The translations under genes and the position numbers were made by a program. This document shows, in pieces, positions 1 to 35,667 of a stretch of DNA of 35,667 nt (the first letter of the stretch is position 1; the number at the start of each line of letters is the position of its first letter). Below the pieces are notes generated by a model. It made no database searches and was not told the origin of the DNA. It saw only the letters and a program-made list of their open reading frames with translations. The stretch lies in assembly GCA_021791515.1 (NCBI GenBank), contig JAJYWK010000056.1:1-35667 (forward strand), written 5' to 3'. The DNA comes from a bacterium (GTDB lineage: Bacteria; Patescibacteriota; Doudnabacteria; UBA920).

Positions 1-1458
1 TTAGTTTTGCGGGAAAGCGCTCGCTTCAGACGGAGTAAAATCAACCAACCCCGTTACATTATCCGAGGGATCAGTATCTCCCCACCAGTTGTTCTCGGCG
101 TTGAGAGTGCCTGGGAATTGTGTGTTTGTCCCATGTACACTATTTGTCACATGTTTTGGCCCTGTTCCTGCATCAACATTGAAGTTGTTTTGGTTTACAA
201 GGTTATTTCCTTCCCAAGTTTCAATACTTGTATAACCAGTAGTACCCGAAAATTTATTCAAGGTAACAGAGCTGCCGTTAGCTTCTATACCAAGAAGTGG
301 GCCTGTCGCGGTGCCACCAAACGTATTGTTGGTGAAGTCAACATTAGAGGAGGCGTTAGTTGTACCCAAACTCGCCGATCCGTTAATGTAGACTAGCTGA
401 CTGCCACTACCCTCAAACACGTTATTTGACAACGTGCTGTTGGTTTGCTGTCCACCAGATAAGAGAGCGTTCTTGCCAGCAGCTGCGACAATTCTGTTAT
501 AAAGAACATCCATGTTGTCGTTATTGCTGGTTAGATAAACCGCTGACTCTCCTGTGCCATTTACTGTAAATCCTTCAATGGTCACATTGTCAATTCCGGA
601 TGCAACAGTAAGTGCACCTCCATAACCAGTACCAACACCGGTAAGGCTAGTTACAGCGGACCCGTCGCCAACTAAGGTTAAAGATTTATTAACAACAACA
701 TCTTGAGTATATGTACCTGCTTTTACACAAACTGTTTGACCTGCTGTAGCAGCGTTTATTCCTTCTTGAATTGTATCAAGAGCGGGATTACTACCATTAT
801 CGTCAACTATGACATTACAGGTTGTCGGTGCTTGATAGGCACTAAGAAGTGCACCAACTGTCGGGCGTTCTTCTTGTGCTGGTACACAACGAAAATTGGC
901 ATTATTCCTTGACTGAACCACATCAAAGCTTACATTGCCAACCACACCATCGGTTTGGGAAGCGTTGGTAACCGGCACTCCATTGCAAGCAAAACCACTA
1001 ACCTGCGTCGGGTCATTAGTTCCTGATTGAGCTGGGGCTTGAGTCAAAGTTCCATAACAAAACACTTTGCCGATGTAATAAGTTTGCCCGCCGGTCATTG
1101 GACCACCAGCTGTAGGACTGGTCCAAACATTCTTGGTGGAATCAGCCAAGGTGATTTTGTCCGGGTCATCGGAAATTTGTTTGATAGTTTTATTGTCAAC
1201 AAACACCTTATTGACTTCATTGGTTTCCAAGACATTGTCACCATCATCGGCCCAAAAAGTAAAGTGCAATTCATCTTGCAGTTCGCCTTCATTTATGCCG
1301 CCTGTTGTATCTGCCAATAACTCCGGCTGGTTGCGCCCATTTTCTGGCGTTCCAGTCACGGTCAAATCCATACAAGCATAGGCGTCGTTGTTGTTGACCG
1401 TCAGGTCAATAGTGTCTTCGAAAATTCTAATCTGAAGTGCAACCGGCGGCCAGGCCAA
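1..1458 (-). CDS. TasA/camelysin-like domain plus beta-helix surface protein, 5' end removed by IS30
   Basis: A secreted surface or matrix protein is likely, but its N-terminus is missing. The first ~190 residues resemble the C-terminal half of the SipW-dependent TasA/CalY (M73 camelysin) fold: ACMDLTVTGTPENG near 28, HFTFWADDGDN near 65, then YYIGKVFCYGT and the closing VQSRNNANFRC. From about 215 a right-handed beta-helix (pectin-lyase-like) begins with CNVIVDDNGSNPALDTIQEG, then GQTVCVKAGTYTQ and N/S/T-rich coils to the end. The TTG start at 1458 lies inside the IS30 end, so the first ~9 residues come from the element and native sequence starts at IRIFEDT. No signal peptide is present, and DNA beyond the IS (2510-2586) has stops in all useful frames, so the lost 5' part is not simply on the other side. 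Probably a remnant; export is unlikely in this state. Confidence 0.7.
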   Translation of the reverse strand: MAWPPVALQIRIFEDTIDLTVNNNDAYACMDLTVTGTPENGRNQPELLADTTGGINEGELQDELHFTFWADDGDNVLETNEVNKVFVDNKTIKQISDDPDKITLADSTKNVWTSPTAGGPMTGGQTYYIGKVFCYGTLTQAPAQSGTNDPTQVSGFACNGVPVTNASQTDGVVGNVSFDVVQSRNNANFRCVPAQEERPTVGALLSAYQAPTTCNVIVDDNGSNPALDTIQEGINAATAGQTVCVKAGTYTQDVVVNKSLTLVGDGSAVTSLTGVGTGYGGALTVASGIDNVTIEGFTVNGTGESAVYLTSNNDNMDVLYNRIVAAAGKNALLSGGQQTNSTLSNNVFEGSGSQLVYINGSASLGTTNASSNVDFTNNTFGGTATGPLLGIEANGSSVTLNKFSGTTGYTSIETWEGNNLVNQNNFNVDAGTGPKHVTNSVHGTNTQFPGTLNAENNWWGDTDPSDNVTGLVDFTPSEASAFPQN

Positions 1459-2509
1459 TAAAAAGACCCAGCAATTAAGGTAAGATGGTTAAGTTACCAA
1501 ACTTTAGCATTAAACCTACAATTGCATGGGCTACACACATATTACCAAAGAACAGCGCTACAAGATACAGTCTTGGCTGGAGATCGGCATGACTCAAAAA
1601 GACATAGCGGAGAGAATTGGAAAAGAAGACTCCTCCCTTAGCCGTGAAATCAATCGTAACAAAAACGCTGCGGGAAAATACACCGCCGGACTGGCAGACA
1701 AAAAATCCCGTAGTCGCAGAATGGAAGGCAAACGCCAAAGCAGAAAACTAATTAAGAACAAGAAGCTTCGGCGGGCGGTATTGACCCAGTTAAAGAAGAA
1801 AAAGTCCCCGGAGCAAATCGGCGGCAAGAGAAAACGGGATGGTAAACCTTACGTGGTCCACGAAACTCTCTACAGCTACATTTATGATTACGCTCCTAAC
1901 TGGAAACAGTACCTAAGGCAAAAGAAAGGTAAATACCGAAGACGGCACGGCACTAAACAGCGCGAATATGCACGGGAACAGGCCAAAAAGCGTCGAATCG
2001 ATGAAAGACCGTCCGTTGTTGAACTAAGGACAGAAATCGGCCACTGGGAGGGCGATACCATCAGAGGCAAGGAAAAGACCACAGCTATTACTACCCACGT
2101 GGAAAGGGTCTCGGGATATGCCATCGCCGACAAGCTTGATCACGCCACGGCGGAGAACTTAAAACAAAAAACCGTGCGAAGCTTTGCACGGATTCCGGAA
2201 GAAAAAAAGAAAACAGAAACTTTGGATAATGGGCTTGAGTTTTCTGAATATGAATTAATGGAACGAGAAACGGGAATGACGATATATTTTGCTTACCCTT
2301 ACCATAGTTGGGAACGGGGCAGTAATGAAAACTTTAACGGGCTGCTCAGGCAATACTTCCCTAAAGGAACACCATTTGCTACAGTAACCCAAAAGGACGT
2401 TGACCGAGCAATTAGGGAGCTTAACCACCGTCCAAGAAAACGACTTAACTATCTTACCCCTTACGAGGTCTTTGTTAAAGGCATGGTGCCCTAAATCAGT
2501 TGCACTTCA
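1433..2509 (+). mobile_element. IS30-family insertion sequence, apparently intact
   Basis: Perfect 11-bp terminal inverted repeats, TGAAGTGCAAC at 1433-1443 and GTTGCACTTCA at 2499-2509, enclose one full-length IS30 transposase gene, giving an element of about 1.08 kb. I could not define a clear target duplication: the flanks (left ...CTAATC, right AGCTAG...) do not match, which suggests a deletion or rearrangement beside the insertion. The left end lies inside the beta-helix gene and supplies its apparent start codon. Confidence 0.85.
1526..2494 (+). CDS. IS30-family transposase (DDE)
   Basis: It catalyses cut-and-paste or circle-mediated transposition of the surrounding element. The N-terminal ~60 residues form a helix-turn-helix (KDIAERIGKEDSSLSREINRN) that binds the ends. 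The catalytic core shows all three acidic residues in family context: D in GHWEGDT, D in TLDNGLEF and E in NENFNGLLRQYFPKG. The C-terminal NHRPRKRLNYLTPYEVF is the usual IS30 ending. At 322 residues it is normal length with no frameshift, so it is probably active. The ATG at 1526 sits about 80 bp inside the left inverted repeat, as expected. Confidence 0.95.
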   Translation: MGYTHITKEQRYKIQSWLEIGMTQKDIAERIGKEDSSLSREINRNKNAAGKYTAGLADKKSRSRRMEGKRQSRKLIKNKKLRRAVLTQLKKKKSPEQIGGKRKRDGKPYVVHETLYSYIYDYAPNWKQYLRQKKGKYRRRHGTKQREYAREQAKKRRIDERPSVVELRTEIGHWEGDTIRGKEKTTAITTHVERVSGYAIADKLDHATAENLKQKTVRSFARIPEEKKKTETLDNGLEFSEYELMERETGMTIYFAYPYHSWERGSNENFNGLLRQYFPKGTPFATVTQKDVDRAIRELNHRPRKRLNYLTPYEVFVKGMVP

Positions 2510-2586
2510 AGCTAGAAAGTAGGGATGGACTTTTAACTAGTATTTCAGGCAAATAAATAAAAATCACCCTTATTTAAAACAAAAAA

Positions 2587-3279
2587 TCAAGTTTTAAAAA
2601 AACCTCTTGCCTCAAGAGTCTTTAATAACCGTCTAAGTCCTCGCCTTTTTTCAACACCATCTGATTCTCTGCCGGATAATTGCATCAAAATTAACCGCTT
2701 AACATCATCCGGGTTAATTATTAGTTTAAGGCGGTCCAACTCATTTAGCTCTTCTAAAAACGGAGCCGTACCAAACCTCTTATCTGCCGGCGCCTCCATT
2801 TTTTTTGCAAGCTCATCACATAACTTCATAAAATTTATGAGGCCTTCATCGGATCGAGCGGCTTCTAAAATTTCTTTTATTTTTTCCTGGTCCTGCATAA
2901 CCAATACGGCCAACTCGCCCCTTGCATTCTCACTGGGCCTAATAATCAAATGCCGCGTTAAGGCGGAAAACAGCGCTTCTGAAGCTTTCCAGTTTGCTAA
3001 AATATACTGCCTCATCTGCGGATCCAAATTTTCTTCAATGGAAAGAAGTTCGTTAATTCGATGCTCAATAAGAGCATCGAGGTCGTCTTCAAAGGAAGAC
3101 AGAACATCTTCCGGCGGAACACCTTCTGTCATTATAAGCTGGTCTAAAAAAATTTTAACGCTCGGGACATTTGTGTCATAAAAATACCTAAGCCAAACCA
3201 GCTTATTTTTGTCCATTCCCTGCAATGCTTGATGCCCCAATCTTAATTCACGATACAATTGTTCGTCTTCTATACCCAT
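2587..3279 (-). CDS. hypothetical helical protein (230 aa)
   Basis: I do not recognise this protein. It is acidic, leucine-rich and predicted all-helical, with no signal peptide or membrane segment, so it is probably cytoplasmic. It ends in a basic stretch (KRRGLRRLLKTLEARGFFKT). The ATG at 3279 follows a TATAAT (3288-3293) by 8 nt with no Shine-Dalgarno site, suggesting a leaderless or near-leaderless transcript. It lies just downstream of the groEL terminator in the same direction, so it is probably transcribed separately. On its other side is the IS30 insertion. Confidence 0.75.
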   Translation of the reverse strand: MGIEDEQLYRELRLGHQALQGMDKNKLVWLRYFYDTNVPSVKIFLDQLIMTEGVPPEDVLSSFEDDLDALIEHRINELLSIEENLDPQMRQYILANWKASEALFSALTRHLIIRPSENARGELAVLVMQDQEKIKEILEAARSDEGLINFMKLCDELAKKMEAPADKRFGTAPFLEELNELDRLKLIINPDDVKRLILMQLSGRESDGVEKRRGLRRLLKTLEARGFFKT

Positions 3280-3287
3280 ATAAAATG

Positions 3288-3293
3288 ATTATA
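3288..3293 (-). promoter_or_regulatory. -10 box of the 230-aa orphan
   Basis: The minus strand reads TATAAT 8 nt before the ATG at 3279. A weak -35 (GCGACA, 16-bp spacer) would overlap the groEL terminator hairpin. The spacing implies a near-leaderless mRNA. Confidence 0.5.
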
Positions 3294-3299
3294 TCATAA

Positions 3300-3331
3300 A
3301 GCCCCGACCTGTCGCATGACAGGCCGGGGCT
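3300..3331 (-). terminator. GC-rich hairpin after groEL
   Basis: AGCCCCGACCTGTC (3300-3313) pairs with GACAGGCCGGGGCT (3318-3331), a 14-bp stem with one G-T position and a 4-nt loop. It is followed on the minus strand by TTTAT. It lies about 40 bp past the groEL stop and before the next promoter, fitting an intrinsic terminator for groESL. Confidence 0.7.
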
Positions 3332-3337
3332 ATTTTC

Positions 3338-3372
3338 ATGCTACATGCTATATGCTTTATGCTACATGCTAA
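3338..3372. repeat. Five tandem heptamers (ATGCTAN) at the groEL 3' end
   Basis: ATGCTAC, ATGCTAT, ATGCTTT, ATGCTAC and ATGCTAA follow with an exact 7-bp period. The last unit contributes to the groEL stop codon (3369-3371). Confidence 0.8.
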
Positions 3373-5045
3373 TAATCCATTCCGCCCATGCCGCCCGGCA
3401 TGCCGCCGCCCATTCCCATAGCAGGACCTGGGTTTTTAGGCTCGGGCTTGTCTACCACAATCGCTTCGGTGGTAACTAAGGTGGAAACTATGGAGACCGC
3501 GTTCTCTAATGCGAGTCTGGTGACCTTAAGCGGGTCAACGATACCGGCTTTCATCATGTCTTTCTCCTGACCCAAAGCCCAATTGGATTCGTCGTATTTG
3601 GTAAAATCATAACCCGCGTGCGAATCGCCGTTTTGAATGTAGGTAATAATGCCCGTGGGCTCCACGCCGCTGTTTTGCGCAATCTGCCTTAAGGGAGACT
3701 CCAGTGCCGCGCGCACAATTTTATAGCCCATGCGGTGCGCGCCATTTACCTTGCTCATTTCTTTATCGAGCAGCGGTGCAATTTTTACCAAGGCCGCGCC
3801 GCCGCCGGCAATAATACCTTCTTCCACTGCCGCTTTGGTGGCATTGAGCGCGTCTTCAATTTTAAACTTTTTGGCCTTCATTTCGGTTTCCGTAAACGCG
3901 CCCACCTTAATTACGCCCACCCCGCCGGCAAGCCTGGCCATCCGTTCCTGCAATTTTTCCTTGTCGTAATCGGAGGTGGAATTTTTGTGCTCGGCTTTAA
4001 TTTGATTAACCCGGTCTTCAATTTTCTTTTTATCGCCGGCGCCGCCGACAATGGTGGTATATTCCTTGGTGGCAATCACTTTGTGCGCTTTGCCTAAATC
4101 GGCAAGTTCGGTTTTTTCAAGTTTGAGCCCCATTTCCTCGGTAATTACCGTGCCTCCGGTTAAAACCGCAATATCCTGCAGCATTTCCTTGCGCCTGTCG
4201 CCAAAACCCGGAGCTTTTACCGCCAATACATTAAAAGTGCCGCGGAGCTTGTTTACCACAAAAGTGGCCAATGCTTCGCCTTCCACTTCATCGGCAATAA
4301 TTACCAAATCTTTTTTGCCGCTTTGGGCGACCTTTTCCAAAACCGGTAAAATTTCCTGAACGCTTGATACCTTTTTGTCCGTAATTAAAATATGCGCGTC
4401 TTCCCACACGGCTTCCATACGCTCGGCATTGGTAACCATATAAGGGTTAACAAAACCTTTGTCAAAGCGCATGCCTTTAACCACTTCTTTTTGCAAGCCC
4501 GTAGTTTGGCCTTCTTCCACGGTAATTACGCCGTCATGGCCGACTTCTTCCATGGCTTCGGCAATTAGCTTGCCGACTTCGGGGTCTAAAGAAGCAATTG
4601 TGGCAACCTGCTGAATTTCTTCCTTGTTCTTAACTTCCTTTTTTACTTTTTTTAGTTCTTCAACCACAAACTTTACCGCGTTATCCATGCCTTTTTTGAT
4701 TTCATTGGCTTGGGTGCTGGCCAGTGCCGCGGCCTCAAACGCGCCTTCCACCATTTTTTGCGCCAACACTGTGGCAGTGGTAGTGCCGTCGCCGGCTGCC
4801 TCATTGGTCTTATTGGCCACTTCCTGAATTAAGGATGCGCCGACATTTTCAAACTTGTCTTCCAGTTCAATTTCCTTGGCCACGGTAACGCCGTCATCTG
4901 TGATAGTTGGACTGCCAAAACCTTTATCTAAAATTACCGCCTTGCCGGTCGGGCCCAAAGTTACCTTTACCGCGTTGGCGGCCTTGTTAACGCCGGCGGC
5001 AATCGCCTGCTTGGCGTCAAAACCATATTTGATTAATTTACTCAT
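3369..5045 (-). CDS. groEL: chaperonin GroEL (Hsp60)
   Basis: This is the 60-kDa chaperonin, an ATP-driven tetradecameric folding cage capped by GroES in the cytoplasm. All family landmarks are present: [20 protein letters not shown] at the start, [10 protein letters not shown], the ATP-binding [11 protein letters not shown] near residue 87, [15 protein letters not shown] around 405, and the Gly-Met tail ending [12 protein letters not shown]. At 558 residues it is standard length. The ATG at 5045 is preferred over the upstream in-frame TTG at 5060 because AAGGAG lies at the right distance before it. It is second in a groES-groEL operon driven by the CIRCE-controlled promoter near 5500, with a ~90-bp AT-rich gap holding GAAATT-type repeats between the genes. 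Confidence 0.97.
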
Positions 5046-5135
5046 AGTTGCTCCTTGCAATCAATTTCTTAATTTCCAAATTTCAATTAATTTCATTCCG
5101 AAATTGGGAAATTGTAAAAATTGAGAAATTAGTTG

Positions 5136-5441
5136 TTATTCCACCAGCGCGAGGATATCGCTGTCGTCCTTTTCTTTTCCGACGTATAAAATTTTGTATT
5201 CTGTTTTTTTGCCGTCTTCTTCCATTTCCACTTCTTCGCCGGCGTATTTGCCAAAAACTACCGTATCGCCCACCTTTAATCCAAGCTGCGCGATTTCACT
5301 GCCGTTGCCTAATTCCACAATTTTGCCTTGAGCTTTTTTTTCTTTATCCGCGGTATCCGGCAAAACAATTCCAGATTTGGTGACTTCTTCCGAAGACAGC
5401 TGTTTTACCAGCACCCGGTTGCCTAAAGGTTTTACTTTCAT
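5136..5441 (-). CDS. groES: co-chaperonin GroES (Hsp10)
   Basis: This heptameric lid of the GroEL cage begins MKVKPLGNRVLVKQ, the family signature, followed by the mobile loop EEVTKSGIVLPDTA (GroEL-binding IVL) around residues 15-30 and VGDTVVFGKYAGEEV. Length is 101 residues, normal. ATG at 5441 is chosen over an upstream in-frame start at 5480 because homology starts here and AAAGGA precedes it. It is the first gene of the heat-shock operon. The promoter and operator lie 39-79 bp upstream. Confidence 0.96.
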   Translation of the reverse strand: MKVKPLGNRVLVKQLSSEEVTKSGIVLPDTADKEKKAQGKIVELGNGSEIAQLGLKVGDTVVFGKYAGEEVEMEEDGKKTEYKILYVGKEKDDSDILALVE

Positions 5442-5479
5442 ATCGTTTTCCTTTTGCTTAATTATCTTTATGTAAAACA

Positions 5480-5520
5480 ATCTTATCTTGCTTTTATCAC
5501 TCTGTCAAGAGGAGTGATAA
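5480..5520 (-). promoter_or_regulatory. groESL promoter with CIRCE operator (HrcA site)
   Basis: TTATCACTC-N9-GAGTGATAA at 5494-5520 is a perfect 9-bp inverted repeat with the CIRCE spacing; it differs from canonical TTAGCACTC/GAGTGCTAA by one symmetrical base. The minus strand carries TTGACA (5503-5508) inside the CIRCE spacer, a 17-bp spacer, then TAAGAT (5480-5485). HrcA bound here would block the -35 box. No hrcA gene is in the window. Confidence 0.88.
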
Positions 5521-5547
5521 TACCAAAATACGGTTATTTAGCTGTGT

Positions 5548-5553
5548 TATAAT
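5548..5553 (+). promoter_or_regulatory. -10 box of the methyltransferase gene
   Basis: TATAAT ends 6 nt before the ATG at 5560, with no Shine-Dalgarno site. Transcription would begin at or next to the start codon, implying a leaderless mRNA. No clear -35 box is visible. Confidence 0.6.
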
Positions 5554-5559
5554 AACATT

Positions 5560-6300
5560 ATGGATTACTCTTATCAAGACTCCAAAGCAGGCCAGGAATA
5601 CGGAGAATTTTCCGACTCCCCAGACGGGCAAATGCAGCACCGGCTGATTTTTGATTCCATAAAACCGACTTTGCCCAAAAACCCGGCATCTGTAATTTTA
5701 GATGCCGGCTGCGGCGACGGCTGGCTTACGGCAAAACTATTTAACAATTATCCAAACACGGAAGGGTTTGATGTTTCCCCGACCCTGATTGAGGCGGCCA
5801 GACAAAAATCCCCGAATATAAAATTTGCCGTGGCTGACGCGGCTGGAGAATTGCCGTATGAAAAAAATTCTTTTGATGTAATAATTGCCAGCTTATTGCT
5901 CCATAATTTGGAAAATCAGCAACAAGCATATAACAACTTCTACAATTTAATTAAGCCTTCAGGTCATCTTTTGGTTATTTCGGTCAACCCCTATTACGGC
6001 TATCCTGTTGGCGTTTGGAAGCGCGGAATAACAGGCAAACTGCTCAACAAAAAACCGCAACTGCAATTGCGGCCGTATTTTAAATCTATGGATGCCGAAC
6101 GCGGCGGGAATTGGTCCGGAAAAAATATTCCCCTTCGGTTTTCTCCCCTGCCGGAACAAATTAATTGCGCCTTATCGGCAAAATTTCAATTACTTTCGGT
6201 GCAGGATTTGAGAACTGAAGCAAAAAACAATGTTTACGATTTTAACTACCGGAATTCGCGGTTTCCGTTGTTGCTGCTTTTAGACTTCCAAAAAATTTAG
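5560..6300 (+). CDS. class I SAM-dependent methyltransferase
   Basis: A Rossmann-fold methyltransferase of the Methyltransf_11/25 type. Motif I is ILDAGCGDGW at residues 46-55; the acidic end of strand 2 is seen in EGFDVSPTLIEAA; motif IV/post-I is FDVIIASLLLHNLEN near 107; a fourth-strand GHLLVISVNP follows. The substrate cannot be told from sequence, since such proteins act on lipids, quinones, sugars or small molecules. It is monocistronic, probably leaderless, divergent from groES and convergent with the nucleotidyltransferase gene. The palindromic element at 6304-6462 starts just past its stop. Confidence 0.85.
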   Translation: MDYSYQDSKAGQEYGEFSDSPDGQMQHRLIFDSIKPTLPKNPASVILDAGCGDGWLTAKLFNNYPNTEGFDVSPTLIEAARQKSPNIKFAVADAAGELPYEKNSFDVIIASLLLHNLENQQQAYNNFYNLIKPSGHLLVISVNPYYGYPVGVWKRGITGKLLNKKPQLQLRPYFKSMDAERGGNWSGKNIPLRFSPLPEQINCALSAKFQLLSVQDLRTEAKNNVYDFNYRNSRFPLLLLLDFQKI

Positions 6301-6303
6301 TAA

Positions 6304-6462
6304 GAACCTGTTTTAAAAATAATTTGCAGGCGAAATTCCAGGATTTTGAGGCCAAATTTCAAAATAAATTTTGATGTTTAACCTAAGTTAAGCGGAAAAA
6401 TTTTTTTGGGATTTGGGCCAAAATCCTGGAATTACAGCCCGAAGGATTTTTAAAATAGGTTC
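6304..6462. repeat. 159-bp palindromic element (MITE/REP-like) reaching into the nucleotidyltransferase gene
   Basis: Outer arms GAACCTGTTTTAAAAAT (6304-6320) and ATTTTTAAAATAGGTTC (6446-6462) match at 16 of 17 positions. Inner arms AATTCCAGGATTTTG (6334-6348) and CAAAATCCTGGAATT (6419-6433) match at all 15. The right arm is translated as the last ~26 residues of the nucleotidyltransferase gene. It lies between convergent genes. Confidence 0.8.
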
Positions 6463-7360
6463 CAAGCAATAAACGCTTTCGCTCCAAAGAATGGAACGAC
6501 AACTCGTCGCTGTTAACTATCACATAGTTGCCGCGGCGGGCTCTTTTTAACTGCCATTTTTGCAAGACATCGGACAGAAAACTAAAAAATCTGTTGCGCA
6601 GGCATTTTTCAAAAAATATTTGCAAACGGGATGCCGGCTCGTTCTGCCCGGGTTGCTGGTAAAAATTAGGGGAAAAAATATTTATCCAAGGCAAATTATG
6701 AAGCCGGAACTCATTTACCGTTTGCGCGAAAACCACAGGCCGAAGCCTCAAATACTCCATGGCATTGTATAAATCTTTCCCGCTTTGAACTTCCTGCCAA
6801 CTGGTTAAATAATGATTCAGGCAAATCCGGTCGGCTATAAATCGTCCGTGGCGGCGAATGCCTAAAATTTGGAAATAAATCACTAAAATCGGACGGATAA
6901 TCCATAAATAAGCGTGCTCAACAAACAACATTAAGTCTATATCCGAAGTGGGCTTTTGCAAACCCATGGCCTGACTGCCGCCAATAGCCACTCCGCGGAC
7001 AAACGGAAAATGCCTTAAGGCCGGCAAAAACCGGCTTATTATTTTTTCCCGTTTAATGCCGTAAAGATAGTTGTTAAGGCGGGTTTTTACCAACTTTTGC
7101 CGGCCGGTTAAATAATAAAAACCTTTGTCGCATCCAACTTCGCCTGCTAATTCCTCATCAAGGCAGTTTAAAATTGCCGACGTTTCCACTTGCGCGCCCG
7201 AAAGCTGGCTTGGCTTGCCAGCTAGTTCAAAATTTTCATTCAGTTGCGACTTAAGGCTTTCCACATCGGCAAGCAAAAACTGCCGCAGTTCCAAAAGCGT
7301 TAATGGATAATCCTGCAGGTCAAAAAATTTCAAAGTTGATATAATACGATTTTTAAGCAT
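6383..7360 (-). CDS. nucleotidyltransferase-fold protein with N-terminal winged-helix-like region
   Basis: A Pol-beta-type nucleotidyltransferase motif GGSQAMGL...SDIDLML sits at residues 127-145, with both metal-binding Asp residues (D140, D142). The N-terminal ~100 residues (RIISTLKFFDLQDYPLT and onward) look like a winged helix, an arrangement seen in uncharacterised CPR proteins. Residues 150-170 (YLWIIRPILVIYFQILG) are hydrophobic and may lie against the membrane or form one helix. The substrate is unknown. The C-terminal PSGCNSRILAQIPKKFFRLT is encoded by a palindromic element, so the native C-terminus was probably replaced. Confidence 0.75.
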   Translation of the reverse strand: MLKNRIISTLKFFDLQDYPLTLLELRQFLLADVESLKSQLNENFELAGKPSQLSGAQVETSAILNCLDEELAGEVGCDKGFYYLTGRQKLVKTRLNNYLYGIKREKIISRFLPALRHFPFVRGVAIGGSQAMGLQKPTSDIDLMLFVEHAYLWIIRPILVIYFQILGIRRHGRFIADRICLNHYLTSWQEVQSGKDLYNAMEYLRLRPVVFAQTVNEFRLHNLPWINIFSPNFYQQPGQNEPASRLQIFFEKCLRNRFFSFLSDVLQKWQLKRARRGNYVIVNSDELSFHSLERKRLLLGTYFKNPSGCNSRILAQIPKKFFRLT

Positions 7361-7403
7361 AAAAATCGTGAAATTAAGAAATTAATAGGGAAATTAATTG
7401 AAA

Positions 7404-7790
7404 CTAGGCCGTCTTAGCACGGTAGGTGGCTGCAATAAAATTATTTAATTTAAGAAAAAATTTATTTGCAACCTCTTTGTACTTCCTATAAATATCCTCT
7501 GAAATCTTTTTTCTTTCGTATAACAACTCGACCCAATGTTCATTGCATTCCAAAAAGGAGCCGCGAGCATTATAGTAAAACTTGATCTTATCCAAAAAAT
7601 GAAATCTTCCATAGCCCTCCGCTATATTTGCTCCTACCGGATCGGTTGATTCAATAAACTGATCTCCATTTATCTTCTTAGTCTGCCAATCCAATTTTTC
7701 ATATATTTCCCAGCCTAGACGGGACAATTCTCGAGCTAACTGATAAACTTCCAAATCTTTTAAATTAATATACGTATTTTTGTTTTCCAT
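7404..7790 (-). CDS. four-helix-bundle protein (S23/IVP family)
   Basis: It matches the TIGR02436 four-helix-bundle family, first found in 23S rRNA intervening sequences. The hallmarks are LKDLEVYQLARELSR near the start, the DPVGANIAEGYGRF core at about 50-63, and a final amphipathic helix. Length, 128 residues, is typical. The molecular role is unknown; homologues form pentamers and are common as free-standing genes in CPR genomes. Both flanks are short AT-rich spacers with AATTAAGAAATT-like repeats. Confidence 0.9.
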   Translation of the reverse strand: MENKNTYINLKDLEVYQLARELSRLGWEIYEKLDWQTKKINGDQFIESTDPVGANIAEGYGRFHFLDKIKFYYNARGSFLECNEHWVELLYERKKISEDIYRKYKEVANKFFLKLNNFIAATYRAKTA

Positions 7791-7831
7791 ACAATTAATT
7801 TCCTAATATCTAATTTCTCAATTTCATAACA

Positions 7832-8179
7832 TTAGATTCCCAAAGAATCTAATGTTATCTCTTGCCACTCATCAAACCCTTCTTCTTTATAAACCCTCAA
7901 TTTGTGGGAAAATTCTGTTTCGGAAAATTTATACTGCGTTTGCGCGCTCTGGCCGGCACGATGACTATAAAGTTCTTTTTTACCCAAAACCACGGGGCGG
8001 TTTTCGCGCACCAAGCGGTATTTATCGCCGCTTGGATGCAAAAATTCCAATACGTCCTCAGTTCCCTGCTTTTGCGGACCATCCGGGGTTTCCACAATTA
8101 AATCTTCCTTGCTTAAAGAAACATTTTTAAAGTTCTTGTTCGCGATGTCTGTTAAATTTTGCCATTTATCATCTTGCAT
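7832..8179 (-). CDS. conserved CPR-type hypothetical protein (YSxR motif)
   Basis: A 115-residue soluble protein starting MQDDKWQNLTDIANKNF and containing KKELYSHRAG near residue 70, then SETEFSHKLRVYK. I remember this arrangement (a K-x-x-x-YSxR element followed by an EYxYSDTEF-like strand) from small conserved proteins in Parcubacteria, none with a known function. The upstream in-frame start at 8239 would add residues encoded by an ATTCGGAT repeat, so the ATG at 8179 is preferred. It is probably co-transcribed with the small membrane proteins upstream. Confidence 0.7.
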   Translation of the reverse strand: MQDDKWQNLTDIANKNFKNVSLSKEDLIVETPDGPQKQGTEDVLEFLHPSGDKYRLVRENRPVVLGKKELYSHRAGQSAQTQYKFSETEFSHKLRVYKEEGFDEWQEITLDSLGI

Positions 8180-8181
8180 AT

Positions 8182-8260
8182 AGCGCCCTAATATTCGAAT
8201 CCATCCGAATGACCCGAATTCGGATAATTCGGATTTCATTCGTAGATTCGGGTCGGTTAA
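8182..8260. repeat. Degenerate ATTCGGAT/GAATCC repeats in an intergenic gap
   Basis: The gap is built from variants of ATTCGGAT and their complements (ATCCGAATGACCCGAATTCGGATAA-like text). Comparable ACGAAT words recur at 11448-11480, after the rel gene. Confidence 0.5.
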
Positions 8261-8464
8261 TTATTGCAGCAATCCGCTGTAAGTAGCGGTCAAACTCTTC
8301 ATCACAAACGGCACTATAATTAAGGCGGCCAACAGCGGTAGCACGACCAAAACAAGGGTAATATACAACTGCCACATCATGTAATTTTTGGTCTTGCGCG
8401 TGTTTTCGTAAATTTCCTGCAACATTTGTTCCTGGGTAATTTTTTGATCTTGTTCAATTTCCAT
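8261..8464 (-). CDS. small membrane protein, 67 aa
   Basis: An N-terminal charged helix (EIEQDQKITQEQMLQEIYEN) leads into KTKNYMMWQLYITLVLVVLP, a hydrophobic stretch of about 25-30 residues that makes one long or two short membrane helices. This pattern recurs in CPR genomes as a conserved small membrane protein of unknown function. It lies between the YSxR protein and another membrane-anchored orphan in the same direction. Confidence 0.65.
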   Translation of the reverse strand: MEIEQDQKITQEQMLQEIYENTRKTKNYMMWQLYITLVLVVLPLLAALIIVPFVMKSLTATYSGLLQ

Positions 8465-8478
8465 AATTATATTAGATT

Positions 8479-8715
8479 TTAATAATTTATATACTCACCA
8501 TTATATTTTATTCCTTTCCAAACACAGTAGGGTAAAACAGCCATATCTGTCTTTTGATTTCCAACAACCTCTACATGTCCGCCATATCTGACGCATTCCT
8601 GATAATTTCGAGGAATTCTAAGACCAAGTTGCTGAAAGATATCCGTCTTAAAAAATAATATAAACATTGCCAAAATGATTGCTAAAATAATAAAAAACCA
8701 ATAAATTTTTTTCAT
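8479..8715 (-). CDS. membrane-anchored hypothetical protein, 78 aa
   Basis: Residues 3-23 (IYWFFIILAIILAMFILFF) form one membrane anchor or uncleaved signal. The ~50-residue extracytoplasmic tail holds two cysteines (ECVRYGG and PYCVWKG) that could form a disulfide. I do not recognise a family. It is 33 bp downstream of mutM and probably shares its transcript. Confidence 0.65.
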   Translation of the reverse strand: MKKIYWFFIILAIILAMFILFFKTDIFQQLGLRIPRNYQECVRYGGHVEVVGNQKTDMAVLPYCVWKGIKYNGEYINY

Positions 8716-8748
8716 TTTTGTTATCAGTTATTAATTATTTGTTATAAG

Positions 8749-9705
8749 TTACCTCTGGCATTTAGGGCAGAAACTTCCTGTCCTGCCGTTAAGTTTAACC
8801 GATGTTATTATCGTACCACATTTCTTGCACTTTTGCCCCTTGCGGCCGTAGACAAAATGAAACTTGCCGAATCCGCCCCAACTGCCGTCGGTACGCACAA
8901 AATCCCCGACCGACGACCCCTTGGCTTTAATGGCTTTTTTTAGTACCAGCTTGATGTTGGAATAAATCTTTCTAAATTCTAAATTCTGTATTCTGGATAC
9001 TGTTCTTTCCGGCCTCACCCCGGAAAGAAACAGAATTTCATCGGAATAAATATTGCCAATGCCGGCCACGGTTTTAGGATCCATTAAAACTTCCTTAATT
9101 TTTCCATGGGGAGTCTTTTGCGCGGCCGAGCAAAAGACTCCGGTGGTAAATTTCTTATCAAGCGGTTCCGGGCCGTACTCTTTTAATTCTTTGACTTGAT
9201 CTAATTCATCATCGCGTACCAATTTTAAATAGCCGAACTTGCGAATATCGTTAAAATATAAATGCGAAGCATCACTAAAAGTAAAAATTACGTGCGTGTG
9301 TTTGCCCGGCAATAAAACTTTAGGCGCTGATAGTTTGTTAAACATTCGATACAGCCCGTGCGTTTTAGCCCGCAACTTTTTATCTTCAAAAATAAACTGT
9401 CCAGTCATCTTTAAATGAACCAATAGGTGCAGGGAGCGGCCTGTCCGACGAAGCTTTAGCGAAGTTGGAGAGAGGTTGATAATAATTAACTTTGCCCTTC
9501 TTTTTACACCCAATATTTTTTGCCCCTTTAGCAACTTAATAAATTTTAAAACTTGATAACTTTTTGCTTGCCGCTTTGGCGGCAAAGCGGCGGGCCCCAC
9601 AGCCACCATTTTGGGCGCGTTAACTGCAACCGACTTGATTTTTCGGTTTTTAAGTTTGCGATTTAACTCACTGGCGACAGTTTGAACTTCTGGCAGTTCG
9701 GGCAT
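8749..9705 (-). CDS. mutM: formamidopyrimidine-DNA glycosylase (MutM/Fpg)
   Basis: This base-excision repair enzyme removes 8-oxoguanine and FapyG and nicks the strand by beta/delta-elimination. It begins with the catalytic PELPEV (Pro2, Glu3), has LLVHLKMTGQF (about 94-104) and GIGNIYSDE (215-223), and ends in a zinc finger (CKKCG...FCPKC, 293-316). At 318 residues it is about 50 longer than E. coli Fpg. The excess falls where the DNA is palindromic or repetitive: residues ~38-49, ~80-91 and ~190-201, plus an ATTCTAAATTCTG-type stretch near 235-245. The key motifs are undisturbed, so activity is likely kept. AAGGA lies about 9 nt before the ATG, within an ACCGGT-centred repeat. Confidence 0.95.
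   Translation of the reverse strand: MPELPEVQTVASELNRKLKNRKIKSVAVNAPKMVAVGPAALPPKRQAKSYQVLKFIKLLKGQKILGVKRRAKLIIINLSPTSLKLRRTGRSLHLLVHLKMTGQFIFEDKKLRAKTHGLYRMFNKLSAPKVLLPGKHTHVIFTFSDASHLYFNDIRKFGYLKLVRDDELDQVKELKEYGPEPLDKKFTTGVFCSAAQKTPHGKIKEVLMDPKTVAGIGNIYSDEILFLSGVRPERTVSRIQNLEFRKIYSNIKLVLKKAIKAKGSSVGDFVRTDGSWGGFGKFHFVYGRKGQKCKKCGTIITSVKLNGRTGSFCPKCQR
9110..9141. repeat. In-frame palindrome inside mutM (1)
   Basis: GGAGTCTTTTGC (9110-9121) and GCAAAAGACTCC (9130-9141) form a perfect 12-bp stem with an 8-nt GCGGCCGA loop. It is translated in mutM as roughly GVFCSAAQKTP, a segment absent from typical Fpg proteins as far as I know. Confidence 0.75.
9444..9469. repeat. In-frame palindrome inside mutM (2), CGAAGCTTTAGC core
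   Basis: TCCGAC...GTTGGA arms enclose CGAAGCTTTAGCG. The stretch encodes about SPTSLKLRRTGRS in mutM. The same 12-mer core occurs on the minus strand inside nrdJ (18520-18553), so the two belong to one family. Confidence 0.7.
9570..9591. repeat. In-frame palindrome inside mutM (3)
   Basis: GCCGCTTT (9570-9577) pairs with AAAGCGGC (9584-9591) around GGCGGC. It encodes about AALPPKRQAK in mutM, between two strands that are normally joined by a short loop. Confidence 0.65.
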
Positions 9706-9711
9706 AAAAAT

Positions 9712-9772
9712 TATCCTTAATCTTTAATCCTTTATCTTTCACCGGTCAAGGATTAACGATAATGGATAAATG
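9712..9772. repeat. ACCGGT-centred AAGGATAAA repeat in the mutM leader
   Basis: On the minus strand, words of the form ATCCTT/AAAGGATTAAAGATTAAGGATAA flank ACCGGT (9741-9746). The copy nearest the gene supplies the mutM Shine-Dalgarno sequence. A sister copy lies at 12238-12299 before ndk. Confidence 0.6.
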
Positions 9773-9810
9773 ATATTTGTTCCATTATACCATCAATAAC
9801 CCGCCCGTGA

Positions 9811-9883
9811 TATAATACCCATAAGATTTACCCCGTTAGAAGTACCACGGAATGCTAAATACGGGATAGTCTTAAGTTATAAT
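9811..9883 (+). promoter_or_regulatory. Two candidate -10 boxes before the rel gene
   Basis: TGATATAAT (TATAAT 9811-9816, with extended TG) and TATAAT (9878-9883) face the rel gene. Neither has a good -35 box. The second would give a leader of about 30-35 nt. The remainder of the 9706-9921 gap holds the mutM leader repeat and one copy of ACCCCGTTA. Confidence 0.45.
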
Positions 9884-9921
9884 CTCAAATAACGGACGCT
9901 TAACATTAACTTCTAACTGAG

Positions 9922-11436
<1,515 letters not shown>

Positions 11437-11477
11437 TAAGCGACACTAATTTACGAATCCACACGAATGATACGAAT

Positions 11478-11516
11478 ACAATGATGCCCATTGCGCAACG
11501 CAATGGGCATCATTGT
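11478..11516. terminator. Long hairpin between convergent rel and the 64-aa ORF
   Basis: ACAATGATGCCCATTGCG pairs with CGCAATGGGCATCATTGT around a CAA loop, an 18-bp perfect stem. The T-tail is poor on both strands, so it may act as a weak bidirectional terminator or a stability element. Confidence 0.65.
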
Positions 11517-11525
11517 TGTATAAAA

Positions 11526-11720
11526 TTAAAGCAAATGATCCGGCAGGCCCTTCTTGCCCTTTACTTTGAAATCTCCATCTTTTCTCTCTGGAACGTCTTT
11601 TTTAGGCACATCCTTACCTCTTACAAACTCACCAAACTGATTAATGGAACTACCGCTAGGAAGTATTGTTTCGGGCTCAGATGATCCGGGTTTATCAAAA
11701 TCTTCTGGTCTAATTGGCAT
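11526..11720 (-). CDS. small hydrophilic hypothetical protein, 64 aa
   Basis: A short, proline-, glycine- and charge-rich protein (MPIRPEDFDKPGSSEPE..., ending KKGLPDHLL) with no membrane segment, probably disordered. It begins 17 bp downstream of the ndk stop in the same direction and would be the last gene of that operon. No Shine-Dalgarno site is clear and I recognise no family, so it may not be real. Confidence 0.45.
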   Translation of the reverse strand: MPIRPEDFDKPGSSEPETILPSGSSINQFGEFVRGKDVPKKDVPERKDGDFKVKGKKGLPDHLL

Positions 11721-11737
11721 AGTTTTAAAAATTAATC

Positions 11738-12232
11738 TTAATACGCTATAGTATGCTTGGTATACCCGGGCTTGTGCTCGTGCAGTTCTTCCGGGCTAAA
11801 CCAGACGGCTATTTCGCTTTCTGCTTCGGGTACAGAGCCCGAGGCATGGACTAAATTGTATACACCCATTTTTTTGCTGTCCGCGTGCTTAAAGGACACG
11901 TGGGAATAATCGCCGCGAATGGTGCCGGGAGCGGCGGCTTTGGGTTCGGTGGTGCCGACCATTTTACGTACAATTTCCACAGCTTCCACGCCTTCCAAAC
12001 AAATCGCCACAATGGGTCCGGAAGTAAGCATTTCTATCATTAAATTCCGAACATGCTCTCCGCGGCGTTGGGCCAAATCTTCCGTATAGTGCTTGGCTGC
12101 AAGCTCCTTTTTTGGCCAGGTCATTTTAAGCCCGGCGATTTTTAAGCCTGCCCGCTCAAAACGGCTAATAATTTCGCCAATTAAACCGCGATCAATCGCG
12201 TCTGGCTTTAAAAGCACTAGTGATCTTTCCAT
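11738..12232 (-). CDS. ndk: nucleoside diphosphate kinase
   Basis: Ndk moves the gamma-phosphate from ATP to other (d)NDPs through a phosphohistidine. It starts ERSLVLLKPDAIDRGLIGEI (Lys9), continues FERAGLKIAGLKM and GTTEPKAAAPGTIRGDY, and has the active-site YNLVHASGS with His129. Length is 164 residues, longer than the ~140 usual, from a C-terminal extension (WFSPEELHEHKPGYTKHTIAY) that I have seen in other bacterial Ndk proteins. AAAGGA precedes the ATG, supplied by the ACCGGT-centred repeat. It works downstream of the ribonucleotide reductase encoded in the same array, turning dNDPs into dNTPs. Confidence 0.96.
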   Translation of the reverse strand: MERSLVLLKPDAIDRGLIGEIISRFERAGLKIAGLKMTWPKKELAAKHYTEDLAQRRGEHVRNLMIEMLTSGPIVAICLEGVEAVEIVRKMVGTTEPKAAAPGTIRGDYSHVSFKHADSKKMGVYNLVHASGSVPEAESEIAVWFSPEELHEHKPGYTKHTIAY

Positions 12233-12237
12233 AAAAT

Positions 12238-12299
12238 TTTTATCCTTTATCTTTTATCTTTTATCCTTTACCGGTTAAGGATAAAGGATAAAAGATAAT
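12238..12299. repeat. ACCGGT-centred AAAGGATAAA repeat between ppi and ndk
   Basis: TTATCTTTTATCCTTTA and TAAAGGATAAAAGATAA flank CCGGTTAAGGA. This 17-bp hairpin has the same design as the mutM leader (9712-9772), and again provides the Shine-Dalgarno site of the following gene. Confidence 0.65.
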
Positions 12300-12302
12300 G
12301 GA

Positions 12303-13064
12303 TTATTTGATAATTTTTACGCTTTCCATTACCACCGGCCGCGTAGGCGCGCCGTCGGTCGGCCCCATTTGTGGGGTTATTTCTACCTGGCCGATTTTAT
12401 CCACCACATCCAGACCGGCCCTAACTTTGCCAAAAATAGTATACGCGTGGGGCAAAGGGTTATCGGCCAGCATAATAAAGAATTGGCTGCCGTTGGTATT
12501 GGGGCCGCTATTGGCCATGGCCAAAACGCCTTTTACATAGCCGGCCTTGTAGCTTGCCGTATTGGCATTTAACTCATCTTCAAAAGATTTTCCAAAAACG
12601 CTAACTCCGCCGCTGCCGTTGCCGCTGGGGTCGCCGCCCTGAATTACAAAACCTTTGGCCACGCGATGGAAAGTTAAACAGTTGTAATAGCCTGCGTCCG
12701 TCAGGCGCAAAAAATTCTCCACGGTTTTGGGCGCGTCTTTCTCATAGAATTCCAAAACAATTTTGCCAAAATCCTTCACGTCCATTTCCACCTGCCGGCC
12801 GGCCAGACTTAAGTTGCTATTGCTCTTTAACTTTGCTTCGTCAAAATTTCTTTGACATTGTCCGCTTAAAGAGGGGTCTGAATTTTGCGCCTGTTGTTCG
12901 GTCGGGGATGCTTTTTGCTCTGAATTTTCCGGAGTGGCCGGCGGGGTAATTGAATTAGTGTCCATAACTAGGGGGGCCGTGTCTTTGCGGTATAAATAAT
13001 ACCCCGCGGCCACTCCGGCTAAAATAATTAAAATTATAACAATTACTAACGTTCGGTTGCTCAT
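12303..13064 (-). CDS. membrane-anchored cyclophilin-type peptidyl-prolyl isomerase
   Basis: It catalyses cis-trans isomerisation of X-Pro bonds, here outside the cytoplasmic membrane. An N-terminal anchor (LVIVIILIILAGVAAGYYLY) is followed by a ~60-residue Pro/Thr/Gln linker and then the cyclophilin domain: GKIVLEFYEKDAPKTVENF, LTFHRVAKGFVIQGGDPSGN with the catalytic Arg, and ANSGPNTNGSQFFIMLAD. Start ATG 13064 is taken, not the upstream in-frame codon at 13157, because the anchor begins here and the added residues look random. No Shine-Dalgarno site is seen. It lies between comEC and ndk in the minus-strand array and may aid folding of exported proteins. Confidence 0.93.
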   Translation of the reverse strand: MSNRTLVIVIILIILAGVAAGYYLYRKDTAPLVMDTNSITPPATPENSEQKASPTEQQAQNSDPSLSGQCQRNFDEAKLKSNSNLSLAGRQVEMDVKDFGKIVLEFYEKDAPKTVENFLRLTDAGYYNCLTFHRVAKGFVIQGGDPSGNGSGGVSVFGKSFEDELNANTASYKAGYVKGVLAMANSGPNTNGSQFFIMLADNPLPHAYTIFGKVRAGLDVVDKIGQVEITPQMGPTDGAPTRPVVMESVKIIK

Positions 13065-13124
13065 GTAAAAATTTTTAATAATTAAGTCTTTTAAAAGCTT
13101 ATCATAAATTACCCAACGATTCAA

Positions 13125-13223
13125 CCCAGCACCGGTTTCCACTAAACAAAATAGCAATTTTTACAATTTTTGCTTCAATTTTGGATGTTATCAGATTTAG
13201 GTTTTAGGGAAACTGGTGCTGGG
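13125..13223. repeat. 99-bp inverted repeat overlapping the 3' end of comEC
   Basis: CCCAGCACCGGTTTCC (13125-13140) and GGAAACTGGTGCTGGG (13208-13223) match at 15 of 16 positions around a 67-nt AT-rich centre. The right arm encodes the last ~9 residues of ComEC (PSTSFPKT). Either a palindromic mobile element or a long terminator-like structure. Confidence 0.65.
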
Positions 13224-14651
13224 CAGGCCTTCTCCGGATTTTTTTATCGCAAGTTTTAATAAGTAGTACAGCGCAAACTCGGCCAAAATCATCAGCCAAA
13301 ACAGCCAAATGGAAATTTTAAAATCCAGACTGCTAAAAGGCAAACGGGCAAAAAAATGAGTGATGAATAAAATATATTTAAGCAGTAAGCTGGCTATTAA
13401 AGCCAAGCCCGGGCCGACAAATGGCAAAATACTAAAAAATCCAAACAACATAATAGCGGGAATCAGCGGCAAAACCAGCATGTTAACAATGGGGGCGACC
13501 AGACTTAAACGGCCAAAATTAAAAAGAATTAACGGCAAGGTTGCGACAATTGCCGAAAGGGTTGTAAGCAAAACAGTTTTTACCCCAAACCATTCCCCAA
13601 AATTTTTAAAGCGCAGGCTTAATAAAGGATAAAAATAAATTATCCCGGCAGTAGCGGTAAAAGACAGCTGAAAACCTACGTCCCAAAACAAAATTTTTGG
13701 ATTTATTAAAAGCATTATCAAAGCGGCACAAAATAAGGAAGGCGCCACCGCGTACTGTCGGCCGGAATTTAAAGCCCAAAGAGCTAAAACGCACATTACG
13801 CCGGCGCGCACCACCGAAGCCGAAGCGCCGGCAATAATCACAAATCCCATAACGGTAAAAATTCCCAAATAAAACCAAGCGCGCCGACCAAAAACCCAAG
13901 CCAAACAGGCCAGCGCCGAAATTAAAATGGTGACGTTATAGCCGGAAACCGCAATAATGTGAGAAGTGCCGGTGGCATTAAAATTATCCACAATTTCCGG
14001 AGGCAAAGTTTTTTTGGCGCCGATTAAAATCCCCAAAAGCAAACTGTTCTCCGGCTCCGCATAAAGTTGGTTTAGCCGATCCACAAAAGCCCATTTAATT
14101 TTAAGCAAAATTTCCTTTAGCTGACTTCCCTGATGGCTTTTTAAAATCAAAATTTTCGGGTAATAGGCAAGCCCGTAAATGTTAAACCGCTCCAAATATT
14201 TGGGATAATCAAAATCGTTAAACTCTTTGGCCGAAGTAATTTTGCCTGCCACCGCCAACTTGTCGCCGTAAAAAAACGATTGCGATTTGGTAGTGGTGAG
14301 CAGCAAGTTTTGGCTATGCCCAAAAGGCCTAAAAGTAATAAGCTGTTTGTCCGGCCGGATGTCTATATCTTCCGCGATTACACCTTCCAATTTTTGCTTC
14401 TGGCCGATTAGTTGACTAAATTCATTGGGCAGCTGAGCGGCCTGCAGCCTTAAAGCGCCCAAGCACAGGGATAATAAAAAAAGCGCGTAAACAGCGCCTG
14501 GGGAATCAAACACATACAATAAAATGATTAAAGCGGTGCCAACCGCAACTGCGCTTAAGACAATCCGATGATCCGCTTGCCACAGTGAGGCAACAAATAC
14601 GCCGACAGTAAAAGCAATACTTATCCCAATAAAAATTTTAGATTTCGACAT
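13197..14651 (-). CDS. comEC: ComEC/Rec2-family DNA uptake channel, core domain only
   Basis: A polytopic membrane protein related to the channel that imports single-stranded DNA during natural transformation. Two or three N-terminal helices lead to a DUF4131/OB-like region (VIAEDIDIRPDKQLITFRPF), then the Competence domain with the family motif NATGTSHIIAVSGYNVTILI near 230-250 and some seven further helices. At 484 residues it lacks the C-terminal metallo-beta-lactamase domain of full-length ComEC, a common state in CPR genomes. The ATG overlaps the end of the DUF167 gene by 14 nt, implying translational coupling. The final residues come from a palindromic repeat. Confidence 0.9.
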   Translation of the reverse strand: MSKSKIFIGISIAFTVGVFVASLWQADHRIVLSAVAVGTALIILLYVFDSPGAVYALFLLSLCLGALRLQAAQLPNEFSQLIGQKQKLEGVIAEDIDIRPDKQLITFRPFGHSQNLLLTTTKSQSFFYGDKLAVAGKITSAKEFNDFDYPKYLERFNIYGLAYYPKILILKSHQGSQLKEILLKIKWAFVDRLNQLYAEPENSLLLGILIGAKKTLPPEIVDNFNATGTSHIIAVSGYNVTILISALACLAWVFGRRAWFYLGIFTVMGFVIIAGASASVVRAGVMCVLALWALNSGRQYAVAPSLFCAALIMLLINPKILFWDVGFQLSFTATAGIIYFYPLLSLRFKNFGEWFGVKTVLLTTLSAIVATLPLILFNFGRLSLVAPIVNMLVLPLIPAIMLFGFFSILPFVGPGLALIASLLLKYILFITHFFARLPFSSLDFKISIWLFWLMILAEFALYYLLKLAIKKSGEGLPSTSFPKT

Positions 14652-14859
14652 TAAAAACTTTGGTTTTTGATTTTGCGCCGCGAATCAAGTTTATTCGCGA
14701 TTTGCTGGTTTTAAAATGCTCCGCCAGCGATTCAATAACAGCCATATTTGCTTTGCCTTCCAAAGGAGGAGCGCTTACATAAACATGCAAACCGCCAAAT
14801 AAATCTTTTTCCACGCGCGGTTTTTTGGAATTAGGATGGGCAGTGATGGTAACTTTCAT
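14638..14859 (-). CDS. DUF167/YggU-family protein
   Basis: A 73-residue alpha/beta protein of the YggU family: MKVTITAHPNSKKPRVEK, then the hallmark VSAPPLEGKANMAVIESLAEHF and SRINLIRGAKSKTKVFNV. The biochemical role is unknown. It lies 13 bp after the DUF6580 stop and overlaps comEC by 14 nt, so the three are surely one transcript. Confidence 0.92.
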   Translation of the reverse strand: MKVTITAHPNSKKPRVEKDLFGGLHVYVSAPPLEGKANMAVIESLAEHFKTSKSRINLIRGAKSKTKVFNVEI

Positions 14860-14872
14860 TGCTTATCCTAGA

Positions 14873-15475
14873 TTAAATTTTAGTCTTCGAGCTTGCCCAA
14901 AAGCCAAAATTTAAATTTGTTCTCGACTTCGCTCGAACAATATACCCAACAATTTCATAAACCCCAAACAGGGCTGCGGTGTAACCCAAATCGCCCGCCA
15001 TTGTCCCCCGCAAGAACGGCAAGCCGTTCATGTAGGCTAAAATTATGCCGCTGATGTTATGAGGATACTCGCTGTAAAAAAAAGCGAAATTGGTGACAAA
15101 GAAGAAGAGCATGGATGCGGCGATTGAAGATCCAACGATTTTAATCCATTTAATAACCTCACCTTGCCTCTCCTTAAAAAAGGAGAGGGATGGGCCCATT
15201 TCCCTCCTTGCAGAGGAGGGGTTAAGGGAGGTTCTTATCCAAACCCCAAACAAAATGCCTGCCAAATGACTGGCGTAAACCGCAAGCATTAACGGCCAGG
15301 AGAAAAAACCTAAAAATAAATCGCTAATAAATCTTGCCGCCAAAGTGAGCCCCGCTGCTTTTTTCCAATCCAAAGTCGCGGCAGAAAAAATCGCCAGCGC
15401 GGTTATGGACGCGAAGTTCGGCATATGCGGAATAAAACGGGCTATTATTGCTAAGATGATAATAAAATAAATCAT
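14873..15475 (-). CDS. DUF6580-family putative transport protein (ECF S-component-like)
   Basis: A hydrophobic protein of five or six helices starting YFIIILAIIARFIPHMPNFA, followed by SITALAIFSAATLDWKKAAG, LFLGFFSWPLMLAVYASHLAG and SSIAASMLFFFVTNFAFFYS. It fits DUF6580, which I remember as a putative transport family resembling substrate-binding (S) components of ECF vitamin transporters. No ECF ATPase or T component lies in the window. Its ATG overlaps the preceding stop in an ATGA junction. Residues ~81-107 (SSARREMGPSLSFFKERQGE region) are encoded by a palindromic insertion and look foreign in a membrane protein. Context with DUF4430, adenosyltransferase and NrdJ suggests corrinoid uptake; that is inference. 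Confidence 0.75.
   Translation of the reverse strand: MIYFIIILAIIARFIPHMPNFASITALAIFSAATLDWKKAAGLTLAARFISDLFLGFFSWPLMLAVYASHLAGILFGVWIRTSLNPSSARREMGPSLSFFKERQGEVIKWIKIVGSSIAASMLFFFVTNFAFFYSEYPHNISGIILAYMNGLPFLRGTMAGDLGYTAALFGVYEIVGYIVRAKSRTNLNFGFWASSKTKI
15154..15233. repeat. Compound palindrome inserted in frame in the DUF6580 gene
   Basis: Three hairpins in tandem: CCTCTCCTT/AAGGAGAGG (15167-15188), ATGGGCCCAT (15190-15199) and CCCTCCT/AGGAGGG (15202-15220), bracketed by AACCTC and GAGGTT. The whole is translated without a stop or frameshift. Confidence 0.75.
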
Positions 15476-15768
15476 ACTTGATTTGCGATTCTATAGTTAA
15501 TAAAAATATTTAAAATCAAACTATGTAATTTTTCCATTAAATAAGCATCTCCTGAACCTTCTTCTAAGGTATTCAGCCAATTTTTGCTTTGCTGCAAAAG
15601 AGGCCCCTGATCTGGCATATAAAGTTTATATTGCTCAATATCCCTTAAGGCATTTTTTAAAATTAGCATTGGCTGAGGGTGATTTAAAAATTCAGATTGG
15701 TCTAATTCGCGGCCAATTCTACTTATGACAACACTCCTCATTCTACTCTCTCTCTCTGCTGGATCCAT
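15472..15768 (-). CDS. small helical hypothetical protein, 98 aa
   Basis: I do not recognise it. It begins MDPAERESRMRSVVISRIGR and is rich in charged and leucine residues, probably a soluble helical bundle. The ATG at 15768 is chosen, not the in-frame codon at 15831, because it follows the DUF4430 stop by a single base. It ends in an ATGA overlap with the DUF6580 gene. Such tight coupling on both sides suggests it works with the lipoprotein and the membrane protein. Confidence 0.6.
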   Translation of the reverse strand: MDPAERESRMRSVVISRIGRELDQSEFLNHPQPMLILKNALRDIEQYKLYMPDQGPLLQQSKNWLNTLEEGSGDAYLMEKLHSLILNIFINYRIANQV

Positions 15769-15769
15769 A

Positions 15770-16237
15770 TTATTTATAATTATTGATTGCCGAAAGTTTC
15801 CACTCAATCTTATCCCCTGCTTTAAGAACATAAGATGACGCGCCTACGTTGCTACTTTTTCCGTTTACAAAAAATTCCCAAAAGTGCTTGCTGTCCGGCT
15901 TTGCGCCGTCTATCGCCAAGACCATTTTGCCCAAGCCGCTGTATTCTTTGCTTTCCACCCGATGCGTTGCCTCCAAAACATCCATCGCGCTCTGGCCTTG
16001 GGTAAACTGCGTCTTTGGCTGGTTTATATTAGAACCTTCAACTGTTTGGATTATCCAAGGTCTATCATCTGGCACTTGATTTTGCGCCTGATTCTGATTT
16101 CCAGCTGTTTGTTGTGTACTGTTTACTGTATTTTGGGTACTACCGCCTGTTGCCTGTTGCCTGTTGCCTAAATCGCATCCCGCCGCTAACAAAAAAATCC
16201 CCGCTGACACTAGTAAAATTTTCGATATTTTTTTCAT
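15770..16237 (-). CDS. DUF4430 (transcobalamin-like C-terminal) lipoprotein
   Basis: Residues 1-21 form a lipoprotein signal (KKISKILLVSAGIFLLAAGC, lipidated Cys21). A Gln/Asn/Thr-rich linker follows to about 60, then one DUF4430 domain: FTQGQSAMDVLEATHRVESK, GLGKMVLAIDGAKPDSKHFW and EFFVNGKSSNVGASSYVLKA. DUF4430 is named for similarity to the C-terminal domain of transcobalamin/intrinsic factor. It would sit on the outer face of the membrane. Ligand binding is not proven for bacterial members; the neighbouring adenosyltransferase and B12-dependent reductase make a corrinoid plausible. Confidence 0.85.
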   Translation of the reverse strand: MKKISKILLVSAGIFLLAAGCDLGNRQQATGGSTQNTVNSTQQTAGNQNQAQNQVPDDRPWIIQTVEGSNINQPKTQFTQGQSAMDVLEATHRVESKEYSGLGKMVLAIDGAKPDSKHFWEFFVNGKSSNVGASSYVLKAGDKIEWKLSAINNYK

Positions 16238-16269
16238 ATCTTATATCTTAAATCATAAATCTTAACTTA

Positions 16270-16965
16270 TCAATAGTCTATTCCCCTCTGTGCCAATATC
16301 CCCTTATAATACGGGTGCTTGATCATTTTCATTTCCGTTACCAAATCGCACAATGCTAAAATTTTAGGATATTTATTATGACCGGTTAAAACCAAATGCT
16401 GCAAGGGCGCTTTTAATTTAATAAGATCGATAATATCACGTTCTTCTATAAGCTTGGATTCTAAGGCAGAAATAATTTCGTCTAAAATTACCAGTTGATA
16501 TTTTCCGCTTACAATTACCTCACGAGCCCGCTCCACGCCTTTTAACGCGGCGCGAATGTGAACTTCCTTTTCTTTTTTATCTCCCAAAATGCCGACAAAG
16601 CCTAAGCCTAATTGTTCATTATAGATTCTTCCGATTTTCCCCTCCCCAATACTTGGGGAGGGTGCCCCGAAGGGGCGGGAGAGGTTATTGTTACCCCACG
16701 ATGATCCCAATTTCTGTTCTAAGAAGTCAAAAAAATCTATTTCACTGCTCACCGGCCACTCGCCTTCTTGAATTTGCGCTGATGATGACGCCGCCGCTTT
16801 AACAAACTGCAGAATATAAACATTCATCCCTACGCCAGCGGCTCTAACTGCCATACCCATTGCCGCCGTGGTTTTGCCTTTGCCCGCGCCCAAATAACAG
16901 ATCACCAAGCCTTTAGGCTCGTCGGAAAATTTTTCAGGCATTTTGATTTTTTGTTTTTTTTTCAT
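16270..16965 (-). CDS. cobO: ATP:corrinoid adenosyltransferase (CobA/CobO/BtuR type)
   Basis: It attaches the 5'-deoxyadenosyl group to cob(I)alamin or cobinamide, producing the coenzyme NrdJ needs. Recognisable parts: the P-loop LGAGKGKTTAAMGMAVRAAG (residues 25-44), VYILQFVKA, LVILDEIISAL, LVLTGHNKYPKILALCDLVT, and the terminal IDY shared with BtuR. It has an extra ~25-30 residues around 83-108 (NNNLSRPFGAPSPSIGEGKI), encoded by a palindromic insertion at 16640-16676. It starts 5 bp after the preceding methyltransferase stop. No corrinoid ring synthesis genes are visible, so the role is salvage. Confidence 0.92.
   Translation of the reverse strand: MKKKQKIKMPEKFSDEPKGLVICYLGAGKGKTTAAMGMAVRAAGVGMNVYILQFVKAAASSSAQIQEGEWPVSSEIDFFDFLEQKLGSSWGNNNLSRPFGAPSPSIGEGKIGRIYNEQLGLGFVGILGDKKEKEVHIRAALKGVERAREVIVSGKYQLVILDEIISALESKLIEERDIIDLIKLKAPLQHLVLTGHNKYPKILALCDLVTEMKMIKHPYYKGILAQRGIDY
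16640..16676. repeat. Double palindrome inserted in frame in cobO
   Basis: CCCTCCCCAA/TTGGGGAGGG (16640-16662, TAC loop) and GCCCC/GGGGC (16664-16676, GAA loop) lie back to back. They encode about RPFGAPSPSIGEG, which is absent from E. coli BtuR at the equivalent place. Confidence 0.8.
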
Positions 16966-16970
16966 AAAGT

Positions 16971-17663
16971 TTAGGCAACAACTGATTTTCTTAGCTCCAA
17001 AATAAATTCAAACTTATTTTCATTATCATTCTTGCCCCTATATGCCCTGGGTTGAAGTTTTAGAACCTCAAAACCAGAATCTTCCGCCAAATATCTAAGC
17101 TCCGCTTCTGTAAAATAATGCTGTTTAGCGCCCTTTTCAGAACCCGATTCAACCAAAAAAGTCTTGCCTCCATACTGGTTTTCGAACTCAAGCGTCTCAT
17201 TGCTTTTTGGAGCTTGTTCTGCAGACCTGACGCTTAAAAACATCAAAGCATTGGGTTTTAAAATCCTCGCCGCTTCTTGAAATTTTTCTCTTGCCTCCGC
17301 ATCATCACTATAATCAAAAACCCTGCGGGAAATTGCGGATTCAAAACTGGCATTATCAAAAGGAAGTGTATTGATGTTGCCAATAACCACCTCGCTTTTC
17401 AAGCCAAGCTTTTCCAGATGCTTCTTAGTCGCTTGCGCGCCTTGCGGAGTCAATTCGACACCAATCGGTTCGTAGCCCGCCTGAGATAAATAAATCAAAT
17501 TTCTGCCATTACCGCTGCCTAAATCCGCAACCCGCCTGCCCAATTGTTGGCCATATTTTTGTACAAATTCAACAACTTGCGGGTACGGCGCGTCAGGACT
17601 TTCCGAAGACAATGTTCTCTCGTATTTATTTCTATAACCTGAAACTATTGGGTTTTCTCTCAT
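16971..17663 (-). CDS. class I SAM-dependent methyltransferase
   Basis: A 230-residue Rossmann methyltransferase. Motif I is VADLGSGNGRNLIYLSQAG (45-63), followed by PIGVELTPQGAQATKKHLEK, the post-I NINTLPFDNASFESAISRRV, and a fourth-strand ILKPNALMFLSVRS. The C-terminal half has HYFTEAELRYLAEDSGFEVL, typical of small-molecule methyltransferases. The substrate is unknown. It lies between nrdJ and cobO, 5 bp from the latter, so a part in corrinoid or nucleotide metabolism is possible but not shown. The ATG at 17663 is used since the upstream GTG (17702) would read through a hairpin. Confidence 0.82.
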   Translation of the reverse strand: MRENPIVSGYRNKYERTLSSESPDAPYPQVVEFVQKYGQQLGRRVADLGSGNGRNLIYLSQAGYEPIGVELTPQGAQATKKHLEKLGLKSEVVIGNINTLPFDNASFESAISRRVFDYSDDAEAREKFQEAARILKPNALMFLSVRSAEQAPKSNETLEFENQYGGKTFLVESGSEKGAKQHYFTEAELRYLAEDSGFEVLKLQPRAYRGKNDNENKFEFILELRKSVVA

Positions 17664-17670
17664 ATTTTTT

Positions 17671-17699
17671 AGGCGGACGGCTGAACCAGCCGTCCGCCT
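17671..17699. repeat. Perfect hairpin 7 nt before a start codon
   Basis: AGGCGGACGGCTG (17671-17683) and CAGCCGTCCGCCT (17687-17699) pair over 13 bp around AAC. On the minus strand it is followed by AAAAAAT then the methyltransferase ATG at 17663, and no Shine-Dalgarno site is present. It could act on translation or mark an RNA end. Confidence 0.65.
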
Positions 17700-17703
17700 C
17701 ACT

Positions 17704-17740
17704 TTACAAACTTTATAACTTTATAACTTTATAAACTTTC
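17704..17740. repeat. Tandem ACTTTATA octamers
   Basis: Three copies of an ACTTTATA-type 8-mer follow each other in the nrdJ to methyltransferase gap, with partial copies on either side. The rest of the 17703-17824 gap includes CGCCCTACGGGCG and a CTCTCCATGAATTGGAGAG hairpin. Confidence 0.55.
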
Positions 17741-17824
17741 AACCCGCAAATGCCAATTATTAACCTTTCTGTCGCCCTACGGGCGACATCTCTCCATGAA
17801 TTGGAGAGAAAAATATAGTAAGTG

Positions 17825-20554
17825 CTAGCCGCATTTGCTGTACCCGCAAAAATCACACTTCATACAGCCTTCGGCTAATATCATCATATTGGCGCAAGAG
17901 GGACAAACCGGCGCGTTGCCCAAATTCGCAATTGAAACCTTTTGCGTTTGTTTGTAAGTTAAATGCCCATTGGTCTTGATTTTATCCTCGCTAATAGTTG
18001 CTACAACCTTCTCTTCCAATAACACATCGGTTTCTAATTTAAGCGAGGGGGTTTTATCGGCAGCGGGCAAATCTAAAGTCAACTGCTTGTCATTCCGCTT
18101 AATGTGCTTTTCCAAAACCTTGGCCACCGCGTCCGGCAAGCTAAACACCACGCCGCCATTGCTAAAGCTTACATCGGGCCCTCTTATGCCCTTTAACTGT
18201 TCAATAATTTCTTCTATTGCCACGTTAGATCTTAGCGCCAAACTAATCAGCCTGGTAATAGCTTCGGTCTGGGCAGAAAAGAATCCGCCGGCCTTGCCCA
18301 TAACCGCGAACACTTCCAATGGCCCCTGGCTGTCTTCGTTGATGGTAACGTATAAATTGCCATAAGCCGTTTGCATCTTGTAAGTAATCCCCTGCACCAT
18401 ATCCGGACGGGTTCTGGGAGCCAATTTGATTTGCACATTGTCGCCGGAAACCGACATTACTTCTTTGGGCTGGGATGCGGCTTGCGCGGCCTCAAGCTTG
18501 GCTTCTATTTGATCAGATATCCCAGTAGCAGAAGCTAAAGCTTCGCTACGGGACTTCGCATCTTTGCCCCATTTATTTTCTATTTGCTCTTTTACATCTT
18601 TACCAAGTTTGGTGTGATCAGTGGCCAAAACCTGTTCATCGCGCGAACCGTCGCGATAAATAGTTCCGCCCTTGCAGCCCAAATCATACATTAACGTGTA
18701 AAGCTGTTTGGTTTGCTCAATGGTGTAATCCTGCGGCGCGTTGCAGGTTTTGGAAATGGCCGAATCTGTCCAGCGCTGCACCGCGGCCTGCACCTTTACG
18801 TGGTCTTCCGGCGCCAATTCCATAGCCGTGACAAAATATTCCGGCAAGTTTTCGCCCGGATGTATATCTAGCCAATCCTGCGCCAGTTTGATTTTTTCCT
18901 CATGTACGCCCAATCGCGATTTTCTAAAATACGTCCAGGAAAAGAACGGCTCAATGCCCGTGGAAGTGCCAACCATGGTGCCAACAGTGCCCGTGGGCGC
19001 CTGGGTCATTATGGTTACGTTGCGGATGCCGTACTGCCTCACCAAGTTGCGAATATATTCCGGCATATTTTTCATATAGCCGCTCTCTAAAAACTTATTC
19101 GCGTCAAACTTTTCAAACACGCCTTTTTCACGGGCGAGCTCAACCGAAGTTTCATAAGCCGTAACCGCAATAAACTGGTAAAGCTTGTCTATAAACTCCA
19201 CGCCTTCTTTGCTTCCATAGCGCAAACCTTTGTAAATTAACATTTCAGCCAAGCCAATACTGCCCATACCCACTCTTCGCTCGGACATTTGCTGATTTTT
19301 ATTCTCGTCAAAAAAATACGGCGTGGCATCAATTACGTTATCCTGGAATCTAACCGCGTATTGCACGGTTTGCTTAAGTTCATTCCACATTACTTCATGA
19401 GTTTCCTTGTTGATGTGCTTTGCCAGATTCACGTGCCCCAAATTGCATACGCCCCAGGCCGGCAGCGGCTGCTCGCCGCACGGATTGGTGCAGGGCAAAT
19501 CCGCGTAATAATAAGAGTTGGAATAATAATTGGCGCGGTCAATAAAATACATGCCGGGTTCGGCGCTGGAGTGAGCCGAGGTAATAATGTTGTCCCAAAT
19601 ATCCTGGGCGCGCACGGTCTTATGCTTAATCACTCTGCCGCCCAAAGCCTGCCAGCGCTTAATGTTGCCGTCCCATTTGTCGTGATACATCGGATCTTGA
19701 GTGTCCGGAAAAATCAAATCCCACGGCTTGTCATTTTTTACCGCGTCCATAAAATCGTCGGTAATACCAACAGAAATATTGGCATTAGTGATTTTACCGG
19801 CTTCTTTTTTTGCATTAATAAAATCCAAAACATCCGGGTGCCAGCAGTTTAAAATTAACATTAAAGCGCCGCGTCTGGAGCCGCCCTGTTCTATAAGTCC
19901 GGTTACAAAACTGTATAGCGATGCCCAGGAAACCGCGCCGCTACTGCGGCCGTTTACGCCTTTTACGTAAGCGTAGCGCGGGCGCAGGGAAGAAACATTT
20001 ATTCCAACGCCGCCGCCGCGCGACATAATTTCCGCCATCTGCCCCAGGGTTTCAAAAATCCCCTGCCTGGAGTCTTTAGGGTGCGGAATAACATAGCAGT
20101 TATAAAAAGTTAAATTCTGCCCCGTGCCCGCGCCGGTATAAATTCTGCCGGCCGGCACATACTTCCAGTCGTCCATAAGCATGCGGAACTTGGCTTCCCA
20201 CTCTTGCTGCTTACCTTCAGTTTTTTCCACGCTGGCAATATGCTTGGCAATCCGGTCAAACATCTGCTCGGGCTTGAGCTCTAAAGGCTTGTCCACGTGT
20301 TCAATGGTGCGGTATTCCAATTGCCCATCGCGCATTTTAACTGTAACTTCCCGGGTTTCAAGATTAATTTTTTCAATTGTGCCGATTTCCCGCTGGCCGG
20401 TTTTAGGATTAACCAAAACCACCACGGTATCGCCTACGCTCAAAGTATCTCTTTTAACATCCTTAACCGCGTAGCGGTCAAGAAAAATTTTCTCGCCCAG
20501 TTCCGACAGCGCGTTGACCTTGCGAGTTTGCAGATTCTCTTTTACTTGAGGCAT
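17825..20554 (-). CDS. nrdJ: adenosylcobalamin-dependent (class II) ribonucleotide reductase
   Basis: NrdJ reduces ribonucleotides to deoxyribonucleotides using a radical made from adenosyl-B12, without oxygen. Catalytic segments are intact: VPAGRIYTGAGTGQ, FYNCYVIPHP (first redox Cys), SRGGGVGINVSSLRP, PCTNPCGEQPLPAWGVCNLG with the NPCGE thiyl-radical loop, and TQAPTGTVGTMVGTSTGIEP. The C-terminal CPSCAN...GCMKCDFCGYSKCG carries the reducing cysteines or a zinc ribbon. Residues ~35-80 form an extra beta module (SVGDTVVVLVNPKTG, GTIEKINLETREVTVKM), SH3/KOW-like, placed between FLDRYAVKD and EQMFDRIAKH. A palindrome adds SRSEALASATGI at ~668-679 in the linker. It lies downstream of nrdR in a presumed NrdR-controlled unit. 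Confidence 0.96.
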   Translation of the reverse strand: MPQVKENLQTRKVNALSELGEKIFLDRYAVKDVKRDTLSVGDTVVVLVNPKTGQREIGTIEKINLETREVTVKMRDGQLEYRTIEHVDKPLELKPEQMFDRIAKHIASVEKTEGKQQEWEAKFRMLMDDWKYVPAGRIYTGAGTGQNLTFYNCYVIPHPKDSRQGIFETLGQMAEIMSRGGGVGINVSSLRPRYAYVKGVNGRSSGAVSWASLYSFVTGLIEQGGSRRGALMLILNCWHPDVLDFINAKKEAGKITNANISVGITDDFMDAVKNDKPWDLIFPDTQDPMYHDKWDGNIKRWQALGGRVIKHKTVRAQDIWDNIITSAHSSAEPGMYFIDRANYYSNSYYYADLPCTNPCGEQPLPAWGVCNLGHVNLAKHINKETHEVMWNELKQTVQYAVRFQDNVIDATPYFFDENKNQQMSERRVGMGSIGLAEMLIYKGLRYGSKEGVEFIDKLYQFIAVTAYETSVELAREKGVFEKFDANKFLESGYMKNMPEYIRNLVRQYGIRNVTIMTQAPTGTVGTMVGTSTGIEPFFSWTYFRKSRLGVHEEKIKLAQDWLDIHPGENLPEYFVTAMELAPEDHVKVQAAVQRWTDSAISKTCNAPQDYTIEQTKQLYTLMYDLGCKGGTIYRDGSRDEQVLATDHTKLGKDVKEQIENKWGKDAKSRSEALASATGISDQIEAKLEAAQAASQPKEVMSVSGDNVQIKLAPRTRPDMVQGITYKMQTAYGNLYVTINEDSQGPLEVFAVMGKAGGFFSAQTEAITRLISLALRSNVAIEEIIEQLKGIRGPDVSFSNGGVVFSLPDAVAKVLEKHIKRNDKQLTLDLPAADKTPSLKLETDVLLEEKVVATISEDKIKTNGHLTYKQTQKVSIANLGNAPVCPSCANMMILAEGCMKCDFCGYSKCG
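18520..18553. repeat. In-frame palindrome inside nrdJ, CGAAGCTTTAGC core
   Basis: TCCCAGTAGCAGAAGCT (18520-18536) and AGCTTCGCTACGGGA (18539-18553) pair with small mismatches. The minus-strand core CGAAGCTTTAGC is identical to that inside mutM on the plus strand (9449-9460). It encodes about SRSEALASATGI. Confidence 0.7.
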
Positions 20555-20591
20555 AATGATTTTCTTTAATTAATTTAATTCTTTTATTTTA

Positions 20592-20693
20592 TTAACACGG
20601 ATACTGCTGATTGGTCACGGAACTACTGATGTCTACGGATTCAATATCTGTAGTAATCCGTTTTTCCGTGTACAATCCGTAGTTCCGTGTTAA
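20592..20693. repeat. Inverted ACGGA-word repeat filling the nrdR-nrdJ gap
   Basis: TTAACACGGA (20592-20601) and TCCGTGTTAA (20684-20693) are perfect 10-bp ends. Between them are further ACGGA, TACGGATT and AATCCGT words, so several alternative foldbacks are possible. The right end abuts the nrdR stop codon. It separates two genes that must be co-regulated and may set their relative levels. Confidence 0.65.
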
Positions 20694-21140
20694 CTAAAGT
20701 TTTTTTAACTCTTCCTTAAACTCGTCTACGTCTTCAAACTGCCTATACACCGCCGCAAAGCGGATGTAAGCCACTTTGTCAGCTTTTTTTAATTTTTTCA
20801 TCACTATGTCGCCAATTTCCGAACTTTTAATTTCCCCGTCCTTTGCCTTTCTCTGAATTTCTATCTCAATGGCCGAAAGCAGGCGTCTAAATGTCTCGTC
20901 GGTATGGGGTCTTTTATCCAAGGGCAGACGGATGGCCCGCTCCAACTTTTCTTTACTGAACATTTCACGCCGCCCGTCTTTTTTTACCACAGTTAAGTCC
21001 AAAATTTCAATCTCTTCGTAAGTGCTAAACCGAAAGTTGCATTTTTCACACTCTCTTCTGCGTCTAATGGCATCGCCTTCGTCTATGGGCCGGCTATCTA
21101 AAACCTTGGTATCCTCATTTTGGCAATTTGGGCAGCGCAT
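20694..21140 (-). CDS. nrdR: transcriptional repressor NrdR
   Basis: NrdR senses ATP/dATP and represses ribonucleotide reductase genes. A zinc ribbon (RCPNCQNEDTKVLDSRPIDE, then CEKCNFRFSTYE) at residues 2-43 binds DNA; an ATP-cone (VVKKDGRREMFSKEKLERAI and onward) spans about 50-136, ending VAYIRFAAVYRQFEDVDEF. Length, 148, is standard. It is the first gene behind a promoter bearing two NrdR boxes (21421-21466), so autoregulation with nrdJ is expected. A leader of about 300 nt precedes it. Confidence 0.97.
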   Translation of the reverse strand: MRCPNCQNEDTKVLDSRPIDEGDAIRRRRECEKCNFRFSTYEEIEILDLTVVKKDGRREMFSKEKLERAIRLPLDKRPHTDETFRRLLSAIEIEIQRKAKDGEIKSSEIGDIVMKKLKKADKVAYIRFAAVYRQFEDVDEFKEELKKL

Positions 21141-21441
21141 AAATTAGCTACTGGTGAATAATGGTAATACTTACTTTTAATTATGTTTGATAATTATAAA
21201 TTGATGGTAAAATTTTCTGGCTTTTTAGGTTTTTTTGGGGGCATTTAACAGGCTGGCTGCGCCAACACCTTCAAGTTTTTATAAAAACCCTTTAGATTTT
21301 TATATTTTTTAGGGTTATTGTGTGTTTGTTTGGATTTCCCTTTACCCGGTTAAACAATACCTTCAATAAAAAGCTGGGTATCTACCGCCGGCCATTGTTT
21401 AATGGGGCGATTTTCGAATTTCCACTATATATAGTGGATAC
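21141..21441 (-). other. Long (about 300 nt) leader of the nrdR-nrdJ transcript
   Basis: No convincing gene lies here. Foldback words are visible: TTAAACAAT (minus strand near 21400) pairs with ATTGTTTAA (near 21355), and AACCCT/AGGGTT flank an AT-rich loop at about 21285-21316. I looked for the B12-box of cobalamin riboswitches and did not find it. Confidence 0.4.
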
Positions 21442-21476
21442 ATTAATATTGTAATACTATATGTAGATTTTTTCAA
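21421..21476 (-). promoter_or_regulatory. nrdR promoter with two NrdR boxes
   Basis: Box 1, TCCACTATATATAGTGGA (21421-21438), is a perfect 18-bp palindrome matching the ACACTATATATAGTGT-type NrdR consensus. Box 2, TACTATATGTAGAT (about 21455-21468), is offset by exactly 32 bp, three helical turns, as in known paired NrdR sites. The minus strand has TTGAAA (21471-21476), a 17-bp spacer and TACAAT (21448-21453). Box 2 lies between -35 and -10 and box 1 just past the start point, so binding would repress. Confidence 0.85.
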
Positions 21477-21507
21477 GTCTCTCAAAATCCTTAATAAAAA
21501 TAAAAAA

Positions 21508-21523
21508 ATACCTTTTCAGGTAT
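21508..21523 (-). terminator. Second terminator downstream of the candidate ncRNA
   Basis: ATACCT/AGGTAT (21508-21523, 4-nt loop) followed on the minus strand by seven T, then ATTTTT. It backs up the T-rich end of the ncRNA at 21549 and insulates the nrdR promoter. Confidence 0.6.
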
Positions 21524-21548
21524 ATAGATATCCACAAAAAAATTAAAA

Positions 21549-21683
21549 AACAACCCCGGAGGCACATTCACCCAAGTAGAGGTTCTAATAAAACTAATTT
21601 GTCTAAAAAGATTAAATCACTACAACAGATATTAACCTTTTTTCGTACAAAATAAGAACCTATTACCGGGAGCCGGGGTTGTT
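21549..21683 (-). ncRNA. Candidate rod-shaped ncRNA, about 135 nt, function unknown
   Basis: Closing stem: AACAACCCCGG (21549-21559) pairs perfectly with CCGGGGTTGTT (21673-21683). Inside it AGGTTCT (21580-21586) pairs with AGAACCT (21655-21661), and CCCGGTA/TACTTGGG can pair between these stems, giving a rod with an AT-rich tip. On the minus strand the 3' side runs straight into GTTGTTTTTTAATTTTTTT, a terminator tail, which sets the strand. A CATAAT lies about 6 nt before the 5' end. No ORF fits. A 6S-like RNA is one option; none of the named RNA families could be confirmed by eye. Confidence 0.5.
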
Positions 21684-21707
21684 ACTTTTATTATGATAGC
21701 CCGAATA

Positions 21708-21809
21708 CCTCGGAGCTTGCTCCGAGGATGAAGGCCAGACTAAAATGAGCGGCGGAGCCGCAACTTTGCATAAAGCAGTTGCCCCGATACCCCGCGGCTT
21801 GCCGCGGGG
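21708..21809. repeat. TTG-loop palindromes after the 142-aa ORF
   Basis: CCTCGGAGC/GCTCCGAGG (21708-21727) and CCCCGCGGC/GCCGCGGGG (21790-21809) are both 9-bp stems with 2-nt TT loops. GCGGCGGAGCCGC lies between. The second follows the end of the 21816 gene on the minus strand but has no T-tail. They resemble dispersed REP-like palindromes. Confidence 0.6.
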
Positions 21810-21815
21810 TCAACT

Positions 21816-22229
21816 TCATCTAATTCCAAAAATTTTAAACATTTCTATGGGTTGATACTCGCTAGGCGGCGCCTGAATATAGGCACCGGCGACTTTTGGC
21901 TGATTTTCCGGAACTTCTGCTAAGGGCGTAAGGCCGGTTATAGCCAAAATTGATTCGTCGGCATTGTCTATTACATATGCTACGGTATCTTGCCAAACCG
22001 CGTAGCTTTCTTGGGCGGGCTGAACCATATTCACGGCAACAAATCGGCTATAGCTGTTTGCCGATTGGTCTAATGTTGCCAATACCCTGCTTGGGTTAAA
22101 CGGGTCGGGAAAAGCAAACTGCTGCTTTTCAAAACTTGAGCTGGTAAAAGCCACGGCAAACAAAAAGAACATAGAAGCCAGGGATACGCCGAGCAAGCTT
22201 AAAACTTTTGCGGGAGTTTCTTCGGTCAT
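21816..22229 (-). CDS. membrane-anchored CPR-type hypothetical protein, 137 aa
   Basis: An N-terminal helix (VLSLLGVSLASMFFLFAVAF) anchors a ~110-residue extracytoplasmic part with SRVLATLDQSANSYSRFVAV and AQESYAVWQDTVAYVIDNAD. I recall similar proteins near ftsZ in other Parcubacteria, with no function assigned. The ATG at 22229 is preferred to the upstream TTG (22244). It has its own promoter (22422-22450) and a leader of about 190 nt. Confidence 0.65.
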   Translation of the reverse strand: MTEETPAKVLSLLGVSLASMFFLFAVAFTSSSFEKQQFAFPDPFNPSRVLATLDQSANSYSRFVAVNMVQPAQESYAVWQDTVAYVIDNADESILAITGLTPLAEVPENQPKVAGAYIQAPPSEYQPIEMFKIFGIR

Positions 22230-22421
22230 ATTATTAATTCCCAACTAAAACTTTAATTCGCTCTCCAATTGAAAGAGCCAATTTTGTTGGATTCCTCTAT
22301 TTTGTTGTTAATTTATTTTTATTTCTTCACCCCATCACTTTATTTTGAAGAGATGAGGTTTTGCGCTTGGGGTATTATCGCTTTTTTTGCGACCGACCTT
22401 TCTAATACCTTAGATAAATAC

Positions 22422-22450
22422 ATTATAGCACATCTAAAGAAAAAATGCAA
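22422..22450 (-). promoter_or_regulatory. Promoter of the 137-aa gene
   Basis: Minus strand: TTGCAT (22445-22450), 17-bp spacer, TATAAT (22422-22427). It lies between the ftsZ stop and the orphan gene, so that gene need not depend on ftsZ transcription. The leader contains a run CGCTTTTTTTGCG-like hairpin near 22380. Confidence 0.7.
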
Positions 22451-22520
22451 GAAAAAACTACAGGGCCACCAAATTTTTTTGTAGGCATCTGTAGTGTTTC
22501 TTTTTCGTAGTTCTGTAGAT

Positions 22521-23693
22521 TTATTTCATTTTCTTCCGAATGAACGCCGGAATATCCAATTCATCTTCACTGGCCTGATTTTCTTCCTCCGGCAAATCCA
22601 TTTGAATTGGCGGGGCGGGCTTGGGGTTAAACATCGGCTTTCTAACTTCCATAACCGGCACCGGGTTTACAAACTTTGGTTCCTGAATTTTCGGCTTTTT
22701 AATATCCTCGTTCATCACCATGGCCGCAGGTGACCGCTTACTGCTTTCATCAAAGCCAGTGGCAATTACGGTAATTCTGATTTCATCGCCCATGCTTTCA
22801 TCAATCACCGCGCCAAACTTAACCTTAGCGTCAGGATCAATACTGCGGGTAATTACCTTGGCCGCTTCGTCAATTTCAAACATACCCAAAGAAGTACCGC
22901 CGGTAATATTAAACAACACGCCTTTGGCCCCGTCTATGGTCATTTCCAGCAGAGGAGAATTAATAGCCGCTTTTGCCGCATCCTGGGCCCTGGTCTCACC
23001 CGAAGCCCGGCCAATGCCCATTAAGGCCGTACCGGCATCCTGCATAATACTCTTTACGTCCGCAAAATCGGCATTCACAATACCATGAGTGGTAATTAAA
23101 TCGCTAATGCCCGCAATGCCTTGCCTTAATACTTCGTCTACGGTTTTAAAAGCATCAATTAAAGATGTTTTTTTGTCTATAATTTGTAAAATTCTGTCGT
23201 TGTGGATGGAAATTATGGCATCCACTTTATCTTTTAAGTTATCATAGCCGACTTCGGCCACCTCTTTGCGCTTACTGCCTTCAAAGGTAAACGGTTTGGT
23301 AACTACGGCTACCGTAAGGATGCCTTTATTTTTGGCGAGTTCCGCCAAAATTGGCGCCGCGCCGGTACCGGTGCCGCCGCCAAGTCCGCAGGTAATAAAC
23401 ACCATATCGGCATTATCAATAACTTCTTCCAGCTCTTCCACGCTTTCCTCTGCCGCCTGCCTGCCCAATTCCGGATTCATGCCCGAGCCAAGGCCCTTGG
23501 TGGCGGTTTTGCCAATGTGCACCTTGCGGTCAGCCTGGTTGTTGTGGAGAGCCTGCGCGTCGGTGTTGATGGAGATAAATTCCACGCCGCGGATCCCCAG
23601 CTGAGTCATGCGGTTAACCGCGCTGGTGCCGGAGCCGCCAATGCCTAACACCTTAATTCTTGCAAACGCTTCAATTTTGGGTTTAATTTCCAT
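22521..23693 (-). CDS. ftsZ: cell division protein FtsZ
   Basis: The tubulin-like GTPase that forms the division ring. The N-terminal domain has RIKVLGIGGSGTSAVNRM, and the tubulin signature GLGGGTGTGAAPILAEL at residues 103-119; the T7 loop NADFADVKSIM activates the neighbouring subunit's GTPase. A Pro-rich linker leads to the C-terminal peptide DIPAFIRKK, which binds partners such as FtsA/SepF. Length is 390 residues. ATG 23693 fits homology; an upstream in-frame ATG (23723), 5 nt after a TATAAC, could give a leaderless form 10 residues longer. The arm of an ACCCCGTTAGAAATT repeat lies between the two starts. Confidence 0.96.
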   Translation of the reverse strand: MEIKPKIEAFARIKVLGIGGSGTSAVNRMTQLGIRGVEFISINTDAQALHNNQADRKVHIGKTATKGLGSGMNPELGRQAAEESVEELEEVIDNADMVFITCGLGGGTGTGAAPILAELAKNKGILTVAVVTKPFTFEGSKRKEVAEVGYDNLKDKVDAIISIHNDRILQIIDKKTSLIDAFKTVDEVLRQGIAGISDLITTHGIVNADFADVKSIMQDAGTALMGIGRASGETRAQDAAKAAINSPLLEMTIDGAKGVLFNITGGTSLGMFEIDEAAKVITRSIDPDAKVKFGAVIDESMGDEIRITVIATGFDESSKRSPAAMVMNEDIKKPKIQEPKFVNPVPVMEVRKPMFNPKPAPPIQMDLPEEENQASEDELDIPAFIRKKMK

Positions 23694-23703
23694 ATTTTTT
23701 TTT

Positions 23704-23800
23704 ACCCCGTTAGAAATTTTCATAATATGTTATAAGCTGTATTAAACTTGCGGTAATAAAGAAGCCACGCGATAACCCATGCATTAATTTCTAATGGGGT
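23704..23800. repeat. 97-bp inverted repeat at the ftsZ start
   Basis: ACCCCGTTAGAAATT (23704-23718) and AATTTCTAATGGGGT (23786-23800) match at 14 of 15. The left arm overlaps the possible extended N-terminus of ftsZ. ACCCCGTTA also occurs at about 9832 and in three hairpins at 35065-35375. The rest of the 23694-23944 gap shows nothing else clear. Confidence 0.65.
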
Positions 23801-23944
23801 CATTTGGATATATTTATTAGCGACCTAAAAAATAAGGTCAAGGAGTCTTAATATAGTTAATTTCCACAGGCCTGCCCCTTGAAACTTTATAATCTAACAA
23901 TAATAGATAAAAAAATAAAAATCAAGCTAGTCGGCTTGCAACAG

Positions 23945-24262
23945 CTATTTTAAATGCCCAAATAATTTCGGAATTTCATTTATGGCCACGTCAAACACTA
24001 TGGCCAAATCCACATCCATATAATGATGCGTCAAGCGATCCCGCATTTTTGCGGCTTGCGACCAATCCACTTTAGGGTAGCGGGCTTTTATATCCGGAGA
24101 CAATCTTTTTGAGGCTTCGCCAATATTTTCAATAAGCTTAATTACCGCCAGCTGGGTTTTTTCATCTTCAATAAACTGCTCGTACGAAACCCCCGCGACA
24201 AAATTAGTCACTTTTTCGCAAAACTCCATAATTTCCTGGAGATAGATTTTATCTTTGTCCAT
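23945..24262 (-). CDS. hepT: HepT-type toxin (DUF86 RNase, HEPN fold)
   Basis: The toxin of a HepT/MntA type VII toxin-antitoxin pair. The HEPN catalytic signature R-x4-H-x-Y is present as RDRLTHHYMD near residue 75, and IENIGEASKRLSPD is the DUF86 core. HEPN toxins cut RNA; in studied pairs the antitoxin AMPylates the tyrosine of this motif. The 105-residue length is normal. It starts 14 nt inside mntA, so the two are translationally coupled. Confidence 0.9.
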   Translation of the reverse strand: MDKDKIYLQEIMEFCEKVTNFVAGVSYEQFIEDEKTQLAVIKLIENIGEASKRLSPDIKARYPKVDWSQAAKMRDRLTHHYMDVDLAIVFDVAINEIPKLFGHLK

Positions 24263-24545
24263 AAATAATCTTTAAATCCTTTTCAATTTGCGGCCGTAAA
24301 AATTTATTTACCGCGCCTTCGGTAATCAAATCAATATCCCGCTTCAAACCCTTGCGCAAATCTTCATCCAGCCGTAAATAACCGACAAAAGTCGGCATGC
24401 CCGAAAATTTTACCAAAATGTCCACGTCGCTGTTTTCCGTCTGCTCACCCCTGGCCACACTGCCAAAAACGCCGGCGAATTCCACCCCGTTCTTTTGCAG
24501 TATCGGCACCGCGATTTTTTTAATTTTTTCTAACTCTTCACTCAT
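24249..24545 (-). CDS. mntA: MntA-type nucleotidyltransferase antitoxin
   Basis: A minimal nucleotidyltransferase that in characterised pairs adds AMP to HepT and silences it. The signature GVFGSVARGEQTENSDVDIL holds the GSx10DxD motif with both metal-binding Asp. Length is 98 residues, typical. It is first in the operon and overlaps hepT. The start lies 6 nt past a GATAAT, with no Shine-Dalgarno site. Confidence 0.9.
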   Translation of the reverse strand: MSEELEKIKKIAVPILQKNGVEFAGVFGSVARGEQTENSDVDILVKFSGMPTFVGYLRLDEDLRKGLKRDIDLITEGAVNKFLRPQIEKDLKIIYGQR

Positions 24546-24551
24546 AAACGC

Positions 24552-24581
24552 ATTATCCTATGCTAAAAAAATAAAAATCAA
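24552..24581 (-). promoter_or_regulatory. mntA-hepT promoter
   Basis: Minus strand TTGATT (24576-24581), 18-bp spacer, GATAAT (24552-24557), then 6 nt to the ATG. A leaderless transcript is implied. Confidence 0.55.
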
Positions 24582-24634
24582 GCGGGGGAAAAAGAAAACT
24601 TTGAGGTTCTTTTTTGCTTGATTTTGGTTTTTGC

Positions 24635-24672
24635 CCGATAAACAGCATCTTTGGCTGTTTATCGGATTTTTT
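24635..24672 (+). terminator. Strong intrinsic terminator facing plus strand
   Basis: CCGATAAACAGC (24635-24646) pairs with GCTGTTTATCGG (24654-24665), followed by ATTTTTTGATTTTTT. No plus-strand gene lies upstream, so it may stop antisense transcription through mntA-hepT or shield the promoter at 24744. Confidence 0.7.
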
Positions 24673-24743
24673 GATTTTTTACTGTTTGGATTATAGCACA
24701 AAACAACAGATATGGATACCAAAATCTGAATCTTTCATCAACT

Positions 24744-24772
24744 TTGCCAAAAATTAACAATCTTTGTATAAT
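24744..24772 (+). promoter_or_regulatory. Promoter of the 24800-27677 operon
   Basis: TTGCCA (24744-24749), 17-bp spacer, TATAAT (24767-24772). The start point would be about 20 nt before the ATG at 24800. Confidence 0.75.
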
Positions 24773-24799
24773 TATAAAGTAATTAACCCCTATAAATAT

Positions 24800-26155
24800 A
24801 TGAGCCGCCCGGAAACATCGTTAAACCTAAACCAACCGGAAACACAACCGGAACCCCAAAATGGCGGACAGGAAGAAACAAAAAAAGGCTGGTTAAAAAA
24901 AGCTTGGGAAAAAACCAAAGGTCTAACTAGCGGGATAGATAAAAACGACACCTATATAACAACCTTGGACATTCAGGGACATAACAAGGCGTTTTTAGAC
25001 AAAGCCGACAGGCTGGCAAACTTTTGGGATCACGCTAAAGCCTGGGCATCCTCGCAAGTTGAATCTAATAAAATTGAAGACCAAACAAAAGGGATTATTA
25101 GTCTTAATTTAAAGGAAGCATCCGGGCAATTAGTTGCCGAGGCGCAAAACAACAGCGCCGAGACAGCCAGACAGGCCGAAGCAATAACCGAACAAAGAGT
25201 AGAGTTAGCGCAAATTGCAACAGCAGAAGCGCGTAAAGAGCCGAAAACCAACGCCGAAGAAGTGGCAAAAATGATTGAACGCTTTGGGCCAAACGTAAAA
25301 GGCGGCTACGCGGATTTAGTCGCGGCTTTGCAAAAAAATGAAGAAATTACCGACCCTGCGTTAAAGGAAAAAGCTGTTGAAACCTTGACGAAACTGAAGG
25401 AAGGCGCCAAATGGGGTGCGGAGCAAAAAAAAACCATTGATGAAATTTTAAATCCCCTAATACAAGAACGGGATGAAATTAAAGCCAACTGGAAAAAGTT
25501 TGCCGCGCTGGCTAAACCGCTTGCCGAGCTTATTGAACAACACAACCCTTTAAAATTCGGTAATAAAGATCTGGCAAATAAATTAAATTCCGGCGAGAAT
25601 TTAGAACAGGCCGCTTTAGACCTTGTTTTGCAGGCAATTAATTCTTTAAAAAATATTTCCGGCAAATGGCCTCAGGACACTAAAAATATCTTTGCAGAAA
25701 TGGAAGCTTTGCTGCCGGTATTAAAACCCGAAGCCGGGGCAAATAAACCCGCGCAAGAAGCTAAAACAGAAAAGATCCCCAGCGCGCCGGTTACAATAGA
25801 AATACCAAAATCAGAAGCGAAGGTTAAGGCAAAAACGGAAACGGAAGCCAAACCCAAAATGACCAAAGAGCAAATGACAGAAGAAATAGACAAGCTTGTT
25901 ACTCTGGCCGGTGATAATAAAACTTCATCTAAAATATTGGAAAACGCCTTAAGAAGATTTAATAACTTGGGGACACAGTTCAGTTTATCAAAGGAAGTAA
26001 GCGCATATGGTGTTACCCTGCTCCATGAAGCACCGGCTAAAACCCAAAAACTTATACTAGAAGGCTTGCGGGGACTTTCATTAAACAAAGCGGACGCTCA
26101 AATAACTCCCAAGCGCAAAACTAAAATACGCAGACCTAAAACTATGGCGGCTTAA
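24800..26155 (+). CDS. large Ala/Lys/Glu-rich hypothetical protein
   Basis: A 451-residue soluble protein with no signal peptide and no recognised domain. Its N-terminal ~30 residues are Pro/Gln/Glu-rich and probably disordered; 90-150 and 200-290 look helical and coiled-coil-prone; a disordered Pro/Lys/Glu segment (APVTIEIPKSEAKVKAKTET) lies near 350; a helical domain follows; and a basic tail (PKRKTKIRRPK) ends it. The ATG at 24800 is preferred over an upstream in-frame one at 24764, which lies upstream of the promoter's start point. It is the first gene of an operon with a coiled-coil protein and a VirB2-like protein. Confidence 0.75.
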   Translation: MSRPETSLNLNQPETQPEPQNGGQEETKKGWLKKAWEKTKGLTSGIDKNDTYITTLDIQGHNKAFLDKADRLANFWDHAKAWASSQVESNKIEDQTKGIISLNLKEASGQLVAEAQNNSAETARQAEAITEQRVELAQIATAEARKEPKTNAEEVAKMIERFGPNVKGGYADLVAALQKNEEITDPALKEKAVETLTKLKEGAKWGAEQKKTIDEILNPLIQERDEIKANWKKFAALAKPLAELIEQHNPLKFGNKDLANKLNSGENLEQAALDLVLQAINSLKNISGKWPQDTKNIFAEMEALLPVLKPEAGANKPAQEAKTEKIPSAPVTIEIPKSEAKVKAKTETEAKPKMTKEQMTEEIDKLVTLAGDNKTSSKILENALRRFNNLGTQFSLSKEVSAYGVTLLHEAPAKTQKLILEGLRGLSLNKADAQITPKRKTKIRRPKTMAA

Positions 26156-26158
26156 TTT

Positions 26159-26479
26159 ATGAGTTTAAATGATGACGTAAGAAAACTTATTGAGTCTTTG
26201 GGCATAGAACCGGGACAAAAAACCGCATTGCTTAACGATTTGGAAAGCAAAGGCCTGACAAAAGAGTTAATGGCCGAAATTTCCGGGGCCATAGATACGG
26301 AAGAGGAAGAATTTTTAGCCAAGGCCGAAGAACAGGCGGAAAATTTCCGCAAAAAAATGGAAAATTTAAAAAAACAAATTAGTGAATTTGAAATGCGGCA
26401 AAAACAAGAAAGAAAAGCCGCGCAAAAACAGGCGGATGAAGAGAGCTTAAACGATTTGAGAAACCAACTAAAAACATAA
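26159..26479 (+). CDS. coiled-coil hypothetical protein, 106 aa
   Basis: It begins SLNDDVRKLIESLGIEPGQK and from about 45 onward is a charged continuous helix (EEEEFLAKAEEQAENFRKKM and beyond), a probable coiled coil. It is cytoplasmic by composition. It starts 3 bp after the preceding stop and ends 16 bp before the VirB2-like gene, so all three are co-transcribed. Confidence 0.75.
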   Translation: MSLNDDVRKLIESLGIEPGQKTALLNDLESKGLTKELMAEISGAIDTEEEEFLAKAEEQAENFRKKMENLKKQISEFEMRQKQERKAAQKQADEESLNDLRNQLKT

Positions 26480-26495
26480 AAATTAAAAATTTTAT

Positions 26496-27677
26496 ATGAA
26501 AAAAAAGCTATATATATTTTCCCTTATTATCCTGTTGACGGTTTTCACCATACCTTCGGCACTTGCCCAAGAGTATGGCTATTTAGCAAAAAAAGACACT
26601 CTTGGCACGAAAACTATTCTGACTTTTATAGACAAAGACTATGTCCACTCGCCATTACTGCCCAATACCAGCGTAACTTTAACTTTTTTGATTCAAGACT
26701 CCAGAAACCCCGGACTCTCCCAACTTTGCCCGGAGGGAATAAAAATGATTGCTTTTTTAAAACACTGGACCGGATCTTCGTTTGACTTTCCCACAATATA
26801 TAATCATCCTGTTCCTAATTTTAATTTTACTTATAATTTTAATTCCGGGACAGCCGGGCAAGCCAATAAATACTCCTCTATTTTTATTTGTAGCAATCAA
26901 GGTATATCCGGCACCACCGTTCAGAACCAACAACGCAATATTGATAATTTAAAAAATCAAGCCCTGGCTTGGGAAAGCTATCCATTGGAACTTGTTACCA
27001 AATCAGCGCCATCTTTAAGCTTTGACCCTCCCCTGCCATCCAATAGCACATATGCTCCCGACACCAAAATTAATATTGTAGCCTCAAATTTACCAAGCGC
27101 TCTTGGCAATGCCCAATGCGGCGCAGGCGCCAACAATCCCAATTATGTAATGAAGGTAAAACTCAATAATAACCCGGATATAAGATTTTTCTGTTTTCCT
27201 TACCCCTTTTCTATTAAGACCGGCGCGGTCGAAGGCGCTGTTGATATGACAGGCGGCGATAACAGTTTGTCCGTTTTTATTTCCGATACCCAAGGTAATA
27301 TTATTGCCCGCAACAGTATTAGTTTTAAAGTCGGGCAACCTGCCGCCGCGCCTCCAGGCCCCGGACAGCCGGGCACTCCGGCCGTTAATCCTCCCTGCAC
27401 CGACCCTGCCAAATGCCTGTACAACCCCCTGCCCCAGGAAGATTTAACCAGCGTATTTTTAAGTTTGGTCAAAGGCTTTTTAGCCATAACCGGCATTTGG
27501 GCGGTAATGTTCATAATTGTCGGCGGTTTCCAAATGGTGATGGCCGCGGGCAACGAAGAAATGTACCTCAAAGCCAAAAAAACCATAATTTGGGCAATCT
27601 TGGGCCTTGTTATTGCCATGCTGGCCTTTAGCATAGTTGCTATAGTCCAAAGCCTGCTTAACGCAACTATAAAGTGA
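26496..27677 (+). CDS. secreted protein with C-terminal VirB2/TrbC-like pilin domain
   Basis: A cleavable signal (LYIFSLIILLTVFTIPSALA, cut before QEYG) precedes ~260 residues of beta-rich sequence with four or more cysteines. A Pro/Gly linker (AAPPGPGQPGTPAVNPP) then leads to a module of about 75 residues with two helices: LVKGFLAITGIWAVMFIIVG and TIIWAILGLVIAMLAFSIVA joined by MAAGNEEMYLKAKK. This two-helix layout with a positively charged hairpin is that of VirB2/TrbC type IV secretion pilins, common in CPR next to T4SS or pilus genes. The fusion to a large exported domain is unusual. No other T4SS component is in the window. Confidence 0.75.
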   Translation: MKKKLYIFSLIILLTVFTIPSALAQEYGYLAKKDTLGTKTILTFIDKDYVHSPLLPNTSVTLTFLIQDSRNPGLSQLCPEGIKMIAFLKHWTGSSFDFPTIYNHPVPNFNFTYNFNSGTAGQANKYSSIFICSNQGISGTTVQNQQRNIDNLKNQALAWESYPLELVTKSAPSLSFDPPLPSNSTYAPDTKINIVASNLPSALGNAQCGAGANNPNYVMKVKLNNNPDIRFFCFPYPFSIKTGAVEGAVDMTGGDNSLSVFISDTQGNIIARNSISFKVGQPAAAPPGPGQPGTPAVNPPCTDPAKCLYNPLPQEDLTSVFLSLVKGFLAITGIWAVMFIIVGGFQMVMAAGNEEMYLKAKKTIIWAILGLVIAMLAFSIVAIVQSLLNATIK

Positions 27678-27696
27678 CCCCGCCGCAGGCGGGGTC
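27676..27696 (+). repeat. GACCCCGCC palindrome overlapping a stop codon
   Basis: GACCCCGCC/GGCGGGGTC with a GCA loop uses the GA of the VirB2-like gene's TGA stop. TCATCCCGAGCGTAGCGAGGGATCT follows, a word also found in altered form at 32826-32875. Between 27697 and 27799 I see only such repeats. Confidence 0.6.
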
Positions 27697-27799
27697 ATCC
27701 CGAGCGTAGCGAGGGATCTCTTAATAGTCAAAAGTTATTCCCGCTAATTGGCGGGGTTATCCCGATCCGCCTTAGGCGGAGAGGAATCTATAACATACA

Positions 27800-27888
27800 A
27801 ATTCAAAAACCCCCATAGCTTTACCTTTCAGTTTCTCTCTCCAAGACCTGGAGAGAGTTAGAGAGAGGTTGATGGGGGTTTTTGAATT
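27800..27888 (+). terminator. Long-armed terminator-like inverted repeat
   Basis: AATTCAAAAACCCCCAT (27800-27816) and ATGGGGGTTTTTGAATT (27872-27888) are perfect 17-bp arms. The loop holds a second hairpin, CTCTCTCCA/TGGAGAGAG. The inner TTTTT gives a tail in the plus direction; it works in both directions by symmetry. Confidence 0.6.
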
Positions 27889-27917
27889 GATGGCGAAAAT
27901 AGGGACTAACCTACTCT

Positions 27918-28074
27918 CGTCATCAAGGAGATCGATTCCTTTCAGCCGGCGCGCGAGCGCGGGCGAAAAGATGCGATCTTTCTTTATTGGTCAAGCGTCC
28001 CCGAAACTTCCGGGGAAAAGCGAACTGGCGAACGTCACCAAGACTAGACTGACTAAGAAACTCCTTGATGACGA
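27918..28074. repeat. Structured 157-bp region bracketed by CGTCATCAAGGAG repeats
   Basis: CGTCATCAAGGAG (27918-27930) and CTCCTTGATGACG (28061-28073) are perfect 13-bp arms. Inside are CCCCGAAACTTCCGGGG, AAAGATGCGATCTTT and GCGCGCGAGCGCG. It is the 3' end of the GC-rich operon (minus strand) and may be its 3' UTR or a separate RNA. Confidence 0.5.
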
Positions 28075-28102
28075 TCTGCCGCTCTTGTGGCTGCGGCATA
28101 AC

Positions 28103-28660
28103 CTACTCCACCGTGATGCGGAGGACGATGTTGTCCGCGGCATGCGTATGCCGGTAAGACACATTTCCCTCCACTTCCCAGCGGTTGCCCCCTAAGGGCT
28201 TTGCGACACTCTTGTAACCGGCTATGAGCTGAGGCTCGCCGGCTATGAGCAGGCCGCCGGGTGTCCGCCACTCGGCCTTCAGGACCTTTTTGGGCCCTTC
28301 CGACCAAACGGGGAACTGGAAGTTGTCCAGGCAGGACGCGGGTAGCGGGGAATCGGTGACTCCCGGGCCAACAACCTGCAATTCCGACTGACACGCCCCG
28401 TTGCCGGGGTCTTTGGCCTGCGCGGTACGCACGTGGAGCATGCCAAGCTCGTTGGCGTAGCCCCTGTTGAACCGCGCATCGTCCAACTGTCCGGCGCGCC
28501 GGGCCTTCTCCAAGACCAGAATATTCTTGTTGAACTGGGTCTTGGCAAAACCCTCAAGTCGGTTCTCCGCCGCCTCTTGGGCGGGGAGATACTTCGCCGC
28601 GCCCCAGAACAGGACGATGACGATGACGAGCCCGAGGAGGACAAACTTAGTGGTGGTCAT
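28103..28660 (-). CDS. GC-rich orphan: membrane-anchored protein, 185 aa
   Basis: I do not recognise this protein. Residues 5-22 (KFVLLGLVIVIVLFWGAAKY) are a single anchor; the rest is outside the membrane, with a helical RLEGFAKTQFNKNILVLEKA segment followed by a beta-rich part and two cysteines (NGACQSE, PASCLDN). ATG 28660 is chosen since AAGGAGG lies 6-7 nt before it; the longer frame to 28756 lacks this. It overlaps the preceding gene by 14 nt. Last in a four-gene unit. Codons favour G/C at third positions, unlike the 0-27.7 kb genes. Confidence 0.75.
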   Translation of the reverse strand: MTTTKFVLLGLVIVIVLFWGAAKYLPAQEAAENRLEGFAKTQFNKNILVLEKARRAGQLDDARFNRGYANELGMLHVRTAQAKDPGNGACQSELQVVGPGVTDSPLPASCLDNFQFPVWSEGPKKVLKAEWRTPGGLLIAGEPQLIAGYKSVAKPLGGNRWEVEGNVSYRHTHAADNIVLRITVE

Positions 28661-29339
28661 TGTGCCCTCCTTGGGCCGGAGCCGCCGGAGCAGGAGTCGA
28701 GCCCGGCATCCGGAACTTCTGAAGAAGCCCCATGAGCCAGCTGATCCCAGCAACACACAGAATGATGTAGAGCCAACTTTCCGGGTCCATCAAATCGGGC
28801 AGGGGAAACGCGGGCATACCGCTGGTGGAGAACCACGCCTGGTAGACCAGAATCCCCACGGCCAGCGCGATGCCAGCCCGGGGAACTTTGGCCCACAGAT
28901 TCCAATCAATGTCTATCCCGCCAAGTATCCTGTACAGGAAGTACCCGGCGGTCGTCAGCAACAGGAACCCGGTGACCCCGAAGTTGACGTACAGCGGCAA
29001 AACGCAAGCGAAGACGTTGATGAATGTCTCTACTGCGACAAAGCCGATGACAACCCGGGAGAGGGCACGAAAGAACCCGATATTAGAGCCAACGTAGGCG
29101 CCGAATACCAGGCCAATCGGCCAGCCGCCGAAGATCCATCCAGCCAGAATCGCCACACCCGGCCAAGCAATTGCGAAATACGCATTGGCCGGATGGAGGA
29201 CCTGCTGGACGTAGCAGGAAATCGCGACCTGGCCGAAGACCATGATCACGAAATGCAAAATGAACAGCGTGATGATGGCCCGGAGTTCCGCCGCGCGGCG
29301 CCCGGCCATCACAGTCAGACCTTGCATGAAATTGAACAT
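28647..29339 (-). CDS. GC-rich orphan: polytopic membrane protein, 230 aa
   Basis: Five to six membrane helices are evident: ITLFILHFVIMVFGQVAISC, YFAIAWPGVAILAGWIFGGW, VVIGFVAVETFINVFACVLP, GVTGFLLLTTAGYFLYRILG, AGIALAVGILVYQAWF and LYIILCVAGISWLMGLL. It ends in an Ala/Pro-rich tail with GGHNDHH, a possible metal-binding or disordered end. No family is recognised. ATG 29339 has AAGGAAA upstream. It lies between two other block genes and overlaps the next by 14 nt, so the products may form a membrane complex. Confidence 0.78.
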   Translation of the reverse strand: MFNFMQGLTVMAGRRAAELRAIITLFILHFVIMVFGQVAISCYVQQVLHPANAYFAIAWPGVAILAGWIFGGWPIGLVFGAYVGSNIGFFRALSRVVIGFVAVETFINVFACVLPLYVNFGVTGFLLLTTAGYFLYRILGGIDIDWNLWAKVPRAGIALAVGILVYQAWFSTSGMPAFPLPDLMDPESWLYIILCVAGISWLMGLLQKFRMPGSTPAPAAPAQGGHNDHH

Positions 29340-29359
29340 TTCCGTTTCCTTTCCTTGTT

Positions 29360-30052
29360 CTATCGGTGGAAGTCTACGAACCACTGCCAAATGGTCCGCT
29401 TGGTCGGCGCAGGCCGCCTTGCCGGAGCTGGAAAGCCCCAACGAGCGCCCCTCTGCAACCGCCGACCCCAATTATTCAGTTGCTGGTTGGTATCGCCACT
29501 TGCGGTAACGATGCCGTCCCAAACCTTGCGCGAGATTCCGGGAACGTGGGTCTTGACCCAGTTCCAGACGGCCTCGTCCATCTGGTCGTCGAGCTTGCCG
29601 ACGGCCTTCAGCCGAGCGTTGCGCTCGGCATCGGTCTTAAGCTTCGCATACACCGCGATGACTTCCAGGCGCTTTTGAGGCGTCTCCTGGAGCGTCAGCG
29701 AGTTGCGAAATTTGGACCGCCGGCGCTGGTTTTTTGCCAGCCATTCGCCCAGGCTTTTGACCTGAGCTTTGGTGCACAGCCCGGCCCGAACAACGGCATC
29801 GAGGTCTTCGTCAAACATCTGCTCGTCGTAAAGACCCAAGCCCATCATGTGACGAACGAGGAGCTTGCGCGCCTCGTCGTGCTTGCCTTCAGAAACGAGC
29901 TGTCTCGCTTCCGCGACAACAGCCTTATCTTCGGCCGTCGCCGCCCTGCCGGTAAACGCCCGCTTAAGCATAGGCAGACCATAGATGAACCCCAGGTCCA
30001 ACCCAGCCTCGCGAGCGATCTCAAACAGGAGCTTCTTGCGTTCCTCGGTCAT
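29360..30052 (-). CDS. GC-rich orphan: soluble helical protein, 230 aa
   Basis: A cytoplasmic, helix-rich, basic protein: TEERKKLLFEIAREAGLDLG at the start, GKHDEARKLLVRHMMGLGLY near 58, and a C-terminal Trp- and Arg-rich end (RAPTKRTIWQWFVDFHR-like). I see no enzyme motif. AAAGGAAAAAG precedes the ATG. It lies 13 bp downstream of the Gly-rich gene and 20 bp before the membrane protein, in one transcript. Confidence 0.72.
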   Translation of the reverse strand: MTEERKKLLFEIAREAGLDLGFIYGLPMLKRAFTGRAATAEDKAVVAEARQLVSEGKHDEARKLLVRHMMGLGLYDEQMFDEDLDAVVRAGLCTKAQVKSLGEWLAKNQRRRSKFRNSLTLQETPQKRLEVIAVYAKLKTDAERNARLKAVGKLDDQMDEAVWNWVKTHVPGISRKVWDGIVTASGDTNQQLNNWGRRLQRGARWGFPAPARRPAPTKRTIWQWFVDFHR

Positions 30053-30065
30053 ACTCTTTTTCCTT

Positions 30066-30824
30066 TCAGTATTCGAACTCCAACGTCAGGGAAACCTCCT
30101 CGCCGGATTCCGGATGCAACACCGTCACGGTGCGCTCCATCCCGGCAAATTGGACTTCCAATAGCGCCAGCCCGTTGGCCGGCGTTTTGTAGGTAACGAC
30201 CTTCTTGCCCCGCGCTACCACCTTGCCGGTTTCCGTGTTGATAACGGTCACCGGCTCGCTGGCGCGAAGAATCAGGTCAGCGGCTTCCGCTTTGCCGTCC
30301 TTATTCAGGGTACGGATGGTCGGAAGCGTGAACTTGTTGGCGCGGGACTTCAAGGAGCCTTCGGGAAGTTGGCAAACAAGCCTTCTCCCTTTCTTGGCCG
30401 CCTTGGGTCCTTCCGTGGTCTCAAAAGCCGGCAGTTGAACCGCCTGCTCATAGACCCCCTCTCCTGGCACGGTGTTACGGTAATAGACCACCAGCACTTG
30501 GGTGAAGTGCTTGTAGTCCTCCGCGGCAAAGTCAAAGGCGATGCTTTGAACTTCGCCGTCAGCATCGGTGGCCAAGACGTACCTGTTGGCGGAGCTGGTC
30601 ACATCCATGATCCAGGGACCATGGGCGTTGTCTGCGGTCCCCAGACGAAACATGAGTCTTTCGCCGAGGAGTGCAAACCTGCCTTTGCGGAGAATCACAT
30701 TGATTTTGCAATCGTTGCGCTTTCCGCTGATTCCCGCCGTGATGGTGATCTTGTTGTTGTCGCCACCGCCTCCGCCTCCGCGGTTTTGGTTCCCACCGCC
30801 ACCGCGATTACGGTTGTTCGCCAT
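30066..30824 (-). CDS. GC-rich orphan: Gly-rich N-terminus plus beta domains, 252 aa
   Basis: The first ~25 residues are an Asn/Arg/Gly-rich tail (NNRNRGGGGNQNRGGGGGG), a likely flexible or RNA-binding segment. Two beta-sandwich-like parts follow; the last (VTVINTETGKVVARGKKVVT... TVTVLHPESGEEVSLTLEFE) looks Ig-like. No signal peptide is seen, so it is presumably cytoplasmic. AAGGAGA is placed well before the ATG. It is first in a four-gene unit and follows a 425-nt structured leader. Confidence 0.75.
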   Translation of the reverse strand: MANNRNRGGGGNQNRGGGGGGDNNKITITAGISGKRNDCKINVILRKGRFALLGERLMFRLGTADNAHGPWIMDVTSSANRYVLATDADGEVQSIAFDFAAEDYKHFTQVLVVYYRNTVPGEGVYEQAVQLPAFETTEGPKAAKKGRRLVCQLPEGSLKSRANKFTLPTIRTLNKDGKAEAADLILRASEPVTVINTETGKVVARGKKVVTYKTPANGLALLEVQFAGMERTVTVLHPESGEEVSLTLEFEY

Positions 30825-31250
30825 AGACTTTTCTCCTTTCCATGGCTGTTCGAACTATTAACACACGCAAACGAAAATTGCTTTTCGTTCGCGAAAATAA
30901 ATTACGCTTGACTTATTCCTCCTTCTGCTCTGTCAAAGAGCAAAATCTTAAGTTCCGCCAAAGGCGGGACCGCAGTCACTCTTGCGAGTGGCAAAACCTC
31001 GTAAATCCAGCACCAATTTGTAGAGTGGTGTTATACAAATTCGTGCCTGTCCAAACAATCTATCTAAACACCAAATTGGTGCTTGGATAAATTGATGGTG
31101 TGATAATAAAATCCCCGCCATAGGTGGCGGGGAAATAATTATCGCACTTTACAAGGTTTTGCCCACCACAAGCAAAACCGTTCAGGTTGCAGTCCAGCTC
31201 TTTCTTTAGAAAGGGCTGGGCAAATAACCAATAATAGATTTTTTAGAGAA
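30825..31250 (-). ncRNA. Long structured leader of the GC-rich four-gene operon
   Basis: About 425 nt of leader hold a multibranched structure. GTGGCAAAACCTCGTAAA (30988-31005) pairs with TTTACAAGGTTTTGCCCAC (31148-31166); within it AGCACCAATTTG/CAAATTGGTGCT (31009-31083) and GTGTGATAAT/ATTATCGCAC (31098-31147), which caps TCCCCGCC/GGCGGGGA. GGTTTTGC at 31155-31162 can instead pair with GCAAAACC at 31172-31179, so two folds exclude each other. Further hairpins are CCAGCTCTTTCT/AGAAAGGGCTGG (31194-31219) and CGCAAACGAAAA/TTTTCGTTCGCG (30866-30893) near the gene. Looks like a regulatory leader; ligand unknown. Confidence 0.6.
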
Positions 31251-31256
31251 CCTAAA

Positions 31257-31285
31257 ATTATAATAGAAAAGTACCAAAAAGTCAA
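31257..31285 (-). promoter_or_regulatory. Near-consensus promoter of the four-gene GC-rich operon
   Basis: Minus strand TTGACT (31280-31285), 17-bp spacer, TATAAT (31257-31262). It is among the best promoters in the window and lies about 430 bp from the first start codon. Confidence 0.82.
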
Positions 31286-31342
31286 GGCTTTTTGCTCAAA
31301 TTTACCTATTTCAAAGCAAATAAATAATTTTTCCTTTTATTT

Positions 31343-31385
31343 AAAACAAAAAACAAGCGCACCCCCCTCCTAAAGGATGCGCTTG
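31343..31385 (-). terminator. Intrinsic terminator of the 305-aa gene
   Basis: Minus strand CAAGCGCA...TGCGCTTG (31354-31361 with 31378-31385), inner TCC/GGA pairing, then TTTTTTGTTTT. A further hairpin, CCCCGC/GCGGGG with a nested CCGCC/GGCGG, precedes it at about 31395-31425. Confidence 0.82.
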
Positions 31386-31449
31386 CTGCTATCACCCCGC
31401 TCCGCCGGTTGGCGGATGGCGGGGGCTACAAATGTTGTTGTTGATCCCC

Positions 31450-32367
31450 TCACTTGGGGATACTGGTGATGATTTTGGGCTTTTTGGCCAAACGTTTGGC
31501 CATCCAGCCGCACGGCACCGGCCATCCTTCAATGGCCGACACCACGCAAGCCACGCCAACTGCCCCGACAGCGATGCCGATGTAGAGCTTTTTGTGGCTC
31601 TTCTTCGGCTTCGGCGCTATCACCGGTTCGGGGAGTGGTGACGCCGGAGCCGTGATGGCCGGAGGCAGAGTGGCCGCAATGCGGACGAGGCAACGAATAA
31701 TGTGCCCGTCCTCATCCACACCCTCTACCCAAAGCTTATACAGCCCCGCCCTGGCAAAGTCGCCGCGGTCCAGGTGGACCGTATTGCCCTCGCCGCGAAC
31801 CTCGCCCGCGTCGTCCTTCCACAGCACGTTCGAGACGTGGCCGCGGAATGATGCCGTAAGCGACAATGACAGGTCGCTGGTGAGTACGACGTTCATCACA
31901 TCGTTCTCCCATACCACCGGTCCCTGCCACTCCACATCCCCGCACGTCGGGCAAACGTGGACTTTCTTTTCAACCGGCGGTGGTGGTGCGGGTGTAGGTT
32001 CCGGAGTTGGCTCCGGGACATCCCAGAGTTCCTCCACCGGGTTACCACACCGGGGATCGCCAATCTTGTCGCCCTGGCGAAAATACCCGATGCCAGCTGG
32101 CCAGCGAACGATGCGCCAACCGACGACCGTGAATTCCTTGGCGCAGCGCGCCTTGGAATCCTGGACGTGCTCGGCCTTGCCGAGAGAAACCATCTCTTTC
32201 CACCAGCCCAACTTCTCGTGATATTGGGGCTGATAGATCATAAAGGTTCCCTCCGGAGCCGACGTACAGGCCCGCGGGGTTTCAAAAAACATCGGTTTGC
32301 CAGCATCTTGCCCGAAGGCAAGAATGCCGACTGAAAGCAACAGGAGAAACGCAAATGCCGTACGCAT
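31450..32367 (-). CDS. GC-rich orphan: secreted protein with Pro-rich hinge and C-terminal anchor, 305 aa
   Basis: A signal peptide (FAFLLLLSVGILAFG, cut before QDAG) starts the protein. A ~100-residue domain follows, with CTSAPEGTFMIYQPQYHEKL and three cysteines; then a Pro/Glu hinge (PEPTPEPTPAPPPP); then a CPTCGD pair and a beta-sandwich of PKD/Ig type (LTASFRGHVSNVLWKDDAG, GLYKLWVEGVDEDGHII); then a Lys-rich segment and a helix (LYIGIAVGAVGVACVVSAI). I recognise no family. GGGAGG lies before the ATG. Monocistronic, with its own promoter and terminator. Confidence 0.75.
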   Translation of the reverse strand: MRTAFAFLLLLSVGILAFGQDAGKPMFFETPRACTSAPEGTFMIYQPQYHEKLGWWKEMVSLGKAEHVQDSKARCAKEFTVVGWRIVRWPAGIGYFRQGDKIGDPRCGNPVEELWDVPEPTPEPTPAPPPPVEKKVHVCPTCGDVEWQGPVVWENDVMNVVLTSDLSLSLTASFRGHVSNVLWKDDAGEVRGEGNTVHLDRGDFARAGLYKLWVEGVDEDGHIIRCLVRIAATLPPAITAPASPLPEPVIAPKPKKSHKKLYIGIAVGAVGVACVVSAIEGWPVPCGWMAKRLAKKPKIITSIPK

Positions 32368-32610
32368 TGCTTGCCTCCCTTTCTTCCATCCGGGCTGAAG
32401 TTTGCCTTTCGGCAGCCGGACGAACGAAGAGAAATATCTAAACTTTAGATATCCCTTTCCGTTCGTCCGGGCTGCATACCCAGCCTGCAGTTATCCGCGT
32501 CCATTCAGCGTAGCTATCCGCGTATCATCCGCGTCTTACAACAACAACTTCCTCCTAAAAAATTATTAACTTAAAATTGCAAAACTCTTTTGAGCTTTAC
32601 GCCCAAAAGA
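32368..32610 (-). other. Structured leader of the 305-aa gene
   Basis: GCAGCCGGACGAACG (32412-32426) pairs with CGTTCGTCCGGGCTGC (32460-32475) with one bulge, capped by ATATCTAAA/TTTAGATAT (32434-32452). Upstream in the RNA are ACGCGGAT words. About 240 nt separate promoter and gene. Confidence 0.55.
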
Positions 32611-32616
32611 CTTATT

Positions 32617-32645
32617 ACTGTAGCATAAAAATCCCTATTTGTAAA
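32617..32645 (-). promoter_or_regulatory. Candidate promoter of the 305-aa gene
   Basis: Minus strand TTTACA (32640-32645), 17-bp spacer, TACAGT (32617-32622). Weaker than the other two block promoters. Confidence 0.45.
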
Positions 32646-32649
32646 GAGT

Positions 32650-32996
32650 TTGACGGCTGAAACCCCCTCTCCAATTCATGGAGAAAGATTGAGGGAGAAG
32701 TTAAAAGTATCGGGATTAAAAAATATAGGCCTTTTATCTCCATGCAGGTATCACACTTTAGCGTGGCCGCGTTAAAGTCTGATATCAAAATCTCTTAAGG
32801 ACTTTTTCGCAATTCTGTTGTGCTGTCATCCCGACCGACCCCGACTTTAGTCGGGAGAGCGGAGGGATCCCTTAACGTCAAATTGATCACGAACTCTACG
32901 GGATTTTTCGGCTCGTCTGACCTGTCTGTGGCAGACAGGCTCGCTCGGAATGACACCGGGACTATTGATTTGGTTTTTTGCGAAAAAAGAAGACAC
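32650..32996. repeat. Gene-free stretch made of dispersed palindromes
   Basis: No coding region is supported. It holds CTCTCCAATTCATGGAGA, a foldback of TATCACACTTTAGCGTGG, ACCCCGACTTTAGTCGGGAG, a GTCATCCCGA...GGGATCC word and CCTGTCTGTGGCAGACAGG. These are the same classes of repeat as at 27676-27860. Confidence 0.5.
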
Positions 32997-33159
32997 AGGA
33001 CTTACGCACTGAGTCAAGTGCAAGGCATTTTGCGAGGATTTTATGAGGCGTAGCCAAGCTACGGCGAGTAAAACCACAGCAAAATAACGAAGCAATTGAC
33101 CAGAGCCGCTTTCAAGGATCCGGCTCCGCCGGTCCTAAAGACGGCGGTGCGTAAGTCCT
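32997..33159. mobile_element. 163-bp MITE-like element
   Basis: Perfect 13-bp terminal inverted repeats AGGACTTACGCAC (32997-33009) and GTGCGTAAGTCCT (33147-33159). The inside is an imperfect palindrome centred on GCGTAGCCAAGCTACGGC. There is no ORF. GGACTTACGCA ends resemble those of several bacterial transposon families, so it is probably a non-autonomous derivative; the parent is not in the window and no clear target duplication was found. Confidence 0.7.
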
Positions 33160-33217
33160 AAGACAAAAGAAAGCAGCAGGAAGGCGGACCCGGGGGGTCA
33201 CGCGCATTCCTGCTGCT
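33160..33217 (-). terminator. Intrinsic terminator of the 558-aa gene
   Basis: Minus strand AGCAGCAGGAA (33207-33217) pairs with TTCCTGCTGCT (33172-33182), 11 bp with a 24-nt GC-rich loop, then TTCTTTTGTCTT. It ends one base from the MITE. Confidence 0.82.
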
Positions 33218-33278
33218 GATTGGCTCCTTCCACATCTACTTGCCGTTGGGCTTTCAATGGGAGGGATGATAACGTTAC

Positions 33279-34955
33279 TTACTGATTACCGGGCTGCATG
33301 GGCGCCCGGCCGCTGGTGGCCGGTGCCGCGGCGACGTGATTCGGGAAGACGGCCTCACAGCCGGCCCCCAGACTGCCGTCCTTCTGGAGCTGCTTTACGC
33401 AACCCCGAATGAACTCCGCCGTGAGGGCGGCCTTGGGGGCCAACTGCTCCAGCTTGGGCTTGCCCAAGCCGAGGAAGCCACTCCGGCCACCGGCGAGGAC
33501 GGACACGTGGCCGAGTTCAGCCACCGTGCCCGCGAGGGCACCGGTGGCGTCCATCGCGGCGTCCGCCTTCATCTCCACCCGCTGGATGCGGGCGGTGAGC
33601 GGGGCGAGATCCGCACTGGTGGCTTGCGGCAGGGACTGAATCCCCGCCTCAATTCCACCGGCGATGGCGGCCTTCAGCCGAGGATCGCCCAGCGTCCGGT
33701 CGGCTGCGTTGAACTCTGCGGCATTGGCGAGCTTCGCCATCACCGCGTTCTCTTCTGCCTGGTTCCGCGCTTTTTTCAGTTGCCCGAAAAGCTCGGTGCC
33801 GGTAATGGCCGGTCCAAACTCTTTGCCGCACCGTGCCTTCGCAGGCTCGGTGCCACAAACGGCGTTAAAGAGAGCCAACCACCGCATATCCTCCCGCGCC
33901 GCGATGCGGGCGGAAAAATCGGTAGTCGGAGCGATGGGAGCCGAGGGGGCAGTGTCTCTGACTTTCAGCGTCTTGCCGGAATCCTCAAAGGATCCGGCAG
34001 CGGTCGCTTGAATCATCAGCTTGTAGTCGCCTTTGGCCGCGGTCGCCGTAGCGTCAAAGGTGAACTCGAGGCATCCCTTGTCGGCCTCGAGCTTGCTGTG
34101 CTTCAGCCCCTCGAACTTGGCGTCATTGGCCGTGTCGAGTCCAGAACCGCACACCTTAACGAGCCCCGACTCGCCGGCCTTCAGAGAAGACGGAGTGATC
34201 GAAGCGACAGTCGGTGTAGCGGCATGGAGCGCAGGGATCATCAAGCAAATTATGAGAACCGGGACAAGAGCCCGGATCCACGAAATGCCGAGCAATCGCC
34301 GCCGCAGGTCGATGATGTAGACAAAAACGACCAGGAAGCTAAACAGCAGTCCGTAGCACAGCCAGCGGAAGTGCTTAACCAGCTGCAAAAGCTGCGCCCG
34401 CGTCAGCTCAATTGTGTTCGGTCGCAGATCACCTTTGATATTCTGGATGGCCAAGTTCACCTTGGAAAGAGTGACGTCTGACCGAACGGTCCGGTCATCT
34501 TTCTGGTAGGTGCCCTGCAACCTGGCCACTTCGTCTCTGATGTCTTCGAAGTCCCTGGCCGTGAACGCCCATGGGGCGACCTTGACCGTAAAGGTCTTAG
34601 TCACCACCTTGTTCTCACTTGTGACCTTCACCGGGATGTTGATAGTGCCGACCTCTGTCGGCTGCCCGATAAAGCTACAGTCGCCGTTGGGTTCCACCTT
34701 ATCTGGGGCGCCCTCACCCAACTCACACTGGACCGGCGCATCTTCGCTCAGGTTTGTTTTGATGGAAAACCCGAACACCCGGCCGACCTGTACGTCGGTC
34801 GGCAAATCAGCGGTCACGACGAATGCGTCGTCGGTCTTTGCGAGCGCCGCGCCCTTTTTCGGAATCCCCGCGAGGGCGGGGATGGCGGACAGGTTGACGA
34901 AAAGAACCAGCGCGAGGCTGATCCTGGAAACGAGAGAGGTCTTGGCGTTGCACAT
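33279..34955 (-). CDS. GC-rich orphan: exported membrane protein with Ig-like and IPT/TIG-like domains, 558 aa
   Basis: A signal peptide (LVLFVNLSAIPALAG) is followed by an Ig-like domain with two Cys (VQCELG, GDCSFIG) at ~40-130, then a helical segment, a membrane helix (LCYGLLFSFLVVFVYIIDL) near 195-215 and a second (ALVPVLIICLMIPALHAA) at ~230-247. Next is an IPT/TIG-like domain, TPTVASITPSSLKAGESGLV to ~335, with paired Cys. The last ~200 residues are Ala-rich helical (IQRVEMKADAAMDATGALAG) and end in a Pro/Gln tail. Such architecture suggests a cell-envelope or surface assembly; no family is recognised. AGGAGG lies 6 nt before the ATG. Own promoter, leader and terminator. Confidence 0.78.
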   Translation of the reverse strand: MCNAKTSLVSRISLALVLFVNLSAIPALAGIPKKGAALAKTDDAFVVTADLPTDVQVGRVFGFSIKTNLSEDAPVQCELGEGAPDKVEPNGDCSFIGQPTEVGTINIPVKVTSENKVVTKTFTVKVAPWAFTARDFEDIRDEVARLQGTYQKDDRTVRSDVTLSKVNLAIQNIKGDLRPNTIELTRAQLLQLVKHFRWLCYGLLFSFLVVFVYIIDLRRRLLGISWIRALVPVLIICLMIPALHAATPTVASITPSSLKAGESGLVKVCGSGLDTANDAKFEGLKHSKLEADKGCLEFTFDATATAAKGDYKLMIQATAAGSFEDSGKTLKVRDTAPSAPIAPTTDFSARIAAREDMRWLALFNAVCGTEPAKARCGKEFGPAITGTELFGQLKKARNQAEENAVMAKLANAAEFNAADRTLGDPRLKAAIAGGIEAGIQSLPQATSADLAPLTARIQRVEMKADAAMDATGALAGTVAELGHVSVLAGGRSGFLGLGKPKLEQLAPKAALTAEFIRGCVKQLQKDGSLGAGCEAVFPNHVAAAPATSGRAPMQPGNQ

Positions 34956-35441
34956 GACGTGCCTCCTGGCTAAGGCGACTACTCTATGGTGTCCCTTGCA
35001 AAAAAATTACAATTAAACTTTATTCTTCGTGATTGTTTTATAATCTTTTCGCAAAGGACACTTTACCCCGTTAAATTCCGCCTTGCGGACTATTTTAACC
35101 GGGGTCTACCTCATCAGGTCATACAGCAAAAAATAAGTAACGTTAACCCCGTTAAATTCCGCCTAGCGGACTATTTAACTAGGGTTAATTATTATATCCT
35201 CCGATATATTTTTAAAAGAGCAGTTTCGAGTTAGAGAACCTTTGGACTTCCTTCCCCAGTCCGCCTAAACTGGTTAGTTGAACTGGGGAGGAAGATTTTG
35301 GGTTCTCTGGACCCGTTACTGCTCTTTAATTTACCCCGTTAAATTCCGCCTAAGGCAGACTATTTAACTGGGGGTTTAAGGCTTTTATAGAACCTATTCT
35401 TTTATAGAACAGGAACAGATCCAGAGAGATTTTAAATTTAA
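34956..35441 (-). ncRNA. Long structured leader of the 558-aa gene, with a triple hairpin repeat
   Basis: About 485 nt. Three copies of one hairpin, ACCCCGTTAAATTCCGCC..GGCGGACTATTTAAC.GGGGT, lie at 35065-35105, 35146-35186 and 35333-35375, with variable loop bases. Between copies 2 and 3 is a rod: AAAGAGCAGT/ACTGCTCTTT (35215-35327), AGAGAACC/GGTTCTCT (35233-35308) and CTTCCTTCCCCAGT/ACTGGGGAGGAAG (35247-35294), nested. No ORF is supported. It could be a cis-regulator or a separate RNA. Confidence 0.6.
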
Positions 35442-35447
35442 CCAACT

Positions 35448-35476
35448 ATTATACCAAATTACCAACAAAATGTCAA
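35448..35476 (-). promoter_or_regulatory. Consensus sigma-70-type promoter of the 558-aa gene
   Basis: Minus strand TTGACA (35471-35476), 17-bp spacer, TATAAT (35448-35453): a full match to consensus. The remaining window end (35477-35667) shows only a TATAAT at 35596-35601 on the plus strand and a short ACTTAAGT foldback; no gene. Confidence 0.85.
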
Positions 35477-35667
35477 GAGTATTACTTAAAAACATATCTT
35501 ATTTACAGGTAAAAAACAATTTTTACCCATATTTAAACAAAGGGTTAATGGAAAATATGTAATGCTGATTTCGGCACTTTCTGCCATACTTAAAGTATAA
35601 TGATTAACTTACTTAAGTATGATGGTTAAAAAAATGCCCAAATTGCAGTTCTGTAAAGGTTAAGAAG

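Follow-up and report, generated by a model that had tools for sequence, protein, structure and literature searches.

Near one end of a contig from the order of Ca. Doudnabacteria lie six genes that are rich in G and C at third codon positions (GC3) and preceded by Shine-Dalgarno (SD) sites, set between AT-rich spacers that look like those of the host. The first-pass annotation, made from the sequence alone, read this block as six orphan genes forming an acquired envelope or secretion system or an integrated element. This raises two questions. Was the block recently imported, and what might its products do? The window analysed here is the entire contig C19 (35,667 bases) of a 1.17 Mb genome whose assembly is 97.7% complete. 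The genomes compared carry G-numbers (G000 being this genome) and were drawn from an order set (n=49) and a phylum sample (n=380).

Gene content and composition of the block

At the core of the block lies a four-gene operon on the minus strand, from 30824 to 28103, plus a 58-aa gene that had previously been missed. The genes and their surroundings are as follows.

26496–27677, plus strand: protein with a type IV secretion system (T4SS) pilin domain (PF18895), conserved neighbour of the operon
27800–27888, strand not given: long inverted repeat, terminator-like, 3′ of the operon
27923–28099, minus strand: operon gene 5 (w0), 58-aa ORF
28103–28660, minus strand: operon gene 4 (w1), N-terminal membrane anchor; real start ATG 28660
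28647–29339, minus strand: operon gene 3 (w2), polytopic membrane protein; real start ATG 29339
29360–30052, minus strand: operon gene 2 (w3), soluble helical protein, 230 aa
30066–30824, minus strand: operon gene 1 (w4), Gly/Arg-rich N-terminus and beta-type domain
31450–32367, minus strand: gene w5, exported protein with signal peptide and C-terminal membrane segment; SD-led, GC3 0.70
33279–34955, minus strand: gene w6, exported/membrane protein with a sub-threshold IPT-like domain; SD-led, GC3 0.76

All six annotated genes are present, with a seventh overlooked and the last two starts now placed at 28660 and 29339. The protein types assigned to w1–w4 stand, and of the two supposed Ig/IPT-like proteins only w6 shows such a domain, below threshold. 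Neither domains nor solved relatives nor a family match were found for w5, and database searches returned no relatives of w6. A 533-aa protein of G015, encoded 5′ of the operon there and alike in layout, was considered as a relative of w6 and rejected, there being no significant similarity between the two. AlphaFold models were poor for w2 and w3 (pLDDT 44 and 57, respectively). Other small SD-led orphan genes are found in relatives of the same genus (G007 L098, G006 L097/L101 and G004 L099); several are GC-rich with consensus promoters upstream, and many encode short exported proteins.

The GC-rich block is real. With frames correct, its six genes have GC3 values of 0.70–0.76, all of them above the 98th percentile of the genome (0.65; median 0.47, computed over about 1.06 Mb of it), and the compositional step near 27.7–28.1 kb is sharp. 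The codons AAG, GAG, CAG, CTC and CGG are used more often in the block genes, and since R/(R+K) is 0.49 in the block versus 0.34, the amino-acid content is shifted as well. High expression was rejected as a general cause of this codon use, because the ribosomal genes stay at a GC3 of about 0.43–0.51; for the same reason, the bias in GC3 and amino acids fits better with a foreign origin than with host-adapted codon use. The spacers are AT-rich (36–51% GC), as had been described, and contain dispersed repeats of host type; the spacer between w5 and w6 has matches, mostly at 75–84%, on at least nine further contigs. The same spacer holds a MITE-like element (32996–33161) with 13-bp terminal inverted repeats (AGGACTTACGCAC). 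No integrase or transposase was found among the block genes, and the nearest transposase identified (1526–2494) is 25 kb off.

The SD sites noticed before the block genes set them apart from native genes. Although the anti-SD of the 16S rRNA is intact (...GGATCACCTCCTTT), native genes use SD sites at about the level of chance (3.8% of genes genome-wide, versus 2.3% for shuffled upstream sequence), and a steep rise in frequency, to about 40–47% above GC3 0.60, is confined to GC3-rich genes. Across ten genomes, with the genes defined by homology, SD sites precede 26 of 30 operon genes versus 11 of 78 native markers (Fisher p 2e-12). Mean GC3 of the operon exceeds that of native genes in every genome compared, by +0.02 to +0.25, the excess being small (+0.02 to +0.09) in G002, G005, G008 and G028. 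Because this signature is common to all the genomes compared, it is old and kept rather than the mark of one recent import. In an organism whose other genes carry SD sites about as often as expected by chance, the SD-led operon genes are a clean exception, and being GC-rich and SD-led is by itself no proof of recent transfer. Hairpin leaders were also tried as a mark of all GC-rich genes and discarded; the regions upstream of native genes are structured too, and the trend is weak.

Some other genes of this kind are scattered through the genome. Exported proteins are encoded by SD-led, GC3-rich genes at L079 656–1723 (−), L020 262–1038 (−), L060 14896–15312 (+) and L049 1847–2146 (+), several of which have near-consensus promoters and hairpin leaders upstream; the L020 product ends in a PEP-CTERM motif. 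SD-led, GC3-rich metabolic genes that look horizontally acquired lie at L066 10498–11328, L077 5950–7134, L050 365–1417 and L004 2732–3796; they comprise a nucleoside phosphorylase, an aminotransferase and a DAHP synthase (by Pfam) and a glutamine-synthetase-like gene (by eye).

Relatives, synteny and protein divergence

Searches with single proteins returned no relatives of the operon from the databases; these emerged only when the four proteins were concatenated into one query or when profiles were used. The concatenated query located the operon in G002, G003, G005, G022, G028 and G040, and a profile of w3 matched 9 of the 49 order genomes, gaining G008 and G010; G009 came in addition to these nine. 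Altogether, homologues of the operon are present in about ten genomes of the order. By profile, most of the 49 lack the operon, some congeneric genomes among them, and in the 380-genome phylum sample the w3 profile found essentially nothing outside the order, giving two short marginal matches. At the corresponding position in G002 lies a relative of the 58-aa w0, which is 45% identical to it (E 7e-10 when only these two were compared and 2e-6 in a search). The core operon can therefore no longer be called orphan, since it has these homologues; the term may still suit w5 and w6, for which no relatives were detected. The search for the same gene set elsewhere, which the annotation had suggested, thus succeeded among relatives within the order and gave no match in viral contigs or phages for the proteins tried, nor in plasmids for w3. 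A phage origin was considered and set aside, since the genes of an apparent prophage in the same genome (C11, L022 14466 to L075 12443, in which genes resembling those for a capsid protein and a DNA methylase were recognised by eye) reach a GC3 of 0.5–0.7 but are mostly without SD sites.

In three families of the order (f1, f2 and f4) the operon is syntenic with T4SS pilins. Two arrangements recur. The operon stands between ftsH and the pilins in G008, G009, G022 and G040 (in G005 and G007 this arrangement is split by contig ends), and follows FtsZ and a pilin in the present window, G001 and G002, with the pilin–operon pair also in G003 and G015. The position thus recurs in two pilin-flanked slots and does not differ from genome to genome as that of a mobile element would. 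PF18895 scores of the pilins are 42.9 and 55.3 bits against a cutoff of 26.6, and the adjacent pilin is likewise found in G001, G002, G003 and G015. The other flank of the operon slot encodes very large proteins of 650–1390 aa (L116 12963–18874, L120 1931–9487 and L123 43–3711); the three tested had no Pfam match.

The proteins of the operon change very fast. Between genomes of the genus, housekeeping proteins mostly share 81–90% identity. FtsZ and NrdJ of this genome are 82–90% identical to those of G001, G002 and G004, and FtsH of G005 is 81–87% identical to its counterparts in G001, G002, G004, G006 and G007, whereas operon proteins within the same genus are 38–60% identical (w3) or unrecognisable. 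The gene-2 candidates of G001 and G007 gave no profile match to w3. The w2 counterpart in G007 is a remote match (prob 91) and the w4 counterpart in G015 is remotely similar, both under the same RNA leader, which itself hardly changes. Different from w4, its counterpart in G009 begins with a cold-shock domain (PF00313; 36.3 bits, cutoff 27), as does, with a weaker score, that in G028; in w4 this domain is replaced by a Gly/Arg-rich tail joined to the beta-type domain.

A covarying RNA leader and its promoters

The following signals accompany the operon, w5 and w6.

30907–30942, minus strand: second leader module, TGCTCTTTGACA (CTTTGACA)..AGGAGG..GTCAAG, an SD-like site between complementary arms, read directly
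30981–31172, minus strand: structured RNA leader, stem CTTGTGGTGGGCAAAACC..GTAAA / TTTAC..GGTTTTGCCACTCGCAAG, with terminator-like and other hairpins in the loop
31257–31285, minus strand: operon promoter, TTGACT-17-TATAAT, 11/12
31352–31387, minus strand: intrinsic terminator 3′ of w5, 16 pairs
32617–32645, minus strand: weak promoter-like site of w5, TTTACA-17-TACAGT, 9/12
33164–33217, minus strand: terminator-like hairpin and T tract 3′ of w6, read directly
35448–35476, minus strand: w6 promoter, TTGACA-17-TATAAT, 12/12, extended -10

Three promoters with 17-bp spacing had been proposed, of which two are strong and the third, that of w5, is weak. Terminator-like hairpins do stand 3′ of the operon, w5 and w6. 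Consensus 12/12 promoters precede the same RNA leader in G001, G002, G005, G007 and G009. The precise control suspected earlier is borne out to the extent that near-consensus promoters are combined with a conserved structured leader.

The leader, with the pattern CTTGTGGTGGGCAAAACC...GGTTTTGCC.CTC..AAG, occurs in nine genomes of one family, always 5′ of this operon, and varies hardly at all in its 5′ strand; the variant in G008 is shorter. Allowing up to two mismatches, its core was found in 12 of the 49 order genomes, 8 of these being true instances 5′ of an SD-led operon, and a reversed control pattern in 0. Unguided folding of the nine full sequences with RNAalifold gave one long stem in 9/9 with compensatory changes. 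In the stem arms of the nine genomes 100% of cells are paired and 4 pairs are changed on both sides; these counts come from a hand-assembled alignment of the excised arms with the variable loop omitted, nine sequences being a modest depth. The covariation score was reached by 0 of 500 shuffles. A covariance model of the leader detected it in 8 of the 380 phylum genomes, all of family f1 and in single copy, with 78–98 bits on the sense strand versus 31–50 on the opposite one. No second copy was found in this genome, and the Rfam 15 covariance models gave only chance-level matches for the leader. It is, in short, a covarying structured RNA unmatched in Rfam. Elsewhere in the genome, a LOOT RNA (RF03000) was recognised at L079 9749–9891 (−) with 50.7 bits.

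The loop contains a terminator-like hairpin followed by a T run in 8 of the nine sequences; in the present window this nested terminator lies at 31133–31112. An invariant GTGGTG is complementary to CACCAC in the loop, a pairing that lacks covariation support because it never varies, and is predicted to form duplexes of -8 to -15 kcal/mol with the 5′ arm of the terminator. Such alternative pairings suggest attenuation. The second module, whose pattern is also seen in the leaders of G003, G005, G007 and G015, could hide or present an SD site. Antitermination through boxA and NusB was considered and rejected: boxA-like TGCTCTTTGACA is present, and NusB was not found in this assembly.

Like attenuator leaders of the riboswitch or protein-binding kind, the leader has a covarying stem, a nested terminator-like hairpin with T run, an alternative partner for an invariant strand and a strong promoter upstream; different from them, it matches nothing in Rfam 15 and is confined to one family.

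Descent and possible role of the operon

We consider it reasonably probable (about 0.6) that the core is an envelope operon of the Ca. Doudnabacteria order that is conserved by vertical descent, evolves fast and is linked in function to the VirB2-like T4SS pili; its vertical descent is what synteny and taxonomic range point to. For the operon, the proposal of a recently acquired foreign island is largely refuted, and we regard it as improbable. Its attraction lies in the strong contrast of GC3, amino acids and SD use, in w6 having no relatives found and w5 no family match, and in the other scattered SD-led GC-rich genes here that look acquired, such as the PEP-CTERM protein. Set against this are the operon–pilin synteny in independent assemblies from three families of the order, a block without integrase, and the failure of viral contigs, phages and plasmids to match the proteins tried. 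Acquisition may still hold for w5 and w6, as neither has detectable sequence relatives. That the contig is chimeric or contaminated, a worry invited by the sharp compositional step and by the contig stopping at 35667, is hardly credible; such a chimera is excluded by the recurrence of the pilin–operon junction in the independent assemblies G002, G003 and G015, and host repeats lie within the spacers.

The main competing explanation is a fixed expression site, where promoter, leader and terminators descend in place and GC-rich SD-led cargo is repeatedly replaced by recombination. We hold this unlikely, though it would best explain why host-like AT-rich leaders stand beside foreign-looking genes whose amino-acid composition is shifted too, and why an almost invariant 5′ leader strand can precede proteins as unrecognisable as the gene-2 products of G001 and G007 are relative to w3. 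However, the order of the genes and the types of protein persist, and some counterparts are remotely homologous, so that fast divergence in place suffices, and the GC3 excess is slight in the four genomes named above.

Under the preferred reading of a vertically conserved operon, the encoded proteins would assemble into a small membrane complex, comprising a cytoplasmic nucleic-acid-binding protein (with a cold-shock or RG-rich N-terminus), a helical partner, and polytopic, anchored and exported partners. The near-consensus sigma-70 promoter predicts strong transcription, perhaps of leader and operon together; the observations that bear on this are the promoter position and G–U pairs on the sense strand. 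Presumably the structured leader sets transcript throughput by attenuation, since the invariant GTGGTGGG strand can pair with three partners: the 5′ arm of the terminator, CACCAC in the loop, or the long stem's 3′ strand. In contrast to native genes, the operon genes would be translated via their SD sites.

How might such a complex relate to the pili? The earlier idea of an envelope or secretion function gains from the adjacent VirB2-like pilins and from the membrane, anchored and exported products. Patescibacterial T4SS with VirB2-like pilin arrays (PF18895) have been described (PMC12102498), in a text that makes no mention of Doudnabacteria; in Saccharimonadia the T4SS is reported to be essential for epibiotic growth (PMC12102498). 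The operon adjoins such pilins in nearly all genomes examined. Two TraG/VirB4-type ATPase loci exist in this genome, but on C67 and C24, outside the contig of the window and its operon cluster, and inspection of stretches around the operon showed no virB4. Nor does any operon protein match a T4SS component in Pfam, PHROG or NCBIfam, VirB3/6/8 included. The adjacency may be mere synteny.

A bolder version, which we think doubtful, is that a near-invariant RNA switch and promoter drive hypervariable, SD-translated envelope proteins that are diversified or swapped between lineages and work with the T4SS pili. If true, this would be a fixed expression site serving, for example, host-cell recognition or nucleic-acid handling together with those pili.

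Patescibacteria live on other cells, and to our knowledge the partner proteins and the regulation of their T4SS are largely unknown. The locus described here provides a candidate operon, defined and specific to its lineage, next to the pilins, and with it a new conserved RNA element for testing.

Follow-up and report, generated by a model that had tools for sequence, protein, structure and literature searches.

What kind of RNA lies ahead of the four-gene, GC-rich operon in this Doudnabacteria contig, and can it refold? Within the window (the whole 35,667-nt stretch of contig JAJYWK010000056.1 that was analysed), the first-pass annotation had described a switching leader, in which a local hairpin forms first and a longer helix that shares one of its strands forms later. 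Read on the minus strand, all the pairing elements were found where they had been placed (Table 1), as was the near-consensus promoter at the 5' end. Promoters of the homologous leaders matched 11 to 12 of 12 consensus positions in seven of eight cases (G014, 9/12), that is, in eight of nine leaders with the window included. The 461-nt leader had a minimum free energy (MFE) of -174 kcal/mol compared with -113.8 +/- 5.8 kcal/mol for 100 dinucleotide shuffles (z -10.35), and a 321-nt core gave z -9.77 against dinucleotide shuffles. The fold is far beyond chance. A 12-bp hairpin reported near the ribosome-binding site of the first gene is present but not conserved, as it was not seen in the eight homologous leader segments. 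Short matches to the GUCCCGCCUUUGGCGGAAC hairpin stretch were scattered through genomes of the genus. No Rfam 15 family reached its gathering score in the window, and the eight homologous loci gave only tRNA; for Rfam 15, the claim that no riboswitch consensus is matched therefore stands. Loose-threshold matches, among them GcvB and RprA, all fell under the gathering scores and were judged to be chance.

Table 1. Elements of the leader RNA and its operon, with positions in the window.
Feature	Position	Strand	Remark
Leader RNA	31285 to 30825	minus	ahead of four-gene operon 30824-28103
Promoter TTGACT-17-TATAAT	31257..31285	minus	11/12 consensus positions
5' hairpin GCCCAGCCC..GAGCTGG	31194..31221	minus	from 321-nt core fold; window-specific as far as seen
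Local hairpin HP0 (GGUUUUGC..GCAAAACC)	31155..31179	minus	prefix folding and covariation; col14-col26 pair kept 9/9, one double change
Long helix P1, 5' strand CUUGUGGUGGGCAAAACCUUGUAAA	31148..31172	minus	near-invariant
GUGGUG	31164..31169	minus	invariant 9/9
Terminator-like GC hairpin, then U-rich stretch, inside P1	31112..31133	minus	hairpin of this kind in 8/9 homologues
Hairpin with CACCAC (31025-31030) in loop	31017..31039	minus	CACCAC in 9/9 inserts
Long helix P1, 3' strand UUUACGAGGUUUUGCCACUCGCAAG	30981..31005	minus	alignment of nine homologues
Hairpin GUCCCGCCUUUGGCGGAAC	30952..30970	minus	from 321-nt core fold
boxA-like element UGCUCUUUGACA	30931..30942	minus	matrix from 8 rRNA leaders, p 0.001
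AGGAGGA, SD-like	30917..30923	minus	then GUCAAG 30912-30907
12-bp hairpin	30866..30893	minus	not conserved; unseen in eight homologous segments
SD AAAGGAG of first gene	30833..30839	minus	
Gene 1, 252 aa	30066..30824	minus	R/G/N-rich start; beta-rich low-confidence model
Gene 2, 230 aa	29360..30052	minus	family orphan
Gene 3, 230 aa	28647..29339	minus	hydrophobic (membrane-like) protein
Gene 4, 185 aa	28103..28660	minus	one N-terminal hydrophobic segment

Eight genomes of the genus were examined with blastn, and matches to parts of the leader (E <0.001) were obtained in five genomes besides the window. R1, a covariance model trained on the six sequences from the genus, detected this RNA in another three genera, again at operon heads: G014 (8.6e-19), G008 (2.0e-17), and G009 (3.2e-9), none of which was used in building R1, among 22 genomes. 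With a model from all nine sequences (R2), the leader was present in 9 of 49 genomes of the class Doudnabacteria, representing 4 of 32 genera and one family only, and an order-level search with R1 returned the same nine genomes. In a sample of the phylum, 8 of 379 Patescibacteria genomes matched, all already known and all from one family. Leader-bearing genomes (G000, G001, G002, G003, G005, G006, G008, G009, and G014) were counted with one copy each; opposite-strand echoes and weak R1 or R2 matches (G004, G007, G013, G017-G020, loci L018-L020, and second places in some genomes) were not counted. G004 and G007, which belong to the same genus as the window, had no leader at E 1e-4 with R2. An exact-pattern scan of GTDB contigs yielded 25 stretches, seven of them with the RNA and all already known (five named Candidatus Doudnabacteria, the others 'bacterium' and 'Patescibacteria group bacterium'). 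Three viral contigs with the exact pattern carried no leader RNA, and three short, weak matches in a phage collection were not meaningful. The leader occupied a constant position, at the operon head in 9/9 genomes. A tRNA was located upstream of it in four of eight homologous loci (L002, L005, L016, and L017), in whose genomes an ORF that we take to be ftsH-like also lies upstream. That this is a real, evolutionarily conserved folded leader RNA is near certain.

Conservation of the fold was scored on a trimmed alignment (A6) of the nine sequences, from which a variable insert of 9 to 155 nt was omitted apart from CACCAC; these homologues are related by descent and are not nine independent events. 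Columns 22-23 and 62-63 of the long helix, P1, form an internal loop and were treated as unpaired. P1 plus its extension comprised 23 pairs, with 96.1% of 207 cells paired compared with at most 55.6% for slid-structure controls. Ten pairs were invariant and five had changed on both sides (eight cells); the percentage paired and the covariation score were reached by 0/500 shuffles, the number of doubly changed pairs by 1/500. Compensatory changes in homologous leaders, on which the first-pass annotation had staked its proposal, are thus present, and P1 would clearly seem to be under selection. The pairing with the partner strand at 31005-30981 held, but at 25 nt per strand the helix is longer than had been described, and the MFE structure places three stems inside it, not two, one being the terminator-like hairpin.

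The P1 cells comprised 168 Watson-Crick, 31 G·U, 3 A·C, and 5 other combinations, and the excess of G·U over A·C identifies the minus strand as the one transcribed. This strand-specific wobble bias (31 vs 3) makes it scarcely credible that the conserved unit is a DNA-level inverted repeat, such as an operator or mobile-element end, rather than an RNA. Such a repeat would fit the imperfect inverted repeats and the scattering of short CCGCC-type hairpin matches across these genomes, but not an element found in a single copy per genome at the operon head, behind a promoter. The two strands of P1 also evolve differently: the 5' strand is almost fixed and the 3' strand drifts inside wobble-pairing limits. 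RNase III typically cuts in long helices, and P1, being long and very stable, could play a passive part, protecting the mRNA as a stable 5' structure or maturing it as a processing site for this enzyme, with no switching involved. A role of that kind would, however, require neither a near-invariant 5' strand opposite a 3' strand that drifts via wobble pairs nor the CACCAC retained in 9/9 inserts, and we consider it improbable. Coding constraint is another conceivable source of the fixed strand, in the form of a leader-peptide attenuator with a small ORF across it (e.g., UUG-CUU-GUG-GUG-GGC-AAA-ACC-NNG-UAA). A stop codon does occur at the same place in 9/9 sequences, but as a consequence of the P1 sequence, and third codon positions are fixed as much as the others. 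No SD was seen, and G005 is without a start codon in that frame, so no conserved, translated small ORF was found and the attenuator was rejected as very improbable.

The strands of the local hairpin, HP0, were confirmed at 31179-31172 and 31162-31155. Across the nine homologues, 90.3% of 72 HP0 cells were paired compared with at most 61.1% when the structure was slid, and one pair had changed on both sides, from G-C to C-G in G009. Its covariation was equalled by 51/500 shuffles because the 3' strand hardly varies. When the upstream 14 or 24 bases alone were shuffled, Fisher p values for the GGGCAAAA pairing were 0.001 and 2e-5, which are optimistic given that the sequences are related. Comparison of the homologues hence lends HP0 moderate support, less strong than that for P1. 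The most telling point for competing pairings is the partner preference of column 26, which could pair with column 14 (HP0) in 9/9 sequences and with column 59 (P1) in 4/9. Given this preference and the covariation of P1, mutually exclusive folding of the leader is credible, and we regard it as plausible. A further candidate, a local 3'-side hairpin (CACUC-GCAA-GAGUG), was unsupported in the nine sequences, with 42.2% of cells paired and 427/500 shuffles equal.

The proposed order of folding, local hairpin first and long helix later, agreed with prefix folding for the window and most homologues. In-register HP0 had a prefix probability of 1.00 in the window, 0.67 in G001, 0.96 in G002, 0.98 in G003, 0.48 in G006, 0.85 in G008, and 0.88 in G014, but 0.00 in both G005 and G009, where the same stretch makes other local hairpins in the shortest-prefix MFE and the HP0 register differs. 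P1 reached a probability of at least 0.96 in 9/9 completed prefixes. The description of a switching leader is consequently plausible; the compensatory changes in P1 and the folding order agree with it, HP0 less strongly, being out of register in two homologues.

Two elements had escaped the first-pass annotation, the first of which is a further potential partner of the near-invariant strand. CACCAC, complementary to the invariant GUGGUG, was the sole hexamer common to all nine inserts, and CACCA and ACCAC were the only shared 5-mers. It sits 1 or 5 nt ahead of the P1 3' strand or, if farther (17-21 nt), in a hairpin-loop region. Pairing of GUGGUG with CACCAC formed (P >0.9) in five of nine prefixes (G001, G003, G008, G009, and G014), the window not being among them; as both motifs are invariant, covariation cannot test it. 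Closed P1 puts the two motifs at opposite helix ends, and we infer that they pair at an earlier stage or in an alternative state. GGUGGGC is also complementary to tRNA 3' ends (GCCCACCA).

Control of read-through could naturally act on the terminator-like hairpin inside P1, though this hairpin is not universal, being missing in G009. An antiterminator pairing of GGUGGG with the CCCGCC of this hairpin was rejected, as G008 has GCCCCC-AAAACC and G009 no hairpin. A near-invariant strand, three competing pairings, and a terminator-like hairpin in 8/9 leaders are what might be expected of a riboswitch or protein-responsive attenuator, in which a ligand or regulator bound at HP0/GUGGUG would select HP0 (or GUGGUG:CACCAC) over P1 and act on the hairpin or the SD. 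Gene 1 products that are R/G/N/Q-rich at their start in 5/9 operons could suit RNA binding. However, the loss of the hairpin in G009 and its different sequence in G008 leave no conserved antiterminator to it, and no recognisable ligand-type gene lies downstream. This alternative, under which boxA would be incidental, also leaves the conservation of boxA unexplained, and we hold it to be rather unlikely.

The boxA-like element, the second of these new observations, emerged from a weight matrix built from boxA sequences in eight rRNA leaders belonging to this family (e.g., AGCACTTTAACA in G000 and AGCACCTTAACA in G003). For each of the nine leaders, the region from P1 to the start codon was scanned and the best 12-mer scored. 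Matches reached p <=0.014 in seven of nine leaders (the window, G001, G002, G003, G005, G009, and G014) and fell short of significance in G006 (p 0.18) and G008 (p 0.17); Fisher combination over all nine gave 2.4e-12. The window element and that of G001 (p 0.001), the latter identical to the rRNA boxA of G003, are examples. GGAGG or GAGGA followed the best 12-mer within ~12 nt in all leaders except G009. Among the seven significant leaders, six had an SD-like purine block after boxA, with G009 carrying boxA without GGAGGA, and the window and G005 have a second SD closer to the start codon. In the rRNA operons themselves, the 16S rRNA match spanned 1759 bases in L131 (G000:C32:13741-15499) and 1635 bases in L132 (G021:C4:8198-9832) compared with ~1465 bases in other full-length matches, and these two genes therefore probably carry insertions.

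GC content is 59.1% in the operon, compared with 41.7% in the leader and 43.0% over the first 27.6 kb of the window. None of the operon proteins matched at curated Pfam or NCBIfam cut-offs or in PHROGs at 0.01, and gene 1 gave a poor structure prediction (mean pLDDT 66.5). More widely, a GC-rich island (mostly 55-62%) coding for orphan proteins, some of them secreted, spans positions 28100-34955; the contig is ~43% GC. The nine leaders are each followed by a short run of poorly conserved genes, and several of the products are hydrophobic with His/Gly-rich ends. A gene-2 profile matched, among 22 genomes, six of the nine leader genomes, which were rows used to build it, together with G013; a gene-1 profile matched only the three genomes from which it was built. 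In G013, the leader of the operon with the gene-2 relative is without the motif. This leader (L071) instead contains two instances of CUACAGCUA or a close variant of it and a single UAGCUGUAG, which might again pair in mutually exclusive ways.

Taken together, we favour a cis-acting, structured, boxA-linked leader specific to Doudnabacteria, in which a refolding upstream domain controls elongation and/or translation of the operon, with a probability of roughly one half. The leader would be transcribed from a sigma-70-type promoter, and its near-invariant strand CUUGUGGUGGGCAAAACCNNGUAAA would first close HP0, may next pair through GUGGUG with CACCAC, and would finally be taken over by P1. Downstream, NusB-S10 (Nus complex) may bind the boxA-like element just ahead of the purine-rich SD-like block and modify elongation and/or ribosome access; refolding of the upstream domain could then set how often polymerase reads through the operon (59% GC against a background of 43%) and how often ribosomes translate it. 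The Nus-factor mechanism is what we infer, and the sequence cannot tell promotion of read-through into a GC-rich operon from held-back translation.

The pattern TCTTTRAMAN{4,16}GGAGGA had 14 matches, spread over 11 of 22 genomes of the family, compared with five for the reversed pattern. Seven of nine such loci outside P1 leaders precede secreted or orphan, often GC-rich genes (L113, L114, L116, L117, L120, L122, and L125; ~locus position 1500), which suggests that the family may have further boxA-type leaders. Within the window, the next GC-rich gene (34955-33279, minus) has TTGACA-17-TATAAT upstream, within 35490-34956. After this promoter, the same minus-strand interval holds a long stem, AAAGAGCAGU..ACUGCUCUUU, with a boxA-like 3' strand and then CGGAGGA; its boxA score was not significant by shuffles (p 0.23). 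The motif AACGUUACU is common to L116, L117, and the window at ~35140 (minus), after GGAGGA and close to more hairpins. Conceivably, the P1 leader is a dedicated, lineage-specific elongation-control RNA, whose domain of HP0, GUGGUG:CACCAC, and P1 acts with boxA to equip RNA polymerase with the Nus machinery and thereby allow transcription of unusually GC-rich CPR orphan operons, variant boxA leaders serving several more of the family's GC-rich operons for secreted proteins. We offer this extension tentatively, as a possibility on the doubtful side.

Gene regulation in Patescibacteria is little explored. Literature searches combining Doudnabacteria or CPR with riboswitch, structured RNA, or noncoding RNA found no paper, and a Patescibacteria-riboswitch search gave one match, which mentions riboswitches as tools only. 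The leader constitutes a new RNA family, though one whose general type is familiar. With clear covariation, a place at operon heads, and a boxA as in the rRNA leaders of the same organisms, it provides a testable entry to the control of GC-rich, fast-evolving operons in reduced bacteria.

EAR, put, and LoaP-dependent leaders are structured operon leaders proposed to modify RNA polymerase. The Doudnabacteria RNA is likewise a structured leader but has no Rfam match and contains a boxA-like element. With Rfam riboswitches and leaders it shares alternative pairings and a terminator-like hairpin, yet no family was matched at gathering score. The lambda N leader has a promoter-proximal Nus site (nutL) and an RNase III hairpin before the N gene. 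Similarly, a promoter-proximal, here putative, Nus site and a long helix stand ahead of a gene in our leaders; unlike in lambda, the helix precedes boxA and no N-like protein is known. Repression of N through nutL is mentioned in the paper on Escherichia coli suhB by Baniulyte et al. (PMC5725501), which describes a boxA 6 nt before the SD that represses translation via the Nus complex, with Rho termination ensuing, and states that a simple steric block is no sufficient explanation. For recruitment of the antitermination complex, boxA is stated to be both necessary and sufficient in a 2023 study of rRNA leaders (PMC10250234). Like the rRNA-leader boxA, the NusB-S10 site, the window element fits the matrix of the family's own rRNA boxA, and the purine-rich SD-like stretch within ~12 nt of the best 12-mer in 8/9 leaders resembles the suhB arrangement (PMC5725501). 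Unlike either, the putative binding site stands before a protein operon without assigned function and is preceded by a conserved domain with competing predicted folds.
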